DNA of 64,000 bases, from positions 1 through 64,000 of the forward strand of contig NZ_AQXE01000008.1 of assembly GCF_000375485.1 (NCBI RefSeq), in the 5' to 3' direction. The stretch comes from Desulfovibrio oxyclinae DSM 11498. Its GTDB lineage: Bacteria; Desulfobacterota; Desulfovibrionia; Desulfovibrionales; Desulfovibrionaceae. Numbering within the stretch: the first letter of the stretch is position 1; the number at the start of each line of letters is the position of its first letter. A program made the translations under genes and the position numbers. This document shows positions 1 through 64,000 of the stretch, piece by piece. The notes under the pieces were generated by a model. That model saw nothing but the letters and a program-made list of their open reading frames with translations. It was not told where the DNA came from and ran no database searches.

Positions 1-117
1 GGACCAAAGGGGCGGGCCCCCTTTGGAATCCCTGAGTTGTCAGCGGGGTTGCAGCTGCCGGGTTCATGCGGCCGCACAACCCGCGTCCCAGCTGCAACCC
101 CGCTGACGGGGATTTGG
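1..117 (-). repeat. Dispersed repeat, copy A (truncated by window edge)
   Basis: This stretch matches the outer end of the 0.47-kb repeat also found at 32817-33294, 41767-42237 and 42253-42707. It has a G/C-rich palindrome at 4-26 and a 19-bp inverted repeat with arms 39-57 and 99-117 (GTCAGCGGGGTTGCAGCTG and its complement). Similarity to the other copies fades after about 120, so this is either a partial copy or one that continues to the left of the window. Orientation is the same as copy B. No coding function is seen. Confidence 0.8.
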
Positions 118-330
118 GAGCTGGGGGGCTTGGTTGACGGGCTTCTGTAGCAAGGAGAATTCGTCAAGGAGAGCTTTCTCTGCTCACAAGCTTATCATCA
201 AAACTCCCCCCTGCACTCCCACTCCCCCGCCAACACAACAACCGCCATCAGCCTCCCGCCAAGCCGCCTATACGCCTTAGCTTTCGGAAAGCCTCGTGCG
301 GCTTGGCAACACAAAAGGTTTTGGGAGATT

Positions 331-362
331 CTTAAGAACCCTTTTGCAAAAGGGTTCTTAAG
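331..362. repeat. Perfect 32-bp palindrome
   Basis: The arm CTTAAGAACCCTTTT is followed by GC and then its exact complement. It lies in the gene-free stretch 118-452 between repeat copy A and the end of hypB. It has no adjacent T-run on either side and could be a terminator-like hairpin of a gene to the left or a protein-binding palindrome. Nothing else is recognisable in 118-452 except the hypB terminator. Confidence 0.5.
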
Positions 363-406
363 CCCCCGGAGGGCCGTCGGAGACCCGCCGGAGGCACAAA
401 AAGAAA

Positions 407-434
407 GGGCGTCCCGGTTGGGACGCCCCTTTTG
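407..434 (-). terminator. Rho-independent terminator after hypB
   Basis: Stem GGGCGTCCC / GGGACGCCC at 407-415 and 420-428, with T-rich flanks on both strands. It sits 19 bases beyond the hypB stop codon on the minus strand and could work in both directions. Confidence 0.85.
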
Positions 435-452
435 TAGATATGGTGCGTTCGC

Positions 453-1112
453 CTACTTCTTGGCTTCGCGGGCTTTTCTGAGCCAGTCGTACCACTTTTC
501 GAGGTTGTCTCCGGTTCTGCAGGAGATGGGGAGCACTTCGATATCTGCGTTGAGCTTGCGAGCGTGTGCGCTGGCGCTGTCGAGGTCGAAGTCCACGTAG
601 GGGAGCAGATCGACCTTGTTAAGCAGCATGACTGCGGAGATATGGAACATGAAGGGGTATTTTTCCGGCTTGTCGTCGCCTTCGGTGACAGAGAGCAGGG
701 TAATCTTGTGGTCTTCTCCCACGTCGAATTCTGCGGGGCAGACGAGGTTGCCGACGTTTTCCACGAAGAGGATGTCGAGACCTTCGAGGTCTATCTGCTT
801 GATGGATTCGAGAATCTGGCCGGAATCGAGGTGGCAGCTGCCTTCGGTGTTGATCTGGACGGCCTGTGCGCCGGTTGCTTCGACGCGTTTGGCGTCGTTG
901 TCGGTCTGCAGGTCGCCTTCGATGACTGCCATCTTGAATTCGTCGCGCAGGTCGGTGAGCGTGCGTTCAAGCAGGCTGGTCTTACCGGCTCCGGGAGAGC
1001 TCATGAGGTTGAGGCAGAGTATCTTCTTCTCTTTGTAGATTTCCTTGAGTTTTTCGGCAAGCTTGTCGTTTGCTTCAAGGACGTCGCGTACTATGGGAAT
1101 TTCGCTGCTCAT
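453..1112 (-). CDS. hypB: Hydrogenase nickel-insertion GTPase HypB
   Basis: HypB is the GTPase that, with HypA, delivers nickel to the large subunit of [NiFe] hydrogenases. The 219-residue protein has a P-loop (SSPGAGKTS, residues 38-46), an NKVD guanine-specificity motif, and the GSCH and LVCPAEFD segments that build the metal site in the G domain. It lacks the N-terminal Cys cluster and His-rich stretch of some HypB proteins, so it is the short form. It starts 26 bases after hypA ends and forms an operon with it. The large subunit at 39529-40974 is a likely client, although it lies almost 40 kb away. Confidence 0.95.
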   Translation of the reverse strand: MSSEIPIVRDVLEANDKLAEKLKEIYKEKKILCLNLMSSPGAGKTSLLERTLTDLRDEFKMAVIEGDLQTDNDAKRVEATGAQAVQINTEGSCHLDSGQILESIKQIDLEGLDILFVENVGNLVCPAEFDVGEDHKITLLSVTEGDDKPEKYPFMFHISAVMLLNKVDLLPYVDFDLDSASAHARKLNADIEVLPISCRTGDNLEKWYDWLRKAREAKK

Positions 1113-1138
1113 GGGGTGCTCCTTGTGAATCCCGGCCC

Positions 1139-1501
1139 TTATTCTTCGGGGTCGGCGGGTTCGATACTGTCGATGTAGAGTTCCTTGCCTTCAAGGACGT
1201 TGTGGCCGAGCACTTCCTCACAGCTCGGGCAGGGCATGTAGCGGTTGTGGTCGGGGGTAAATTCCGTCCCGCACTTTCCGCATGCGACCTTGAGCGGTAT
1301 CTCGACGATTTCGAGCTTGGCTCCGTCGAATTCACTTGTGCCGGGTGTCAGCGCTTCCCACGCGAACTGCATGGCTTCGGTCACGACGCCAGCGAGTTGC
1401 CCGTTCTTGATGACCACCCTTTTGAGGCGGCCGATGTCCCTGTTGGTCATTTCATCCCGGAGAATGTCCAGAATGTTTTGTACTATCGACATTTCATGCA
1501 T
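1139..1501 (-). CDS. hypA: Hydrogenase nickel metallochaperone HypA
   Basis: HypA (120 residues, the usual size) binds nickel through the N-terminal MHEMS motif (His2) and carries a zinc site formed by two CxxC pairs, C74/C77 and C91/C94. All these residues are present. It hands nickel to [NiFe] hydrogenase precursors together with HypB, the next gene. No other hyp genes (C, D, E, F) are visible nearby, so they must lie elsewhere in the genome. Confidence 0.95.
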   Translation of the reverse strand: MHEMSIVQNILDILRDEMTNRDIGRLKRVVIKNGQLAGVVTEAMQFAWEALTPGTSEFDGAKLEIVEIPLKVACGKCGTEFTPDHNRYMPCPSCEEVLGHNVLEGKELYIDSIEPADPEE

Positions 1502-1580
1502 GGCTCATCGGCATACCGCAAATTGGAAAAGGCAGCAAGGAACTCATGAAGATAACACGCTCCCGGAAAGGTATGAAAAA

Positions 1581-1607
1581 GGCCCGGTTCCGAGTCGGAA
1601 CCGGGCC
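1581..1607 (-). terminator. Terminator after the DUF47 gene
   Basis: The hairpin GGCCCGGTTCCG / CGGAACCGGGCC is followed on the minus strand by five T residues. It ends the kinase-pit-DUF47 operon and separates it from hypA. Confidence 0.9.
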
Positions 1608-1629
1608 TGGAGTCGCGTCTGGAGGCTCT

Positions 1630-2307
1630 TTAGCGGGCGATCATGTTGCGCAGGGTGTCCACGCAGTTTTCGCAGCTGTGACCCATGTCGCCGAGGCATT
1701 CGCAGAAGTGGATGAGCTGGTAGATGTCCTTGAACTCCATATCGTCGGAGTTGTAGATCTTTTTGACCAGTTCGTTGGTACTCCTGCGGATGCTTTCGCG
1801 TTCCTTGCGGACTTTGCGGTAGGTCTCCTTGGTGCCTTCGCGGTCGATGGTCTCGCCATAGACGAGGTCGATGGTCGCCTTGAGGGCGGGGCCGAGGAGT
1901 TCGGTGGCGGTCCGCACGCTGTCGAGCAGGTTGATGAGGTCCTTTTGCATGTCCGTGGGCACGTCCACGGGGCGCATGCCGAGCCAGTGCAGGGCGTCCT
2001 GCGCGGCATCGAGGATGTTGTCCTGAAACTTGGTGTAGTTCAGAAAGAGGGTCTTATCCACGGCCATGTAAAGGCCTTTGGGAAGGTGGTTGCGGATGTT
2101 GCGTTTGATTTTGTCCGCGTGGTTCTCGATTTTATCGATGGCATTCTTGAGCTCCTTGAATTCGCGGCACACGCCGCCGGAAACGTAGCATTCAAGGGAG
2201 TCGTCGATCGCACCGATGCATTCGGCTATCTTGTCGTAGTGTTCGACAAGGCCGTCCATGGGGTCTCGCCGGGCAAGCAGCCCGAAGAAAGGCAGTCTCA
2301 GGTACAT
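1630..2307 (-). CDS. DUF47/PhoU-like phosphate transport accessory protein
   Basis: A 225-residue, largely helical cytoplasmic protein of the DUF47 (Pit accessory, distantly PhoU-like) family. It carries acidic metal-binding-type helices and regularly spaced Asp/Glu residues such as EFKELKNAIDKIENHADKIK. Members are usually encoded next to Pit transporters and are thought to control their activity. Here it follows pit by 23 bases and ends the operon before a strong terminator. A short Cys-containing tail (CENCVDTL) near the C terminus is visible, with no assigned role. Confidence 0.9.
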   Translation of the reverse strand: MYLRLPFFGLLARRDPMDGLVEHYDKIAECIGAIDDSLECYVSGGVCREFKELKNAIDKIENHADKIKRNIRNHLPKGLYMAVDKTLFLNYTKFQDNILDAAQDALHWLGMRPVDVPTDMQKDLINLLDSVRTATELLGPALKATIDLVYGETIDREGTKETYRKVRKERESIRRSTNELVKKIYNSDDMEFKDIYQLIHFCECLGDMGHSCENCVDTLRNMIAR

Positions 2308-2330
2308 AATTCCTCCACTAGTCCCTTATG

Positions 2331-3566
2331 CTAATAGCATATGGCCTTTAACAATTCAAAGATAACAATGGAGGTCACGGCGGCTATGGGAACCGTGAGC
2401 ACCCAGTAGAGCACGATTTTGCCGAGCACGCGGAAGTCAACTGCACGGAAACCGCGGGCCATGCCCACGCCGACCACCGCGCCGACGGCGGCATGGGTGG
2501 TGGAGACGGGTAGTCCCATGTTGGAGGCCACCAGCACGGTGCTGGCTGCGCCGAAGTCCACGGCAAAACCGCGGGTGTTGGTGAGCTGAGTGATGCGCCC
2601 GCCCACAGTGGCCATGACCTTGTGGCCGAGCAGTCCGATACCCACGGCGATGCCGACGCCGCCGAGGATGAGCATGCTCATGGGCACGTCGGCCTGGGCG
2701 AGAAGCTGATGCTCGCGGGAGATGAGGTAGATGGCGGCCACGGGGCCGATGGCGTTGGCGACGTCGTTGGCACCCTGCGAGAGGGCCACGTAACAGGAAG
2801 TACCGACCTGCATCTTGCGGAAGACGGTCTCGACCGTTTCGGGGCCTTCCTCGGCGTCGCGAACCAGCCGGGACACGATCCACCATGCCAGGCAATACAC
2901 GGCGCCCGCCACACCGGCGGCAATGAGCAGGGAGACGGCCCAGGGCAGGTTGAGGTCCTTGCCCACCGGCGTCTTGTAGAGAAACGAGAGCATGATCAGC
3001 GCCACGGTGAGGGCGATCCAGAAGGGAGCCCATTTCTTGGCCTGCTGAATGAAGTGTTTCTTGTAGAGTATTTTCTTTCGTATGCTGGTGAAGACGAAAT
3101 AGCCTATGGCGGATGCGAAGAAGGGCGAGATGATCCAGGAGAGCACGATGCCGCCCATCTTGAGCCAGTTCACCACGTCCGCGCCGCCGGCCACCATGCC
3201 GAAGCCCATGATGGCTCCGACTATCGAGTGTGTCGATGAGACCGGTAGCGAGGTGAGTGTGGCTATGAGCACCCATATCCCTGCGGCAAGCAGCGCGGCG
3301 AACATGCCTATCATGATGATTTTGGGGTCGGATATGGATGCGGGGTTGATGATCCCCTTGGATACGGTGGCGGTCACGTGGGAGCCGAGGAATACGGCAC
3401 CGACGAAGTTGAGAATACCGGCGATGAAGACCGCCTGCCGCACCGAGATGGCCTTGGCGCCCACGGCGGATGCCATGGAGTTGGCAACGTCGTTGGCGCC
3501 GAGGTTGAATGCCATCATGAATCCGGCGCCCAGCGACAGGTAAAAGAATACGTCGTAAATGTCCAT
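2331..3566 (-). CDS. Pit-family inorganic phosphate permease
   Basis: A 411-residue multi-spanning membrane protein of the PiT family (proton- or sodium-coupled phosphate uptake). The two family signatures are clear: GANDVANS near the N terminus and SQGANDVANAIGP in the second half. This reflects the internal duplication of the family. The two hydrophobic halves are joined by a hydrophilic loop (around residues 165-235). It sits between a PhoR-like sensor kinase and a DUF47 gene in one operon with short gaps (36 and 23 bases), which points to phosphate rather than another anion as substrate. Confidence 0.93.
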   Translation of the reverse strand: MDIYDVFFYLSLGAGFMMAFNLGANDVANSMASAVGAKAISVRQAVFIAGILNFVGAVFLGSHVTATVSKGIINPASISDPKIIMIGMFAALLAAGIWVLIATLTSLPVSSTHSIVGAIMGFGMVAGGADVVNWLKMGGIVLSWIISPFFASAIGYFVFTSIRKKILYKKHFIQQAKKWAPFWIALTVALIMLSFLYKTPVGKDLNLPWAVSLLIAAGVAGAVYCLAWWIVSRLVRDAEEGPETVETVFRKMQVGTSCYVALSQGANDVANAIGPVAAIYLISREHQLLAQADVPMSMLILGGVGIAVGIGLLGHKVMATVGGRITQLTNTRGFAVDFGAASTVLVASNMGLPVSTTHAAVGAVVGVGMARGFRAVDFRVLGKIVLYWVLTVPIAAVTSIVIFELLKAICY

Positions 3567-3601
3567 TTTTCCCCCCCTCCGGCCTTGGAGGGTCGCGTTC
3601 G

Positions 3602-5395
3602 TTAGTTTTTTTCGGCGGCGTCGAGACTGAAGCAGAACCTCGCTCCGCTGCCGTCCCTTCCCGCTCCGTCATGCCAAATGTCACCGCCGAAATTCCTGAC
3701 TATCCGACGGCATATGGCCAGGCCGAGTCCTGCTCCGCCCTGACCGTCTATGGTGTTCTCGTCCACTCTGTAGAAACGTTCGAACACCTTGTCGCTGTGT
3801 TCCTTGGCGACCCCCGGACCCTGGTCTTCGACGCAGAAGCGGACCTTGCCGTCGGATCTGCTGGCGAAGACGCGGATCTCGCCGCCCTCCGGGCTGAACT
3901 TGACCGCGTTCTGGATGAGATTGTGGAAGACGTGCAGCAGCCCTTCTTCGTCACCCATGACCGCGAGGTCGCCTTCTTCGACTTCGGTCCGGATGGTCAC
4001 GTCCTTATCCGAGGCCAGCGGGGTCACGTCAACCACGGCCTGTGCAAGAGCGTCGTGTCCCGAGACCGCGTTCATGCGAAACGCCTTGCCTACCTGCTCG
4101 GATTTGGCCAGTGCCAGCATACTGGAGATGACCTGACTCATATGGTTGGCGTTTTTGACGATGATTTCGAGAAAGCCGCGTGCACCTTCGAAGTCCTTGG
4201 GCGGGCTGTCCAGCAGCGTTTCCGAGTAGCCCTTGATGCTGGTCAGCGGTGTGCGCAGCTGATGCGATGCGTTGGCCACGAAGTCCTTGAGGGCTTTTTC
4301 CGAGCGCTTCATGGCGGTGATGTCGTGGAAGACGAGGATGATCTTGCGGCCACCGTCGTGATCCGTGTACGGCACGGCGCTGACTTCCACCACGCGATTG
4401 TCGAGCAGGTCTATGACCCTTGGCTCCATGTCCTCTTCGGTGGCGGTGTCAGAGAGCAGGCTGTCCACGAGGTTCTGGACCTCGTAGCGGCGCGTCACTT
4501 CGATGGGGGTGCGGCCGCGTGCGGTGGCGGGCATGGAGATCATGCCGTCCAGTGCGGAGTTGTAGGACTCCACGCGGCCCTGTGCGTCGAGGGTCATGAC
4601 GCCTTCGGTCATGCCTTCGAACATGGCCCGCAGCTGGCCCTTCTGGTCTTCGATGGTGCGGATGTGCCGCTCGATCTTCTTGGCCATGGCGTTGACCGAT
4701 TGGGCCAGCGGGTAGAACTCGCCACCGGGGATGACTCGGATGCGTTTGGAATAGTTTCCGTCGCCGATTTGCCTGGCCAGGTCGGAGAATGCCTTGATGG
4801 AGCCGCTCATGACGCGAGAGAGCAGGGCCGCGAGGCCCGCTGCGGCCACCATGGTCAGCAGCATGAGCCAGAAAAAGTTTTCCCTGAGGTCGCCCACGCG
4901 CTCCCGGACCTGAGAAAACGGGGTGGCGACGCGCAGCACCCCGGCGGGCAGGCCGCCGGTGGCGGGCATGTTCCAGGCCACGTACATCATTTCCTGATCC
5001 AGCGTGGCGGAACGGCGACGGTCCATGCCTTTGCCCGCGTGCAGGGCGTTGAGCACTTCAGGCCGGTGTCCGTGGTCTTCCAGCCCGTCGAGGGCGTTGA
5101 AGGGTACTTCGGAGTCGGCAAGTACCTTGCCGTCGTGAATGTAGGTGATGCGGACGCCCAGCCGACTGCCGAGCTGCGTGATCCATTCGTCGAATTCGAG
5201 GCGGGACTGGAAAGGGCGGTGATCGAGCGCAAGCCAGCGCACGGTCTGCAACTGCCGCCACGAACGCTCTTCGGTATCCTCGATGAGGTCGGAGCCGACA
5301 AGGGTGGTGCTGTAGTAGAAGACCACTCCCATGGCCGCCAACAGCAGGGCCCCACCCCAAAGAAGGACCCGCATCCGGAAGGATTTAAGTATCAT
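3602..5395 (-). CDS. PhoR-like membrane sensor histidine kinase
   Basis: With the ATG at 5393-5395, preceded by a GAGGA site, the product is 597 residues. An in-frame extension back to 5488 lacks a good ribosome site. Order: TM1 (about 9-29), periplasmic sensor region, TM2 (FFWLMLLTMVAAAGLAALL), HAMP, PAS, HisKA and HATPase (DQGPG and GGAGLGLA). The phospho-acceptor is H378 in the motif SHQLRTP. Most HisKA kinases have Glu after the His, here Gln. The layout and the downstream pit and DUF47 genes suggest a phosphate-sensing PhoR-type kinase, but no partner PhoB is adjacent. Confidence 0.88.
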   Translation of the reverse strand: MILKSFRMRVLLWGGALLLAAMGVVFYYSTTLVGSDLIEDTEERSWRQLQTVRWLALDHRPFQSRLEFDEWITQLGSRLGVRITYIHDGKVLADSEVPFNALDGLEDHGHRPEVLNALHAGKGMDRRRSATLDQEMMYVAWNMPATGGLPAGVLRVATPFSQVRERVGDLRENFFWLMLLTMVAAAGLAALLSRVMSGSIKAFSDLARQIGDGNYSKRIRVIPGGEFYPLAQSVNAMAKKIERHIRTIEDQKGQLRAMFEGMTEGVMTLDAQGRVESYNSALDGMISMPATARGRTPIEVTRRYEVQNLVDSLLSDTATEEDMEPRVIDLLDNRVVEVSAVPYTDHDGGRKIILVFHDITAMKRSEKALKDFVANASHQLRTPLTSIKGYSETLLDSPPKDFEGARGFLEIIVKNANHMSQVISSMLALAKSEQVGKAFRMNAVSGHDALAQAVVDVTPLASDKDVTIRTEVEEGDLAVMGDEEGLLHVFHNLIQNAVKFSPEGGEIRVFASRSDGKVRFCVEDQGPGVAKEHSDKVFERFYRVDENTIDGQGGAGLGLAICRRIVRNFGGDIWHDGAGRDGSGARFCFSLDAAEKN

Positions 5396-5558
5396 GTTCG
5401 GATTTTCCTCATAAGGTTCCAGCGTCCGTGGACGCGCGAGAACTATCATAAAAGGCGTCCCCTTGAAACAGCGTTTTGTTACAATCACGTTACACGAGGA
5501 GGGTGGGTGCGCTTGTGGCCGAATTAATGGTCGTTTTTTGGCAAATACGCATAAGAAA

Positions 5559-5583
5559 GCCGGAGAATCAGCGATTCTCCGGC
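5559..5583 (-). terminator. Hairpin terminator after the cytochrome P460-like gene
   Basis: Stem GCCGGAGAATC / GATTCTCCGGC followed on the minus strand by TTTCTTAT. The T-run is interrupted, so it is probably a terminator of moderate strength. Confidence 0.75.
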
Positions 5584-5606
5584 TGAAAAGTCAGCGTAAA
5601 CGTATC

Positions 5607-6068
5607 TCAGTGCTCCGAGACCATGATGAAGTCATTGTCACGCGAGGCGGTGTGACAGGCGATGCAGCCGTTGGGTCGCCCGGATACCAAGACCTCGCCC
5701 TTGGGGCCGTACTTCGCCCAGAACCAGTCGCCGGCCGCGGGGTTGTAGCCCTCCACCTTGTACATGACGGTGATGGCCTTGAGGGTTTTCTCAGCGCCGT
5801 AGTTCTCCTTGACGATGACGGAGCCGTCCCCCTTTGGATGTCCGGGGATTCCGGTCTGATCGTTGATGTAGACCTCGTGCCACTGACCGTGGGGGGCATT
5901 GCCTTCCTGCATTCCCTCGTGGTCGGGGAACTGGCCCCACTGCGTGTAGGGATCGTCGATGGCGATGCGTTTCCAGAGCGCTTCCGCGTCGGGGCTGGTG
6001 GCGCTTCCCGCCATGGCCGCGGCCGTCACCGCAAGGAGCAGGATAATGCCGAGCAGAACCTGTTTCAT
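5607..6068 (-). CDS. Periplasmic cytochrome P460-like heme protein
   Basis: A 153-residue exported protein with signal peptide MKQVLLGIILLLAVTAAAMA and one c-type heme motif, CIACH (C135, C138, H139), close to the C terminus. The spacing of the aromatic segments (WGQFPDHEG, PHGQWHEVYIN, and a charged beta segment) resembles the cytochrome P460 family, whose members bind an unusual heme and act on small nitrogen compounds or serve as cytochrome c'-beta. ATG at 6066-6068 is chosen over an overlapping GTG because it has the better spacing from GGAGGG. Substrate unknown. Confidence 0.75.
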   Translation of the reverse strand: MKQVLLGIILLLAVTAAAMAGSATSPDAEALWKRIAIDDPYTQWGQFPDHEGMQEGNAPHGQWHEVYINDQTGIPGHPKGDGSVIVKENYGAEKTLKAITVMYKVEGYNPAAGDWFWAKYGPKGEVLVSGRPNGCIACHTASRDNDFIMVSEH

Positions 6069-6161
6069 CACACCCTCCGAGTTTGCGAGACACTAGCATC
6101 AAACGTGCGGCGTTGCCAGAGCGAAGCCATGATAATCCTGCCGACCAATGTCACAAAAAAA

Positions 6162-6187
6162 GGGCGCTTCCATAATGGAAACGCCCA
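6162..6187 (-). terminator. Terminator after the 49-residue gene
   Basis: The stem GGGCG-C-TTCC / GGAA-A-CGCCC (6162-6187) is followed on the minus strand by a run of eight T residues (6154-6161). It serves the small gene 6212-6361 and probably the bactofilin operon. Confidence 0.85.
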
Positions 6188-6211
6188 GGGTGCCGCCAAC
6201 GGCAAAAGCTG

Positions 6212-6361
6212 CTACTTGAAATCGGCGATCTTGCGAATCTCGCCGAAGCCCGGATTGAGGGACCGGACGTGCCGTTCCAGCTGCAATTCCATCTCGAGGT
6301 AGTTGTCGCCGGTGGACACGATGGTTTCCGAGTCGCCCTTGATGATTACGAACTGGTACAT
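6212..6361 (-). CDS. Small conserved-looking protein (49 residues), function unknown
   Basis: An ATG at 6359-6361 is preceded by AGAGGA with seven-base spacing and opens a 49-residue reading frame (MYQFVIIKG... to ...IRKIADFK) that stops at 6212. It lies between the bactofilin gene (42 bases away) and a strong terminator, so it is probably the last gene of that transcript. Composition is charged and soluble, with no signal or membrane segment. I do not recognise a family. The ribosome site, terminator and normal codon use support a real gene. Confidence 0.65.
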   Translation of the reverse strand: MYQFVIIKGDSETIVSTGDNYLEMELQLERHVRSLNPGFGEIRKIADFK

Positions 6362-6402
6362 GCTGTTATCCTCTCGTCGATTGTTTTTTTGAAGCGATGA
6401 TA

Positions 6403-6849
6403 TTAACCGAGGTCGCCCTGGTCGGCAAGCTCGTCCTCTTCAGGGGCGCCGAGCGCCTGCACGGTGGAAGTGGCTTTCACTTCCGCCTGCTTTCCCGAGG
6501 TCATGGCGATCTCGCCTTCAAGGAAGGCGCCCTTTTCCATGACAAGGGTCGGCGTGGAGAGGCTGCCGCTCAAGCGGGACCCTTTCTGGAGAATGGTCCT
6601 GCCGCCGACGAACACGTCGCCTTCGATCTTGCCGCTTGATGCGAGATCGCCCACATTGACGACCCCCTGGATATATGCCTCGGGTCCGAGGACCAGCGTG
6701 CCTTCCGTGGATATCTCGCCCTGAAATATGCCGTCAATACGGACCGTGCCCACGAAGTGCAGCTTCCCGCGGTATTCGGTACCTACGCCGAGGAAGGCGT
6801 TGAGTTCCGACGAGTCGCCCTGTGCGGATGATTTGCTGAAAAAGCCCAT
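6403..6849 (-). CDS. Bactofilin (polymer-forming cytoskeletal protein)
   Basis: A 148-residue protein of the bactofilin family (DUF583). The middle consists of short repeating beta strands rich in Gly and hydrophobics (YRGKLHFVGTVRIDGIFQGEI, VVNVGDLASSGKIEGDVFVGG), the pattern that folds into a right-handed beta-helix and polymerises without nucleotide. The flanking tails are polar and disordered-looking, as usual. Bactofilins organise cell-shape or motility machinery. Here the neighbour on the other strand is a flagellar motor operon, but the genes are divergent and a link is only suggestive. Confidence 0.9.
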   Translation of the reverse strand: MGFFSKSSAQGDSSELNAFLGVGTEYRGKLHFVGTVRIDGIFQGEISTEGTLVLGPEAYIQGVVNVGDLASSGKIEGDVFVGGRTILQKGSRLSGSLSTPTLVMEKGAFLEGEIAMTSGKQAEVKATSTVQALGAPEEDELADQGDLG

Positions 6850-7139
6850 TGTACCTCACGAACTGTCTTTGCGCGCCTCGAAGCAATGAAACGTGCCGAT
6901 GGGGCATATACCGTCCCGGCCCGCCGAACGCCACAAATTTTTTTCATGTTTGTATCAGAACCGCCTCCGGAGCGTCGATGTGAAAAGCGGGCACGGCAGT
7001 AAGGTTCAATGCCCTGAAAGCCGCTGTGGCGCAGGGACGGCTCAGGATTCTATGCGGATTGTTCTTTGCACGAAAAACGGCTACGTTGGGATAGGTTGGC
7101 AAAGTGGCAAGGCTCGTTATCCCTGGGGTGAATACACGC

Positions 7140-8309
7140 ATGATGACCGAGAGAAAGATTCAGAACGTCAAGACGTACCACAAGGGGCAGGTCATTTTTC
7201 AGGAGGGCCAGCAGGGTACCTATGCCTATATGATAAAGAAAGGCTCGGTAACCCTGTACCGGACAGTGGACAACCGGAAGGTGGTGCTGGACCGTCTGGG
7301 CAAAGGCGAGATATTCGGCGAAATGGGCGCGCTTGCGGAGCAGGCCCGCTCGGCCAGTGCCGAGGCTGCGGAGTACTGCGAGCTGATGGTCCTCACCCGG
7401 CAGCAGGTCACGGGCATGCTCGACCGAAGCCCCAAGACCATCAAGCATCTGGTGAACCTGCTGCTCAAGCGGTTGCGCAAGGCCAACAGCGCAGGCGGCA
7501 CCAGAACCGGCACCGACACCTTTCTGGCGATCTGCAGGATTCTCGAAATGTCCTGGGCCACGCACAGCAACCTGCCTCCGGCGCAGGCCAAGCGCATCCC
7601 CAACTACAACATGGGGTTGCCGATCCGCGAACTCGCCCGCACCTGCAAGACCGTGCTGCTCACCACCGAGGCCGAGCTGCAGCAGGTGCTGGAAAAGCTG
7701 CGAACCCTCAAGATCATCGAAATCAACGCCACGGGCACGGGCAAGGCTTTTTCGGACCGCTACGTGCGCATCACCTCGCCGGACACCTTTCTCGAAGTTG
7801 CCGGAAACCTCGCCAAACAGCTCGGCCCCGAGGCCGCCTGTTCGGACCTTGAGTTCATGGACATCTTCGACTTTGCCGAAGCCGTGAACGCCTCGCCCGA
7901 GGTGATTTACAAGAAGATGGCCGCAGGGGAAATTCCCGAATCGCTGTTTTTGTTTCATAAAGCCAACACCATGGCCTGGGCGGAACAGCAGGAGGAAGGG
8001 TTCTTCAAGAAGGTCAAGCGCAAGCGCAAGAAGATCGAGGATCTGGAAGACGTCAACGACATCGTGTTCGTGGACAACGCCACCCTCAAGGACGTGTTCG
8101 CCAAGCTCGGCTACTACAAGCTGGGCATCCTCATGAGCGTGGCGGAAGAGGACGCGCGCAAGAAGATCGTGACCAACCTCGCCCGCAAGATCGCGGCAAT
8201 CGTTCAGGAAGAGGCGGATAACCGCGAGAGCGTGGACGAGGCCGAGGCGCAGGACGTGCAGGATGAGCTGATTTCGCTCGTCAAGGCCGCAAAGGGGGTC
8301 TCCCAGTAG
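7140..8309 (+). CDS. cNMP-binding protein with C-terminal FliG-like domain
   Basis: A 389-residue protein. Residues about 10-115 form a cyclic-nucleotide-binding beta-roll with a phosphate-binding-cassette-like stretch (GEIFGEMGALAEQARSASA). Residues about 130-240 look like a winged-helix or CRP-like region (IRELARTCKT). Residues about 303-385 resemble the middle domain of the flagellar rotor protein FliG: a DIVFVDNATL segment, then LGILMSVAEEDARKKIVTNL and a final VDEAEAQDVQDELI helix. Its stop codon overlaps the GTG start of motA, so the three genes are translationally coupled. Start 7140 is chosen for the GGGGTG site. A role in coupling a nucleotide signal to the motor is inferred. The FliG likeness is by eye. 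Confidence 0.75.
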   Translation: MMTERKIQNVKTYHKGQVIFQEGQQGTYAYMIKKGSVTLYRTVDNRKVVLDRLGKGEIFGEMGALAEQARSASAEAAEYCELMVLTRQQVTGMLDRSPKTIKHLVNLLLKRLRKANSAGGTRTGTDTFLAICRILEMSWATHSNLPPAQAKRIPNYNMGLPIRELARTCKTVLLTTEAELQQVLEKLRTLKIIEINATGTGKAFSDRYVRITSPDTFLEVAGNLAKQLGPEAACSDLEFMDIFDFAEAVNASPEVIYKKMAAGEIPESLFLFHKANTMAWAEQQEEGFFKKVKRKRKKIEDLEDVNDIVFVDNATLKDVFAKLGYYKLGILMSVAEEDARKKIVTNLARKIAAIVQEEADNRESVDEAEAQDVQDELISLVKAAKGVSQ

Positions 8310-9082
8310 TGAACGTCGCAACCATTTTCGGCATCATCACCGGCATCGCCGTACTCTGCGGCGCCACGTGGGTCGCCACCGACTCGGTGGAGGTGTTCAT
8401 CAACCTTCCCGGGCTGGCCATCGTGCTGGGCGGCACCATCGCGGCCACCTTCATCTGCTATCCGCTCAAGGAGGTCATGCGGGTCTTCGGCCTGTTCATG
8501 ACCGCTTTCCGGGCGGAGGAGCTGCCCATCGGCAACTACATCAAGGTGCTGGTGCAGATTTCCAAGGATTCTTCGTACAAGGGCGAGGAATATCTGGAGC
8601 GATCCATCAAGAAGATCGAGAACGAATTTCTGCGCGACGGACTCCAGATGCTGGTGGACGGCTACAGCCGCGACGAACTCAAGGAGATTCTCGACACGCG
8701 CATCCAACAGTACCACGAGCAGGAGATATACGCCACGGGCATTTATCGGACCATGGCCACCCTCTCGCCCGCCTTCGGCATCATCGGCACCCTCATTGGA
8801 CTCATTGCCATGATGCAGGGGCTCGGCGGAGACATCACCCGCATCGGCCCGGCCATGGCCACGGCGCTGACCACCACGCTCTACGGCGTACTCTTCGCCA
8901 ACCTGCTCTACCTGCCCATCGCCACCAAGGTGGAACGCCGGGTGGAGGAGCGCACCATCCTCATGAACGTCATCCGCGACGGCATCCTTTTCATCAAGGA
9001 AAAGACGCCGCCCGCCATCGTCATGGACAAGCTCAAGGGCTACCTGCCGCCGCGCAAGTGGTCATCCGTGAGCGCACGCTAG
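8309..9082 (+). CDS. motA: Flagellar motor stator protein MotA
   Basis: A 257-residue stator subunit with four membrane segments: two at the N terminus (ATIFGIITGIAVLCGATWVA and PGLAIVLGGTIAATFICY), then a long cytoplasmic loop, then two at the C-terminal half. The conserved proline-containing segment LSPAFGIIGTLIGLIAMMQG is present. MotA and MotB together form the ion channel that drives flagellar rotation. It starts with GTG inside the stop codon of the preceding cNMP/FliG-like gene and is 10 bases from motB. Confidence 0.93.
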   Translation: MNVATIFGIITGIAVLCGATWVATDSVEVFINLPGLAIVLGGTIAATFICYPLKEVMRVFGLFMTAFRAEELPIGNYIKVLVQISKDSSYKGEEYLERSIKKIENEFLRDGLQMLVDGYSRDELKEILDTRIQQYHEQEIYATGIYRTMATLSPAFGIIGTLIGLIAMMQGLGGDITRIGPAMATALTTTLYGVLFANLLYLPIATKVERRVEERTILMNVIRDGILFIKEKTPPAIVMDKLKGYLPPRKWSSVSAR

Positions 9083-9092
9083 GAGGGGAGCC

Positions 9093-9809
9093 GTGAATCC
9101 GCTGCCGCCGCGCAAGAAGAACCGAGGACCGGACAACAGCACATGGGCGTTGTCGTTCGCGGACATGATGATGCTTCTCATGTGCTTCTTCGTGGTCATG
9201 CTGGGCATCGCCAAGGTGGATCAGGGCCGGTACGAGGCGGTCTCCGACATTCTTGCGGAAGCCATGAAGGGCAAGGCCGCGCCGAGCCGCGCCATGGAAG
9301 GCGACCCCCAATCCAGCCGGTTCCCGGTGGAAGGCAGGAAGAAGAACCTTTTTGCATTGCAGCTGGAACTCGCCAAGCTCATTGATCAGGATGCGGAAAC
9401 GGTCTCCCTTCGCATGCGTCCCGATGCGGTGGCCATCAGCCTGCCGTCCACGGTGTTCTTCCGCATCGGCGAGGCCGGGCTGACGGCCCGCGCCCGTGAA
9501 ATCCTGTCGCGCATCGTCGCGCCGCTGACAGGACACGGCTACCGGCTGACCATCGAAGGTCACACCGACGACATCCCCATCCGGTCGGCGCGCTATCCGT
9601 CGAACTGGGAGCTCTCCTCTGCGCGTGCCGCTTCAGTGGCGCGTTATTTCATCGGCGAAGGGTTCCCCAGAGATGAAATTGAGATCAAGGGTCTTGCGGA
9701 TACGGAGCCGCTTGTTCCCAATCGCGACGAGAGCGGCAATCCCATTGTGGAGAACCAGTCCCGCAACCGTCGCGTGACCATTCTTGTCCGTCCGGCGCCG
9801 ACAGCCTGA
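9093..9809 (+). CDS. motB: Flagellar motor stator protein MotB
   Basis: A 238-residue protein with a short cytoplasmic N terminus, one membrane helix beginning SFADMMMLLM that carries the essential ion-binding Asp (D24), a linker, and a C-terminal OmpA-like peptidoglycan-binding domain (TIEGHTDDIPI, ELSSARAASVARYF, NRRVTILV). It starts with GTG after a strong AGGAGGGGAG ribosome site, directly downstream of motA. Confidence 0.93.
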   Translation: MNPLPPRKKNRGPDNSTWALSFADMMMLLMCFFVVMLGIAKVDQGRYEAVSDILAEAMKGKAAPSRAMEGDPQSSRFPVEGRKKNLFALQLELAKLIDQDAETVSLRMRPDAVAISLPSTVFFRIGEAGLTARAREILSRIVAPLTGHGYRLTIEGHTDDIPIRSARYPSNWELSSARAASVARYFIGEGFPRDEIEIKGLADTEPLVPNRDESGNPIVENQSRNRRVTILVRPAPTA

Positions 9810-9825
9810 TTCGTCCGGCGGGCGA

Positions 9826-10695
9826 TCATGCGCCCGGCAGGTCGCGGGCCTTCGGTTGCCGTTGCAGGGAGCCGAGGTAGATGCCGCAGAGCGCCAGCGC
9901 CACCCCTGAGAGTTCCACCGGGTTCACCGGCTTTCCGAAGAAGAGAATATCCCACAGAAACGAGAGCACGGGCTGAAGCAGCAGCACTAGCCCGGCAAGC
10001 GAGGCGCGCACTGAGTCCAGCCCCCGGCTGATGAGCAGCCAGCCGCCGCACTGGCAGAGGATGCCCAGTGAAAGCATGGACGACCACGCGGCCATGTCCG
10101 GCAGAGCGAAGGAGCCGCCGCCGATCAGGTTGGCCGCTCCGCAGGCTGCGGCGGTCCACAGGGTGATGGCGGCCACACTGGCGAGTGCGTCCCCGGTGCG
10201 GGCCACGAGCCGTTTCAGGGACAGGATGTAGGCAGCGTAGAACAGTCCCGTCGCCACACCGTACAGCACTCCTTTTTGGAAGGCCTCGCCGCCGAGGTCC
10301 CATTGCGGGCCGACGGTGAGATAGACGCCGCCGAGGGCGAGAATCAGTGCACCCCCGAATCGGATGCCGGGACGCTCGCCGAGGATGATCACGGAAAACA
10401 CGGCGATGAAGACGGCCTGAAGGTTGCCCAGCATGGTTGCCAGCCCCGGCCCCACCGCGAGGATGGCCCGGTGCCAGCAGAGAAAGTCGCCTGTCAGAAA
10501 GAATGCCGCAGTCAGCGATGCGGGCAGGACGGTCTTGAGCGTGCCGAGTCTTCCCTTGGCCGCCAGCAGGCCGACCATGGTGACGCCGCCGAAGAGCATT
10601 CGATAGAACGCCGAAGCGTCCGCCGAGATGCCGGCGGTTGTGACGAAGACGGCGGCGAAGCTGATGACCACCGCACCGAGTGCGAGCGAGCCCAT
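9826..10695 (-). CDS. EamA/DMT-family membrane exporter
   Basis: A 289-residue membrane protein with about ten hydrophobic helices arranged as two EamA repeats, typical of drug/metabolite transporters of the RhaT/YdcZ type. It has no soluble domains. The start codon directly abuts the sfsA stop codon, so the two are probably co-transcribed. The end lies 17 bases from the convergent motB. Substrate cannot be read from the sequence. Confidence 0.88.
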   Translation of the reverse strand: MGSLALGAVVISFAAVFVTTAGISADASAFYRMLFGGVTMVGLLAAKGRLGTLKTVLPASLTAAFFLTGDFLCWHRAILAVGPGLATMLGNLQAVFIAVFSVIILGERPGIRFGGALILALGGVYLTVGPQWDLGGEAFQKGVLYGVATGLFYAAYILSLKRLVARTGDALASVAAITLWTAAACGAANLIGGGSFALPDMAAWSSMLSLGILCQCGGWLLISRGLDSVRASLAGLVLLLQPVLSFLWDILFFGKPVNPVELSGVALALCGIYLGSLQRQPKARDLPGA

Positions 10696-11400
10696 CTAAA
10701 TTGCCACCGGAAGCCTGCGTCCGAGCCGGATGCCGTCCATGCTCACCTCGGCCTCGAACGGCCACGCTTCCACGCCCTTGTCCAGAGCCTTGGCAAGCAG
10801 GTCCGCATATTCCGGGTCGATGAAATCGGCGGGACCGAAGCAGTCGCCGTCGGGCCGCTGCACGAGAAAGAACAGGGCGACGCGATCACCGCGCTCGGCG
10901 AGGGTCATGAGTTCGTGCAGGTGCTTCCTGCCGCGTTCCGTGGCGGCGTCCGGAAAGCAGGCGCGGCAGTCCTCCACCATGGTGACGTTTTTGCACTCCA
11001 CCCACAACACTCCGCGGGGGCCTTCGATGCGGGCGTCCAGACGGCTGTTGCCGGTCTTGGCCTCGCTCCTGAACGTCGTGTAGCCTTCGGTGTCCGGCAG
11101 CTGCCCGGCCTCAAACGCCGCGCGGACCATTCTGTTGGGGGTGGAGGTGTTGACGCCGACCCAGAAATCGTCAAACTCTACGGCTTCAAGCGTCCACTTG
11201 AGCTTTCTGGCCGGATTGGCGGCAGGGGAGAGGAGAATGGTTCTGCCTTCCCGAAGCAGCCCCATCATGGAGCCGGTGTTGTTGGTGTGGGCGGCGACAG
11301 GCCCGTCGGCCCGCTGCGCGTTCACCGTGAACCGTTTGCGGCGTTCGATGAACTCGGCCCGAATGCACCCTTCGGGATATGGCAGAAAGGCAGTCGTCAT
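10696..11400 (-). CDS. sfsA: SfsA family DNA/RNA nuclease-like protein
   Basis: A 234-residue protein with the SfsA hallmarks: an N-terminal OB-like part ([18 protein letters not shown]) followed by a nuclease-like core ([20 protein letters not shown]). SfsA was named for sugar fermentation stimulation, and later work treats it as a nucleic-acid-binding, nuclease-fold protein. The ATG at 11398-11400 has AGGAG six bases upstream and is preferred over a longer frame reaching 11739 that covers the next promoter region. Confidence 0.9.
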
Positions 11401-11503
11401 TGTATACTCCTGTGGCTTGCGGGCGGAGAATAGGGTATGATCAGTCTCTTCGGCAAGTGATGTCGAGAGAATTGGACGGTTTTTCGAATCATGAGGCGCA
11501 ACT

Positions 11504-12721
11504 ATGGCATGGCGAGCGATTGAGGAAGCGCGACCGGGCATGATGCTCGAAGGCGATCTGGTAACCCCGCAGGGGCGACGGCTTCTTCGGGCCGGTGCAT
11601 CGCTGACCGGTTCCAGCCTGGCCAAGGCCGTTGCCGCAGGTGTTACGAGGGTGGATGTGCGCGATGATGCGCCTGATGCGTCTCCCGAAGCCCTCGCCGC
11701 AGCTCGCGACCTCGCCCGGCGGCGATTCCTGCTGACCAATCATCGCCATTCCGCCGTGAGAGAGGCTGCCCGGGCATTCGTGCAGGTGGCTGCTGCCCGG
11801 CACCGTCCCGAAGAGTTGCGGGAAATGACCGGTGCCTACGAACCCGATCCGGATCTGAAGGTCGAAGCGTCCGGCCCTTTGGACGGTGCGGCGCTGGTGC
11901 AGGGCGAAGTCCGGCTTGCGAGCCTTCCGGCGATTTTCTTCGAGATAAGCGAAGCGCTCGGCGACCCGCGCAGTTCATCTTCTTACATGGCGGACATCAT
12001 CAGCAAGGACGTGGCCATTTCCGCAAGGCTCCTGCGCATGGTCAATACGCCGTTCTATGGCTTTCCCGGCCGCATCGACTCCCTTTCGCGCGCGGTGACC
12101 ATCATTGGAGTGGAGCAGCTGGTCAGTCTGGCGCAGGGCATTTCCGTCATCACCGCTTTTGAGGGCATTCCCGAAGACCTGCTGGACCTCAAGAGCTTCT
12201 GGCTGCACAGCATCATGTGCGGCACGCTGGCGCGATTGCTCGCCAGTCATCACGGCATTGCCAACGACGAACGGTTTTTCGTGGCGGGGCTGCTGCACGA
12301 TATAGGCAGGCTGGTGGTGCTGCGCAACCTGCCCGAGCGGGCTCTGGAGCCGTTGCAGGCGTGCCGGGTCAAACCGCAGTCCGTGACGCAGGCGGAAATG
12401 GAGTTCTGGGGAACGACGCATTCGGAGATAGGGGCCGACCTGATGCGGGCATGGAAGCTGCCGCAATTCCTCGAACACCTGCTGCGGTATCACCACAGTC
12501 CGTCCGTTTCGCCGGTGATGCTGGAGTCGGCCATCGTTCATGCGGCGGATTTTATGGCCAACGCGCTGGGTACGGGCCGAAGCGGCGATCTTTACGTGCC
12601 ACGGCTCGACAAGGCCGCGTGGGAACTGCTGAGCGTGACCCCCGAGCGCTTCAGGCGTTTGGCGCTGGAGGCCGAGAACCAGTCCCACCAGATCATGGAA
12701 GCATTTTTCGACGAAGCCTGA
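11504..12721 (+). CDS. HDOD-domain signalling protein
   Basis: A 405-residue protein. The C-terminal two thirds (about 150-370) is an HDOD domain with [40 protein letters not shown] and the GLLHDIGRL motif. The N-terminal 130 residues are Ala/Arg-rich and resemble the leader seen in HDOD and HD-GYP proteins. HDOD proteins take part in bacterial signal networks, often without known catalysis. It is transcribed alone and divergent from sfsA. Confidence 0.88.
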
Positions 12722-12726
12722 TCGCT

Positions 12727-13320
12727 TTATGAGTGCTTCTTTTTGGCCGCCTGACGGATCTGGTCCCCTTCGCCCGGATAGACCTCCCGCTCTTCCGGCG
12801 GCGTGAACCTGTCGGGTTCGGGCCAGCGTCCCGGTACCGGATCCGCGCCTTCGCGAGCGAGGGCGGTCGGCTCGCTATCCACCATGACCGGCGTGCTGCG
12901 GATATCCACATCAGGTAAGGGCACGCTGAATTCGATGGCGATGCCGTTGGGGTCGAAGGTGTAGATGGAGTGGATGAAACCATGATCCACGGCCTCGGAG
13001 ACCCAGATGTCGGCGGCTTCGAGGCGGTCCCGGAGTTCCCACAGCTCATCCTGCGAGGCCAGTTCAAAGGAGACGTGGTCGAAGCAGGCCGGGCCTTTCA
13101 CCGGGACTCCATGATCCTTTTCCGGGCAGTTGTCCAGATCGGGCCATTCGAAAAAGGCGATCATGTCGTGCTCGGTCAGTTCGAAAAAGTAGTGTCGGTA
13201 CCCCGGATGCCCCAACCCGGTCACCAGGCGGCAGCCCAGAAGATCGCGCCAGAAGGCGATGGTTCTGTCCATGTCGGCGGTGACCATCGCCATATGATTG
13301 ATGCCCGTAAATCGTGCCAT
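12727..13320 (-). CDS. VOC/glyoxalase-family metalloenzyme
   Basis: A 197-residue protein of the vicinal-oxygen-chelate superfamily with two paired beta-alpha-beta motifs: INHMAMVTADMDRTIAFWRDLLG and CFDHVSFELAS, ending in DPNGIAIEFS. Metal-ligand candidates are His8 (INHMA), the His in FDHV and the Glu in IAIEFS, as in glyoxalase I or ring-cleaving dioxygenases. The C-terminal 40 residues are polar and outside the fold. The start is fixed by GGAGGAATC just upstream. Substrate is unknown. Confidence 0.85.
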   Translation of the reverse strand: MARFTGINHMAMVTADMDRTIAFWRDLLGCRLVTGLGHPGYRHYFFELTEHDMIAFFEWPDLDNCPEKDHGVPVKGPACFDHVSFELASQDELWELRDRLEAADIWVSEAVDHGFIHSIYTFDPNGIAIEFSVPLPDVDIRSTPVMVDSEPTALAREGADPVPGRWPEPDRFTPPEEREVYPGEGDQIRQAAKKKHS

Positions 13321-13432
13321 GATTCCTCCAGCTTTCATACATAACCATCCGCGCCGATTTGGCAACCGGGTTATTATCCCGGCGTTGCAGGTCCGGGCAC
13401 GGCTGTGCTACGGATGATTTACTGGAGGAAGA

Positions 13433-14170
13433 ATGTCTCGAATCAGCCTCGCGTTCGCACTGATCCTGTTGCTCTCCGCTGCGGCTTTCGCCGAGCCGCT
13501 GAAGATCGTCACGCTCTCCTATCCCCCGTACGAGTTTATGGAGGATGGCAAGGTCAAGGGTGTTGCGACCCGAGTGGTGCGTGAAGTGTTTCAGCGTATG
13601 GACGTCGAGATTGAGATCGAACTGCTGGAATGGGCAGACGCGCTGGAGGCCGTCAGGACCGGGGAGGCCGATGCCATTTATACCGCCTTCAGAACGCCGG
13701 AACGAGAGGAGTTTCTCGTGTACCCCACAACCGAACTGGTGGGGCAGGTGACCTCGCTTTTCGTGCGTGAGGGGTCAGCCATCGATTACAACGGGGACTT
13801 GGTGCCGCTGGCAAAGTACTCGTTCGGCGTGGTCGAAAAGGTCAGCTACGGCAGTTTCTTCGACGCCGCCGTGGAGCATGGAATCATCGACAAGCTCATC
13901 GTTTCGCGTAATGGAGAACAGTCGGTGCGGCGCTTCCTCGCCGGTGAGTCGGATATCCTTGTTTCGAACTGGCTGGAGGCGTGGACCATCCTCGATAAGC
14001 TGAACCGAAAGGACGGGGTGCGGGCGCTCTCGCCGCCGCTTCAGAACATACCGAGCTATCTTGCGTTTTCCAAAAAATCCGAGCATCTGGATTTGGTGCC
14101 GGGTTTTGAGGAGGCCTTGAGAAGCATTCGCCTCGACGGCACTTACGGAAAACTCTTCAAGCTCAACTGA
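13433..14170 (+). CDS. Periplasmic solute-binding protein, family 3
   Basis: A 245-residue exported protein with signal peptide SLAFALILLLSAAAFA and the SBP_bac_3 pattern (LKIVTLSYPPYEFMEDGKVKG, ADAIYTAFRTPEREEFL). It binds a small molecule, amino-acid-like by family. No transport genes of the polar amino-acid type lie next to it; the ABC genes downstream are convergent and of another kind. Similar orphan binding proteins are at 22606 and 46943. Such orphans may be sensors for signalling proteins. Confidence 0.85.
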   Translation: MSRISLAFALILLLSAAAFAEPLKIVTLSYPPYEFMEDGKVKGVATRVVREVFQRMDVEIEIELLEWADALEAVRTGEADAIYTAFRTPEREEFLVYPTTELVGQVTSLFVREGSAIDYNGDLVPLAKYSFGVVEKVSYGSFFDAAVEHGIIDKLIVSRNGEQSVRRFLAGESDILVSNWLEAWTILDKLNRKDGVRALSPPLQNIPSYLAFSKKSEHLDLVPGFEEALRSIRLDGTYGKLFKLN

Positions 14171-14834
14171 TTCCCGCCAGCCTGCCGCCTGCGAGCTCCA
14201 CCGTGCGCTGCGCCCTGCATGCGTAGTCTGCTTCGTGGGTCACCATCACCACACTGAGCCCGGTCTCGGGCAGCGATCCCAGCAGGTCCATAATGCCGTC
14301 ACCGGTCTTGCGGTCGAGACTGCCGGTGGGTTCGTCGGCGAAGAGCACGGCGGCCTTCTTGGCAAGCCCCCTGGCTATGGCCACGCGCTGGCATTCGCCG
14401 CCGGAAAGTTCGCCGGGCAGACGGTGTCCCTTTCCGTCAAGGCCGACGCGTGCGAGGCATTCGCGGGCCGCTTCTGTCTGCTCGCGGGAAACGGGTCGCA
14501 GGCCGCGCATGGCTGGCAGCAAAACGTTCTCTTCTGCCGTGAGGTAGGGCAGCAGGTGGTGTGCCTGAAAGATCATGGCAAACCCGGTAGCTCTCAAGCA
14601 GTCGAGCTCGCGACTGCCCAGTTCGGTGATGTCCCTGCCTTCAAAGTGCAGTGAGCCGCCATCCGGGCGCATGATGCCTGACAGGATGTTGAGCAGGGTG
14701 GATTTACCCGAGCCGGAGCGTCCGGTGATTGCGACGAATTCGCCGCAGTCCACCGCGAGATCCACGCCGTTCAGGACGCTGTCCTCCGGCTCGGGACCGA
14801 AACGTTTTTCAATATTGCGTGCTTCAATAAGCAT
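14163..14834 (-). CDS. ABC transporter ATP-binding protein (MacB/LolD type)
   Basis: A 223-residue ATPase with Walker A (GRSGSGKST), Q-loop, signature LSGGECQRVAIARGLA, Walker B (VLFADEPTG) and the D/H-loop region. The EPTGSLDRKTG stretch is typical of the LolD/MacB/FtsE branch that pairs with FtsX-like permeases. The partner permease is the next gene upstream (18-base gap). Its last eight bases overlap the convergent solute-binding gene. Confidence 0.92.
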   Translation of the reverse strand: MLIEARNIEKRFGPEPEDSVLNGVDLAVDCGEFVAITGRSGSGKSTLLNILSGIMRPDGGSLHFEGRDITELGSRELDCLRATGFAMIFQAHHLLPYLTAEENVLLPAMRGLRPVSREQTEAARECLARVGLDGKGHRLPGELSGGECQRVAIARGLAKKAAVLFADEPTGSLDRKTGDGIMDLLGSLPETGLSVVMVTHEADYACRAQRTVELAGGRLAGIS

Positions 14835-14852
14835 ATCGATTCCTTGTGCGGG

Positions 14853-16010
14853 CTAAAGCGATACGAGCGCCTTTGAGGGTTCCACGGATGCCGCCTTGAG
14901 CGCGGGAGGAACGGAGGAAAGGGCCGCAACCAGCGCCGCGGACAGGGCGGACAGGCCGAATTCCGCTGCCGAAAAACTCGTTGTCCCGCCCATGTCGAGA
15001 AGCGAAAGGATCTTCGAGCTGGCGCCGAGGCCCAGCAGGTAGCCCGCGAGACCTGCCGTGAGCCCGATGAGCAGAGCTTCGAAGCAGAATACGGTGAAGA
15101 CGCCCTGACGTGAAAAGCCCAGCGAGCGGAGCAGGCCTATCTCGCGAACCCGCTCGTTAACCGAGGACAGCATGGAGAGTCCCACGGAAGCGCAGGCGAT
15201 GAGCAGTATCACCGAGCTGACGCCGAAGGCGAGGCGTTCCACGAATCGGATGGAGTACATGCGCTGTTTGACCACCTGCTGCATGGCGGTGACTTCGGTA
15301 CCCGGCAGTGCCTTGGCAAGTTGGCCCACGATGTCCTCGATGGGGCAGCCGGAGCAGAGGGCAGCAACCTCCATGAAGGTGGCCCGGCCGGGAGTGCCCG
15401 CCATCTCACCCACAAGGGAAAGACCGGCGAAAAGTACCGAGTCGTCGTCGCTGCCAGTAGGCATGAGAACGCCGGATATGGTGACCGGACGTCCGTCGAG
15501 GGTCGTGCTGTCGCCCGGTCGAAGCCCGAGTCTGTCGGCCAGCTTGGATCCTGCAAGCACCTCGTTGCGTTTTTCGGGATAGCTGCCGTCAACGGCCCAG
15601 TAGCCCTTGAGGGCCTTCTCGCGCTCCCAACGGACGCCGATGACACCGGCGGGAGCGCCTTCCACACGCCCCGCGTGGATCAGCTTGGGGGCCACCACGC
15701 TGATGTTTTTGCGAAGTTCGATGGAGTCAATGGCCTTGTCCACTTCGTCGGCCACAAGCATCTCCGTGCCGAAGTCGAGGTCGCCGAGGCTGAATCCTCC
15801 GTAGCTCACGCTGAGTGTCTCGGAGCGGGGAACGATCAGTATGTTCGCGCCAAAGGCAGTGAGCTTTTCCTCCATGCCCGCACCCACCGCGCGGGATACC
15901 AGCGACAGGGCAGTGATCGACGTGGCGGCCAGAGCGAACACGCCGAGGAGCAGGGCCGACTTGAGCCATTTGCGCCTGACGTTGCGCAGCGGGATGGTCA
16001 GCAGATTCAT
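14853..16010 (-). CDS. FtsX-like ABC transporter permease
   Basis: A 385-residue permease with the MacB topology: one N-terminal membrane helix (SALLLGVFALAATSITALSL), a large periplasmic domain (about 45-250), then three C-terminal helices containing the FtsX motif (VNERVREIGLLRSLGFSRQGV). A CSGCP pair (around residue 214) lies in the periplasmic domain and could bind metal. It is encoded between the ATPase and a DUF2318 gene, an arrangement known from iron-related P19/Ftr1 loci. Confidence 0.9.
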   Translation of the reverse strand: MNLLTIPLRNVRRKWLKSALLLGVFALAATSITALSLVSRAVGAGMEEKLTAFGANILIVPRSETLSVSYGGFSLGDLDFGTEMLVADEVDKAIDSIELRKNISVVAPKLIHAGRVEGAPAGVIGVRWEREKALKGYWAVDGSYPEKRNEVLAGSKLADRLGLRPGDSTTLDGRPVTISGVLMPTGSDDDSVLFAGLSLVGEMAGTPGRATFMEVAALCSGCPIEDIVGQLAKALPGTEVTAMQQVVKQRMYSIRFVERLAFGVSSVILLIACASVGLSMLSSVNERVREIGLLRSLGFSRQGVFTVFCFEALLIGLTAGLAGYLLGLGASSKILSLLDMGGTTSFSAAEFGLSALSAALVAALSSVPPALKAASVEPSKALVSL

Positions 16011-16025
16011 GTACGATGTTCCCTG

Positions 16026-16475
16026 CTAAAGGAAATAGCGCCGACCGGCAAACAGGTCGGACTCGGGAATCATGACTTTGCCGTCCTCGACGTTTCGCTC
16101 AAGAGGCGCGGGATTGCAGCCGCCGCGAGCCTCGTTGATGCGGGCGGAATGGAAGCGTTGGCCGCAGTTGTCGCAAACCATCCATTCGCCGTTTTGCGAG
16201 TAACCTTTTCCTTCCCGCCAGCAGACGTCACAGGCGTCAAGGGCGGCGCGGATGACGCCGTCTCGGCTCTTGATGACGAAAAAGCGGATCGTCTTGCCTG
16301 CGGCATCATAGGTGAAGTGGTGTGCTTTGCCGTCCGAAACCGTTTCGACGTCAATGGTTATGAAACCGTTTTCTGCCTCAAGCGGTTTGGGGCCGAAAAA
16401 GTCGAAAAATCCGTAGGCCGTCCCGGCGCTGAGCGACAGGATAAAGGTCAGGGCAAGCAGGTGTATGGTCTTCAT
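16026..16475 (-). CDS. DUF2318 periplasmic metal-binding-type protein
   Basis: A 149-residue exported protein with signal peptide (MKTIHLLALTFILSLSAGTAYG) and a DUF2318 domain. The domain shows the motif CDVCWREGKGY, then CDNCGQRF and a later GGCNP, giving two CxxC pairs plus a Cys for metal binding. Start 16475 is favoured by CGGAG six bases upstream; a longer start at 16496 is possible. In Campylobacter and E. coli iron loci the same domain accompanies FtsX permeases and an ABC ATPase, as here, but no Ftr1 or P19 gene is present. Confidence 0.85.
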   Translation of the reverse strand: MKTIHLLALTFILSLSAGTAYGFFDFFGPKPLEAENGFITIDVETVSDGKAHHFTYDAAGKTIRFFVIKSRDGVIRAALDACDVCWREGKGYSQNGEWMVCDNCGQRFHSARINEARGGCNPAPLERNVEDGKVMIPESDLFAGRRYFL

Positions 16476-16783
16476 GGTTGTCTCCGTGTGTTTCATACCG
16501 AACAGGTATACATTTATGCGAGGTTTGGCAAGAGTGCCGCGTCATGAATTATATGGGGAGGAAAAGTCCCGTCATGCGGGACTTTTCGGGCTGACGGAGA
16601 GTGCCGGAGTGGCCGCTTTTTTTGGCAAAAAACCTTGACCTTTCCGAGTCTATCTGGAATAGAAACTTGCATCTTTACGTGAGGGTTTTCACAATTATCC
16701 TCAGCCAATTCGAGCGTGAACCGGTGACCCTTGGGGGAGGCGTCGCTGTTTCGCGAGATTTTTTTGTAGGAGCTGGTAGCGTT
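16476..16783. promoter_or_regulatory. Divergent regulatory region upstream of the dsr operon
   Basis: This 308-base gene-free region separates the DUF2318 operon from the RsbRD-dsr operon. It contains a perfect hairpin at 16562-16586 (AAAAGTCCCG / CGGGACTTTT), which could be a terminator-like attenuator or a palindromic operator. Further right is TTGACC at 16635, followed at about 17 bases by an A/T-rich hexamer, a plausible promoter for the rightward dsr operon. The promoter assignment is tentative. Confidence 0.45.
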
Positions 16784-17311
16784 ATGGGTATGGAGGAGCG
16801 CCTAGGCGCCGACCGCGAGAAACTCGCGGACAAATGGGTGGACGCCATCCTCGGGAGCTATCCCGAGGAGACTCGTCGTATATGGAAATCCGGCGGCAAC
16901 GCGTTCGCAAACCCCGTGGGCGAGACCATCTCCCGCTGCGTTGGCGAGTTCATCGACCACCTCATCCGCTGGGATGATGCCGAGGCCATGGCCGATTCCC
17001 TCGACCGCCTCATCCGCATCCGCTCCGTTCAGGAGTTCAGCCCCTCTCAGGCCCTGAGCTTTCTCTTTCTCTTCAAGAAGGTGCTTCGCGAAGCGTACTT
17101 CAAGGAAATGGAGAAGAGTGGCGAGCTGGCCGACCTGCTTCGATTCGAGGCAAAACTCGACAACATGGCCATGATGGCCTTCGATATCTACTCAAAGACG
17201 CGCGAGGAGCTTTTCGCCATGCGCGTGGACGAGGTCAAGCGTGCTCACCGCAACATCGTGCGGCGGGCCAACTGCGTTTCGGACGTGACGGCCGGCAAGG
17301 CCGAGGAATAG
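16784..17311 (+). CDS. RsbRD N-terminal-domain protein heading the dsr operon
   Basis: A 175-residue helical protein with the RsbRD_N pattern (LADKWVDAILGSYPEETRRIWK, LSFLFLFKKVLREAY). This domain is found at the sensor end of stressosome RsbR proteins. Here it stands alone without a STAS domain. It lies 53 bases before dsrM in the same direction, so it is co-transcribed. Homologues at the head of dsrMKJOP are known from Desulfovibrio. Its role is not established; heme or small-ligand sensing for sulfite-reduction electron flow is speculation. ATG 16784 is used because of the AGGAG upstream. Confidence 0.8.
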   Translation: MGMEERLGADREKLADKWVDAILGSYPEETRRIWKSGGNAFANPVGETISRCVGEFIDHLIRWDDAEAMADSLDRLIRIRSVQEFSPSQALSFLFLFKKVLREAYFKEMEKSGELADLLRFEAKLDNMAMMAFDIYSKTREELFAMRVDEVKRAHRNIVRRANCVSDVTAGKAEE

Positions 17312-17364
17312 AGGCGGTCCCCGCGAATGTTCGCGGGACCAAAATGCAAGCGAGGTGACGGTAG

Positions 17365-18402
17365 ATGAATGCTTTGTACTCACTCCTCTTCGTTTTTCTC
17401 CTGGTCTTCATCCCATTGTTTGGGGTGGGACTGGCACACCTGAATACGATATTCGGCGTGTGCATCCCGATGACGGCCTTCGTCATCTTCGTCCTGGGCT
17501 TTGCCTACAGGATAATCAAATGGGGTAAGAGCCCGGTGCCTTTCAGCATCCCCACCACCGGTGGGCAGCAGCGCTCCTTCGACCCCGAAACCTTTAAACA
17601 GAGCAAGTGGGACAACCCCACCAACGGGACGCAGACCGTTGTCCGCATGCTCCTGGAAGTGCTGACTTTCCGCAGCCTTTTCCGCAACAGCAAGGCTTCC
17701 CTGCACAAGGTGGGGGACGAGCCGGTGGTGGCCTACGCCTCCTCCAAGTGGCTGTGGCTCTTTGCCCTGCTGTTCCACTACAGCTTTCTGGTCATCGTGC
17801 TGCGGCACCTGCGCCTGTTCCTTGAGCCGATTCCGTTCTTCGTCAACGGTCTCGAATTCATGGACGGCATCCTGCAGATCGGCGCTCCGGTGCTGTACCA
17901 GTCCGACATGCTGATCATGGCCGGCCTGCTCTTCCTTCTTTTCCGCAGGCTCGCCGACTCCAGGCTGCGCTACATCTCCCTTGTCAACGACTACTTCCCG
18001 CTGCTGCTCATCATCGGCGTGGCTCTGTCGGGCATCTACATGCGCTACTACGCCAAGGTCGATGTCATCGCCATCAAGGAACTGACCATGGGACTGGCCA
18101 CCTTCAACTTCCACATTCCCGAGAACATCGACGTGTCCTTCTACGTGCACGTGTTCCTCGTGAGCGTGCTGCTGGCCTACTTCCCGTTCAGCAAGCTGAT
18201 GCACCTCGGCGGCGTGTTCCTGAGCCCGACCCGCAACATGCCCAACGACGCGCGCATCCGTCACCACGTGAACCCGTGGAACGATCCGAACATCAAGCCT
18301 CACTCCTACGAGGCCTATGAGAAGGACTTCGGTCCCATGATGGCTGAAGCCGGTCTGCCCCTGGACAATCCCGAGAACGCCAAGGGCGCGGACGAGGCTT
18401 AG
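17365..18402 (+). CDS. dsrM: Sulfite-reduction membrane complex cytochrome b, DsrM
   Basis: DsrM is the heme-b membrane subunit of the DsrMKJOP complex, related to NarI, and moves electrons between quinone or periplasmic carriers and DsrK. The 345-residue protein has an N-terminal pair of hydrophobic helices followed by a NarI-like bundle containing several membrane His residues (FHYSFLVIVLRHLRLF and later helices). The cytoplasmic tail ends in an Asp/Glu-rich segment. It is the first structural gene of the operon, with dsrK 46 bases downstream. Confidence 0.95.
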   Translation: MNALYSLLFVFLLVFIPLFGVGLAHLNTIFGVCIPMTAFVIFVLGFAYRIIKWGKSPVPFSIPTTGGQQRSFDPETFKQSKWDNPTNGTQTVVRMLLEVLTFRSLFRNSKASLHKVGDEPVVAYASSKWLWLFALLFHYSFLVIVLRHLRLFLEPIPFFVNGLEFMDGILQIGAPVLYQSDMLIMAGLLFLLFRRLADSRLRYISLVNDYFPLLLIIGVALSGIYMRYYAKVDVIAIKELTMGLATFNFHIPENIDVSFYVHVFLVSVLLAYFPFSKLMHLGGVFLSPTRNMPNDARIRHHVNPWNDPNIKPHSYEAYEKDFGPMMAEAGLPLDNPENAKGADEA

Positions 18403-18448
18403 GCCCCATCCGGACTGATAAGCAATTTAAACGACTGGAGAGAATAAT

Positions 18449-20089
18449 ATGGCTGTTCCCAAAGCTGAAGAACTCTTCAAGAGCATAGACTACACCCCGC
18501 CGGCGACCGGCTGGATGGAGACCCCGGTGGACTTCTCCCCCGGCAACTGGTGCTATCCGGCAAAGCCGGAGGTTCTGGAAAGCGTCAATTTCCCGAACCC
18601 GCGCATCTGGGCTCCGAACGAAGAGGACTGGAAGCTGCCGCCGAACTGGCGCGACATCGTCCACCAGGGGTTTGTCGAGCGTCTTGAAAAGTATCGTTCC
18701 CTGAAGCTTTTCATGGACATCTGTGTGCGTTGCGGCGCTTGTGCCGACAAGTGTCACTTCTTCATCGGATCCGGCGATCCCAAGAACATGCCGGTGCTCC
18801 GTGCCGAGCTGATGCGCTCCGTCTACCGCAAGGACTTCACCATGGCGGGCAAGATCCTGAGCAAGCTCACCGGATCCCGCGTCATGGAAGAAGACGTGCT
18901 CAAGGAGTGGTTCATCTACTTCTACCAGTGCACGGAATGTCGCCGCTGCTCCCTGTTCTGCCCCTACGGCATCGACACCGCCGAAGTGACCATGATGGCG
19001 CGCGAACTGCTGCACCTTTGCGGCATCGGCATCAACTGGATCATGGAGCCGGTCTCCAACTGTAACCGCACCGGTAACCACCTCGGCATCCAGCCCCACG
19101 CATTCGCCGACATCGTCGAATTCATGGTGGACGACATCGAGGAAGTCACCGGCGTTCGCGTCAAGGCCCCGCTCAACGAAAAGGGCCACGAGATCATCTT
19201 CATCACCCCCTCCGGTGACGTGTTCGCGGATCCGGGCATCTATACCTTCATGGGTTACCTGATGCTCTTCCACTACCTTGATCTCGACTACACCATGTCC
19301 ACCTATGCATCCGAAGGCGGTAACTTCGGGCTCTTCACCTCTTCCGAGATGATGAAGAAGCTCAACGCCAAGATGTACGCCGAAGCCAACCGCCTCGGCG
19401 CCAAGTGGATTCTCGGCGGCGAATGCGGCCACATGTGGCGCGTGATCAACCAGTACATGGACACCATGAACGGCGACAATCAGGGTCCGCAGATGACGAC
19501 CCCGAAAAACCCCGTCACCGGTACCGTGTTCAACAACGCCGCGGCCACCAAGATGGTGCACATCACGGAGTTCACCTCCGACCTGATCAAGCATAACAAG
19601 CTGAATCTGGATCCGACCCGCAACGATCATCTCCGGGTCACCTTCCACGATTCCTGCAACCCGTCCCGCGCCATGGGTCTGCTGGACGAGCCCCGCTACG
19701 TGATCAAGTCCGTGTGCAACAACTTCTTCGAAATGCCCCAGGGCACCATCCGCGAAGAAACGTTCTGCTGCGCCGGCGGTTCCGGCCTGAACACCGACGA
19801 GATCATGGAAATCCGCATGCGCGGCGGCCTGCCTCGCGGCAACGCCCTGCGCTACGTCCAGCAGAAGCACGACGTCAACATGATGGCCTGTATCTGCGCC
19901 ATCGACCGTGCGACGCTGATACCCCTGGCTAACTACTGGGCGCCCGGAGTCGAGATCTGCGGAACGCACGAACTCGTGGGTAACGCGCTCGTCCTGCCCG
20001 GGGAAGAGCAGCGGACTATGGACCTCCGCCAGGAGCCGCTCCCCGGCTTCGAGGACGAGGAAGATGACTGGACTCCCCCGAACGCCTAG
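18449..20089 (+). CDS. dsrK: Sulfite-reduction complex iron-sulfur subunit DsrK
   Basis: DsrK is the cytoplasmic HdrD-like subunit thought to reduce the DsrC trisulfide. The 546-residue protein has two [4Fe-4S] motifs (CVRCGACADKC and CTECRRCSLFCP) and a C-terminal catalytic Cys set: DSCNPSRAMG, then CCAGGSG and CICAIDR, the variant CCG pattern characteristic of DsrK. It follows dsrM and precedes dsrJ by 13 bases. Confidence 0.96.
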   Translation: MAVPKAEELFKSIDYTPPATGWMETPVDFSPGNWCYPAKPEVLESVNFPNPRIWAPNEEDWKLPPNWRDIVHQGFVERLEKYRSLKLFMDICVRCGACADKCHFFIGSGDPKNMPVLRAELMRSVYRKDFTMAGKILSKLTGSRVMEEDVLKEWFIYFYQCTECRRCSLFCPYGIDTAEVTMMARELLHLCGIGINWIMEPVSNCNRTGNHLGIQPHAFADIVEFMVDDIEEVTGVRVKAPLNEKGHEIIFITPSGDVFADPGIYTFMGYLMLFHYLDLDYTMSTYASEGGNFGLFTSSEMMKKLNAKMYAEANRLGAKWILGGECGHMWRVINQYMDTMNGDNQGPQMTTPKNPVTGTVFNNAAATKMVHITEFTSDLIKHNKLNLDPTRNDHLRVTFHDSCNPSRAMGLLDEPRYVIKSVCNNFFEMPQGTIREETFCCAGGSGLNTDEIMEIRMRGGLPRGNALRYVQQKHDVNMMACICAIDRATLIPLANYWAPGVEICGTHELVGNALVLPGEEQRTMDLRQEPLPGFEDEEDDWTPPNA

Positions 20090-20102
20090 GAGGATGTGAG
20101 CA

Positions 20103-20489
20103 ATGCATTACGGTGGAAAAATCATCATTGGCCTGCTCATCTTCGTCGGCCTGTTGCTTTCACCCTTCGCGTACAACGCGTTGACCGTGGAAGCGTCGTA
20201 CAAGCAGCCGAAGCTGAAGCTCCCGGCCAAAGAGAAAGAATGTGTCGAATCCCTCGAGTTCATGCGCACCAAGCACATGGAGCTGCTGGATGAGTGGCGC
20301 GACTGGGCCCTGCGTGACGGCAAGCGCGTCTACGTGAACCACAAGGGCAAAGAGTTCGAAATCAGCCTGCAGAACACCTGCATGGACTGCCACAAGAACA
20401 AGGCCGAGTTCTGCGACAAGTGCCACGCCGACGCAGGCGTGTCGCCTTACTGCTGGGACTGCCACATCCAGCCGGAGGGCCTGAAATAA
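20103..20489 (+). CDS. dsrJ: Sulfite-reduction complex triheme cytochrome c, DsrJ
   Basis: A 128-residue membrane-anchored periplasmic protein with an uncleaved-looking N-terminal helix (IIIGLLIFVGLLLSPFAY) and three c-type heme motifs close together: CMDCH, CDKCH and CWDCH. This matches triheme DsrJ, which carries one heme with unusual ligation in studied species. The stop codon overlaps the dsrO start. Confidence 0.95.
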   Translation: MHYGGKIIIGLLIFVGLLLSPFAYNALTVEASYKQPKLKLPAKEKECVESLEFMRTKHMELLDEWRDWALRDGKRVYVNHKGKEFEISLQNTCMDCHKNKAEFCDKCHADAGVSPYCWDCHIQPEGLK

Positions 20490-21274
20490 TGAAACAGAAC
20501 AGAAGAAAGTTCATCAAGTTCGCCGGTGTCGCGGCGGCCGCGCTCTGCACGGCCCCCGCGGTTGCCAAGGCTGCCGGTGGCGGCCACGCCGCACCGATCA
20601 TGAAGAACCCGAAAGGGCTCGAAGCCGAACGCTGGGCCATGGTCATCGATACCACGAAGCTGAAGACCGAAAAGGACTTCGCTCCGCTCATCGAAGTGTG
20701 CCACAAGATCCACAACGTGCCGCAGATCGACTCCAATCAGGAAGTCAAGTGGCTCTGGACCGGCAGCTACGACGAAACCTTCGTGGAGCAGCCCAACCCG
20801 CACATGAACGAGGAACTCAAGGAGCGCTCCTACGCGCTTCTGTGCAACCACTGCGCTAACCCTCCGTGCGTGCGCGTGTGCCCGACCAAGGCGACCTTCA
20901 AGCGCCCCGACGGCATCGTGGCCATGGACTACCATCGCTGCATCGGCTGCCGCTACTGCATGGCCGGTTGCCCGTACGGCTCCCGCTCATTCAACTTCAG
21001 CGAACCTCGCGACCATTTCACCGAGGAAGAGCTGAAGAAGCTGAATCCCAAGTTCCCCACCCGCATGCGCGGCGTGGTGGAAAAGTGCAACTTCTGTGTC
21101 GAGCGTCTGGCTGTGGGTGAACGCCCCGCCTGCGTCGAGGCCAGCAAAGGCGCCATGTTCTTCGGCGATCTCAACGATCCCGAAAGCGAAGTGCGTCAGG
21201 TGTTGCGCGAGCGGTTCACCCTGCGTCGCAAACCTTCCGCCGGCACCGAGCCGAGCGTCTACTACATCATATAG
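20489..21274 (+). CDS. dsrO: Sulfite-reduction complex periplasmic ferredoxin DsrO
   Basis: A 261-residue periplasmic iron-sulfur protein with a Tat signal (NRRKFIKFAGVAAAALC) and several four-cysteine clusters: CNHCANPPCVRVCP, CIGCRYCMAGCPYG and CNFCVERLAVGERPACVEA. It passes electrons between DsrJ and the membrane subunit DsrP. The ATG at 20489 overlaps the dsrJ stop, indicating translational coupling. Confidence 0.95.
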   Translation: MKQNRRKFIKFAGVAAAALCTAPAVAKAAGGGHAAPIMKNPKGLEAERWAMVIDTTKLKTEKDFAPLIEVCHKIHNVPQIDSNQEVKWLWTGSYDETFVEQPNPHMNEELKERSYALLCNHCANPPCVRVCPTKATFKRPDGIVAMDYHRCIGCRYCMAGCPYGSRSFNFSEPRDHFTEEELKKLNPKFPTRMRGVVEKCNFCVERLAVGERPACVEASKGAMFFGDLNDPESEVRQVLRERFTLRRKPSAGTEPSVYYII

Positions 21275-21286
21275 GGGAGGACAGTA

Positions 21287-22513
21287 ATGCTTGAAAGAGC
21301 TCTGAAAGGTTCCCCGAGGTACTACGGCTGGATCGGCTTCCTGCTTGTCATCATCGCCATCGGCGGTGCTGTCTGGATCAATCAGCTGATGGAAGGTCTC
21401 CAGATCACCGGCATGAGCCGTGACGTCTCCTGGGGCTTCTACATCTCCCAGTTCACCTACCTCGTCGGGCTCGCCGCATCCGGCGTCATGATCGTGCTGC
21501 CGTACTACTTCCACAAGTACAAACCGAACAAGCACATGGTCATCTTCGGCGAGTTCATGGCAATCGCGGCCTGTATCATGTGCCTGCTGTTCATCGTGGT
21601 CGACATTGGTCAGCCGCAGCGGATGCTCAACGTCATCTTCCACCCGACCCCGAACTCCATCCTGTTCTGGGACATGATCGTCATCAACGGTTACCTGTTC
21701 CTGAACATCCTTTGCGGTTGGGTCTGCCTGGAGCATGACCGTATGCGTCTTCCGCACCCCAAGTGGGTCAAGCCGTTCATCATCATCTCGATCGTATGGG
21801 CGTTCTCCATCCACACCGTCACCGCGTTCCTGTACCAGGGTCTGCCCGGTCGCCACTACTGGCTCACCGCCATTCTGGCCGCCCGCTTCCTGGCGAGCGC
21901 GTTCTGCTCCGGACCGGCCATCCTGCTGCTGGTCATGAAGCTTACGGAGAAGTTCACCAACTTCCAGATGCCGAAGAAGGCTCTGCATACCCTCACCACC
22001 ATCATCACTTATGCGATGGTCGTGAACATGTTCTTCTTCCTGCTGGAAATCTTCACCGCATACTACTCCCAGCTGCCGGGACACACCCACTCCATCACCT
22101 ACCTCTTCGCAGGTGAGCACGGACACCACGAGCTGGTTCCGTTCATGTGGACCTTCATCATTTTTGCCGCCGCTTCACTGGCTCTGCTGATTCCGCCGAA
22201 GCTGCGCAAAAACCAGAAGATCCTGCCGTGGGCGCTCGGCATCCTGATCATCGCCACCTGGCTCGACAAGGGCCTTGGCCTGCTCATCGGCGGTTTCAAC
22301 CCGACTCCGTTCGGTACCATCACTCCCTACTGGCCCACCGGCAAGGAGCTGATGATTTCCGCCATGATCTATGCCGTAGGCGCACTGGTCGTGACCGTGC
22401 TCTTCAAGATCGCCACCAGCGTGAAGGAAGACATGGGCCACTCTCAGGCGCTGCCCTGCGGTTGCTCCACCGAGGACAAATGCGAATGCACTCCCGCGGA
22501 GGAAGCTGCATAA
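21287..22513 (+). CDS. dsrP: Sulfite-reduction complex membrane subunit DsrP (NrfD family)
   Basis: A 408-residue polytopic membrane protein of the NrfD/PsrC family with about ten helices, the quinone-interacting partner of DsrO. It closes the operon before a strong terminator. The C-terminal tail ends in a Cys-rich stretch (CGCSTEDKCEC) that is not part of the membrane fold and could bind a metal or link to another subunit. Confidence 0.94.
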   Translation: MLERALKGSPRYYGWIGFLLVIIAIGGAVWINQLMEGLQITGMSRDVSWGFYISQFTYLVGLAASGVMIVLPYYFHKYKPNKHMVIFGEFMAIAACIMCLLFIVVDIGQPQRMLNVIFHPTPNSILFWDMIVINGYLFLNILCGWVCLEHDRMRLPHPKWVKPFIIISIVWAFSIHTVTAFLYQGLPGRHYWLTAILAARFLASAFCSGPAILLLVMKLTEKFTNFQMPKKALHTLTTIITYAMVVNMFFFLLEIFTAYYSQLPGHTHSITYLFAGEHGHHELVPFMWTFIIFAAASLALLIPPKLRKNQKILPWALGILIIATWLDKGLGLLIGGFNPTPFGTITPYWPTGKELMISAMIYAVGALVVTVLFKIATSVKEDMGHSQALPCGCSTEDKCECTPAEEAA

Positions 22514-22537
22514 CCTCGGCTACCGTCACCTATAAAA

Positions 22538-22566
22538 GGCCCGCTCCCAGGAGCGGGCCTTTTTTG
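22538..22566 (+). terminator. Rho-independent terminator of the dsrMKJOP operon
   Basis: Stem GGCCCGCTC / GAGCGGGCC with a four-base loop, followed by a run of T residues. It lies 24 bases after the dsrP stop codon. Confidence 0.95.
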
Positions 22567-22605
22567 TAGGCTTGCGTAAAGACGGTGTGAATTGTATCAA
22601 ATTAT

Positions 22606-23331
22606 ATGGTTGCAAAATTCCTTATCGTATTAGGGCTATTGGCCCTTCTGCTGATGCCGGGGAATCTTTGTGCCGAGCAGACCGCCCTCAAAGTGGGGAC
22701 GTCCATCAAGCCGCCTTACTCAACCCGTGACGAAGACGGTTTTCTCGACAGGTTGCTGAAGGAACTCTTCATCCGTGTCGGGACTCCATTCACGATAGTC
22801 CGCCAGCCAGCAGCACGGGCTTTGATGTCTGCCAATCAAGGGCTTGTGGACATGGAATTGCCTCGAATCATCGGAATTGAAAAGCAGTACCCCAACCTCG
22901 TCATGATTCCCGAGCCCGTGGTGGAGTATGCCTTTGTGGCATTTGCCAGAGAGGGGTGTCCTACCCGAATTGACTGGAATACTTTCAATCATCTTCCGGT
23001 GGGGCTTTTACGGGGGTGGAAGATCTACGAGCGCATCCTGCAGCCCGAGACAATGCATCGTTACGCCAACAAGCCGGAACAACTGCTTCGCATGTTGGTT
23101 CACAAGCGTGTTGACGTGGCTCTGTACGAGCGCAATGCCGGTCAATTCCTTCTGCGGAAGAACAACATTCACGCGCACGAGATGAAACCGCCATACAAGA
23201 TGGTTCCAATGTATATTTACATCCATGAAACGCACCGGGATATGTTGCCGCTCCTGACGAAAACCTTGCGGGAAATCAAGGCGGACGGTACGTATGCACG
23301 GCTGGCGGCGGAAACGCTCAATGCGCCCTGA
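22606..23331 (+). CDS. Periplasmic solute-binding-like protein
   Basis: A 241-residue exported protein with signal peptide FLIVLGLLALLLMPGNLCA, followed by LKVGTSIKPPYSTRDEDGFLDRLLKEL, the start of a family-3 solute-binding fold. Conservation of ligand-binding residues cannot be judged by eye. It stands as a single gene after the dsr terminator and has no adjacent transporter. It lacks an obvious ribosome site, so the start is less certain. The segment looks slightly lower in GC than its surroundings. Confidence 0.75.
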   Translation: MVAKFLIVLGLLALLLMPGNLCAEQTALKVGTSIKPPYSTRDEDGFLDRLLKELFIRVGTPFTIVRQPAARALMSANQGLVDMELPRIIGIEKQYPNLVMIPEPVVEYAFVAFAREGCPTRIDWNTFNHLPVGLLRGWKIYERILQPETMHRYANKPEQLLRMLVHKRVDVALYERNAGQFLLRKNNIHAHEMKPPYKMVPMYIYIHETHRDMLPLLTKTLREIKADGTYARLAAETLNAP

Positions 23332-23357
23332 GCGCGCAAGGACCGGAGGAACAGGCA

Positions 23358-23867
23358 GTGCGACTTGAAATACCCAAGCCCAAGGGGCGTTCCAAGGCGG
23401 AGCGCATGATACGCACCATCGCGCTTCTTGGCGTAATTGCCGCGGTGGCCTGGGCCTTCATGCAGAACAACAAGAACGTGCTGGACCGCATCCAGACTCG
23501 GCAGGCCGTGAACGACCAGACCGAGACCCTGACCCAGACCGACATGGAATTCCTCAAGGGATTCATCACCAGTATGCGTGAGACCTATGGCGTCAACATG
23601 AAGGTCACCATCTACAAGGGGCAGGCACTGGTTCCGGAGGTTGGCCCCAAGACCATGTTCTTTGGCCTCGCTCCCGAAGCTGGGGAGGTCATACTGCGCT
23701 TCCCGCCGCTGTTGCGGGCTGCGTTGGGGGATGAGTTCACCGCCACACTCACTGACGATTTCATGCAATCATTCAAACGGGGCGACTGGCCGCGCGAACT
23801 CAAGATCGTGCTGACCATGATCTGGTCGCGGCTGAGCGCCCTTGAGTCCCAACAAGGAAATTCATGA
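23358..23867 (+). CDS. Membrane-anchored protein of unknown function
   Basis: A 169-residue protein with a basic N terminus, one membrane helix ([16 protein letters not shown]) and a soluble part facing the periplasm. It includes a segment ([28 protein letters not shown]) like the TPM-type domains of unknown role. The start is GTG with GGAGG upstream. Its end overlaps rnhA by four bases (ATGA), so the two are translationally coupled. No function is assigned. Confidence 0.7.
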
Positions 23868-24331
23868 CCCGGGTGACCATATTCACCGACGGCTCCTGTC
23901 TCGGCAATCCGGGACGGGGCGGATACGGTGCCGTGCTCAAGTACGGCGACACGACCAAGGAACTTTCTCAGGGCTACAGGCTGACCACCAACAACCGCAT
24001 GGAACTGCTTGCGGTCATCGAGAGTCTGGAAAGCCTTACCCGGGCCTGCGAAGTGGAGCTGTATACCGACTCCAAATACGTGCAGCAGGCCATCACCAAG
24101 AAGTGGCTCGCCAACTGGCAGAGAAACGGCTGGAAAACGGCCGCGAAAAAGCCGGTAAAGAATCAGGACATGTGGCGGCGTCTCATGCCGCTTCTGGAAA
24201 AGCACTCCGTGGACTTCCGCTGGGTCAAGGGCCACAGCGGGCACCCGGAGAACGAGCGCTGCGACGAACTGGCGAGAAACGCCGCTTCCGGACGCGACCT
24301 CCTCGAAGACCCCGAATACAAGAAATCCTGA
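23864..24331 (+). CDS. rnhA: Ribonuclease HI
   Basis: RNase HI removes RNA from RNA-DNA hybrids. The 155-residue protein shows the acidic catalytic set: Asp in FTDGSC, Glu in NRMELLA, Asp in YTDSKY and Asp in NERCDELA, plus the His in the KGHSGH loop. Length and order match the bacterial enzyme. It is coupled to the preceding membrane protein and faces a convergent glycosyltransferase-like gene. Confidence 0.95.
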
Positions 24332-24337
24332 TCTCGT

Positions 24338-25345
24338 TCAGGACCTTACCGGAGCACTCCGGCCGGCGGCGAGGTAGCGGGCACCCAGCTCGCTGCCGCG
24401 CTCCGCTTGTGCCCAGTGCAGATAGACGAGCCTGAGAAACCGCTCGTGGATGGCCGGTACTTCTCGGAGTCTTTGCTGAACCGGGGAGTCCGCGAGTGCT
24501 TTTCGGACAGTCTTGGCAAGCTGCTCGGCCCGGTGGCTCCTGCGGTGTCGTGCGTCGATTGCCGCCAGCCCCTCGCGGCGTGCCGTACGCATCCGCTCCG
24601 GGTGCGTGAGCAGTTCTCTGGCCTTTTCAGCGGCCGCTTCCGGGGCGTTCAGGGGATAGGTGAAAAGGTGCCTGCCGTCCTCGAACAACTCGCTTTGTCC
24701 GTGTCCCACCTCCGGTGTCAGGAGGCATGCTCCTGTGGCCAGCGCCTCGAAGACACGAAAATTAAGGTCGCCGCGCTCGGCGATGTTCAGCACGATCTCT
24801 GCCTGCGGGAAGAGCGTTTCGAACTGGCCGCTGCGAACCTCAAGCTCCGGCATCAGCTTTTTTATCCTGTCCAGAAAGACCTTGCGTTCCGGCGTGGTCT
24901 CAGGATCGACCGTGCCCGCGAACAACAGCGGCCACAGACGTTCCGGCTGCTCGACTGGCGGGTGCTCGTCGCGAATGGGGTAGGGCGGCAGCCAGAAGAC
25001 GGCCCGCTCGTCCAGACGCAGTCGAAAGCGTGACATGTGGTCGCGAAGACTCACGGCGCAGAGGTCGAACCCCTGCGCGTAAAGCGGGTACCACTCGTGA
25101 ATGTGCGAGTCGATGCAGTAGAAGACGCTGAGGCAAGGGAAGGATTCGATGCCAACGAGCGGCGGCGGTAGTGAGCGGTCGGTGTAGATGACCACTTCCG
25201 GTTCGCAGTCCGCGGCCTCGCAGAGTTCATCCCAATTCAGCGCTCTGGGACCGGAGAAGTTGACGGTGCGCACGTCGAAGCCCTGTCGGGCGAAGTCATC
25301 GCGGAAATAGATGCCGCCGACCCATGCGACTTTAGGCTTGCTCAT
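24338..25345 (-). CDS. CgeB-like glycosyltransferase-type protein
   Basis: A 335-residue protein with the look of the CgeB/spore-maturation glycosyltransferase family: an N-terminal Rossmann-like half (PKVAWVGGIYFRDDF) and a C-terminal half with FRVFEALATGACLLTPEVGHGQSELFEDG, typical of GT-B nucleotide-sugar binding. The start at 25345 overlaps the end of the upstream gene by 14 bases. With its WcbI-like neighbour it suggests surface-polysaccharide or glycan modification. Confidence 0.75.
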   Translation of the reverse strand: MSKPKVAWVGGIYFRDDFARQGFDVRTVNFSGPRALNWDELCEAADCEPEVVIYTDRSLPPPLVGIESFPCLSVFYCIDSHIHEWYPLYAQGFDLCAVSLRDHMSRFRLRLDERAVFWLPPYPIRDEHPPVEQPERLWPLLFAGTVDPETTPERKVFLDRIKKLMPELEVRSGQFETLFPQAEIVLNIAERGDLNFRVFEALATGACLLTPEVGHGQSELFEDGRHLFTYPLNAPEAAAEKARELLTHPERMRTARREGLAAIDARHRRSHRAEQLAKTVRKALADSPVQQRLREVPAIHERFLRLVYLHWAQAERGSELGARYLAAGRSAPVRS

Positions 25346-26171
25346 TGGCGGCCCTCGCTCGCAGGTAGGAGATGAAATCGTCGATGCCGTTTCGGCGGCA
25401 GTCGATGTAATGGGCCACGTAGCGCGCAAAAGTCATTTTCTGCCCGTAGACCTCGTAAAGCGTTTCCGCATTGGTGAAGGCCAGTCCAAAGTGCTCGGCC
25501 ACGAGCGGATGAATCGGCTGCTGGAATTCGGGGAACGGGTCGCCGCACTGGTCCAGTGCCGCTTCGGTGGGGCGTGCCATTGCAAGGTGATCCAGAATGC
25601 CGCAGGCCGAAATATCCATGAGTTCGGCTCCGGGATGGTTCACGGTGTTGAACAGCCGCCTTGTGCGCCAGTGTTCGCGGATGTGGCCGAGGTATTTGAT
25701 CGGCGTCACTGCTTCGCGAGCTTGCTCACGGCGAAAAGTTTCTTCGAGCAGGTCGTTGAGGCCGAAGTGCTTGGCGGGATGCGAGCGCAGGTACAGAGTG
25801 AGAATCTGTTCGTCCGGGATGCCCGCGTCAAGCAGTTGGTCGAGCCGCCTGTCGCGGTAGTCGAATCCCGGCGCGCCGGACCACATGGGCCAGTATCCCA
25901 GGAAGAACATGTTCGGGATGCACAGGCTCCGTGCGTTGTCGGCCAGCCGCTTCAGGAGGGTCTGCGACGCCAGCGGCCCCCACTGGTCTCCCAGATATTG
26001 ATAGAGGAACAGGGAAGCGTGTTCCAGCAACCCGTCGGGCATGGGCTCGCGGGTGTAATTGGTGACGATCCGCGTCTCGAAGCGTTGCGCGAAATCCGGG
26101 CTGCGGTTCAGCCGTTTCAGTAGCGGTTCGCCCTGACAGTTGGCGTGTATGACGCAGAGTTCCTTGCCCAT
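25332..26171 (-). CDS. WcbI-like polysaccharide biosynthesis protein
   Basis: A 279-residue protein beginning CVIHANCQGEPLLKRL, which resembles the N-terminal CVxGNCQ motif of the WcbI family (capsule-associated, with an SGNH-like acetyltransferase fold). Later stretches (MFFLGYWPMW, SHPAKHFGLNDLLEETF) fit the same family. Start ATG 26169-26171 is chosen; a frame extending much further upstream is antisense to cobT and rejected. It overlaps the next gene, so the pair is co-translated. Confidence 0.65.
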   Translation of the reverse strand: MGKELCVIHANCQGEPLLKRLNRSPDFAQRFETRIVTNYTREPMPDGLLEHASLFLYQYLGDQWGPLASQTLLKRLADNARSLCIPNMFFLGYWPMWSGAPGFDYRDRRLDQLLDAGIPDEQILTLYLRSHPAKHFGLNDLLEETFRREQAREAVTPIKYLGHIREHWRTRRLFNTVNHPGAELMDISACGILDHLAMARPTEAALDQCGDPFPEFQQPIHPLVAEHFGLAFTNAETLYEVYGQKMTFARYVAHYIDCRRNGIDDFISYLRARAANEQA

Positions 26172-26282
26172 TCTTGCTCCCTCGGCATGAGATAGCACCA
26201 ACGGGGGGCGGTCGCAACTTCCCGGCATGTTTGCAATCCGAAAAGTACGGGTGTAAAAGCCTGAGCCACAAGGAGAAGGAAT

Positions 26283-27353
26283 ATGGAACGCAAGCTCGAA
26301 GCTGTCGCTGAGGCTGTCCGGCCTCTTGATGCGGCATTGGGAGTCGCGGCACAGGCCCGGCTGGACGATCTGACCAAACCCAAGGGAAGTCTCGGACGTC
26401 TGGAGGACTTTGCCAGACGCATATATATGATTCAGGAAGGCCCGGACGCCGTGAAGGCGGACCCCGCCAGAATTTATACGATAGCCGGAGACCATGGGGT
26501 AACCGCGGAGGGCGTCAGCCTGTTTCCGCAGGAAGTCACCCGTCAGATGGTGGCGAATTTCCTGAACGGCGGTGCCGGAATCAACGTGCTGGCCCGGACC
26601 GTCGGAGCCGAGCTGTACGTTGTGGACGCCGGTTCGTGCGGTGGTGAATACGAGGCGCACCCCAATCTGATTCAGGCCAAGGTCGCGCCGGGAACCGCCA
26701 GTCTCGCCGAAGGTCCGGCCATGACGAGGGAGCAGTGTCTCGAAGCGCTGTTGCTGGGCGTCAGGCTGGCTGACGAAGCGCATGTGGCAGGAATCCGCAC
26801 GCTTGGCACCGGTGACATGGGCATTTCCAATACCACGCCGTCCACCGCCCTTTACTGCGCCTATCTGGGCTTTGACCCCGAGGAAATCACGGGGCCGGGA
26901 ACCGGACTTGACCGGGAAGGTGTCCGCAACAAGATCAACGTCATCCGCAGGGGGCTTGAAGCCAATCGAAAGATCGTGGAATCCGGCGATCCGCTGGCCG
27001 TGCTCGCCGCGCTTGGCGGGTTCGAGATTGCCGCGCTGGCCGGGTTGATCCTCGGTGGGGCCCGCAACCGTCAGGTGGTGTGCGTGGACGGCTTCATATC
27101 CACGGCGGCGTACTGCGCTGCGCGGGCCATCTGTCCGCTGGTCTCGGAGTATTGCTTTGTCAGTCATGCATCCGCGGAGCCGGGACACGAGGCCGTCACC
27201 GCCAAGCTGGAGCAGGAACCGCTGCTGCATCTCGGCTTCCGCCTCGGCGAAGGAACCGGCGCTGCCTGCGCACTCTTTCTGTTGCGCTCCGCGTGCGACA
27301 TATTTAACGAAATGGCAACGTTCAGCGAGGCCGGGGTAGATTCCGGAGCCTAG
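26283..27353 (+). CDS. cobT: Nicotinate-nucleotide-dimethylbenzimidazole phosphoribosyltransferase
   Basis: CobT activates the lower-ligand base of cobalamin by transferring phosphoribose from nicotinate mononucleotide. The 356-residue protein contains the family blocks LTKPKGSLGRLEDFA, AGDHGV, FLNGGAGINVLA, LGTGDMGISNTT and the catalytic-Glu segment RLGEGTGAA. Length is standard. It is a single gene with AAGGAGAAGG upstream and a strong terminator downstream; no cobalamin riboswitch was seen. Confidence 0.95.
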   Translation: MERKLEAVAEAVRPLDAALGVAAQARLDDLTKPKGSLGRLEDFARRIYMIQEGPDAVKADPARIYTIAGDHGVTAEGVSLFPQEVTRQMVANFLNGGAGINVLARTVGAELYVVDAGSCGGEYEAHPNLIQAKVAPGTASLAEGPAMTREQCLEALLLGVRLADEAHVAGIRTLGTGDMGISNTTPSTALYCAYLGFDPEEITGPGTGLDREGVRNKINVIRRGLEANRKIVESGDPLAVLAALGGFEIAALAGLILGGARNRQVVCVDGFISTAAYCAARAICPLVSEYCFVSHASAEPGHEAVTAKLEQEPLLHLGFRLGEGTGAACALFLLRSACDIFNEMATFSEAGVDSGA

Positions 27354-27374
27354 CCGAAACATATTCGATACAGC

Positions 27375-27408
27375 GAAGGCCCCCGCATTGTCCGATGCGG
27401 GGGCCTTC
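27375..27408 (+). terminator. Terminator after cobT
   Basis: A 14-bp stem (GAAGGCCCCCGCAT / ATGCGGGGGCCTTC) with a six-base loop followed by TTCTG. It lies 21 bases past the cobT stop codon. Confidence 0.88.
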
Positions 27409-27531
27409 TTCTGTCCAGCCTCGGTCTCCGTCGGGAGACCCGGGGTGAGAGGAGGTGTCGGTAGCACGGCCCGCCGGGGCCGCGGTATTGTCAACCGCCT
27501 GCGCCGCTGTGGCGCCCGGAGGCTGGGCCTC

Positions 27532-28794
27532 CTAGTGATCGCAGGCGTTGTCGCCGGTGACCAGTGCTCCGGCCATGAACTTGTTCACCAGTTCATCCGG
27601 ATTTTCCGCGGGGCAGCCCGTGACGACGCGCACTCCGGCATCGGTGAACAGGGTCTGCGCCTTGGCGCCCATGCCGCCTGCCAGCACGAGATTGGCCTTC
27701 TGTTCGGCCACCCAGCGCGGGATGACGCCGGGTTCGTGCGGGGGCGGTGTCTCCATGGTGGTGGAGATGATACTGCCGGTGTGAGCATCGACGTCCACCA
27801 TGGCGAACTGCTCGCAATGGCCAAAGTGCTGGGCGAGCCTGCCCGCAGCCACGGGAATGGCGATGCGGATGCGACCGTGCTCGTCGCGCAGCTCTTCAAC
27901 CTTGGGCAGCTGGCTGTTTTCCTGAAGACTGTCGCCCAGGTCGAGCATGGGCTTGATGATGCTGTTCATTGCCTGCGCGGTGGGAGAATCGTGGTCCACC
28001 TTGAGCAGGGGGTATCCTTCGTCGGCGGAGCGGCCCACTTCGGGATCGAGGGGAATGCGCCCGAGGAACTGGATGCCCATTTCCTTGGAGAGTTCCTCGC
28101 CGCCGCCGGAATTGAAGATGTTGTGCACGCTGCCGCAGTCGGGGCAGGCGAATCCGCTCATGTTCTCCACCAGTCCGAGGATGGGGTTGCCCACCTGGCG
28201 GGCGAAGGTCACGGAACGTCGAACGTCGTCCACGGCCACGCCCTGCGGGGTGGTCACGATGACGGCGTTGGCGTCGCGGCCAAGCGTCTGCAGGGCGGAG
28301 AGCGGCTCGTCGCCGGTGCCCGGAGGGCAATCCACGATGAGGTAGTCGAGGTCGCCCCAGGCCACGTCCTGCACGAACTGCTTGATCAGGCCGATCTTCA
28401 CCGGGCCGCGCCAGATGACGGCGTCAGCCTTGCTGGGCAGCATGAACCCGAGGGACATGACCCAGAGATTCTTGGTCCAGGAGATGGGCTCGATGACCTG
28501 ATCGCCGATGTGGGGCTGCTGCCCTTCGAGCGAAAGCAGGCGGGGAATGCTGGGGCCGTGGACGTCAACGTCCAGCAGGCCGACTTTCTTGCCCGCCAGC
28601 GACAGGGCCACGGCGATGTTGGTGGCGACGGTGGATTTGCCCACGCCGCCTTTGCCGGACATGACGACTATCTTATGCTTGATGCGCGAGAGGGTGGTCT
28701 TGAGTTTGAGATCTTCGGGACCTTCGGCGCATCCGCCGGAGGAGCAGCCGCCGCCAGCGGTGGCGGAACTGCAGCTGTTGCAGGCTTCACTCAT
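27532..28794 (-). CDS. Mrp/NBP35-family ATPase fused to a NifX-like domain
   Basis: A 420-residue protein. It begins with a Cys-rich tail (CNSCSSATAGGGCSSGGC) followed by an Mrp P-loop ATPase (deviant Walker A SGKGGVGKST, PPGTGDEPLS, CPDCGS Cys pair). The last 120 residues form a dinitrogenase iron-molybdenum-cofactor (NifX/NafY-like) domain beginning IRIAIPVAAGRLAQHFG. Mrp proteins carry iron-sulfur clusters. The NifX-like domain is that of the 'orange protein' family of Desulfovibrio, which binds a mixed Mo-Cu cluster. Two more NifX-like genes lie upstream. Confidence 0.92.
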   Translation of the reverse strand: MSEACNSCSSATAGGGCSSGGCAEGPEDLKLKTTLSRIKHKIVVMSGKGGVGKSTVATNIAVALSLAGKKVGLLDVDVHGPSIPRLLSLEGQQPHIGDQVIEPISWTKNLWVMSLGFMLPSKADAVIWRGPVKIGLIKQFVQDVAWGDLDYLIVDCPPGTGDEPLSALQTLGRDANAVIVTTPQGVAVDDVRRSVTFARQVGNPILGLVENMSGFACPDCGSVHNIFNSGGGEELSKEMGIQFLGRIPLDPEVGRSADEGYPLLKVDHDSPTAQAMNSIIKPMLDLGDSLQENSQLPKVEELRDEHGRIRIAIPVAAGRLAQHFGHCEQFAMVDVDAHTGSIISTTMETPPPHEPGVIPRWVAEQKANLVLAGGMGAKAQTLFTDAGVRVVTGCPAENPDELVNKFMAGALVTGDNACDH

Positions 28795-28891
28795 TGTGGT
28801 TCTCCTGAGGTATGTATTTCCGAATACGCTGTTCGGAATTCTTCACATAGACATTCGTGGGCGGATGTCAACGCGTCGAGGTGCCGTGCGG

Positions 28892-29251
28892 CTACCAGTG
28901 GCCGTCCTTGTCCGGGCCGTCCACGGGCTTGATGGAGCCTTCGTTGAAGGCCTGAACCGCATCGCCCACGCAGCCTTCGGTGGCGAGGCATATCTTGATG
29001 CCCGCGTGATCCAGCGCACGGAAGGCCTTGGGACCCACATGGCCGGTGATGACGACCTGAGCGCCCGTGTCCGCCACGTTCTGGGCGGACTGGATGCCGG
29101 CGCCCTGAGCCGCATTGAGGTTCTGGGTGTTGTCCACATACTCGTTAACGCCGCTGTCCGTGTCGTAGACCACGAATCCGGCCGCGCGGCCGAAGCGGGA
29201 GTCGAGGGCGCTTTCCAGGCCGGGCCCGGAACTGCTGATGGCTATCTTCAT
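28892..29251 (-). CDS. NifX-like (orange-protein type) cofactor-binding protein
   Basis: A 119-residue stand-alone dinitrogenase-cofactor domain (MKIAISSSGPGLESALDSRFGRA... ending TGHVGPKAFRALDHAGIKI). Such proteins bind metal-sulfur clusters. The start is fixed by GGAAGGAGGAACC. It overlaps the upstream NifX-like gene by four bases. A 97-base gap precedes the Mrp fusion gene. Confidence 0.9.
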   Translation of the reverse strand: MKIAISSSGPGLESALDSRFGRAAGFVVYDTDSGVNEYVDNTQNLNAAQGAGIQSAQNVADTGAQVVITGHVGPKAFRALDHAGIKICLATEGCVGDAVQAFNEGSIKPVDGPDKDGHW

Positions 29252-29661
29252 GACTGGTTCCTCCTTCCTTTGCCCGCTCGGGAGCGGCCCCGGCACATGG
29301 CCGTTCCGGGCCTGTTGCGGCATCCGGGCAGGGCAAGGTTATGCAGTGTGTCGTTGCGGAAGGCATCCAGAACCTCCTCGACGCTCCCTCTATGCCAGGA
29401 GAGGACGTCAACCCCGGAAGCGTCGAGAAGGTTTCTGGTGCGACCGCACATGGCTCCGCAGAGCAGATGCGTCACCCCGCAGGCCAAAATGGCGGATGTC
29501 CTGTCCGTTGGGTCCTTTGAGGGAAGGGATAAATGGCCTGCGGGGCTATATGTACCGTTCTCCGCCGTGAAGAGGCGCAACTCGGGCGCGTTTTCAAAGA
29601 CCGACGCGAGCCGGTCGCCGTAACAGGCAAGGCAGAGAAGCTTGGTTTCCTTTTCACTCAC
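29248..29661 (-). CDS. Second NifX-like protein, divergent
   Basis: A 137-residue protein in which a NifX-type pattern is recognisable (KLLCLACYGDRLASVFENAPELRLF, then HLLCGAMCGRTRNLL). It has several extra Cys residues and a basic C-terminal tail. The start is a GTG; no alternative start keeps the first strand of the fold. The sigma-54 promoter just upstream leaves almost no leader. It is translationally coupled to the next NifX gene. Function is presumably metal-cluster binding. Confidence 0.7.
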   Translation of the reverse strand: MSEKETKLLCLACYGDRLASVFENAPELRLFTAENGTYSPAGHLSLPSKDPTDRTSAILACGVTHLLCGAMCGRTRNLLDASGVDVLSWHRGSVEEVLDAFRNDTLHNLALPGCRNRPGTAMCRGRSRAGKGRRNQS

Positions 29662-29672
29662 GCTGCTGCATG

Positions 29673-29688
29673 AGCATAGGCTGTGCCA
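29673..29688 (-). promoter_or_regulatory. Sigma-54 (-24/-12) promoter of the NifX-Mrp operon
   Basis: On the minus strand the sequence TGGCAC-AGCCT-ATGCT matches the -24/-12 consensus (GG and GC with standard spacing). It lies just upstream of the first NifX-like gene and just downstream of a sigma-54-dependent activator gene, the pairing expected if that activator drives this operon. The predicted transcription start falls within a base or two of the GTG start codon. Confidence 0.8.
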
Positions 29689-29791
29689 TGTTTTAAATGT
29701 TCGTTATTTTAAGTATTTGTGTGGTTTCGCAAAAAGGGATGAGGCGAAAATGATGCCTCGACGGGCAGGGATGGGCGAACTCTGCGCCCGG

Positions 29792-31120
29792 TCAGTCCGC
29801 GTTGTCGCAACGGGCGAGCATGCGGCGCAGGGTATCCTTTGAAATGTCCAGCTCGCGACATGTGACCATGCGCTTGCCCCCGTTCCGTTCCAGCGCGGCC
29901 TTGACCGCCATGCACTTGATCTCCTCAAGCGTTCCCATGGGCATGGTGCCGGAGGGCGTCTTTTCTTCGGGACGAAGGTGTTCCGGAAGGTGCTCGACCT
30001 GAATGAAGCCGGATGAACAGAGGATGAAAGCGAACTCCATGATATTTTCCAGCTCGCGCACGTTCCCGGGAAACTCGTGGCGCATGAGGATGCTCATGAC
30101 GTCTTCCGAAAGCCCCTCGACGTTTTTGCCCTGCACCGCGTTGAAGTGCTTCACGAAGTGGTCGGCGAGCAGGGGGATGTCCGCGCGGCGCTCCCGAAGT
30201 GGCGGCAGGCGCAGCGTGACCACGTTCAGCCGGTAGAACAGGTCCTGCCGAAATCCTCCCTCCTTGACCAGCAGGTCGAGGTCGCGGTTGGTGGCGGCGA
30301 TGACGCGGGCGTCGGAGCTTACCGGTGTGACGCCGCCCAGCGGTTCGAAGGTCTTCTCCTGCAGCACGCGCAGCAGTTTGACCTGAAGCTTGCCGGGCAT
30401 GTCGCCCACTTCGTCCAGAAAGATGGTGCCGCCGCGTGCGGTCTCGAAACGGCCGGGCTTGTCGCGTCGGGCATCCGTGAAGGCGCCCGCCTTGTAGCCG
30501 AACAGTTCGGATTCAAGCAGCGTCTCGGGCAGTGCGCCGCAGTTCACTGGGACGAAAGGGCCTTCCTTGCGGCCGCTGAGCTGGTGGATGGCCTGTGCGA
30601 AAAGCTCCTTGCCGGTGCCGGATTCGCCAAGCAGCAGCACGGTGGATTCGCTTCTGGCGATCTGCGGCAGGATGCCGAAGATGCGGTCCAGCGCTTCGCT
30701 CTTGCCCACGATGCTTTCAAAGGAATAGGACTCGCGCATTTCACGCCGGATGGCGTGGATCTCCGTCAGATCCCGGAAGGTCTCAACCCCGCCGATGACC
30801 TCACCTTCGGCGTTGCGGAGCGGGGCAGCCGAAATGGAAACCGGCCGTTTCTCCCCGTCGGGGCGGATGATGAAGATGGACTTGTTGGTGATCCTTCCGC
30901 CATGAGCAAGGCACGATTCAAGAGCGCAGTCCCCGTCGCAGAGGCTTGAGTGGAGAACATCCCAGCACTTGTTGCCCATTGCCTCTGCGGCGGGAACGCC
31001 CGTTATGCGTTCGGCGGCCTCGTTGAAGTAGGTGATGTTCCAGTCGGCATCCACCGTGAAGAGGCCGTCGGCGATGGACGAAAATACGTCCTCAAGCGGG
31101 AGGTCTTTGGGAAACGGCAT
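29792..31120 (-). CDS. Sigma-54-dependent activator with Cys-rich PAS domain
   Basis: A 442-residue enhancer-binding protein with three parts. The PAS domain (10-130) carries a Cys-rich stretch (CWDVLHSSLCDGDCALESC). The AAA+ domain has Walker A GESGTGKE and Walker B GGTIFLDEVGDMP. The Fis-type helix-turn-helix is at the C terminus. The sigma-54-contacting loop reads GAFTDA instead of GAFTGA. The clustered cysteines suggest a redox or metal-cluster input. Its neighbours are the NifX-Mrp genes behind a sigma-54 promoter, a layout similar to the Desulfovibrio orp locus. Confidence 0.92.
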   Translation of the reverse strand: MPFPKDLPLEDVFSSIADGLFTVDADWNITYFNEAAERITGVPAAEAMGNKCWDVLHSSLCDGDCALESCLAHGGRITNKSIFIIRPDGEKRPVSISAAPLRNAEGEVIGGVETFRDLTEIHAIRREMRESYSFESIVGKSEALDRIFGILPQIARSESTVLLLGESGTGKELFAQAIHQLSGRKEGPFVPVNCGALPETLLESELFGYKAGAFTDARRDKPGRFETARGGTIFLDEVGDMPGKLQVKLLRVLQEKTFEPLGGVTPVSSDARVIAATNRDLDLLVKEGGFRQDLFYRLNVVTLRLPPLRERRADIPLLADHFVKHFNAVQGKNVEGLSEDVMSILMRHEFPGNVRELENIMEFAFILCSSGFIQVEHLPEHLRPEEKTPSGTMPMGTLEEIKCMAVKAALERNGGKRMVTCRELDISKDTLRRMLARCDNAD

Positions 31121-31195
31121 GGGCGAGATATAAGCCCTAAAATGTCCTATGTGAAGTGCGGAAATATGCTTTTTTTACGTTTTGCTGGAATAATT

Positions 31196-31223
31196 CAGGG
31201 AGCCGTCCGTGGACGACTCCCTG
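31196..31223 (-). terminator. Hairpin between thiC and the sigma-54 regulator
   Basis: Stem CAGGGAG-C-CGTCC / GGACG-A-CTCCCTG with a short loop. It stands 46 bases beyond the thiC stop codon. The following T-run is poor, so it may be a weak terminator. Confidence 0.55.
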
Positions 31224-31269
31224 CCGAAGTGCCGATGAAAGACCGTTTCAGGAGAAACGGGGGTGAAGG

Positions 31270-32553
31270 CTATGAGCCGAGGTGTTCCTTGAGCTGTTTC
31301 ACCGCGCAGAACTTGCCGCACATGGTGCACACGTCCTCGTCCTCGGGGCTGCGGCTGTCGCGGATCCTGCGGGCAGTGACCGGATCAAGGCAAAGGCGGT
31401 ACATGCCTTCCCAGTCCATGTCCGCACGGGCCTTGGCCATTTCACGATCGCGCTGCACCGCCTGCTCATTGCCGCGCGCTATATCCGCCGCGTGGGCAGC
31501 GATGCGCGTGACGGCCACGCCTTCGTACACATCGTCCGGACCGGGCAGGGCGAGGTGCTCGCTCGGCGTAACGTAGCAAAGGAAGTCAGCGCCGGACCAC
31601 GCGGCAATCGCCCCGCCGATGGCGCAGGCCACATGGTCTCGCCCTGCAGCCACGTCCGTGACCAGCGGTCCCAGTACATAGAAGGGAGCATTGTGGCAAA
31701 GCCGTTTCTGAAGCTCCATGTTGGCGCGGATCTGGTTCATGGGTACATGCCCGGGCCCCTCAATGATGATCTGCACGCCCGCATCCCACGCCTGTTGTGT
31801 CTGCTCGCCAAGGGTGATCAGTTCATGAATCTGCGTCCGGTCCGTCGCATCCGCAAGGCAGCCAGGCCGACACGCGTCGCCCAGACTCAGGGTGACGTCG
31901 TACTCACGAGCGATTTCCAGAACCCTGTCGAAATGCGTATACAACGGATTCTCCGCCCCGTTCGCCACCATCCAGCAAGCAAGGAACGACCCGCCGCGGC
32001 TGACGATGTCCAGAATACGCCCTTCCTTCTTCATGCGCTCCAAAGCACCCAGCGTGAACCCGGTGTGCAACGTCATGAAATCCACACCTTCGCGAGCCTG
32101 ATCCTCAACCACTCGAAGCAGGTCGTCGATGGTCATGTCAACGATGCCGCCGCCACGAGCCGTCACGTCCGCAGCAGCCTGATAGATGGGAACCGTCCCC
32201 ACCGGAACAGGACAGTGTTCCAGCGTCTGCCTCCGCAGGTTGCCCAGCTCACCGGCGATGGAAAGGTCCATCACCGCGTCAGCACCTGCATCCAGCGCCG
32301 CACGAAGCTTCAACAGCTCCTGGTCCGGATCCTCATGGTCCGGGCTCGCGCCGATGTTTGCGTTCACCTTGACGCTCAACCCCTCGCCCACGCCACGTAA
32401 CTCACTCTTCTCATGCAACGGATTATGCGAAATACTCACCCGCCCCGCAGCCATAGAACGCCGAAGCGCCTCCACATCCAATCCCTCCCGCTCGGCAACA
32501 AACGCCAAAGCGTCCGAGACCTTACCGGAACGGGCAATCTCCAGTTGTGTCAT
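31270..32553 (-). CDS. thiC: Phosphomethylpyrimidine synthase ThiC
   Basis: ThiC converts aminoimidazole ribotide to the pyrimidine unit of thiamine by radical SAM chemistry. The 427-residue protein has the family blocks RVSISHNPLHEK, VKVNANIGASPDHED, EGVDFMTLHTGF and VIIEGPGHVPMNQI-like segments. It ends with the C-terminal [4Fe-4S] motif CTMCGKFCAV. Start 32553 has GGGAG six bases upstream. It is preceded by a TPP riboswitch and an intrinsic terminator, so it is controlled by thiamine pyrophosphate. Confidence 0.96.
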   Translation of the reverse strand: MTQLEIARSGKVSDALAFVAEREGLDVEALRRSMAAGRVSISHNPLHEKSELRGVGEGLSVKVNANIGASPDHEDPDQELLKLRAALDAGADAVMDLSIAGELGNLRRQTLEHCPVPVGTVPIYQAAADVTARGGGIVDMTIDDLLRVVEDQAREGVDFMTLHTGFTLGALERMKKEGRILDIVSRGGSFLACWMVANGAENPLYTHFDRVLEIAREYDVTLSLGDACRPGCLADATDRTQIHELITLGEQTQQAWDAGVQIIIEGPGHVPMNQIRANMELQKRLCHNAPFYVLGPLVTDVAAGRDHVACAIGGAIAAWSGADFLCYVTPSEHLALPGPDDVYEGVAVTRIAAHAADIARGNEQAVQRDREMAKARADMDWEGMYRLCLDPVTARRIRDSRSPEDEDVCTMCGKFCAVKQLKEHLGS

Positions 32554-32601
32554 GAAATACTCCCAATTCTTCAGGTTCAAAGAAATGGGCGGAAAAAAGG
32601 C

Positions 32602-32627
32602 AAAAAAAATTCCACCCGCAGGTGGAA
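32602..32627 (-). terminator. Riboswitch-controlled terminator upstream of thiC
   Basis: Hairpin TTCCACC / GGTGGAA followed on the minus strand by eight T residues, between the TPP aptamer and the thiC start. Its placement fits transcription attenuation when thiamine pyrophosphate is bound. The competing anti-terminator was not worked out. Confidence 0.85.
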
Positions 32628-32649
32628 CACAGAAGGAATGCGCTTCGCA

Positions 32650-32740
32650 ATGCCGTTTCCTCCGCCGGTACAAGCCGGGTCAGGTTCCAAGGGTTGTCGA
32701 TCATGCGACTCTCAGCCCACAACAGGGCACCCCTACGGTC
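32650..32740 (-). promoter_or_regulatory. TPP riboswitch aptamer (THI element)
   Basis: On the minus strand the conserved THI blocks are visible in order: AGGGGTGCCC, GGGCTGAGAG, then ACCCTTGGAACCTGACCCGG and a closing ACCGGCGGAGGAAA. These are the pyrimidine- and pyrophosphate-sensing helices of the TPP aptamer. The target is thiC, about 100 bases downstream, via a terminator. Confidence 0.95.
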
Positions 32741-32816
32741 AAAAAAGAACCTAGCAAGAGTTGATTCGCCAATCAATGCTTTTTACAAATTGGAAGAGGA
32801 ATGCGTCCGCCTTTGC

Positions 32817-33294
32817 CTCCGGCGGGCAGGGGCGCTGCCCCTGCACCCCGCCAAAGGGGCGGGCCCCCTTTGGAATCCCTGGGTTGTCAGCGGGGTTGCA
32901 GCTGCCGGGTTCATGCGACCGCATAACTCGCATCCCAGCTGCAACCCCGTTGACGGAAATTTTGGGGTCTGTGCGTCTTGGCTGACGAACTCGATTAACC
33001 AAACGACATCTCAAGGGACTCTCGCGGCGCACACGCTCACCAATACTCTCAAGAAAGCAGCTACTCCCGCCAACCAAGTACCGCAGCAATGCCGATCGAG
33101 GCATAGAGGCTCTTTTGACCGGTCACGCAGGTCAGGGTGGTGTTTGTTAGCCACAAACGTTTCACCCGGAGCAGTGACCGCGTCATAGAGCCTCTCGCCG
33201 AGAACGGCGGCTCACCCCCAACAGCGCAGTTTTTGCCTTCTTTTTTCTGCGCAAGCAAAAAAGAAGGTCGGCCAACAGGCCGAAACCTGCAACT
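32817..33294 (-). repeat. Dispersed 0.48-kb non-coding repeat, copy B
   Basis: The reverse complement of this stretch matches copies C and D (41767-42237, 42253-42707) along its length, with the middle more diverged. Landmarks are the 19-bp inverted repeat with arms 32886-32904 and 32936-32954 (one mismatch) and a conserved block around 33180-33220 (tagagcctctcgccgaga). The far end has a CTTCTTTTTT / AAAAAAGAAG hairpin at about 33236-33267. The reading frames across it are low-complexity and not shared between copies. It stands upstream of the hdr-mvh operon. Confidence 0.85.
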
Positions 33295-33749
33295 GGTGCG
33301 CCTCAAGGCCCTTCTCTCTGGCCGAAAAAACCGACATCACCATTCTGGCCGTCTGCTGCTCCGAAAAACCTCTGGAAGGTAGTATTTTTCAAGAAAAAAG
33401 CACCAATCAGGCTGGTTTTATAGCTGATGGGTCACTAGCGCTTCGCCGTCATTCGAGAATGCCGCGAACTGTTCAAGGCGGCATGTTTTACCTGCCATTG
33501 CCTGGGGTTATGGATGAGCATTGATGTTTCAAGGGGTTGTCACGATAGCATTTTTCTATCTTTGGCCTATTTACGGATTTGCCGTTTTTGAGTATGAGGA
33601 CGTATCCATTCGTTTGTTCAGTTCAGTGGAGTGGACTGAACGACGAGTCGGTTTTCCGGATGAATCATCCCTTTTCCCGAAGGGGTGTTTTCGGACGGAT
33701 TCCGTTCTTTTATATGCAGTGGGAAACCCTTAACAATGAGGTGAGGAGT
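33295..33749 (+). promoter_or_regulatory. 455-base upstream region of the hdr-mvh operon with an operator-like palindrome
   Basis: No gene is supported here; the in-frame extension of the first hdr gene to 33579 and a 70-codon frame at 33521 lack ribosome sites. The region is more A/T-rich than the genes around it. At 33621-33641 there is a perfect palindrome GTTCAGT-N7-ACTGAAC, with an additional overlapping GTTCAGT at 33616, about 110 bases before the start codon. This is a candidate operator or activator site for the operon. Confidence 0.45.
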
Positions 33750-35048
33750 ATGGGCGAACCCGCAATAGTTCTTGAAGGTGGAGTCAAATCCACGTTCAAG
33801 GACAAGGTCATGGAGCTTCTGCCGGAAGGTGGAAACCTCAACATGTGCCTTACGTGCGGTCTGTGTTCTTCCGGCTGTCCGGCAACCGGACTGGAAGAAA
33901 TGGACCCCAGGAAATTCCTGCGTATGGCCATGTTGGGTATGGATGAGGAGATTCTTAATTCGAAATGGATCTGGATGTGCACCATGTGTACGCGTTGCGT
34001 GTACGCATGTCCCATGCAGATCAACATCCCGCAGCTGGTCTACAACGCCCGCGCGGCGCAGGATCGCGAAAACAAGCCCAAAGGCATTGTCGGTTCCTGC
34101 GACCAGGGTCTCAGGACCGAAGGCGCCAGCGCCATGGGCGCCAGCTCGGAAGACTTCAAGTTCGTCGTGGAGGACGTGCTTGAAGAGGTCTGCGAGGATC
34201 AGGAATCCTGCAAGGACCTGAAGGTGAGCATCAACCGCAAGGGTGCTCATTTCTATCTGAACCAGAACTCTCGCGAGCCGGTCACCGAGCCGGATGAGAT
34301 GGTTCCTCTTTGGAAGATTCTCAATGTCGTCGGCGCCGACTGGACCTACGGGACAGTTGGCTGGGCGGCTGAGAACTACTGCCTGTTTGCAGCGGAGGAC
34401 GAGAACTGGGAAGCCATTGTCAAGAAGAAGATGGACGCGGTGAGCGAACTCGGGGTCAAGAGCTGGCTCAACACCGAGTGAGGCCACGAATTCTACGCAG
34501 TCCGGGCCGGACTGCAGAAATTCGGCATGGAAGTGCCTTTCGAGCTCGAATCCATCATCAGCTACTATGCACAGTGGATCCGTGAAGGAAAACTCCCGGT
34601 CAACTCCGACTGGAACAAGGAACTCGGCGTCAAATTCACCGTTCAGGACCCCTGCCAGCTGGTCAGGAAGTCTCTGGGTGATCCCGTGGCCGAGGACCTT
34701 CGCTTCGTCGTGAAGCAGGTTGTCGGTGAAGAAAACCTCATCGACATGCACCCGAACAAGTCCAACAACTATTGTTGCGGCGGCGGGGGCGGATTCCTGC
34801 AGAGCGGTTTCCCCGAAGCGCGCAGGTACTACGGCAAGCGCAAGTTTGATCAGATCATCGCCACCGGCGCTGACTACTGCATCACCCCTTGCCACAACTG
34901 CCATTCCCAGGTTCACGATCTCGCGCACCACTTTGGTGGCACGTATCAGACCGTCCATCTTTGGACGCTGATCTGTCTCTCGCTCGGCATTCTGGGCGAG
35001 AACGAGCGCGAGTACCTCGGCGACGACCTCAAGGAAGTCGGCCTGTAG
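33750..35048 (+). CDS. HdrC-HdrB-like (HdrD-type) iron-sulfur selenoprotein
   Basis: Read through the TGA at 34479-34481, the gene encodes 432 residues. The N-terminal third is HdrC-like with two [4Fe-4S] motifs (C33/C36/C39/C43 and C77/C80/C83/C87). The remainder is HdrB/HdrD-like. Residue 244, encoded by TGA, occupies the Cys of an ECGH-type motif (NTE-U-GHEFYA). The C-terminal CCG set (DPCQL, CCGGGGG, CHNC) is complete. The reading frame, protein family and codon use continue across the TGA, and a hairpin follows it. The expected role is a disulfide-reducing catalytic site supplied by HdrA. ATG 33750 follows GAGGTG. Confidence 0.9.
34488..34523 (+). promoter_or_regulatory. Candidate bacterial SECIS hairpin, HdrB-like gene
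   Basis: Immediately after the TGA an outer stem (GAATTCT / AGAAATTC with a bulged A) encloses an inner stem GCAGTCC / GGACTGC and a five-base loop GGGCC starting 23 bases after the TGA. Bacterial SECIS elements lie at about this distance and start their loop with G. Confidence 0.7.
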
Positions 35049-35085
35049 GCGGAACTGAACGGAACGAGATTCCAAGGAGGACTCA

Positions 35086-38000
35086 ATGTCTGCGAATAAA
35101 CTTGGATCGGTCATGGTCGTCGGCGGCGGTATCGCCGGTATTCAGACGGCGCTTGATTTGGCCGACTCCGGTTATTACGTGCATTTGATCGAGAAGAGTG
35201 CCGGTATCGGCGGCGTCATGGCGCAGCTGGACAAGACCTTCCCGACCAACGACTGCGCGATGTGAATCATCTCGCCCAAGTTGGTTGAGTGCGGTCGGCA
35301 CTTAAATATCGAGTTGCATACACTGGCAGAGGTTCAGAACGTTTCCGGCGATGAAGGCAACTTCACCGTGACGGTGAAGAAGTCCCCCCGATACGTGGAT
35401 ATGGAAAAATGTATCGCGTGCGGGGAATGTGCCGCGAAATGTCCCAAGAAAGTTGACGACGAATATCAGGCCGGTCTTTCCAAAAGGAAAGCCGCCTACA
35501 TCCCTTACGGGCAGTCCGTGCCGCTGAAGTACGCTTTGGACGGCGCAACCTGCATCATGATCCAGAAAGGCAAGTGCGGCGCCTGTGAAAAGGTCTGCCC
35601 CACCGAGGCCATCAAGTTCGACGACAAGGAAGAAATCGTCGATCTGAACGTCGGTTCGGTCATTCTCACGCCCGGTTTCAAGGCGTTCGATCCGTCCGAT
35701 CTGGATTACACCTACTACAAGGAACTCCCTGACGTAGTGACCTCGCTCGAATACGAGCGCCTGCTGTCTTCCTCCGGTCCCTGCCACGGCCACCTGACCC
35801 GCCCCTCGGACGGCAAGGAGCCCGCAAAGATCGCATGGCTGCAGTGCGTCGGTTCGCGCGACATCAATCGCTGCGGCAACGGATTCTGCTCCAGCGTGTG
35901 CTGCATGTACGCCATCAAGCAGTCTGTCATCACCGCCGAGCACACCACCGGCGACATCGACCAGACCATCCTGTACATGGACATCCGCAGCCACGGTAAG
36001 GAATTCGACAAGTACTACGAAAACGCCAAGACCAACGGGATCAACTTCGTGCAGGCACGCCCGCACACGATCCTGCCCGGTCCCGACGGTGTGGGTGCCA
36101 TCATCCAGTATGCCGACAAGTCCGGCAACATGGTCGAGGACGTGTACGACCTCGTCGTGCTGTCCATCGGTCTGGAAGCGCCCAAGGACGCCAAACAGCT
36201 GTCCGAAACCGCCGGGTTCGAACTGAATAAGTACGGCTTCGTGGAAACGAACTCCTTCGAGCCGGTGTCCACCTCCAGGCCGGGAATCTACTCCTCGGGC
36301 GCGTTCAACGCTCCCATGGACATCCCGCAGGCGGTCACCGACGCTTCCTCCGCAGCGGCCACCGCTGCCAAGCGGCTGGCGGAAGTTCGCGGCACCATGA
36401 CCGAGGAAAAGGTCTGGCCCGAAGAGCGCGACATCTCCGGTGAGGAGCCGCGCATCGGCGTGTTCGTCTGTTCCTGCGGTACCAACATCGCGGGCACCGT
36501 GGACGTCAAGGCCGTCTCGGAATATGCCGCGGCCCTGCCCGGCGTGCAGATGGTGGAGAACAACATGTTCACCTGTTCCACCGACACGCAGGAGCTGATC
36601 AGCCAGAAGATCAAGGAAAACAACCTGAACCGCATCGTGGTCGCTGCGTGTACGCCGCGCACCCACGAGCCGCTGTTCAAGGAAACGCTGAAGGAAGCGG
36701 GCCTCAACGAGTACCTCGTTGAAATGGCGAACATCCGCAACCAGAACAGCTGGGTCCACCAGAACGAGCCCGAAAAGGCCACCGAAAAGGCCAAGGATCA
36801 GGTCCGCATGGCTGTTGCCAAGGCCGCGCTGCTCCAGCCCCTGAGCAAGATGTCCGTGGACGTCACGCAGAAGGCGCTGGTGGTCGGCGGCGGCATGTCC
36901 GGCATGACTTCCGCCCTCGGCATCGCCGACATGGGCTACGAAGTGGTGCTGCTCGAAAAGAGCAACATGCTGGGCGGCAATGCCTGGTCGCTTTCCCAGA
37001 CCTGGCGCGGCGAAGAGATTCGCCCCGAGGTGGAGAAGATGGCGGCCAAGGTGGACAACCACGAGAACATCACCGTGCTCAAAAACGCCATGCTCAAGAC
37101 CGCCGTCGGTTCCGTCGGCAACTTCGTGAGCGAGGTGGAAGTGGATGGCGAAACCAAGGCCATCAAGTACGGCGTTGCCGTGGTCGCCACCGGCGGCAAG
37201 GAATACAAGCCGAACGAATACGGCTACGGACAGTCCGACCGGGTGAAGACGCATCTGGAATTCGACAAGATGCTCGATTCCGGCGACTCCGCCAAGGCCG
37301 ACTCCGTGGTCTTCATCCAGTGCGTCGGTTCCCGCAACGAAGAGCGCCCCTACTGCAGCCGCGTATGCTGCACCCACTCCGTGGAGAGCGCCATCCGTCT
37401 GAAGGAACAGAAGCCCGAGATGAACGTCTACGTGCTCAACCGCGACATCCGCACCTACGGCCTGCGCGAGGACCTGTACACCAAGGCCCGCAAGCTCGGC
37501 GTGATCTTCATCAAGTACACGCTGGACGGCCTGCCGCAGGTGGACGCTTCCGGCGACTCGGTCTCCGTGAAGGTCAATGATCCCATGCTGGGTCGCGATC
37601 TGGACATCAGGGCCGATTACCTCGTTCTCGCCACGGCCATCGTGCCCAACGAGACGAGAGAACTGGTCGAGCTGTATAAATGCGCTACGGGCGATGACGG
37701 GTTCCTCACCGAGGCACACCCGAAACTCCGCCCCGTGGACCTGTCCGTTGACGGCCTGTTCGTCGCCGGTCTGTGCCACTATCCCAAGCCCATCGATGAA
37801 GCCATCGGTCAGGCCCAGGCGGCCAGCAGCCGCGCCGGAGTCATTCTGGCACGCACCGAGATGCCTCTCGACTCCATCAAGAGCGAGGTCACCGAGCATT
37901 GCGACGGCTGCGCCCTGTGCGTGGACACCTGCCCCTACAACGCCATCAGCCTTGAAGCATTCGAGGATGAGAAGGGCAAGGAACACCGCAGGATCGCCAC

Positions 38001-38127
38001 CGACAAGGCTCTGTGCAAGGGATGCGGCGTGTGCATGGCCACCTGCCCGAAGGGCGGCGTGGAAGTGAACGGCTTCACCATGGCCCAGCTCAAGGCGCAG
38101 GTTACCTCCGCCTTGGCAGGACTCTAA
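35086..38127 (+). CDS. hdrA: Double-length HdrA flavoprotein, selenoprotein
   Basis: Read through the TGA at 35263-35265 this is a 1013-residue HdrA, the flavin bifurcation subunit. It holds two FAD-binding halves. The first starts [12 protein letters not shown], followed by ferredoxin-type clusters [12 protein letters not shown] and CGACEKVCP. The second contains [10 protein letters not shown] and [11 protein letters not shown], with a terminal pair [12 protein letters not shown] and [12 protein letters not shown]. Sec60 replaces the conserved Cys in the segment [14 protein letters not shown]. The start is fixed by AAGGAGG. The fused architecture suggests both HdrA and HdrA-like electron entry in one chain. 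Without readthrough the gene would be broken after 59 codons. Confidence 0.92.
35285..35305 (+). promoter_or_regulatory. Candidate SECIS hairpin, hdrA
   Basis: Eight-base-pair stem TTGAGTGC / GCACTTAA (one G-U pair) with loop GGTCG, which begins 28 bases after the TGA at 35263. The loop resembles the GGTC(T) loop of the E. coli fdhF element. Confidence 0.65.
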
Positions 38128-38142
38128 TCGAAGGAGTTGAAA

Positions 38143-38568
38143 ATGGCTGACTTCGAACCGAAAATCATCGGCTTCCTGTGCAACTGGTGCGCATACGCCG
38201 GTGGCGACCTGGCCGGTGTTTCCAGGTTGAAATATCCTCCGAACATGAAAGCCGTGCGGGTGATGTGCTCCGGCATGGTCCATCCGGACCTTGTGGTGGA
38301 TGCCCTCAAAGGTGGCGCCGACGGCGTCATCGTCATGGGCTGACACCTCGGAGAATGTCATTACCTGGATGGTAATCATAAAGCATTGGCAAGGGCCGGA
38401 GCTACCGAACTGCTGTTGGAAGACCTCGGCGTCGATCCCGAAAGGTTCGCCATCGAATGGGTCTCCTCCGCGGAAGCTCCCCGGTTTGCGGAAGTGGTCA
38501 CCAAGTTCACCGAGAAAATCAAGGAACTTGGGCCCAATCCCGCGAAAAGCAAAAAGGCTGCAGCCTAA
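38143..38568 (+). CDS. mvhD: MvhD-type electron-transfer subunit, selenoprotein
   Basis: A 141-residue [2Fe-2S] protein that links the hydrogenase to HdrA. Family ligands are C13, C16, C42, then Sec67 in place of Cys (VMG-U-HLGECHYLDGN) and C72. The TGA is at 38341-38343. The family motif (GADGVxVxGCHxGxCHYxxGN) is intact on both sides, so this is a readthrough and not a nonsense mutation. AAGGAG precedes the ATG. It starts 15 bases after hdrA and ends 12 bases before mvhG. Confidence 0.93.
38360..38376 (+). promoter_or_regulatory. Candidate SECIS hairpin, mvhD
   Basis: Six-base-pair stem ATTACC / GGTAAT with loop TGGAT beginning 23 bases after the TGA, the same distance and loop as in mvhA. 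The loop also encodes the family residues Leu-Asp, so part of the identity may come from protein constraint. Confidence 0.6.
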
Positions 38569-38580
38569 GGAGGACTCGCA

Positions 38581-39516
38581 ATGGTCAAGATTGCAGAAGA
38601 GTGGCTGAACTCCTGTTCGGGCTGCGAAATCGCCATACTGAACATCGGCGACGTGCTTGTGGACCTGCTCCCCTCGCTGGAGTTCGTGCACATCCCCGTG
38701 CTGATCGACAAGAAATACTATGGCCAGACCGGTGAAGGCACGGAGCTGGACATCCCTGAAGCGGTTGTCGGCATCGTCTCCGGCGGCGTGAAGAACGAGG
38801 AGCACCTTGAAGTGCTCAAGAAGATGCGCGAACGCGTGCAGATTCTGATCGCCCTGGGCACCTGCGCCACCGACGGCGGTATCCCCGCGCTGGCCAACAT
38901 GTATTCCAACGACGAAATCCGCGACTTCGTGTACCGCGACTCTCCGACCACGGAAGCCGGTCCGAACCCGGACGTCAAAGGAAACCATATCCCGGACATG
39001 CTCGAAAGCTGCTCCGCCCTCGACGAACACGTCAAGGTGGATTTGAAGCTGCCCGGTTGTCCCCCGCATCCCGACTGGATCGCCGCCGCCATTCTGTCCC
39101 TGCTGGACGAGAAGAACGTGCTGGAGCTTCCGGAAAAGTCGGTTTGCGACACCTGTCCGACCCAGAGGGAACGCAAGAAGAGCATGGGCGACATCCGGCG
39201 CATGCTTGAGACACCGGACTACGACCCGGAAAAGCCCATCAGCGAAATGCGCTGTCTGCTGGAGCAGGGCTTCATGTGCCTCGGCCCGGTCACCAAGGCC
39301 GGCTGTTCCGGCATGACCGGCGAGGCTCCGCGCTGCATCAGCGCGCGCGTGCCCTGCCGAGGCTGCTACGGTCCCGTCCGTGATGACCGCATTCCCCTCG
39401 TGGACTACGTCGGCGCACTGGCGACGGTGGGCTACGACCCGTCCCGCATGCCGGACCGTCGCGGCTATCTCTGCCGCTTCAACGGCGGGCACGGCGTCCT
39501 GAAAAAACTGGGTTAA
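38581..39516 (+). CDS. mvhG: [NiFe]-hydrogenase small subunit MvhG
   Basis: A 311-residue small subunit of the group 3 (F420-non-reducing type) cytoplasmic hydrogenase. It carries iron-sulfur clusters and has no Tat signal, as expected. Cluster ligands are seen in SCSGCEIAIL near the N terminus, GTCATDGGIP, LPGCPPHPDW and the C-terminal CMCLGPVTKAGCSG-type and CRGCYGP region. It is flanked by mvhD and mvhA with 12-base gaps. It has no in-frame TGA. Confidence 0.94.
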   Translation: MVKIAEEWLNSCSGCEIAILNIGDVLVDLLPSLEFVHIPVLIDKKYYGQTGEGTELDIPEAVVGIVSGGVKNEEHLEVLKKMRERVQILIALGTCATDGGIPALANMYSNDEIRDFVYRDSPTTEAGPNPDVKGNHIPDMLESCSALDEHVKVDLKLPGCPPHPDWIAAAILSLLDEKNVLELPEKSVCDTCPTQRERKKSMGDIRRMLETPDYDPEKPISEMRCLLEQGFMCLGPVTKAGCSGMTGEAPRCISARVPCRGCYGPVRDDRIPLVDYVGALATVGYDPSRMPDRRGYLCRFNGGHGVLKKLG

Positions 39517-39528
39517 CAGGAGTAAATG

Positions 39529-40974
39529 ATGAGCAAAACGCTGAGAGTAGCGCCCATCACCCGCATTGAGGGCCACGCCGGGTTCGAGATTATGCTCGAC
39601 GACAACGGAAACGTTGCCGATGCCCGGATGCAGGTCATGTCTCTGCGGGGATTCGAGAAGTTCGTTGTGGGCAGACCCGTGGAAGAGGTCTCCCGCATCG
39701 TCAACCGCATCTGCGGTATATGCCCGTGGCAGCACCATCTGGCGTCCAACAAGGCCGCCGACCTCTGCCTCGGAGCCGAAGTGCCCGAAACCGGCAGGAA
39801 ACTCCGTGAGCTGTGCCAGATGTTGGCCTACATTCCGGACAAGATCCTGCACTTCTACTTCCTGGCGGCCCCGGACTTCGTCATGGGTCCGGATGCGGAC
39901 TATTCGGTCCGCAACGTGGTCGGCGTGGTCGGCGCCGTGCCCGATCTGGCGAAACAGGTCGTGCACATGCGCTACAAGACCCAGATGGCGCTCGAAAAGT
40001 TTGCCGGAAAGGTCATCCACCCCATCGCGGCGGTTGTCGGCGGCTTCTCCAAGCCGCTGCTGGAAGATGAACGCAAGGAACTGCTGGAAGTCGTCAAGGA
40101 AGCAAAGGACTTCTGCCTGTTCACCATCAAGTTCGCACGCGAAAACGTGTTCCCCAAGTATCTGGAAGCCGTGAAGACGCTGGGCGTCTTCCCCTCCGGT
40201 TACATCGGAACCGTGGACGGCAACGGCTCCCTTGAGCTGTACGACGGCCAGCTGCGCCTGATGAACATCGACGGCTCCTACGACCAGTTCGACTACTCCG
40301 AGTATCAGGACTACATCGCGGAGCACGTCGAGGACTGGTCCTACCTGAAGTTCCCGTACATCAAGAAGGCCGGGGGCATTAAGCTGGACGAAAACGACCC
40401 CGTGGGCGTCTACCGTTCCAACTGCCTTGCACGCGTCAACGTCTGCGATCAGATGAAAACGCCGCTCGCGCAGGAGGAACTGGAGATATTCCGCAAGGAG
40501 TTCGGTCGTCCCGCGCACTTGACCCTGCTGTATCACTGGGCCCGCCTCATCGAGCTGGTGCAGTGCTGCGAACGTGCGGAAGAACTGCTCAACGACCCCA
40601 AGATCACGGGACGCGAAATCCGCGCCGAAGGCATCAAGCCGCAGGCCGGAGAAGGCGTCGGCTGCGTGGAAGCTCCGCGCGGCACCCTGATCCACCACTA
40701 CAAGACGGACAGCGACGGCATGGTCGAACAGGCCAACCTGATTGTGGGAACCACCCACAACAACGCCGGCATGAACCTGTCCATCAAACAGGCCGCCAAG
40801 GCGGTCATCAAGGATGGCAAGTACGACGAGGAGGTCATGAACCTCATCGAAATGGCCGTACGCGCCTACGATCCGTGAATGTCCTGCGCTACCCACCGCC
40901 TGGATGGCGGTATGGCCATGGAACTGAAGATCGTCGACGCTCAAGGCAACGTCCTTGATACCTTCAATAAGTAA
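39529..40974 (+). CDS. mvhA: [NiFeSe]-hydrogenase large subunit MvhA, selenoprotein
   Basis: The 481-residue large subunit that holds the Ni-Fe active site. N-terminal ligands are ICGICP (C62, C65). At the C terminus the usual DPCxxC reads DP-U-MSCATH: Sec450 from the TGA at 40876-40878, then Cys453 and His456. A further 25-residue tail follows and would be removed by the maturation protease encoded next. ATG 39529 is preferred to 39526 because of better spacing from AGGAG. Replacing the first of the C-terminal Cys ligands with Sec is known from [NiFeSe] and Methanococcus Vhu hydrogenases. Confidence 0.94.
40895..40911 (+). promoter_or_regulatory. Candidate SECIS hairpin, mvhA
   Basis: Six-base-pair stem ACCGCC / GGCGGT with loop TGGAT starting 23 bases after the TGA, matching mvhD in stem length, loop and distance. 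It lies in the part encoding the cleavable C-terminal tail, which would leave the sequence freer to form an RNA signal. Confidence 0.65.
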
Positions 40975-40998
40975 GGACGGGTTTCCCGTCTGACAGAC

Positions 40999-41027
40999 AG
41001 GGGGGCCGATACATCGGTCCCCCTTGT
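40999..41027 (+). terminator. Terminator after mvhA
   Basis: Imperfect stem AGGGGGGCCGAT / ATCGGTCCCCCTT followed by a T-rich tail (TTGTTCTTT). It closes the hdr-mvh operon and separates it from the maturation protease gene. Confidence 0.75.
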
Positions 41028-41124
41028 TCTTTCCGCGCAAGCGACGGCTGCGGTTCAATCTGTTTTATGCTACTGACGTGCACCTGCTAACGTGGCTTCG
41101 GCCACACGACCTGTGAGAAAGCGC

Positions 41125-41628
41125 ATGGACTGGTCAAAAATGTTTACCTCCCGCGTGGTGGTGTTCGGCTGCGGAAACATTCTCATCGGCGACGACGCCG
41201 CCGGACCGAGAGTGATAGAACTGCTCGAAAAGGATGCCGAGATTCCCGAAGACGTGGGGCTGCTTGATGTTGGCACCTCCATCAGAACCATCCTCTTCGA
41301 CCTCATCGTGGCCCCTACACCGCCCGAACGGGTCGTGGTCATCGATGCCACCACCGAAGAGCAGGGCCGCGAGCCCGGAGAGTTCTGGGAAATCAGTATC
41401 GACGGCATGGACCCCAAAAAGGTCAACGATTTCTCCCTGCACATGTTCCCCACCGTGAACCTTCTCAAGGACCTGAAGGAGAACACGGGCATCGACGTGA
41501 AGATTCTCGTGGTTCAGACCGGGTACGTCCCCGACGAGTTGGACGAGACCATGAGCCCCGAAGTTGAAGGCGTGCTTCCGGCCATGGCCGAGAAGGTCAA
41601 ACAATGGTGTATGCCCGAGAACGGCTGA
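41125..41628 (+). CDS. Hydrogenase maturation endopeptidase (HycI/HyaD family)
   Basis: A 167-residue protease that cleaves the C-terminal tail of the large subunit once nickel is inserted. Family marks are VVVFGCGNILIGDDAAGPRVIELL (with the nickel-sensing Asp in GDDA), VVVIDATTEE and a later His in the LHMFP segment. Starts at 41092 (GTG), 41125 and 41140 are all possible; 41125 is chosen for length. It lies directly after mvhA and would act on it. Sec450 would be part of the site it inspects. Confidence 0.88.
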   Translation: MDWSKMFTSRVVVFGCGNILIGDDAAGPRVIELLEKDAEIPEDVGLLDVGTSIRTILFDLIVAPTPPERVVVIDATTEEQGREPGEFWEISIDGMDPKKVNDFSLHMFPTVNLLKDLKENTGIDVKILVVQTGYVPDELDETMSPEVEGVLPAMAEKVKQWCMPENG

Positions 41629-41766
41629 TTGAAGGCTGTTCGGAAAGATTTTGAAAGCCCGGGGTCCATAAGGAACTCCAGGTTTTTGTTATTCTCGTGA
41701 GTTGAAGAGTATTGGAAGCGGAGCATCAAGCCTTGCGGCCCGATGGGTGACTGTCCTGTAAGCAGC

Positions 41767-42237
41767 AGTTGCAGGTTTCGGCCTGTTTGCCGACCTTCTT
41801 TTTTGCTTGCGCAGAAAAAAGAAGGCAAAAACTGCGCTTTTGGGGGCGCGCCGCCGCTCTCGGCGAGAGACTCTATGACGCGGTCACTGCTCCGGGCGAA
41901 TTGTCTGTGGCTACAGGCACCACCCGGACCTGCGTGACCGATCAAAAGAGCCTCTAGACCTCGAACGGCATTGCTACGGTACTTGGCTGGCTGAAGAAGA
42001 TGCTTTGATTGAAATTCTGTTGGGAGAATGCGTGCATTGAAGGGGCTCTTTTTAATGAAACTCTGCCAACGTATTTCGTCAGCCAAGATGCACAAAACAT
42101 AGATTCCCGTCAGCGGGGTTGCAGCTGGGACGCGGATTGTGCGGCCGCATTGCTCCAGCAGCTGCAACCCCGCTGACAACCCAGGGATTCCAAAGGGGGC
42201 CCGCCCCTTTGGTCCGCCTGAAAGGCCCGCCGGAGGC
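41767..42237 (+). repeat. Dispersed 0.47-kb non-coding repeat, copy C
   Basis: First of two tandem copies downstream of the hdr-mvh operon, inverted relative to copies A and B. It starts with AGTTGCAGGTTTCGGCC, then a CTTCTTTTTT / AAAAAAGAAG hairpin. It ends with the 19-bp inverted repeat (arms 42109-42127 and 42159-42177, perfect) and a GC palindrome at 42189-42213. Copy D is almost identical over most of its length. No shared protein is seen among the copies. Confidence 0.88.
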
Positions 42238-42252
42238 AATGCAGTTGTGCTC

Positions 42253-42707
42253 AGTTGCAGGTTTCGGCCTGTTGGCCGACCTTCTTTTTTGCTTGCGCAG
42301 AAAAAAGAAGGCAAAAACTGCGCTGTTGGGGGTGAGCCGCCGCTCTCGGCGAGAGGCTCTATGACTCGGTCACTGCTCCGGGCGAATTGTCTGTGGCTAC
42401 AGAAAGTACGAGGAAAAGAGCCTCTAGACCTCGAACGGCATTGCTACGGTACTTGGCTGGCTGAAGAAGATGCTTTGATTGAAGTTCTGTTGGGGAGTGT
42501 GTGCACAGAAGGGGCTCTTTTTAACGAAACTCTGCTAACGTATTTCGTCAGCCAAGATGTACAGAACGTAGATTCCCGTCAGCGGGGTTGCAGCTGGGAC
42601 GCGGGTTGTGCGGCCGCATTGCTCCAGCAGCTGCAACCCCGCTGACAACCCAGGGATTCCAAAGGGGGGCCGCCCCTTTGGTCCGCCTGAAAGGCCCGCC
42701 GGAGGCC
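42253..42707 (+). repeat. Dispersed 0.46-kb non-coding repeat, copy D
   Basis: Second tandem copy, separated from copy C by 15 bases. The 19-bp inverted-repeat arms are at 42578-42596 and 42628-42646. It matches copy C closely, including a long near-identical block (42417-42494) that begins agagcctctagacctcgaac. A short deletion relative to copy C is visible around 42400. The close match suggests a recent duplication. Confidence 0.88.
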
Positions 42708-42748
42708 GAAATATTGTTTGCCGCTGCTTGGTTTGAGCCCGCTTCGCC

Positions 42749-43393
42749 TTACTCCGTGAGCTTCTTCCAGTCATTCAGGAAGGCTTCGAGTCCTGAGTCG
42801 GTGAGCGGGTGTTGTGTGAGTTGGGTGATGACCTTGTAGGGGACGGTGGCGACGTCGGCTCCGAGCAGTGCTCCTTCGAGGACGTGGTTGGGGGAACGTA
42901 CGCTGGCTACGAGGATTTTGGTGTTCATGCCGTAGTTGTCGAAGATGGTTCGTATCTGGGAGACGACTTCCATGCCGCTTTGACCGATGCCGTCGAGTCT
43001 GCCCACGAAGGGGCTGACATAGGTGGCGCCGGCTTTGGCTGCAAGAAGGGCCTGCATGGCGGAGAATACGAGGGTCACGTTGGTGCGGATGCCGCGTGCT
43101 TCGAGTTCGCGGGTGGCGACGAGGCCTTCGGCTATCATGGGAATCTTGACCACGACGTTGTTGCCGAAGGTGACGAGGTGTTCGGCTTCGCGGACCATGT
43201 CTTCGGCCTTGGTTCCGACGACTTCGAGACTGACGGGGCCGTCAACGGTGTCGCATATTTTTCTTGCCTGTTCCTGCCAGTCGCCGCCTTCGCGGGAGAG
43301 CAGGGTGGGATTGGTGGTCACGCCGTCTATCAGGCCCTGTTTGCGTGCGGCGGCAATTTCGTCGAGGCTTGCCGTATCCAGAAAGAATTCCAT
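42749..43393 (-). CDS. fsa: Transaldolase-family protein (fructose-6-phosphate aldolase type)
   Basis: A 214-residue short transaldolase of the Fsa/TalC type, which transfers or cleaves three-carbon units of sugar phosphates. Features are the start FFLDTASLDEI, GVTTNPTLL, the Schiff-base lysine (K83 in VVKIPM) and TNVTLVFS. Whether it acts as transaldolase or as fructose-6-phosphate aldolase cannot be decided from sequence. It follows a sensor kinase gene by 84 bases. Confidence 0.9.
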   Translation of the reverse strand: MEFFLDTASLDEIAAARKQGLIDGVTTNPTLLSREGGDWQEQARKICDTVDGPVSLEVVGTKAEDMVREAEHLVTFGNNVVVKIPMIAEGLVATRELEARGIRTNVTLVFSAMQALLAAKAGATYVSPFVGRLDGIGQSGMEVVSQIRTIFDNYGMNTKILVASVRSPNHVLEGALLGADVATVPYKVITQLTQHPLTDSGLEAFLNDWKKLTE

Positions 43394-43477
43394 GTGGTCC
43401 TCCTATGATCGTGATAATTTTCGAGTTTGACCACTACACTGCCACAGATGTGTAACAAAGGGTAGGGGGGGTGACCA

Positions 43478-45535
43478 TTACGTTGTTTCATCCTTTTCAT
43501 TTTCGTTTTCAGGAGCGGCGGGAAGCACGAAGGTGATGGTCGTGCCGCGTCCGGGGGTTGAGTCCGCGTGGATTTCTCCGCCGTAGTGGAGCACAATCTG
43601 CCGGCAGATGGCCAGACCAAGTCCGGATCCGGTTGGTTTGTGCCCGTCAGTAGGGTTTTCAGCTTGATGAAAGCGCTCGAAGACGGCGTCGAGCTCGTGC
43701 TTCGGTATTCCGGGACCGGTGTCAGATACCGCTATGCTCAACATGGTGCCGTCGGCTGTTTCGGCGCGGGAAGCACTGAGCTCCACTCGCCCCTTGCTCG
43801 TGAACTTTGCTGCGTTGTGCAGCAGGTTGACGACCACCTGCGTCAATTTGTCCGGGTCCACGGTGATTTTGGGCAGATCTTCTTCAAATGTTTGGATTAC
43901 CTGTACCCCGCGGTGAAATTCGTTTCTGGTGATGGCCAGAGCGTGGGACAGGATGCGTACGGGATCCAGTGTGCGATCGTTCCAGAGCATCTTTCCCGAC
44001 TCGATGCGGGTGAGGTCCAGCACGTCGTTCACCAGCCGGGACAGGCGCTCTCCCTCGCCGATGATGATGCTCAGGTTGTCATCGATGGTGGCGGCCTTCT
44101 TTTCTTTTAGCGCGTCGTCCTCGCCGGGGCTCCAGAAGTGCCGGGAAAAGCTCTTGCGGGTCACCTTGGCGAAACCGAGGATGGAGGTAAGCGGCGTGCG
44201 CAGTTCATGGGAAACCGAAGAGAGGAAGGTGCTTTTGAGGGCGTCCAGTTCGCGAAGGCGACGGTTGGCGGCTTCCAGTTCCTCGGCTTTGAGTTGAAGA
44301 TCCCGTGTGCGTTCGGCAACGGTGGCTTCGAGATTCTTGTTCAGTTCTACAAGATTCTCCGCGGCGAGACGTTTGTTGTGTTCGCTTTCACTCAGCGCCG
44401 TGAGAATCTCCTTGTACTCTGTCAGGTCTTCAAAGACGCCCAGCAGCGTGCTTTCGGTAATACGGATGAGCCGTGCCCGGACGTACACGCGCCGTTTGCC
44501 GGTCAGGGAGGTGTAGTAGTCCTCGTAGCTTGCCCTGCCCTGAGATATGGCCTGGCTCACCGCAGCCTTGACCGCGTCGTTGCGAACGTCGCGGAGGATA
44601 TTGATTCCGTTGATCTGTTCAGGGCCCTTGGCTCCCATTATGGTGGCGAAGTATCGGTTCGAGCTGGAAACGACGCTCTCATTGTCGAACATCATGATGC
44701 CGACGGGGGCCTGTGTAACGATCCCGCGGAATTTGGCTTCGCTTTCCCTGAGGGCGTCTGCCACACGCGCGGACTGATCCAGCGCATTGCTGAGTTGCAG
44801 GTTTTTTTCGTCCAGCGCTCGATAGGATGCGTAAAGTCGTCCTGCCATGTCCTCGAAGGACTGTACGAGATCCGCGACTTCCTTGTCCTCGCTGTATTCC
44901 GGGAGGTCGGGTTTGTCCTTGCCCGCGTGCAGGGAGGCCATGGAATCACGAAGCCTCAGCAGCGGCATGATGACCGACGTGTTGAGGCGTTTGCGCAGCA
45001 GGGTCAGCATGCAAAGCAGTGTAATGAGCAGCAGACAGCCGAAGAACAGATAGAAAGTTGCCCTCTGGTTGAAAACCTGACCCAGATCATAGGAGAGTCT
45101 GACCCACCCGAATGTTTCGCCTACCGCGCGGATGGGTTTGGTGAAAAGCAGAATGGTCCCGTGCCGCTCGTAAAGGAATCGTTTTCCTGACGGCATGGTT
45201 GGCGGTGTGATGTCGGAACTGACCGGAACGGTCGTTTCACCGGCTTTGACGACGAGCTTTCCTTCGGCGTCATAAAGGATGATGCCGTGAATGTTCTTCA
45301 CCCGTTCGATCTGTTCAAGGCGAAGGCGTAGCGACTTGATGCGCCCTTCGAAAAGTTCGTTGGCGATGGTGTCTTGTTCACGGGTCAGCAGCGTGTCGAG
45401 CAGGAAGCAGGCGGACTCGATGTTCTGCTGCGTCCATTGCAACTGGACAGGCACTGCCGCTGCAACGAACAGGACGCTGATGCCGAGAAAGGTCAGAAGG
45501 ATGGATTCAGTTACCCTGCGGGAGAGACTCTTCAT
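43478..45535 (-). CDS. Membrane sensor histidine kinase with PAS domain
   Basis: A 685-residue kinase: TM1 near the N terminus (ILLTFLGISVLFVAAAVPVQL), periplasmic region, TM2 (YLFFGCLLLITLLCMLTLL), HAMP, PAS (about 270-390), a coiled coil (LAAENLVELNKNLEATVAERT), HisKA with H443 (SHELRTP), and HATPase with DTGPG and GSGLGLA. It overlaps the upstream Liv-type binding-protein gene by 29 bases, so the two products may form a periplasmic-ligand sensing pair. No response regulator is adjacent. Confidence 0.93.
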   Translation of the reverse strand: MKSLSRRVTESILLTFLGISVLFVAAAVPVQLQWTQQNIESACFLLDTLLTREQDTIANELFEGRIKSLRLRLEQIERVKNIHGIILYDAEGKLVVKAGETTVPVSSDITPPTMPSGKRFLYERHGTILLFTKPIRAVGETFGWVRLSYDLGQVFNQRATFYLFFGCLLLITLLCMLTLLRKRLNTSVIMPLLRLRDSMASLHAGKDKPDLPEYSEDKEVADLVQSFEDMAGRLYASYRALDEKNLQLSNALDQSARVADALRESEAKFRGIVTQAPVGIMMFDNESVVSSSNRYFATIMGAKGPEQINGINILRDVRNDAVKAAVSQAISQGRASYEDYYTSLTGKRRVYVRARLIRITESTLLGVFEDLTEYKEILTALSESEHNKRLAAENLVELNKNLEATVAERTRDLQLKAEELEAANRRLRELDALKSTFLSSVSHELRTPLTSILGFAKVTRKSFSRHFWSPGEDDALKEKKAATIDDNLSIIIGEGERLSRLVNDVLDLTRIESGKMLWNDRTLDPVRILSHALAITRNEFHRGVQVIQTFEEDLPKITVDPDKLTQVVVNLLHNAAKFTSKGRVELSASRAETADGTMLSIAVSDTGPGIPKHELDAVFERFHQAENPTDGHKPTGSGLGLAICRQIVLHYGGEIHADSTPGRGTTITFVLPAAPENENEKDETT

Positions 45536-46712
45536 GTCCGGGAGGGGTGTCCGTTTTGATGTAGCGGGTTCCGCTTTGGGTTATCTGTAAAATGACGAGT
45601 GGCTTGAGCGGGTCGCGTGAACCGTTGAAGGTAATGGTGCCGGTCACGCCGTGATAACCTTTGGTGGCAAGGAGCATGTTGCGTATGGCGCCTGGCGAAG
45701 CGCTCCCGGCGCGCCGAATGGCGTCGGCCACGATCATCATTGCATCGTATGCGCAGGGGTTGCCGGAGTCCACAAGGGAGAGGGCTTCGGGGCCGTATTC
45801 CTTTTTCAGCAGGCGAATGAATTCGAGACTTTCCGGCTGCTCGGAATCCGGATGCCAATGGGACGTGTAATAGTTGTCGCCGTTGGCAGGGTCGAGGTGG
45901 GGGTACTGCTCCAGAGCGGTCCAGCCATCGCCGCCGAGGAAGGGCATCTGCATGCCCATGGTGCGGGCCTGCTTCAGGATCAGTCCTGAATCGCGGGCAA
46001 AACCCGGAACGAAAACCACGTCCGGCTTTGCGCTTTGCACATCCGTGAGCTGTCGGGAAAAGTCCATGGAACTTTGCAGGTACGATCTGCTGACGAGCAT
46101 CTCCCCGCCGAGCCGGACGAATTCCTCGGCAAAGCCTTCCGCAAGGTCTTCGCTATACACCTCGCCAGCTATGCTAAGCACGGCTGCGGACTCTGCCTTG
46201 AGATGCTGCACGGCAAAACGGGCAAGTGCCAGAGCCTGATGCCGGTTGGTATAGCAAATGCGGAAAATGAAGTCGCCGACCTGTGTGACTTCCGGGGCGG
46301 TGGTTGTTGCGCCGACCATTGGAATCCCCGCTCTTTGCAGCACCGGGGCCATGGCCATGGCATGTGAGCTCCATGAAGGACCAATGACCGCCGTTACACC
46401 GGCTTTGACCGCGTCGCGCGCCGCCTCTCTGGAGCCGAGAGCGGTGCTCTGATTGTCAATTTCCAATAGCTCCAGACGTCTTCCGAGTAATCCGCCGGTT
46501 TCGTTTATCCTCTCCACGGCAAGGCGCACCATGCGATAATTCGGTGTGTTTTCCTCGGCTGCCGGTCCGGTATGGGCGAAGATGCTGGCGACGAGGATCG
46601 GGCCTTCATCTGCGAAAGACTTTGCTGAGTGCAGGGAGAGCGTAAAAAGCGTCAGCACAAGGGCTGCCCCTGAGAGTATTCTGAAAATGAAGCTGCTACG
46701 TATGGACGTCAT
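45507..46712 (-). CDS. Branched-chain amino-acid-type periplasmic binding protein
   Basis: A 401-residue type I periplasmic binding protein (Peripla_BP_6/LivJ fold) with signal peptide (ILSGAALVLTLFTLSLHSAKSFA) and the motifs VASIFAHTGPAAEEN, VAVIGPSWSSHAMAMAPVLQ and YDAMMIVADAIRRAG. No Liv permease or ATPase genes are nearby, and it overlaps a sensor kinase gene, so a signalling role is more likely than transport. Start 46712 (M) is chosen because GGGGATAGC is upstream; 46727 is the alternative. Confidence 0.87.
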   Translation of the reverse strand: MTSIRSSFIFRILSGAALVLTLFTLSLHSAKSFADEGPILVASIFAHTGPAAEENTPNYRMVRLAVERINETGGLLGRRLELLEIDNQSTALGSREAARDAVKAGVTAVIGPSWSSHAMAMAPVLQRAGIPMVGATTTAPEVTQVGDFIFRICYTNRHQALALARFAVQHLKAESAAVLSIAGEVYSEDLAEGFAEEFVRLGGEMLVSRSYLQSSMDFSRQLTDVQSAKPDVVFVPGFARDSGLILKQARTMGMQMPFLGGDGWTALEQYPHLDPANGDNYYTSHWHPDSEQPESLEFIRLLKKEYGPEALSLVDSGNPCAYDAMMIVADAIRRAGSASPGAIRNMLLATKGYHGVTGTITFNGSRDPLKPLVILQITQSGTRYIKTDTPPGHEESLPQGN

Positions 46713-46942
46713 TGGTGCTATCCCCATTGTACACTCATACGTTGAAAAGGACCTGTTGCGCAAGAAGTGAGTTGAAATCGGCGTAAAAGGCAGTAAGGCC
46801 AACCTTAGCATGCAAGGCCACCATTCGTGCGGTTTATTTGCGACAGGGATGCCACCTTGCTGTTTGCGGTTTTTGCCATATGGCGTGTAACAAGTGTTTG
46901 AATTGGAACACTGTCGCGTATATTCCAATAAACAGGGGGCTT

Positions 46943-47662
46943 ATGCGCACCGCTTTGCTGGTTTCATTTTTCTCGATTGTGCTGGTTTGGCCACGGGCGA
47001 TCCATGCGGAGGAGGTCTGGAGGATAACTTCATTGAATTGGCCTCCCTACAGTGGTGCCCAGCTCGACTCAGGCGGATCCTCAATGCAGCGTTTGCGGCA
47101 GGCCCTGAAGCCGTTTGGAATAAAGCTTCAGGTGGATTATCTGCCGTGGGCCAGAGCCAGAATGGCGGCTCGCGGAGGCGACTACATCGGCTATTTTCCT
47201 GCGTGGCCGGAAGAAGTGGATGACGGATTCACGGCCTCTGTCCCTGTGGACTGGTCGAGCGTTGCGGTGATGGTGCGAAAGAAGAGTGGACTTGAGAGCG
47301 GCAAGCTCAGTGAGATATTCCGGCACCGCGTCGGATTGGTGAAGACCTACGATTATCCTTCGAGCGTGGCGGCTCAGGCCCTGCGCCGTCCCCACAATGT
47401 GGACAGGACTCCCGACGATGAACTGCTGTACAAGAAATTATCCGAGGGCAGGATTGATGCGGCAATTACGGACCCGGCCGTCATGCGGTATATGGCTGCG
47501 GAGTCGGGGGCGAGAGACGTGGAGGTCTTGCGCATTCTGGAACGCCGTCCGCTCGTCATCGCTTTTCGCGACCTGCCGGGAACGCAAAGACGCCTTCGCC
47601 TGCTCAAAGAGGCCATGGAACGTTTGAAGGGCGCGGGCTTGTCATTGACAGCCCCCAACTGA
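46943..47662 (+). CDS. Periplasmic solute-binding protein, family-3-like
   Basis: A 239-residue exported protein with signal peptide LLVSFFSIVLVWPRAIHA and a binding-protein start (VWRITSLNWPPYSGAQLDSGG), then LPWARARMAARGG and the final LKEAMERLKG helix. It is divergent from the Liv-type gene and ends at a terminator before selC. Substrate unknown. ATG 46943 is chosen for the CAGGGGGC site. Confidence 0.82.
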   Translation: MRTALLVSFFSIVLVWPRAIHAEEVWRITSLNWPPYSGAQLDSGGSSMQRLRQALKPFGIKLQVDYLPWARARMAARGGDYIGYFPAWPEEVDDGFTASVPVDWSSVAVMVRKKSGLESGKLSEIFRHRVGLVKTYDYPSSVAAQALRRPHNVDRTPDDELLYKKLSEGRIDAAITDPAVMRYMAAESGARDVEVLRILERRPLVIAFRDLPGTQRRLRLLKEAMERLKGAGLSLTAPN

Positions 47663-47688
47663 CAGGTTCACCTTTTTCACAAAAAATG

Positions 47689-47720
47689 AAGCCCTTCGTT
47701 TGATGGCGAAGGGCTTTTTT
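47689..47720 (+). terminator. Terminator after the 46943 gene
   Basis: Stem AAGCCCTTCG / CGAAGGGCTT with an eight-base loop, then TTTT. It lies 26 bases past the stop codon and next to the 3' end of selC on the other strand, where the matching A-run could serve the opposite direction. Confidence 0.9.
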
Positions 47721-47727
47721 GTGCGCT

Positions 47728-47821
47728 TGGCGGAAGCGTATAGGAGTCGAACCTACCGACGAGGATTAGCCCGTCCACTGGATTTGAAGTCCAGGCGCCA
47801 CACCGGTGACGAAACGCTTCC
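47728..47821 (-). tRNA. selC: Selenocysteine tRNA (tRNA-Sec, anticodon TCA)
   Basis: On the minus strand the sequence folds as tRNA-Sec. The 8-bp acceptor GGAAGCGT / ACGCTTCC is longer than in ordinary tRNAs. The anticodon arm CTGGACTTCAAATCCAG carries anticodon TCA at 47785-47787. There is a long variable arm, a T arm with GGTTCGACTCC, discriminator G and an encoded CCA (47728-47730). This reads UGA and supports decoding of the four in-frame TGA codons upstream in the window. Confidence 0.96.
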
Positions 47822-47834
47822 GAATGGAGCTAAT

Positions 47835-47863
47835 TAGCTATCAGGTTTGGGGATTGCGTTCAA
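47835..47863 (-). promoter_or_regulatory. Putative selC promoter
   Basis: On the minus strand TTGAAC is followed at exactly 17 bases by TAGCTA, about 14 bases before the 5' end of selC. This matches sigma-70 spacing. Confidence 0.55.
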
Positions 47864-48004
47864 GGGAAAAGAGTGAATCCGTCGATGCCTTGGGTGGTTG
47901 GTGAGTGCTTGGGGATCGTTTCCACAACGCGCGGATTCTGTTATGGAGGGCTAAGGTCGGGCACCGGTCCGGCAGGCAATCAGAAACAGTAGTCGGAGGT
48001 TTTC

Positions 48005-48289
48005 ATGAAACGTAATATCGCAATCATGGCAGGCGCAGTCCTTTGCGTGAGCCTGTTGAGCGCTGGCGCCTGTGCTTCGGGACTGGGCGATGAACTCAGC
48101 AGCACTTGCAGCAGCTGTCACTCAACCAAGCGCATCTGTCGATTCCAGGGCGTTAAGGACGCCGAGGCATGGAAGGAAACCGTGGAGCGCATGATTGGCA
48201 ACGGTGCAGAGCTTTCCGAGGGCAGAGTTGACGAGGTCGCCGCGTACCTGAATGGGCTTGCGCCGGGGACCGGTCCGTTCTGCGAGTAG
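48005..48289 (+). CDS. Small periplasmic monoheme cytochrome c
   Basis: A 94-residue exported protein with signal peptide (IAIMAGAVLCVSLLSAGACA) and a single heme motif CSSCH (C35, C38, H39). A C-terminal helix (VERMIGNGAELSEGRVDEVAAYLNGL) with an early Met follows, as in small class I cytochromes. It is a stand-alone gene after selC. The partner is unknown. Confidence 0.85.
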   Translation: MKRNIAIMAGAVLCVSLLSAGACASGLGDELSSTCSSCHSTKRICRFQGVKDAEAWKETVERMIGNGAELSEGRVDEVAAYLNGLAPGTGPFCE

Positions 48290-48348
48290 AGCGTAACGCT
48301 TTTCGTAAGCCCGTGCCCGCATTGTCGCGATGCCGGGCACGGCAAAAG

Positions 48349-48377
48349 ACCCCTTCACGCCGCCGGGCGGAAGGGGT
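48349..48377 (-). terminator. Terminator after infA
   Basis: Stem ACCCCTTC / GAAGGGGT followed on the minus strand by CTTTT, between infA and the convergent cytochrome gene. A second GC-rich hairpin at about 48311-48342 may serve the other strand. Confidence 0.8.
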
Positions 48378-48440
48378 TACCGAAAGCTGTGTTCCGCGAT
48401 CCCTGGGACCGCGTATATGGCCGGAATGCCGCGTTGGCGG

Positions 48441-48659
48441 CTAACGGGGACGGAAGGTGATGCGTCCGCGGGTCAGGTCGTACGGGCTGAGCTCGACGGT
48501 GACGGTGTCGCCGGGCATGACGCGAATGCGGAACTTGCGCATCTTGCCGGAGATGTGTGCGAGCACTTCGTGACCGTTTTCGAGCGCCACCCTGAACATA
48601 GCGTTCGGCAGTGCTTCTTCCACGGTTCCCTGAACCTTGATTCCTTCTTCCTTGGCCAT
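48441..48659 (-). CDS. infA: Translation initiation factor IF-1
   Basis: IF-1 (72 residues) binds the A site of the 30S subunit. The whole protein matches the S1/OB-fold family, including [29 protein letters not shown] and the [11 protein letters not shown] end. The ATG at 48657-48659 has GGGAG upstream; a longer frame to 48803 is not supported. It is a single gene. Confidence 0.97.
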
Positions 48660-48886
48660 TGAGACTCCCTGTTTGTGTTTCTCACGGCGGCCGGACTTGT
48701 CCGTCCTTGCCGCCCGCGCGTGTCTGGCGCGCGTTGCTGTTGCTCGTTGCCCTCGTACGTTGAGGGCCAGTTTCCCATATAAGAAATTGTAGCGATTGTC
48801 CAATCCTAATGCGCACAGAGCCGGAAAACGGCTGTCGTTCGCAGGGGCATCATGGTAGTTTGCCGCAGTGTATGCAAGGAGGAATA

Positions 48887-49969
48887 ATGCAGGATCGCGA
48901 AGCGGACAAGGCGGCGTTTTCCAAGCGGCTGGCGGGGTTGCTCAACGAGGCCTCGTTGACCGTAGCCATGGCACTCGGATACAGGGCTGGACTTTTTGAA
49001 GCCATGGATCGCCTTGGTGGGCCAGCGACGTCTTCGGTCATTGCGGATGAGGCAGGATTAAGCGAACGGTACGTACGCGAATGGCTTGGCGTCATGGCCT
49101 CGGGCGGTGTGGTCGAGCTGGCTGGAGATGATTCTGAACAGTTCCGGCTCCCCAAGGGGCACGCCGATCTGCTGACGGAGCGCGCCGGGCCCGAGAACAT
49201 GGGCGTGTACATGCAGGAAATCCCGCTGCTCACCGCCAGCGTGTACGATGACGTGGCCGAGAGGTTTCGAAGCGGCGAAGGTATAGGATACGATCGGTAT
49301 CCGCGCTTTCACCGGTTCATGGACCAGTTGGCGGTGGCGAAGCACCGGCAGACCCTTGTCGATGTCTTTGTCCCTTCCGTTGAGCAGGGAGCCATGTCGG
49401 AGCGCTTGAAAAGCGGTGTGCGGGTGCTTGATGTCGGTTGCTCCGAAGGAACCGCATTGCGGCTGCTCGCCCGGGCCTTTCCCCGTAGCGAGTTTCTGGG
49501 AGTGGATATTTCGGAAGAGTCGGTTCGTTGCGCTGAGAACAAGACCCGGGATGAAGGGCTGTCAAATATCTGTTTTGAAATGCGTGATGTGACGCGCATG
49601 ACGAAGAATTTGGATGGAGCCTTTGATTGGATCACCGCGTTTGATGCTATTCACGATCAGGCGCGGCCCGCGCAGGCGCTTTCGGCGATTCGGTCGCTGC
49701 TCGCTTCTGACGGCGTGTTTTCCATGGTGGATATCGCTGCCGAGAGCACCATTCGGGAGAATATGGACCATCCCATGGGCGCGTTCCTGTACACTGTGAG
49801 CCTGATGCACTGTATGCCCGTCGGACTCACGGATGGCGGCGTGGGGCTGGGGATGATGTGGGGCAGGCAGCAGGCAGAGGCCATGCTTGCCGAAGCAGGC
49901 TTTTCCGATGTACGAACAACCCCGATCCCCGACGACCCGTTCAATCTGCACTACTGCTGCCGGGTGTGA
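48887..49969 (+). CDS. SAM-dependent methyltransferase, winged-helix type
   Basis: A 360-residue enzyme with an N-terminal winged-helix dimerisation part ([28 protein letters not shown]) and a Rossmann class I methyltransferase domain ([26 protein letters not shown]). It resembles the rRNA-type and small-molecule methyltransferases related to Rv2258c. Substrate is unknown. The start is supported by AAGGAGGAAT. Confidence 0.85.
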
Positions 49970-50013
49970 TCCGGCGGGGCTGAACAGGCAAACACAAGCA
50001 TACGGAAAGAAAG

Positions 50014-50415
50014 ATGACCGAATCCAAAATGACTTTGCAGGAATTTCTTGATGGCTGGGAGCCGGGCTTCTCCCGCGATAGTTTTGAACGTTTCCGCGCT
50101 GCGCTGGAAGCCATGGAAGGCGTGGAATGCGAGTTTGTGGCGCGTCCGGGGGTGAGCTATTCCCTCAGGCCGCGCAAGGAAGGCCAGCAGCGCCCGCTGT
50201 TCGCGCTGGTGGACGTGGTGGACGATCCTTCCGGCCGCTGGCTCTCGGTGTGTTCCTACGCGGATTTTGTCACTGACCCGGATGAGCAGGGCGACTTTGT
50301 GCCTGAAGGACTTATGGGGCAGGATGCGATCTGCTTTGACGTGGACGAGGATGCTCCCGAAAGCGTTGCCCTTGTGCTGTCCAAGCTTGGCGAGGCATAC
50401 GGCAAGGCCGACTAA
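50014..50415 (+). CDS. Hypothetical cytoplasmic protein
   Basis: A 133-residue soluble acidic protein with no signal or membrane segment and no motif I recognise. The middle reads YSLRPRKEGQQRPLFALVDVVDD, followed by WLSVCSYADFVTDPDEQGDF, which looks like a small alpha/beta fold. It has a ribosome-like GAAAGAAAG upstream and a strong terminator after it. It lies 44 bases after the methyltransferase and may be co-transcribed with it. No function is assigned. Confidence 0.75.
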   Translation: MTESKMTLQEFLDGWEPGFSRDSFERFRAALEAMEGVECEFVARPGVSYSLRPRKEGQQRPLFALVDVVDDPSGRWLSVCSYADFVTDPDEQGDFVPEGLMGQDAICFDVDEDAPESVALVLSKLGEAYGKAD

Positions 50416-50464
50416 CCCCTCTTTGTCCGGCAGGAACGTTTGTCGGATCTGTTTCGGATTTCAT

Positions 50465-50497
50465 GGTCAGGTCGCGTGGGCGGCCTGACCTTTTTTT
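50465..50497 (+). terminator. Terminator after the 50014 gene
   Basis: Stem GGTCAGG / CCTGACC with a 12-base loop followed by seven T residues. Confidence 0.85.
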
Positions 50498-50548
50498 GAG
50501 GCTTGAGGGGCGGACGTTCTGATCATGTAGTGAAGAAAGCGCAAAAAA

Positions 50549-50573
50549 AGGCCGGAGCATTTGCTCCGGCCTT
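50549..50573. terminator. Bidirectional terminator next to rpsI
   Basis: Near-perfect stem AAGGCCGGAGCA / TGCTCCGGCCTT flanked by A-rich sequence on one side and T-rich on the other. It ends the rplM-rpsI transcript on the minus strand. Confidence 0.9.
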
Positions 50574-50600
50574 TTGAATAGGCTTCGTATGTCCAGCGGC

Positions 50601-50990
50601 TTAACGCTTGGAGAACTGGAAGCTGGCGCGTGCGCCGCGGAGACCGTACTTCTTACGCTCTTTCTTACGAGCGTCGCGAGTGAGGAATCCGGCCTTCTTG
50701 AGCACGCCACGGAGTTCCGGGTCGAGCTCGCAAAGGGCACGTGCGATGCCGTGACGGACGGCCTGAGCCTGTCCGGCGACGCCGCCGCCACAGCAGCGGA
50801 TCTTGACGTCCACGCTGTCGAGTTTCTTGGTCAGGCGCAGCGGCTGCTGCACGACCATCTGGAGGGTCTTGCGGGGAAAGTACTCGGTGAAGTCTTTTCC
50901 GTTGACCTGAATCTGCCCGGAACCGGCGTAAATGCGGGTACGGGCGATGGCATTCTTTCTCTTGCCGGTGCCGTAATTAAAATCGCTCAT
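50601..50990 (-). CDS. rpsI: Ribosomal protein uS9
   Basis: A 129-residue small-subunit protein with the family pattern [29 protein letters not shown] and the basic C-terminal end FQFSKR that reaches the ribosomal P site. It follows rplM by 12 bases, the common bacterial order. Confidence 0.97.
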
Positions 50991-51002
50991 GATGTCTCCC
51001 GA

Positions 51003-51431
51003 TTACAGTTCCAGGGTTTTGGGCTGCTGGGCCGCATGCGGGTGTTCGGAACCGGCGTAGACCTTGAGCTTCTTCAGCTGCTGGCGGGCCAGACGGTTGT
51101 TGGGCAGCATGCCCTTCACCGCAGCGGTGATGACGTTTTCCGGCTTGATTTCGAGCATGTCGCGCAGGTTCTTGCCGCGAATGCCGCCCGGGTAGCCGGT
51201 GTGCTTGTAGTACATCTTGTCATCCAGCTTCGCGCCGGTGACCTTGATCTTTTCGGCATTGATCACAACCACGAAATCTCCCATGTCCATGTGGTGGGAG
51301 TATTCGGGCTTGTGCTTGCCGCGCAGGCGATTGGCGATTTCGGTGGCCAGGCGACCGAGAATCTTGTCAGTGGCGTCCACGACGATCCAATCGTTCTTCA
51401 CGTCTTCCGGAGTCGGACTATATGTCTTCAT
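51003..51431 (-). CDS. rplM: Ribosomal protein uL13
   Basis: A 142-residue large-subunit protein with [27 protein letters not shown] and [13 protein letters not shown], matching L13. It leads the rplM-rpsI operon, with AAGGAG upstream of the ATG. Confidence 0.97.
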
Positions 51432-51769
51432 AAAAATGCTCCTTGCACAAACTGGGAACGGGACAGTTACGGTGTTTGTCTCCGCATGTCAAGCGACAAG
51501 ACGAAACCCCGACGCGATGAAACGATGTCCCGGTGCCGACCGTAACGGGGTGGGGAAATTCGGGATGCGACCGATCCCGGGCCTTTCTTCGCGTCAGAAT
51601 CCGACTTGCGGATATATGAACCTCTCGGGGTCCGGATGGTGCAAATACATTGATCGGCACCAAAAATCAAAACCTTTTTTCCCTGCGGGAACAGGAAATA
51701 ACGGTCATTCTTTATTGTGAGACGCTGGCTCCCCGGAATCATTGGAGATCGAGGTCGCCAGTGCCGGGG
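51432..51769. other. 338-base leader region upstream of rplM
   Basis: No gene is supported here. It must hold the rplM promoter and, for the upstream HD-domain gene on the same strand, its 3' end. I see only weak GC-rich inverted repeats (around 51732-51772) and no clear terminator. No known L13 leader motif was recognised. Confidence 0.4.
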
Positions 51770-53014
51770 TCAGTCAAAGTCCGCAAGCAGGGCGTTTATC
51801 TGTACCCCCGCAACCGTGGTGCGACCCTTGTAATGGTTGCGGATGCGAAACAGCGCCTGATGCAGCTGGTCCGAAGAGATGCCGTTTTTCAGGGCGGTAT
51901 GCGCTTCGATGAACGCGGCCAGCCGGTCGCACATTTTCAGCAGTTCCCCGTCCTTGGGGTCCAGTGAGTCCTGATTGTTTGCGGCCAGCTCGTCCGCAGC
52001 CACCGCGAGGACCTTGCCGTCGCGCACGATGGTGGCCTGAAACTCACTGCCGACCTCAAGGCCGAGGAAGTAGGCCATGCGCTCGGAGACGTCCTCGTAT
52101 CCGCCGTCACGAAGCGGTGCCAGCACCACCTTTTCCAGCTCGTACAATTCATATTGACGGATAAGCTCCGCAATCTCCGGCGCCGACTGCTTGACCGGGG
52201 AAATGATGTCCCGCGTCAACAGCTCGGGCAGGTCGTGCACGAGCCCGGCAAAAAAGTTGTTCTGCTGCCTCGCCCGGCAGGCGCCCACCTCCTGACTGAA
52301 GAACCAGCCGTAGGCCGCCACGATGAACATGTGACCAAGCACCGAAGTTTCGGGCACGCGCGGCGTCTGGGACCAGCGCTTCTGAAAGCGCAGCCGGCCG
52401 CACATTCTGGCGAACCGACCCAGCGTGGTGTTCTCGTCGTCGAGCAGTTCATCCACGCCCTTGATGTCGCGCAGATCCTCAAGGCGATCGACGAAGCTCT
52501 GTTCGATCTCCTTGAGCTCGTGGTCCATGGTGTTGATGCTCTTGAGCAGTTTGAACTCGGACCAGCTGGCGTAGAGGTGCGCGGCGCGAAGGATGCGCCG
52601 GGCAAGCCCCTTTTCCTCCGGCTCCATGAGAAATTCGCCCATGCGGCGCAGGAATCCTTCGCCCAGCGGCTGAAGGCGCGGGGCCAGCTCCGAGACCACC
52701 CACGAGGTGAGCTTGCGGTAGTCCTCGCGGTTCTCCTTGATGCGGTAGAACACGGGCGGCTTGATGTCGGTGATGACCAGCCGGTAAAGGTAGTCGAAGA
52801 TGCCGCCTTCAACGATGCTCTCGCCGAGGGCGCGCCGTCTGGCGACATCCATATCCCGGGAGTTGATGACAAACAGGACCCACGCCACGATCATCTTGTG
52901 GGCCTGTTTGTCCACCTCCACCAGCTCCATGGGGCGGAGCTTGTCGTTCCAGCGTTTCATGAACGCGCCGGAAAAAACCAGTTCCAAAAGGCTCTTGCGA
53001 ATGATCACGGACAT
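51770..53014 (-). CDS. HD-domain phosphohydrolase-like protein
   Basis: A 414-residue cytoplasmic protein. The first half is helical with no recognised domain. The second half carries an HD fold with SVLGHMFIVAAYGWFF (His) and FFAGLVHDLPELLTRDI (His-Asp), plus a later Asp/Glu-rich helix, so metal-dependent phosphohydrolase activity is plausible. It may be related to YfbR-type enzymes. It stands alone between rplM and rlmD. Confidence 0.75.
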   Translation of the reverse strand: MSVIIRKSLLELVFSGAFMKRWNDKLRPMELVEVDKQAHKMIVAWVLFVINSRDMDVARRRALGESIVEGGIFDYLYRLVITDIKPPVFYRIKENREDYRKLTSWVVSELAPRLQPLGEGFLRRMGEFLMEPEEKGLARRILRAAHLYASWSEFKLLKSINTMDHELKEIEQSFVDRLEDLRDIKGVDELLDDENTTLGRFARMCGRLRFQKRWSQTPRVPETSVLGHMFIVAAYGWFFSQEVGACRARQQNNFFAGLVHDLPELLTRDIISPVKQSAPEIAELIRQYELYELEKVVLAPLRDGGYEDVSERMAYFLGLEVGSEFQATIVRDGKVLAVAADELAANNQDSLDPKDGELLKMCDRLAAFIEAHTALKNGISSDQLHQALFRIRNHYKGRTTVAGVQINALLADFD

Positions 53015-53097
53015 GATGCGTTATCCTGCGGTTTCCGGTTCATCCGCTCACCATAGACGGTGCGGGCCGATTTGTGAATGCCCGAAATCCTGCCGGA

Positions 53098-54477
53098 TTA
53101 TTTGCGCCTGAGCACCGCCACGGCCTCCACGTGGGTGGTATGCGGGAACTGGTCCACGGCCTGTACGCTCTCAACGGCGTAGGCATGCGAAAGCCTGCCG
53201 AGATCGCGCGCCAGCGTCGCCGGGTCGCAGGAAACCGCCACGACCTTGCGGGGCAGCATGTCCAGAATGCCGCGCACCACGGTCTCGTGCATGCCGGAGC
53301 GGGGCGGGTCGGTGACGATGATGTCCGGATCGGGCACGCCCTTCACCTGTCCGAGGCCGTGCTCCAGCGTTCCGGCGTGGAACTCGCAGTTGGAGAAACC
53401 GTTGATCTCGGCATTGCGCACGGCGTCGCGGACGGAGTCCTTGGAAAGCTCGAATCCGAGCACCTTCTTTGCCTTGTCGGCAAGGGCCAGTGCCAGCCCG
53501 CCGGTGCCGCAGTAGAGGTCCATGACCGTATCGTCCGGACCGGGGTCGGCTGCCTGACGGACTGCGCCGTAGAGGAGTTCCGCGGCTGCGCTGTTGGGCT
53601 GGAAGAATGCGTTGGGCGAAATACGGTAGCGAACCTCGGCGTCCGGCAAATGCAGGCGTTCTTCCACAGAATCCTGTCCAATGACCTGCTGAATGCGTTC
53701 GCCAAAGGCCAGATCGCGGCGGCTCTTGCGAGTGGAGTGAACGAAGGAGGTTATCTCCGGGAAATCGGCTTGTAGCGCGCGGCCAAGTTTTTCCGCTGCG
53801 GAGTGATCGCGTGCGGTGGCGGTGATGAGGTGCACCATCAGCTCACCTTCGCCTGAGGTGGTGCCGTGGTGTCGGATGACGAGGCGGCGCAGGTAGCCCT
53901 TGCCCGTCTTCGGGTTGTAGGCGATGCGTCCGAGCGAGGGGCCCAGCTCGTTGGCGCGGCGTAGGATGGCGGCGGTCTTTTCCGTGCAGATGCGACACTC
54001 GGGCACGGGCATTACGGAGGCATCGAGCCTGCGCCGCAGCCCGGCCACGGGCTGCCCGTCGATGGAGTCGTAGACGAATTCCATCTTGTTGCGGTAGCGC
54101 CAGACATCCGGGGAGCCGATGGGCGTCAGCGCAGGGACGTCCTCAAGCCCGCCGATGCGTTCAAGCGCGTCGGAAACGCGGCGTGTTTTCCATGCGAGCT
54201 GCTCGGCCGGGTCCATGTGCTGTAACAGGCAGCCGCCACACTCGGGAAAATGCGGACATTCCGGTTTCACTTCGACTGGGGAGCGTTCCACCACCTCGGC
54301 CGCGAGGGCTTCGGCATACCGTTTCTTCACGCGCTGCACGCTGGCCTTGACGCGGGAACCGGGCAGTGCACCCTCCACAAAGACCGTCATTCCGTCGGGC
54401 AGACGCGCCACCCCGTTGCCGGTTGATGCCAGATCACGGATCGCCACTTCTATTATTTCGCCTCTTTTTATGCTCAT
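53098..54477 (-). CDS. rlmD: 23S rRNA (uracil-C5)-methyltransferase RlmD-like
   Basis: A 459-residue enzyme that methylates uracil in 23S rRNA. An N-terminal TRAM domain (IIEVAIRDLASTGNGVAR) is followed by Cys ligands for a [4Fe-4S] cluster (CPHFPECGGC and later CRIC). The SAM domain has SPNAFFQPN, DLYCGTGGLALALA, DPPRSGMHETVV and the catalytic-Cys motif VSCDPATLARDL. RlmD, RlmCD and RlmC are alike in sequence, so the exact site is uncertain. Start 54477 is in frame with the family start MSIKRGEIIEV. Confidence 0.9.
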   Translation of the reverse strand: MSIKRGEIIEVAIRDLASTGNGVARLPDGMTVFVEGALPGSRVKASVQRVKKRYAEALAAEVVERSPVEVKPECPHFPECGGCLLQHMDPAEQLAWKTRRVSDALERIGGLEDVPALTPIGSPDVWRYRNKMEFVYDSIDGQPVAGLRRRLDASVMPVPECRICTEKTAAILRRANELGPSLGRIAYNPKTGKGYLRRLVIRHHGTTSGEGELMVHLITATARDHSAAEKLGRALQADFPEITSFVHSTRKSRRDLAFGERIQQVIGQDSVEERLHLPDAEVRYRISPNAFFQPNSAAAELLYGAVRQAADPGPDDTVMDLYCGTGGLALALADKAKKVLGFELSKDSVRDAVRNAEINGFSNCEFHAGTLEHGLGQVKGVPDPDIIVTDPPRSGMHETVVRGILDMLPRKVVAVSCDPATLARDLGRLSHAYAVESVQAVDQFPHTTHVEAVAVLRRK

Positions 54478-54522
54478 GAGCGGGGTTTGACAGCTTTCCC
54501 CGGCGCTGTCTATGACTTTTCC

Positions 54523-54828
54523 ATGATCGACAAGGCCACCGCCATAGAAACCGTCATGGAGCGGCTCAAAAAATTGCCGCAGGGGCACGCGCTGGACATG
54601 CGCACGTACAAACGAAACCGATCCGTGCTCATCCGGCGCGTGGAGGACGACCTGTTCGAAGTGATCCAGAACGGCTACGAGCAGAACCGGTTCGAAAGCA
54701 CCCGCAAGAAGATGAAAAAGCTCCTGAAGACACTGCTCAAGAAGGAGTTCCCACGAAGCACCAAGATCAGACTTTATACGCTGGAAGGGGAGGACGCGGA
54801 AAAGCATCTGCCCCGGAAGATTCTCTGA
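54523..54828 (+). CDS. Small hypothetical protein
   Basis: A 101-residue basic, helical protein (MERLKKLPQGHALDMRTYKRNR, then VLIRRVEDDLFEVIQNGYEQNRFE and a Lys-rich helix). No signal or membrane segment. It is divergent from rlmD by 45 bases. I do not recognise a family. Charged Lys/Arg patches suggest nucleic-acid contact, but this is only a guess. Confidence 0.75.
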   Translation: MIDKATAIETVMERLKKLPQGHALDMRTYKRNRSVLIRRVEDDLFEVIQNGYEQNRFESTRKKMKKLLKTLLKKEFPRSTKIRLYTLEGEDAEKHLPRKIL

Positions 54829-54944
54829 GACGGCGTTTCGACAGATCACCAATCCCTTTCGGGCGGCGGTGGAATTGTTGGAGTGAAAAAGACGGCGGCT
54901 GGAATGCGTGTCTGATGATACCGGCTTGTCGCAAAGGTCGCGGG

Positions 54945-54963
54945 GGCTGCGGGGTGCTGCCCC
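54945..54963 (+). other. GC-rich hairpin in the transporter leader
   Basis: Stem TGCGGGG / CCCCGCA with loop TGCTG, within a 167-base leader between a hypothetical gene and the QueT/YhhQ-like transporter. It could be regulatory. It was compared by eye with preQ1 riboswitches and SRP RNA and matches neither convincingly. Confidence 0.3.
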
Positions 54964-54995
54964 GCAAAAGCTTGACCCGGTCCGGAAAAAGGTGC

Positions 54996-55688
54996 ATGGC
55001 ACCGCCCATGAACGAACTGCTCTGGATAGGATTCGCCCTTCTGGACCTGACCATGGTCCTTGTCGTGTACCGTTTCTTCGGCCGCACCGGTCTCTTTGGC
55101 CTCGTGGTCTTCAACCTCTTGCTGTGCAACCTTCAGGTCCTCAAGACCGTGGAGATGTTCGGCCTGACCACCACGCTGGGCAACATCCTGTATGCCAGCG
55201 TCTTTCTCTCCACCGACATGCTCGGGGAACTACACGGCAAGGAGGATGCCAAGAAGGCGGTTCTGCTTGGCTTCGTGACGCTGCTGCTCATGACTGGCTA
55301 CATGCAGCTTGCCTTGCAGTTCGTGCCCGGAGCGGAGGACTTCGCGCATCCGCACCTGTCTGCGTTGTTCGGCTTCATGCCGCGCATCGCGCTGGCGAGC
55401 CTCGCGGCCTATCTCATCTCCCAGATGCACGACGTGTGGGCCTTCCACCGCATCAAGGCCAGCACCGGCGGCAAGCACCTCTGGCTGCGCAACAATGCCA
55501 GCACCCTCGTAAGCCAGCTGCTGGATTCCGCGATCTTCTGCACCATCGCGTTCTACGGACTGTTCCCCGCGAACGTGTTTATGGAAATCATGGTCTCCAC
55601 CTATGTCATCAAGGTCGCCGTGGCGGTGCTGGATACGCCGTTTATCTATCTGGCCAAGAAGCTTTTCCCGAAGGGCGTTCACGCCTGA
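54996..55688 (+). CDS. Queuosine-precursor-type transporter (VUT/YhhQ family)
   Basis: A 230-residue membrane protein of the vitamin-uptake-transporter/YhhQ family with about six helices (FALLDLTMVLVVYRFFG, LLMTGYMQLALQFV, LLDSAIFCTIAFYGLF). YhhQ homologues import queuosine precursors; the substrate here is inferred. Start 54996 has a short AAAAAGG spacing; 55008 is the alternative. A terminator follows. Confidence 0.82.
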   Translation: MAPPMNELLWIGFALLDLTMVLVVYRFFGRTGLFGLVVFNLLLCNLQVLKTVEMFGLTTTLGNILYASVFLSTDMLGELHGKEDAKKAVLLGFVTLLLMTGYMQLALQFVPGAEDFAHPHLSALFGFMPRIALASLAAYLISQMHDVWAFHRIKASTGGKHLWLRNNASTLVSQLLDSAIFCTIAFYGLFPANVFMEIMVSTYVIKVAVAVLDTPFIYLAKKLFPKGVHA

Positions 55689-55706
55689 TTTCGATGTTGA
55701 CAACAG

Positions 55707-55740
55707 GCCCGCTCCGGCACTCAAGCCGGAGCGGGCTTTC
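55707..55740 (+). terminator. Terminator after the YhhQ-like gene
   Basis: A 12-bp stem GCCCGCTCCGGC / GCCGGAGCGGGC with a six-base loop, followed by TTTCTT. Confidence 0.9.
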
Positions 55741-55789
55741 TTGCAGAAATTTCTTGATAATGAATTTCAAATTCAATAAAAGGGCACCC

Positions 55790-56482
55790 ATGTACACACT
55801 GGAAGAAAGGCTGTTCGGGGCGGGGTGCGACCATGTCCGGGTGACGCTGCATGAATTTGCCGAGTCCCTTGGCAACGCGATCGACGCGCGGGATCACGGC
55901 ACGTGGGCGCATTCTGACGAGGTGGCGGAGGTGTCGCTGGTGCTGGCGCAGTGCATGGGGGCTTCACCCGTGCAGCGGCAGCTCATTCATATTGCCGGGC
56001 ATTTGCACGATATTGGGAAGCTGGCACTGCCGGACAATGTGCTCAACAAGCCCGGCTCCTTGAGCGACGAGGAGTGGGCCATGGTGCGCGAGCATCCCGG
56101 GCGCGGGGCCGACATCGTGCGTCCCGTGCCGGAGTTTGCGGCCAAGGGCGGCGTGGCGGATATGATCCGGGCGCATCATGAGCGGTGGGACGGCGGCGGC
56201 TATCCGGACGGCCTTTCCGGCAAGGCGATTCCTTGTGGGGCGAGAGTGATCGCCGTGGCTGACGGGCTTTCAGCCATGATGCAGGACAGACCCTACCGCA
56301 AGGGGATGAGCTTCGTCGATGCCTGTAGGGAGGTCGAGCGATGCTCTGGGACACAGTATGATCCCATGGTGGTTTCGTGTCTGCTGGCGAACCGGAGAGC
56401 GGTGTTCGATGCGTTCATGAGCGTGGAGGAGAGCAGGGTGCGTTCGTTCGCTGTGAGAAGGCGAAGTCGCGAAGGAGCATAG
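55790..56482 (+). CDS. HD-GYP domain phosphodiesterase-like protein
   Basis: A 230-residue protein containing a full HD-GYP signature: AGHLHDIGKLALP (HD), REHPGRGADI, and HHERWDGGGYPDGLSG (HHExxDGxGYP). HD-GYP enzymes usually break down cyclic di-GMP. It is stand-alone without a receiver domain. Start 55790 is favoured by AAAGGG upstream. Confidence 0.9.
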   Translation: MYTLEERLFGAGCDHVRVTLHEFAESLGNAIDARDHGTWAHSDEVAEVSLVLAQCMGASPVQRQLIHIAGHLHDIGKLALPDNVLNKPGSLSDEEWAMVREHPGRGADIVRPVPEFAAKGGVADMIRAHHERWDGGGYPDGLSGKAIPCGARVIAVADGLSAMMQDRPYRKGMSFVDACREVERCSGTQYDPMVVSCLLANRRAVFDAFMSVEESRVRSFAVRRRSREGA

Positions 56483-56607
56483 CTGTTCGTTGCGCTTCAG
56501 CACATCATTTGGCCGCAGTGGACCGCACGACGGTGAGGGCGTCGTTTTCTGCGGTCGGCCTCGCGGAGCCACCGGGACTCCGCGAAACCGATCGGCAAAA
56601 GCGTCAG

Positions 56608-57036
56608 CTACCAGGCGCGTCCGTGAAGGATGTCATGGATACGTTCCTCGGTGGCCTCTTCGACGAGCAGCATCTTCTTGGCCTGAGCCTTCCTGACCTT
56701 TTCGCTGAGCACGTCGATGTCCGCGGGCTTCTCGATGAAGTCCATGGCGCCGAGCTTCATGGCCTCGATGCCCTTTTCCACGGAGGCGTGCCCGGTCAGC
56801 AGGATGACCTGCAGGCTCGGGTGCAGCTTCTTGATCATCTTCAGGCTGTCGATGCCGTTGGTGCCGGGCATCTGCAGGTCGAGGAAGATGGCGTCGAACT
56901 GCTTGTCGGCCATGATGTCCAGCGCTTCGGAGATGCTGGTGCAGGCTTCCACTTCCATGCCGCGCAGGCGCAGGCGCTCGCTCATGGTTTCCAGGAATTC
57001 CGGTTCGTCGTCTATGAGAAGGACCTTTTCTGACAT
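56608..57036 (-). CDS. Single-domain response regulator
   Basis: A 142-residue protein that is one receiver domain (KVLLIDDEPEF; phospho-acceptor D53 in FLDLQMPG; LLTGHAS; K in FIEKP) plus a short C-terminal helix. It has no output domain, so it passes a phosphoryl group or binds a partner. It is the last gene of the TetR-SulP-kinase unit. Confidence 0.9.
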   Translation of the reverse strand: MSEKVLLIDDEPEFLETMSERLRLRGMEVEACTSISEALDIMADKQFDAIFLDLQMPGTNGIDSLKMIKKLHPSLQVILLTGHASVEKGIEAMKLGAMDFIEKPADIDVLSEKVRKAQAKKMLLVEEATEERIHDILHGRAW

Positions 57037-57063
57037 ATCAGGCTCCTTTTGCTTGAGTTGTGG

Positions 57064-57681
57064 TTACGCGCCGCTGAAGCGTACAGCGACGTGATGGGGA
57101 TCGGAGCTGACGATCTCGGCTCCGACGCTCTCCGCGAGGGGGGCCAGAGGCCCCGTTTCCACAGACGTTCCCTCGGGGGCCGCAACGGCCACCGAAGGCG
57201 GCCCGGCTTGGGTGGTTACGGACACACCTCCCGATGTCCCGGTCGCTTTCACGGCGGCCTCGATGAGTCCGCAGACCAGCCGGATCACCTCGAATCGCGA
57301 TGCCGTCACCGAAGTGCTCGTTTCGGCTTCGACCTTGATCGAGGTTTCGTGCAGCTTGGCCACCCGGTTGCAGAGACCCGACGCCAGAAGCGCCGCTTCC
57401 CCCAAGTCCACCTGAGACGCATCGTGATCCGTGCTGTGCGCGAAGTCGTTGAGGCGGCGCATGATGCCGTCGCCCCGTTTCACCTGCTCCCGTATCCTCC
57501 CGCTGGCGTGTGTCAGTCGGTCAGGGGTAAGTTGCCCGCGTTCGGCGAGAGCGCAAAGGTCTTCGAGCAGCCCGGCGTTTTCGTTCACGATGGCCAGGAC
57601 GTTCTTGAGGTCGTGGGTTGCCGCTGCCGTGATCCGGCCGAAAAAACGCAGCCGTTCACGTTCGGAATTCACTGTATCCAT
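57064..57681 (-). CDS. DHp-only histidine-kinase-like protein
   Basis: A 205-residue protein with an HisKA-like dimerisation helix ATHDLKNVLAIVNENAGLLEDL (H23). The stretch after the His resembles the corresponding segment of the kinase at 58042 (NPLAIINEKAGLLRDL). The C-terminal half lacks the DxGxG and GxGLGL ATP-binding motifs, so it probably cannot phosphorylate itself. It may act as a phosphotransfer or phosphatase element. Start 57681 has GGAGG ten bases upstream. It lies between two receiver genes. Confidence 0.75.
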   Translation of the reverse strand: MDTVNSERERLRFFGRITAAATHDLKNVLAIVNENAGLLEDLCALAERGQLTPDRLTHASGRIREQVKRGDGIMRRLNDFAHSTDHDASQVDLGEAALLASGLCNRVAKLHETSIKVEAETSTSVTASRFEVIRLVCGLIEAAVKATGTSGGVSVTTQAGPPSVAVAAPEGTSVETGPLAPLAESVGAEIVSSDPHHVAVRFSGA

Positions 57682-57700
57682 ATTCTCACATCCTCCCGAT

Positions 57701-58045
57701 CTAGGCCTGTTTGACCCGTTCGATGAGTTCATCGATGTTGACCGGCTTCATGAGGTACGAGGAGGCCTTGGCGGACCCCTCGCGGAAATCTTGATGGGAT
57801 CCGTGTCCGGACAGGAACACGTACCGCATTCCGGGCCGTATTTTCTCCAGGCGTTCCTGCAGTTCGAGTCCGCTCATGCCGGGCATCTTCACGTCCAGCA
57901 CGGCCACTTCGTATTCGTTGTTGCGGGCCAGTTCGATGGCGTCCTCGCCGTTGTCTGCCCAGTCCGCATCGATGCCACGGAAGGAGAGTCTCTCGGCCAG
58001 TGCCGATATGAGTTCGACTTCGTCGTCTACCAGAAGAATTTTCAC
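57701..58045 (-). CDS. Single-domain response regulator
   Basis: A 114-residue receiver domain only (KILLVDDEVEL; D51 in VLDVKMPG; FLSGHGS; K in LMKP). The start is a GTG overlapping the end of the sensor kinase gene, so the two are translationally coupled and probably partners. Confidence 0.92.
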   Translation of the reverse strand: MKILLVDDEVELISALAERLSFRGIDADWADNGEDAIELARNNEYEVAVLDVKMPGMSGLELQERLEKIRPGMRYVFLSGHGSHQDFREGSAKASSYLMKPVNIDELIERVKQA

Positions 58046-59778
58046 GTCTGTTCCTTGCCTTGGTCTTTGAGCGGGAGCCGGATGATGAAGGTCGTCCCTG
58101 TTCCCACTTCGCTCACAACTTCCATCTCGCCGCCGAGTTCGTTGACCAGCCCGTAGGTGATGGATAGCCCCAGTCCGGTGCCGCTGGTCTGCTTCTTGGT
58201 GGAGAAGAACGGCTCGAAGATTCGTTCCAGATTTTCGCGGGAGATGCCGCACCCGTCATCGGAGAAGACCAGCTCGGCCGTGTCTTCCCCGATACTGCGC
58301 ACGGTGATGTCGAGGCTGCCGCCGTCATCCATGGCCTGAAACGCGTTGTTGATCAGGTTCAGGAATATCTGCTGCAACTTGCCCCGGTCGGACACCACGG
58401 TGGGCAACTCGTTTTCGGTGTGAATCTGTACCTCGATGCTGCGGTATTCCGCTTCCTTCTGCACGAAGCTCAGGACTTCGCGGATGACTCCCACGAGGTT
58501 CAGGGGAGCCATGAACGTATCCACCTGCCGGGCGAATCCGAGCAACCGCTTGGTGATGGTGCCGCACCGCTCCACAGAGGAGATGATGGAATCCACCATG
58601 CGCACGAGCCGGTCGTCGCCCTTGTACTCTTCCCGGAAGGTGAAGAGGTCCCGCAGCAGGCCGGCCTTTTCGTTGATGATGGCCAGCGGGTTGTTGATCT
58701 CGTGGGCCACGCCTGCGGCGAGGCGGCCAATGGAGGCCATGCGGTTGGCGTGCTCCATCTGGCGCTGCGCCTTGACCCGCGTCAGCTCGGCCTCGTAGAT
58801 GCGGCCGACCATGAAGGTGGCCACGGCGAGAATCACCACGATGATGACGACGCCGCTCAGGCCGGAAATCCAGAGAATCTCTTCCACGGCCTCGTGCATG
58901 GAATTCATGAGCATGGCCTGCCGCTTGACGATCATCACGATGAAGGGCGTGCCCTCCACGTAGGCGTAGCCGGTGATGAGCGGATCGCCCGAGTCCTTCT
59001 TGAGCACCAGCGAGCGGGTGCTTGGGGCGTATTCCGGGATGGGAAGATCCATGTGCTCCAGAACCCCGCCGTGGTAGCGCGAAGGCACCTGCAGAACGCC
59101 CTGCCGGTTGACGATGAATGCGTCGCCGTCGCCGGAGAGGTTGAGTCCGGAGAGCAGATTCTTGAAAAGACTGATGTCGATGGTGGTACGCAGGATGGCT
59201 TCGTTTCCGTTGTCCATGGTGAACCGCACGGCAAGAACGAAGTGGGGCAGATCCCTGTACCCGAGAAATACGTCGCTGATGTAGGAACCCTGTTGCAGGG
59301 TCTCCTTGAACCATGGCTGGTCGCTGTAGTCCTTTCCCTGAAGGTCGAAAGGGCCCACGTAGGCGACCTGTGTGCCGGTGTTGTCGATGAGGCCGATGTC
59401 CGTGAAGCCGCCGAAGGCTTCGCGCAGGCCGGAGAGGATGTTGGAAAGCCCCTTTGCGCTCATCAGGTCGTTGCCCGGCACGGTCCGTGTCACCAGGGCA
59501 AGCGCCGCGCGGCGCTCTTCAAGGAAGAAGCTCACCGCGCGGCGCGTATTGGATGTGGTCCTGGTGGTCCGCAGGAGGTTTTCGCTCATGATCGCGTTGC
59601 GGGTGGCGCGATAGTCCATGGAAGCCACGAAGAGCAGCGGGATGATTGCCACGCATGCCAGCAGCCCCACGGCTATCGCCCAGGCGCGGCGATAGTTCAG
59701 GAACCAGCGTCCCGTGCCCACGCCTTCGGTCTCGGCGTGCCAGAACTTCGGGATGAGCATGTTTTTCAGGGACTTCAC
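58042..59778 (-). CDS. dCache-type membrane sensor histidine kinase
   Basis: A 578-residue kinase with TM1 (AIAVGLLACVAIIPLLFVA), a large periplasmic Cache-like sensor domain (about 60-270), TM2 (SGVVIIVVILAVATFMVG), a short coiled coil, then the HisKA domain with H359 (GVAHEINNPL) and HATPase (DDGCG and GTGLGL). The extracellular half (IGLIDNTGTQVAYVGPFDLQGKDYSDQPWFKE) is typical of dCache small-molecule sensors. It lies between the cytidylate-kinase-like fusion gene and a receiver gene. Confidence 0.93.
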   Translation of the reverse strand: MKSLKNMLIPKFWHAETEGVGTGRWFLNYRRAWAIAVGLLACVAIIPLLFVASMDYRATRNAIMSENLLRTTRTTSNTRRAVSFFLEERRAALALVTRTVPGNDLMSAKGLSNILSGLREAFGGFTDIGLIDNTGTQVAYVGPFDLQGKDYSDQPWFKETLQQGSYISDVFLGYRDLPHFVLAVRFTMDNGNEAILRTTIDISLFKNLLSGLNLSGDGDAFIVNRQGVLQVPSRYHGGVLEHMDLPIPEYAPSTRSLVLKKDSGDPLITGYAYVEGTPFIVMIVKRQAMLMNSMHEAVEEILWISGLSGVVIIVVILAVATFMVGRIYEAELTRVKAQRQMEHANRMASIGRLAAGVAHEINNPLAIINEKAGLLRDLFTFREEYKGDDRLVRMVDSIISSVERCGTITKRLLGFARQVDTFMAPLNLVGVIREVLSFVQKEAEYRSIEVQIHTENELPTVVSDRGKLQQIFLNLINNAFQAMDDGGSLDITVRSIGEDTAELVFSDDGCGISRENLERIFEPFFSTKKQTSGTGLGLSITYGLVNELGGEMEVVSEVGTGTTFIIRLPLKDQGKEQT

Positions 59779-59799
59779 GAAAACCTCTGCAGTGTTGTC

Positions 59800-61002
59800 T
59801 TATCGGGCCTCGTTGGCCTTCTTGATGGTTTCGCTCAGGGTCTCTATGTCCACCGGCTTGTGCAGGTAGGCGAAGGCGCCCAGCTTCATGCACACGTCGC
59901 GATCTTCTTCGGAGCCGTGGCCGGTGAGGATGATCACCTGCACCTCGGGGCGGTTCTCCTTGATGCGGCGCAGTACCTCGATGCCGTCGATGCCGGGCAT
60001 CTTGAGGTCCAGCACGATGACTTCCGGATCGTCGTTGGAGACGATGTCCAGAGCCGACTCCCCATCATACGCCACCGCGGAACCCATGTCACGCAGGAGC
60101 AGTCGCTCGGAGAGCGTCTGGACGAATTCGCGTTCGTCATCGACGAGAAGCACCTTGCTCGGCACCTCGAAGTCCACCTTGCGGTAGATGTCGGACTTGT
60201 GGAAGTCCGGGCCGACCTTGGTTTCCACCGACTTCACGCCTTCGACCTTCTCCGCGAGCTCCTTGAGTTCGCGTTCCAGCCGTTCCAGCATGAGCACGTT
60301 CTTGTGGATGATGATGGTCACGGCCTGATTTTTGGCGTGCACTTCCACGTGGTGGCCGTTGGAGCCGAGGAAGGTCTCGACCCGGGCCGCGAGCAGGAAG
60401 TCCTGCACGGCGCGCTCGGAGGAGGCCGTGGGCTTCACCGCCGGGTTGGCCAGCTGGGTGAGGATCTGTTCGGCGGCGTCGGCGACGCCGGTCTTGTCCA
60501 CAGGGATGACCAGATCGTAGAGCGAAGTGTCCCACGGGTCCTTGGAGCCGCGGATTTCTTCGGTCCACTCGGCGCGGTCCTCGTCGCCCTTGTGAATGTG
60601 ACGCTTTGCTTCGGCCTGCGTGACCCCGGCCTTTTCCGCCACGTCCACGCGGTGCTGCAGGCCTGCGATGATGCAGGTGCGCAGCACGTGGCTCACGGAC
60701 TCCGGCGGAAGCTGGGCCGAGAAGCCATGCATGACCATGGGGCCGCCTTCGGCCAGAATTTCGGCCGCGGCGAGCCTGAGCCAGGAGACGGAGCGTTCCT
60801 TCTCATGGCTGAAGCGGTTGAAGATGGACGTTCCCGCGAAGAACGCCTTGGCGATGCGGTCCTCGTCCATGCCGGAAAGGGACGCTGCGCGGGCAACGAC
60901 TTCACGGTCGGACACGGAGCGGGCGCCGGTGCGGTCCAGCACGATGGAGGCGATCTCGTCGGCCTCGCAGTACAGGCCGCTGAAGAGGCATGCGATGCTC
61001 AT
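59800..61002 (-). CDS. Degenerate cytidylate-kinase-like/BON-like/receiver fusion
   Basis: A 400-residue protein with three parts. Residues 1-190 look like the cytidylate-kinase-like (CK-like, PF13189-type) family (SDREVVARAASLSG, EGGPMVMHG, DKTGVADAAEQIL). The P-loop is replaced by FSGLYCEADEI, so nucleotide binding is doubtful. Residues about 195-280 form a BON-like domain (VQDFLLAARVETFLGSNGHHVEV). Residues 283-400 are a receiver domain with D332 in VLDLKMPG. The next gene upstream is the SulP permease. It is probably an anion- or nucleotide-linked signalling output. Confidence 0.8.
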   Translation of the reverse strand: MSIACLFSGLYCEADEIASIVLDRTGARSVSDREVVARAASLSGMDEDRIAKAFFAGTSIFNRFSHEKERSVSWLRLAAAEILAEGGPMVMHGFSAQLPPESVSHVLRTCIIAGLQHRVDVAEKAGVTQAEAKRHIHKGDEDRAEWTEEIRGSKDPWDTSLYDLVIPVDKTGVADAAEQILTQLANPAVKPTASSERAVQDFLLAARVETFLGSNGHHVEVHAKNQAVTIIIHKNVLMLERLERELKELAEKVEGVKSVETKVGPDFHKSDIYRKVDFEVPSKVLLVDDEREFVQTLSERLLLRDMGSAVAYDGESALDIVSNDDPEVIVLDLKMPGIDGIEVLRRIKENRPEVQVIILTGHGSEEDRDVCMKLGAFAYLHKPVDIETLSETIKKANEAR

Positions 61003-61017
61003 GGAACTACTCCTTTA

Positions 61018-63141
61018 TTACGTGAGTCGGCACACGGTTGTCAGGGGGCAGGCGTTCTCGTCGCCACCCTTGTGTGCGGTTTCATGCGTTGCGCAGACTG
61101 CCATTTCGGTATTCGCGAAGACGTGGTCCTCGCCGATCTTTTCCAGCAGGTGGGTGCGCTCCAGCACGGCCATGACCGATTCGTTGACGCCGGAGAGGGA
61201 TACGTCCAGACCGGCGCTGCGCACGCGGTCCACGATCAGCGACAGGGCTTCTTCGCCGGAGGCGTCCATGTCGTTGATGCCTTCCGCGGCGATGATGATG
61301 TGCTTGAGGTTGGGCATTTCCATCATGCGGGCCGTGATCTGGTCTTCCAGGAAGCTCGCGTTGGCAAAGAACAGCGGGCCGTCGAAGCGGACCACCGCCA
61401 CGTGGGAGCATTCCCTGAGGCCGTGGGCAGTGGCATCGCGCAGGTGTTCGTCTTCCGCCCGGGAGAGGGTGGCGACGCGCGGACGCATGTTCTTGTAGAG
61501 GAACACGCCCAGCGAGAGGACGACACCGACCATGATGCCCTTGTCCAGATGCGGCGCGAAGGCCAGCGTGCAGACGAAGGAGATGACGGAGATGGCGCCG
61601 TCGTACCACTGGGCCTTCCATGCGTGGATGAAGCCCGAGGCGTTCACGAGGCCGATGACCGCCATCATGATGATGGATGCCAGCACCGCCTGCGGGAGGT
61701 GGTAGAGCAGCGGCGTAAAGAACATCAGCACGATGACCACCATAAGGGAGGTCACGACACTGGAGAGTCCGGAGACCGCGCCCGCCTGCAGGTTGACTGC
61801 GGAACGGGAGAAGGAGCCGGACGTCGGGTAGCTCTGTCCGCATGCACCGGCCATGTTAGCAAGGCCCTGACCGATGAGTTCCTGGTTCGGGTCAAGGCGC
61901 TGGCCGGTCTTGGCGGCCATGGCCTTGGCGATGGAGATGGCCTCCATGAAGCCGAGCAGCGAGATGATCGCGGCGAACGGCAACAGGCGCAGCATGATCT
62001 TGAAGTCGAAGGTCGGCATGGCCAGCTTGGGCAGACCGGACGGAATGGTGCCGACGACCGCGCCGCCGCCCATCATCTTCAGGTTGGAAGTGTCCACCTG
62101 ACTGTTGCCGATCTTCAGACGCCAGGTGCGGCCGTCGCCTTCTGCTCCGGCGGGCAGGCTGTTCTGCGGGTAGAAGACCAGTCCGCCGCCGGTTTCCACG
62201 CCGGTGAAGAGCTGATCGCGCAGCCAGCTGCGGACCTCGTGCTGGTGCTGCTTCTGGCGGGCGATGTTGGTGGCGATGACGTTCAGATCGTGTTCGGCGT
62301 CGATGACACCGATGGCGTCGCTGTTTTCCTTGGCGGTATCCAGCGACTCGTTGATGCCGGTACGCTGTTCGCCGAGCTGGTGGATAGCCGTGACGGTCTG
62401 GTTGAATTCCTGAACCTTTTCACGGAACTCGGGGTACTTGATGGAGGCGACGTCCACGCGCGCGTCGTGGTTGAAGCCCAGCGACCACGAGAGCAGGGTG
62501 GTGATGACCACCGCCACGAGCACATTGGGAATGCGCGGGTTGATTTTCTTCAGGCCCACCATGATGGCGATGGAGAGCGCGCCCATGGCCAGTGTGGGCC
62601 AGTGGGTGTAATGGAAGGCGCTTTCCACCACGCGGATGATGGTTTCATAGTGATGGGCCGCCTTGTCCACGTACACGCCGAAGAGCTTGGAAAGCTGGGA
62701 GGAGGCGATGATGATGGCCGCGGCGTTGGTGAAGCCGTTGACGACCGGGTGGGACAGGAAGTTCACCACAAGGCCGAGCCGGAGCACGCCGAGCAGGAAC
62801 TGGAACACGCCCACAAGGAAGGCGAGCATGACGGCATAGGCGATGAACCCTTCACTGCCGGCGGTAGCCAGTGGTTCCAGCGATGCGGCTGTCATGAGCG
62901 AGACCACTGCCACCGGGCCGGTTGCCAGCTGGCGGCTGGAGCCGAACAGGGCGGCGACGAGCGGCGGCAGGAAGGAAGCGTAGAGTCCGTAGTATGCGGG
63001 CAGCCCGGCCAGCTGCGCGTACGCCATGGACTGCGGAATCAGGACAAGTGCGACGGTCACACCCGCCAGAACGTCCGTCCTCAGGTCACTCAGGGAATAC
63101 CCCTTGAACCACTCGAGGAATGGGAGTATGCGGCTCAACAT
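61018..63141 (-). CDS. SulP-family anion permease with STAS domain
   Basis: A 707-residue SulP transporter (sulfate, bicarbonate or other anions): an N-terminal half with SLSDLRTDVLAGVTVALVLIPQSMAYA, the family signature PVAVVSLMTAASL, and a C-terminal STAS domain (about 560-690). Between helices there is an extra soluble insert of about 145 residues (about 224-368), rich in charged and helical sequence, which makes the protein much longer than usual. The stop codon lies 16 bases before the CK-like fusion start. Confidence 0.9.
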   Translation of the reverse strand: MLSRILPFLEWFKGYSLSDLRTDVLAGVTVALVLIPQSMAYAQLAGLPAYYGLYASFLPPLVAALFGSSRQLATGPVAVVSLMTAASLEPLATAGSEGFIAYAVMLAFLVGVFQFLLGVLRLGLVVNFLSHPVVNGFTNAAAIIIASSQLSKLFGVYVDKAAHHYETIIRVVESAFHYTHWPTLAMGALSIAIMVGLKKINPRIPNVLVAVVITTLLSWSLGFNHDARVDVASIKYPEFREKVQEFNQTVTAIHQLGEQRTGINESLDTAKENSDAIGVIDAEHDLNVIATNIARQKQHQHEVRSWLRDQLFTGVETGGGLVFYPQNSLPAGAEGDGRTWRLKIGNSQVDTSNLKMMGGGAVVGTIPSGLPKLAMPTFDFKIMLRLLPFAAIISLLGFMEAISIAKAMAAKTGQRLDPNQELIGQGLANMAGACGQSYPTSGSFSRSAVNLQAGAVSGLSSVVTSLMVVIVLMFFTPLLYHLPQAVLASIIMMAVIGLVNASGFIHAWKAQWYDGAISVISFVCTLAFAPHLDKGIMVGVVLSLGVFLYKNMRPRVATLSRAEDEHLRDATAHGLRECSHVAVVRFDGPLFFANASFLEDQITARMMEMPNLKHIIIAAEGINDMDASGEEALSLIVDRVRSAGLDVSLSGVNESVMAVLERTHLLEKIGEDHVFANTEMAVCATHETAHKGGDENACPLTTVCRLT

Positions 63142-63749
63142 GGTGCATTTTCTCCATCAGGCTTGAGCATTCGCTCGCATGAGGTCATCAGGTCGTTGAA
63201 CAGGGCTCCCGCGTCGTAGAGGTTGAAGCTCTTGAACCGTACCATACCGTCCACCATGGTGAACAGCATGAGCGCGGTTTTCCGCGGATGCACGTCGCCG
63301 ACGGAGCCGTCCTGCTGTCCCCTGAGGATTCCCTTCTCGAACATGTCCGCGATGCAGTTGTAGATGGCTTCCAGATTTTCCCGGAAAGCCTTGTTCTCCA
63401 ACGCGAAGCGGTAAAGGAAATGCCTTTGCAGCAGCAGAAACTGGAATTCCATGAGCCCAGCAAGGTACAGGTAGAAGGAGATCATTTCCTTCACCATGTG
63501 CATGCCGTCCTCGAACTCCCGTCCGTCAAGAAACCTGTCGAACGCCTCCACGATACTGTCGTTGGTGTCCTCCAGTATCGTGAGCAAGAGATGCTCTTTG
63601 TTTTTGAAGTGGTAGAAGATGGTGCCTTCCGCCGCTCCGGTGAGCTCGGAGAGCTCATGCATGGATGTGTCCGAGAACCCCTTATTCGCGAACAGCATCG
63701 TGGCGGCCTTCAGGATGGCTTCCTTCTTCTTCGGCATCTTCGACATCAA
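63135..63749 (-). CDS. TetR-family transcriptional regulator
   Basis: A 204-residue repressor-type protein with a TetR helix-turn-helix (ATMLFANKGFSDTSMHELSELTGAAEGTIFYHFKNKEHL) and a divergent ligand-binding C-terminal half. It overlaps the SulP start by seven bases. The palindrome just upstream is a good candidate for its own operator, implying autoregulation of the whole SulP-phosphorelay unit. Confidence 0.93.
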   Translation of the reverse strand: MMSKMPKKKEAILKAATMLFANKGFSDTSMHELSELTGAAEGTIFYHFKNKEHLLLTILEDTNDSIVEAFDRFLDGREFEDGMHMVKEMISFYLYLAGLMEFQFLLLQRHFLYRFALENKAFRENLEAIYNCIADMFEKGILRGQQDGSVGDVHPRKTALMLFTMVDGMVRFKSFNLYDAGALFNDLMTSCERMLKPDGENAPC

Positions 63750-63768
63750 ATATTCTCCTCGTAAAAAA

Positions 63769-63790
63769 ACCGACTGAGCACTCAGTCGGT
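63769..63790. promoter_or_regulatory. TetR operator candidate
   Basis: Perfect palindrome ACCGACTGAG-CA-CTCAGTCGGT in the tetR promoter region, 20 bases before the start codon and overlapping the likely -10 box. Size and placement match TetR-family operators. Confidence 0.8.
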
Positions 63791-63816
63791 TTATGAAACG
63801 GCAAATTGTTTGTCAA
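63788..63816 (-). promoter_or_regulatory. tetR promoter
   Basis: On the minus strand TTGACA is followed after 17 bases by TAAACC. The -35 box is a perfect consensus; the -10 box is weak and overlaps the operator palindrome. Confidence 0.7.
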
Positions 63817-63882
63817 GCGCATGTGACATTTTTCTCAAGGTGGAGCGTGTTTCACAATAAAGACGGTCGCTTGTGACCCAAA

Positions 63883-63914
63883 AAAAGTCGCTATCCAGCA
63901 GTGGGGCGACTTTT
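63883..63914 (-). terminator. Terminator of a gene beyond the right edge
   Basis: Stem AAAAGTCGC / GCGACTTTT, followed on the minus strand by a run of seven T residues. It would end a minus-strand transcript coming from outside the window. Nothing else is recognised from 63915 to 64000. Confidence 0.7.
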
Positions 63915-64000
63915 CGAGCAGAGGCTGCGTTTTTCCGGTGGTCCGGAAAAGACAAATGGTATCAGTGAAATGGAGTGGGGAAGGGGGAGTCGGGGCGATT

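Follow-up and report, generated by a model that had tools for sequence, protein, structure and literature searches.

The window analysed here is a 64,000-nucleotide stretch of DNA from Desulfovibrio oxyclinae DSM 11498, in which five closely spaced + strand genes span positions 33750-40974 when in-frame TGA codons are read as residues. The genes of interest in the window are these:

33750..35048, + strand: HdrCB-like (GlpC-like or HdrD-type) Fe-S oxidoreductase, 432 amino acids; Pfam Fer4_8 and CCG
35086..38127, + strand: HdrA, duplicated and rearranged, 1013 amino acids; NF040770 (HdrA2), 938.9 bits against a cut-off of 1100
38143..38568, + strand: MvhD/VhuD/FlpD, 141 amino acids; PF02662, 173.4 bits
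38581..39516, + strand: MvhG, 311 amino acids, without selenocysteine (Sec); PF01058; NF045875 (VhuG) below cut-off
39526..40974, + strand: MvhA, [NiFeSe] hydrogenase large subunit, 482 amino acids; PF00374; stretches matching NF041785 (VhuA) and NF041786 (VhuU), both below cut-off
41092..41628, + strand: hydrogenase maturation protease (HycI/HyaD family); PF01750; TIGR00072, 102 bits against a cut-off of 47.45
47728..47821, - strand: tRNA-Sec (selC), anticodon TCA; ARAGORN, and Rfam RF01852 with 81 bits at 47732-47821

The five operon genes are separated by gaps of 37, 15, 12 and 9 nucleotides, each has a Shine-Dalgarno-like stretch upstream, and the protease gene begins 117 nucleotides 3' of mvhA. 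Pfam and NCBIfam families, gene order and spacing agree with an initial annotation, made from the sequence, that read these genes as HdrCB-like, HdrA, MvhD, MvhG and MvhA. None of the five products reaches the curated NCBIfam cut-off of the model it matches by name, so they are best regarded as related to those narrow families and not as belonging to them. MvhA carries the ligand motifs of the Mvh/Vhu [NiFeSe] type (RICGIC at 61 and DPU at 449, the latter in DPUxxCxxH), and its VhuU-like C-terminus includes an extension beyond the His of DPUMSCATH. The family assignment of HdrA holds, with the small correction that this 1013-residue protein is a duplicated and rearranged HdrA.

The HdrCB-like label needs a further qualification. 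Pfam recognises an HdrC-type ferredoxin part, as the label implies, and a single CCG domain. Methanogen HdrB has two CCG domains. Because only one is recognised here, the subunit is not a plain HdrC-HdrB fusion. A methanogen-type HdrABC has separate HdrB and HdrC, and at this locus we found one CCG stretch fused to an HdrC-like Fer4 part; as judged from domain content, the Hdr unit of the operon is Hdr-like, not HdrABC.

Upstream of the operon, a TPP riboswitch (32640-32744, 66.8 bits) lies in the interval 31270-32744 of the window on the - strand, where it either overlaps or immediately precedes a gene that has its end at 31270 (- strand) and resembles thiC.

Exactly one in-frame TGA occurs in each of the HdrCB, HdrA, MvhD and MvhA genes, and none was found in the MvhG or protease genes. 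The four codons are at the positions the initial annotation had reported, and are predicted to encode the following residues:

34479-34481, + strand: Sec244 of the HdrCB-like protein, motif NTEUGH
35263, + strand: Sec60 of HdrA, motif NDCAMU (NDCxxU)
38341, + strand: Sec67 of MvhD, motif GUHLGECHY (GUHxGxCHY)
40876, + strand: Sec451 of MvhA, motif DPUMSCATH (DPUxxCxxH)

The frame and family match had been proposed to continue across each TGA, and in Pfam, NCBIfam and 5odc alignments it does extend to both sides in all four genes. The codons were also said to stand at conserved Cys positions. In the HdrCB-like protein the site is Cys in 29 of 29 aligned homologues, within an invariant ECGH, a sample drawn from the best 120 of 2668 matches in databases that favour unbroken Cys versions. 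The sites in HdrA, MvhD and MvhA align with Cys residues of 5odc_A, 5odc_D and 5odc_F, respectively, in the solved complex of Methanothermococcus thermolithotrophicus (PDB 5odc).

TGA recurs at the same codons in other genomes. The HdrCB site is TGA in 80 of the 80 best named loci, a figure that is biased because loci were kept as closest to the Sec query. A survey of the class (247 genomes) gave 94 places that match HdrCB with at least 60% identity and cover the site (a fragment, G234:C61, was excluded because it does not cover it). One in-frame TGA is present in 81 of these places, one of which also has a TAA and one of which is a fragment; 12 have no stop and one has TAG only. For 30 of these 81 places, among them the operon gene of D. 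oxyclinae itself, the TGA was confirmed to be at the Sec site. The site in MvhA is TGA in all 20 fetched loci, and that in MvhD in all 17 measurable loci (MvhD was unmatched in the other three of the 20); both counts include the D. oxyclinae gene. Two HdrCB homologues with other stops (G008:C1:868921-870177 and G011:C35:16084-17328), one with TAG and no TGA and the other with TGA and TAA, could be pseudogenes, errors or instances of recoding.

A standard ORF call with translation table 11 splits or truncates the TGA-bearing genes, as had been anticipated. Such a call is what would be seen if the TGAs were sequencing errors or true stops in broken or split genes, and the failure to find selD in the assembly (see below) is in keeping with that explanation as well. 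Against it stand the presence of TGA at the same codon in independent genomes (80/80 for HdrCB, 20/20 for MvhA and 17/17 for MvhD, the last two including the D. oxyclinae genes), the fact that each gene has a single in-frame TGA and that this codon coincides with a conserved Cys, and the presence of tRNA-Sec, selA and selB. We therefore give errors or true stops a negligible probability.

A bacterial SECIS element is a hairpin just 3' of the UGA, with a G within the first two positions of its loop. Predicted folds place a hairpin 3' of the UGA at all four sites, with an apical loop that begins 23-28 nucleotides past the UGA and has a G among its first two positions:

34479..34523, + strand: SECIS-type hairpin in the HdrCB gene, apical loop beginning 24 nucleotides past the UGA
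35263..35307, + strand: SECIS-type hairpin in hdrA, GGUCG loop 28 nucleotides past the UGA
38341..38385, + strand: SECIS-type hairpin in mvhD, UGGAU loop 23 nucleotides past the UGA
40876..40920, + strand: SECIS-type hairpin in mvhA, UGGAU loop 23 nucleotides past the UGA

The evidence for these putative elements differs among the genes. It is strong for HdrCB, where the hairpin has a z-score of -2.25 relative to shuffled sequences, ranks sixth among the gene's 432 codons in folding energy and is found in 78 of 80 named relatives. This hairpin is also linked to Sec, occurring in 30 of 30 Sec genes versus 1 of 12 Cys genes. Relatedness is uncontrolled in this contrast: the Sec genes were drawn from the sequences that match the window best, and the Cys genes, which are all of the no-stop places covering the site at 60% identity or above, are more distant (60-70% identity). 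The evidence is fair for mvhA (z-score -1.52, rank 20 of 482). Of the 20 loci compared, D. oxyclinae included, all have the inner five pairs, 13 have the outer pair and 16 are predicted to fold into the hairpin. For hdrA and mvhD the evidence is weak. Their hairpins are of ordinary stability (z-score -0.96 and rank 283 of 1013 for hdrA; z-score -0.05 and rank 62 of 141 for mvhD), and folding stability alone fails to set either site apart from the rest of its gene. All six stem pairs of the mvhD hairpin are kept with zero variation in 17 of 17 loci, a pattern in which coding constraint also preserves bases, and the hairpin appears in the predicted fold of 11 of the 17.

Among the best 80 named loci, the closest named relative is that of Salidesulfovibrio brasiliensis JCM 12178 (NZ_BBCB01000090.1; locus L058), which has the six genes in the same order, including a maturation protease adjoining MvhA, with all four TGAs and 87-96% protein identity. 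A Desulfonatronum metagenome-assembled genome (L065) likewise shares the gene order and all four TGAs, and the full set of four Sec genes, differently ordered, is present in two further loci (L102 and L111). Thus, all four Sec genes lie within the fetched stretch in 4 of the 80 named loci. A fifth (L135) has three, at which point its fetched stretch stops, and no mvhG or mvhA match was found in the fetched stretches of the other 75, many of which are short. Of the 247 genomes of the class, 24 carry a Sec-type MvhA, which in two is a fragment; the set contains 31 genomes of the genus, and 2 of these carry it. One MvhA gene of Sec type was matched in the D. oxyclinae genome.

HdrCB genes with a TGA also occur in other settings. 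A second Sec-HdrCB gene of D. oxyclinae (contig C2:192560-193813; L141) is solitary: the 19.9 kb fetched around it contain no match to hdrA or to any mvh gene. In several genomes a TGA-bearing copy lies in tandem beside a copy without a stop, such that Sec and Cys paralogues adjoin:

G013:C12:480807-483411: tandem Sec/Cys HdrCB pair
G118:C2:35516-38121: tandem Sec/Cys HdrCB pair
G229:C1:622471-625064: tandem Sec/Cys HdrCB pair
G167:C5:229120-231764: tandem Sec/Cys HdrCB pair

A dispersed intergenic repeat of ~450 nucleotides flanks the D. oxyclinae operon (window positions 32851-33299 and 41762-42706), with one copy on the left and two tandem copies on the right in inverted orientation. Across the genome this repeat gives 99 matching pieces; many are incomplete or overlap one another, and some lie at contig ends. 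A mobile cassette bounded by the inverted repeat is not our favoured reading of the operon, given that the repeat is also scattered elsewhere through the genome and is unmatched in the S. brasiliensis locus L058 and in two loci of another genome, G170 (L019 and L200), all three of which cover part of the surroundings. The absence of a match to the bracketing repeats in L058 is a difference between that locus and the D. oxyclinae operon.

The D. oxyclinae genome encodes three of the components by which bacterial Sec decoding is recognised, namely selA (614.3 bits), selB (389.9 bits) and selC. The first two are elsewhere in the genome and score over their cut-offs, and the third is the tRNA-Sec gene in the window. 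The initial annotation had proposed a search for selA, selB and selD, and had regarded their absence as evidence against selenocysteine. Two of these genes are present. The third, selD, went undetected in the assembly (32 contigs, 99.78% complete), an outcome that at face value counts against selenocysteine. Its best profile score there is 32.4 bits, short of the cut-off of 125 and no higher than many secondary matches reach in other genomes, and a search with the SelD protein gave no match.

An assembly gap is the likelier explanation for the missing selD, because close relatives have the gene and because repeats sit at contig ends. The selD profile exceeds its cut-off in 33 of 39 genomes of the family (a set that includes D. 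oxyclinae), and selD is present, with one TGA each, in all 10 other same-genus genomes compared, which were hand-picked from genomes carrying the HdrCB gene. It is also present in another genome of the genus (G004) and in S. brasiliensis, which differs in this respect from the D. oxyclinae assembly. Copies of the dispersed repeat are found at both ends of contig C6 and at ends of C8, C17 and C18. Synteny gave no location for a gap, since the stretch around selD in G170 corresponds to several unconnected internal positions, on D. oxyclinae contigs C6, C4 and C19.

Decoding of UGA as Sec without SelD, by means of another source of selenophosphate, would account for the failure of both the profile and the protein search in a 99.78%-complete assembly that nonetheless supplies selA, selB and selC. 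We consider this very improbable in view of the selD genes of the 10 same-genus genomes, G004 and S. brasiliensis, and of the dispersed repeats at contig ends, points at which sequence may have dropped out of the assembly. In addition, the DNA flanking selD in S. brasiliensis has no match in the D. oxyclinae assembly, in a search conducted without a positive control. Scarcely more credible is a broader proposal in which the four-selenoprotein operon is inherited patchily, as the counts of Sec-type MvhA above would suggest, and passes between sulfate reducers as an intact module, with the host's own selD lost or replaced here and a non-standard Sec supply. By inference, then, we retain an assembly gap as the better explanation, and selenocysteine is strongly supported as the predicted residue at all four sites because of the tRNA-Sec in the window, selA and selB, the alternation of TGA and Cys in homologues, and the SECIS-type hairpins.

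We are confident that the locus represents one operon for a soluble Mvh-type [NiFeSe] hydrogenase joined to an Hdr-like, probably electron-bifurcating unit, with Sec predicted in four subunits. The families found fit the earlier suggestion of an H2-driven Hdr-Mvh complex, which is most likely cytoplasmic, H2-dependent, ferredoxin-reducing and, by analogy, flavin-bifurcating. Each UGA would be read as Sec through SelB, tRNA-Sec and the hairpin directly after it, and the adjoining protease probably trims the MvhA extension past DPUMSCATH. H2 would be split at the Ni-Fe-Sec site of MvhA, and electrons would pass through MvhG and MvhD, with its Sec, to the flavin of HdrA, which has Sec in the NDCxxC motif. 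At this flavin the electrons would bifurcate, with one branch leading to ferredoxin and the other to the HdrCB-like subunit, which may reduce a disulfide or other thiol-type acceptor at the cluster of its CCG domain, with Sec244 nearby. Sec insertion, assembly of the complex, bifurcation (by analogy), direction of flow and acceptor are all features that we infer.

A predicted model of the HdrCB-like protein (mean pLDDT 85.8) resembles EtfD, HdrB and HdrC in a comparison with the PDB. In this model, Sec244 sits between a strand (238-241) and a helix (245-257), and Cys381 of the CCG part sits between a strand (376-379) and a helix (382-395). The similar placement of the two residues suggests that Sec244 may face the same cluster as the CCG part.

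Alternatively, Sec could be inserted into a complex that is not an H2-oxidising bifurcase. This possibility overlaps with our preferred explanation, the Sec part being common to both, and we regard it as unlikely, although far less so than the alternatives weighed above. The complex may run in reverse, by confurcation, and evolve H2 from ferredoxin and a thiol donor, or electrons may enter at MvhD from a formate dehydrogenase. The direction of flow is not readable from sequence, and the architecture fits either direction. Moreover, Hdr complexes whose partner is formate dehydrogenase or another protein (7bkb and 8rvu) were among the hits of the PDB comparison, and several hdrA/hdrL loci of Desulfobacterium autotrophicum that include mvhD contain formate dehydrogenase genes as well (PMC2702500). 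However, mvhG, mvhA and the maturation protease gene are within the same cluster in D. oxyclinae, which indicates that the hydrogenase is the encoded partner. The hydrogenase-linked bifurcating complex remains our preferred assignment.

The initial annotation considered Sec at four points in one operon to be unusual. This is not borne out, as the arrangement is already known. In Zhang et al. 2006, a five-gene operon, glpC-hdrA-frhD-frhG-frhA, is described in Syntrophobacter fumaroxidans and Desulfotalea psychrophila, with GlpC, HdrA, FrhD and FrhA as its selenoproteins, and the operon here is not new because that description has the same five-gene, four-Sec order (PMC1794560). Compared by published text, the two agree in the five genes, their order, the four genes that encode selenoproteins and a small-subunit gene without Sec, and in hdrA genes that are joined to each other, as reported for the bacterial operons (PMC1794560). 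The organism is a different one, and S. fumaroxidans has the operon three times (PMC1794560), whereas one MvhA gene of this type was matched in D. oxyclinae, which additionally carries the lone second Sec-HdrCB gene. A 2026 review again terms the glpC-hdrA-frhD-frhG-frhA type a four-selenoprotein-gene operon, lists an Fe-S oxidoreductase-like selenoprotein family with a UGH motif, and mentions an operon holding six selenoprotein genes (PMC13188914).

Related systems share subsets of these features. The archaeal hdrA-frhD-frhG-frhA (Vhu) operon of Sec-using methanogens has Sec in the HdrA, delta and alpha subunits, as here (PMC1794560, PMC13188914), but as described in the former source it is without the GlpC/HdrCB-like selenoprotein (PMC1794560). 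The MvhADG-HdrABC complex of M. thermolithotrophicus (5odc) aligns well in HdrA, MvhD and MvhA, with Cys at the three Sec positions, and differs in having separate HdrB and HdrC chains and a single HdrA, in place of the fused HdrCB-like protein and duplicated HdrA. Like D. oxyclinae, D. autotrophicum HRM2 has Sec-containing Hdr and Mvh proteins: HdrA1, HdrA2, HdrD4 and four MvhD are listed as selenoproteins, and a Sec hydrogenase, MvhA2DG, is clustered with the Sec-containing HdrA1 (PMC2702500). The portion of that paper considered here does not describe a single five-gene, four-Sec operon (PMC2702500).

The D. oxyclinae operon opens no new question and extends a published operon type to one more lineage. 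It illustrates soundly how gene calling with translation table 11 truncates four subunits of what is probably one energy-conserving complex. The clean division of the HdrCB hairpin between Sec and Cys genes should be useful to others, as should the observation that the HdrCB-like protein is often in Sec form outside this operon.
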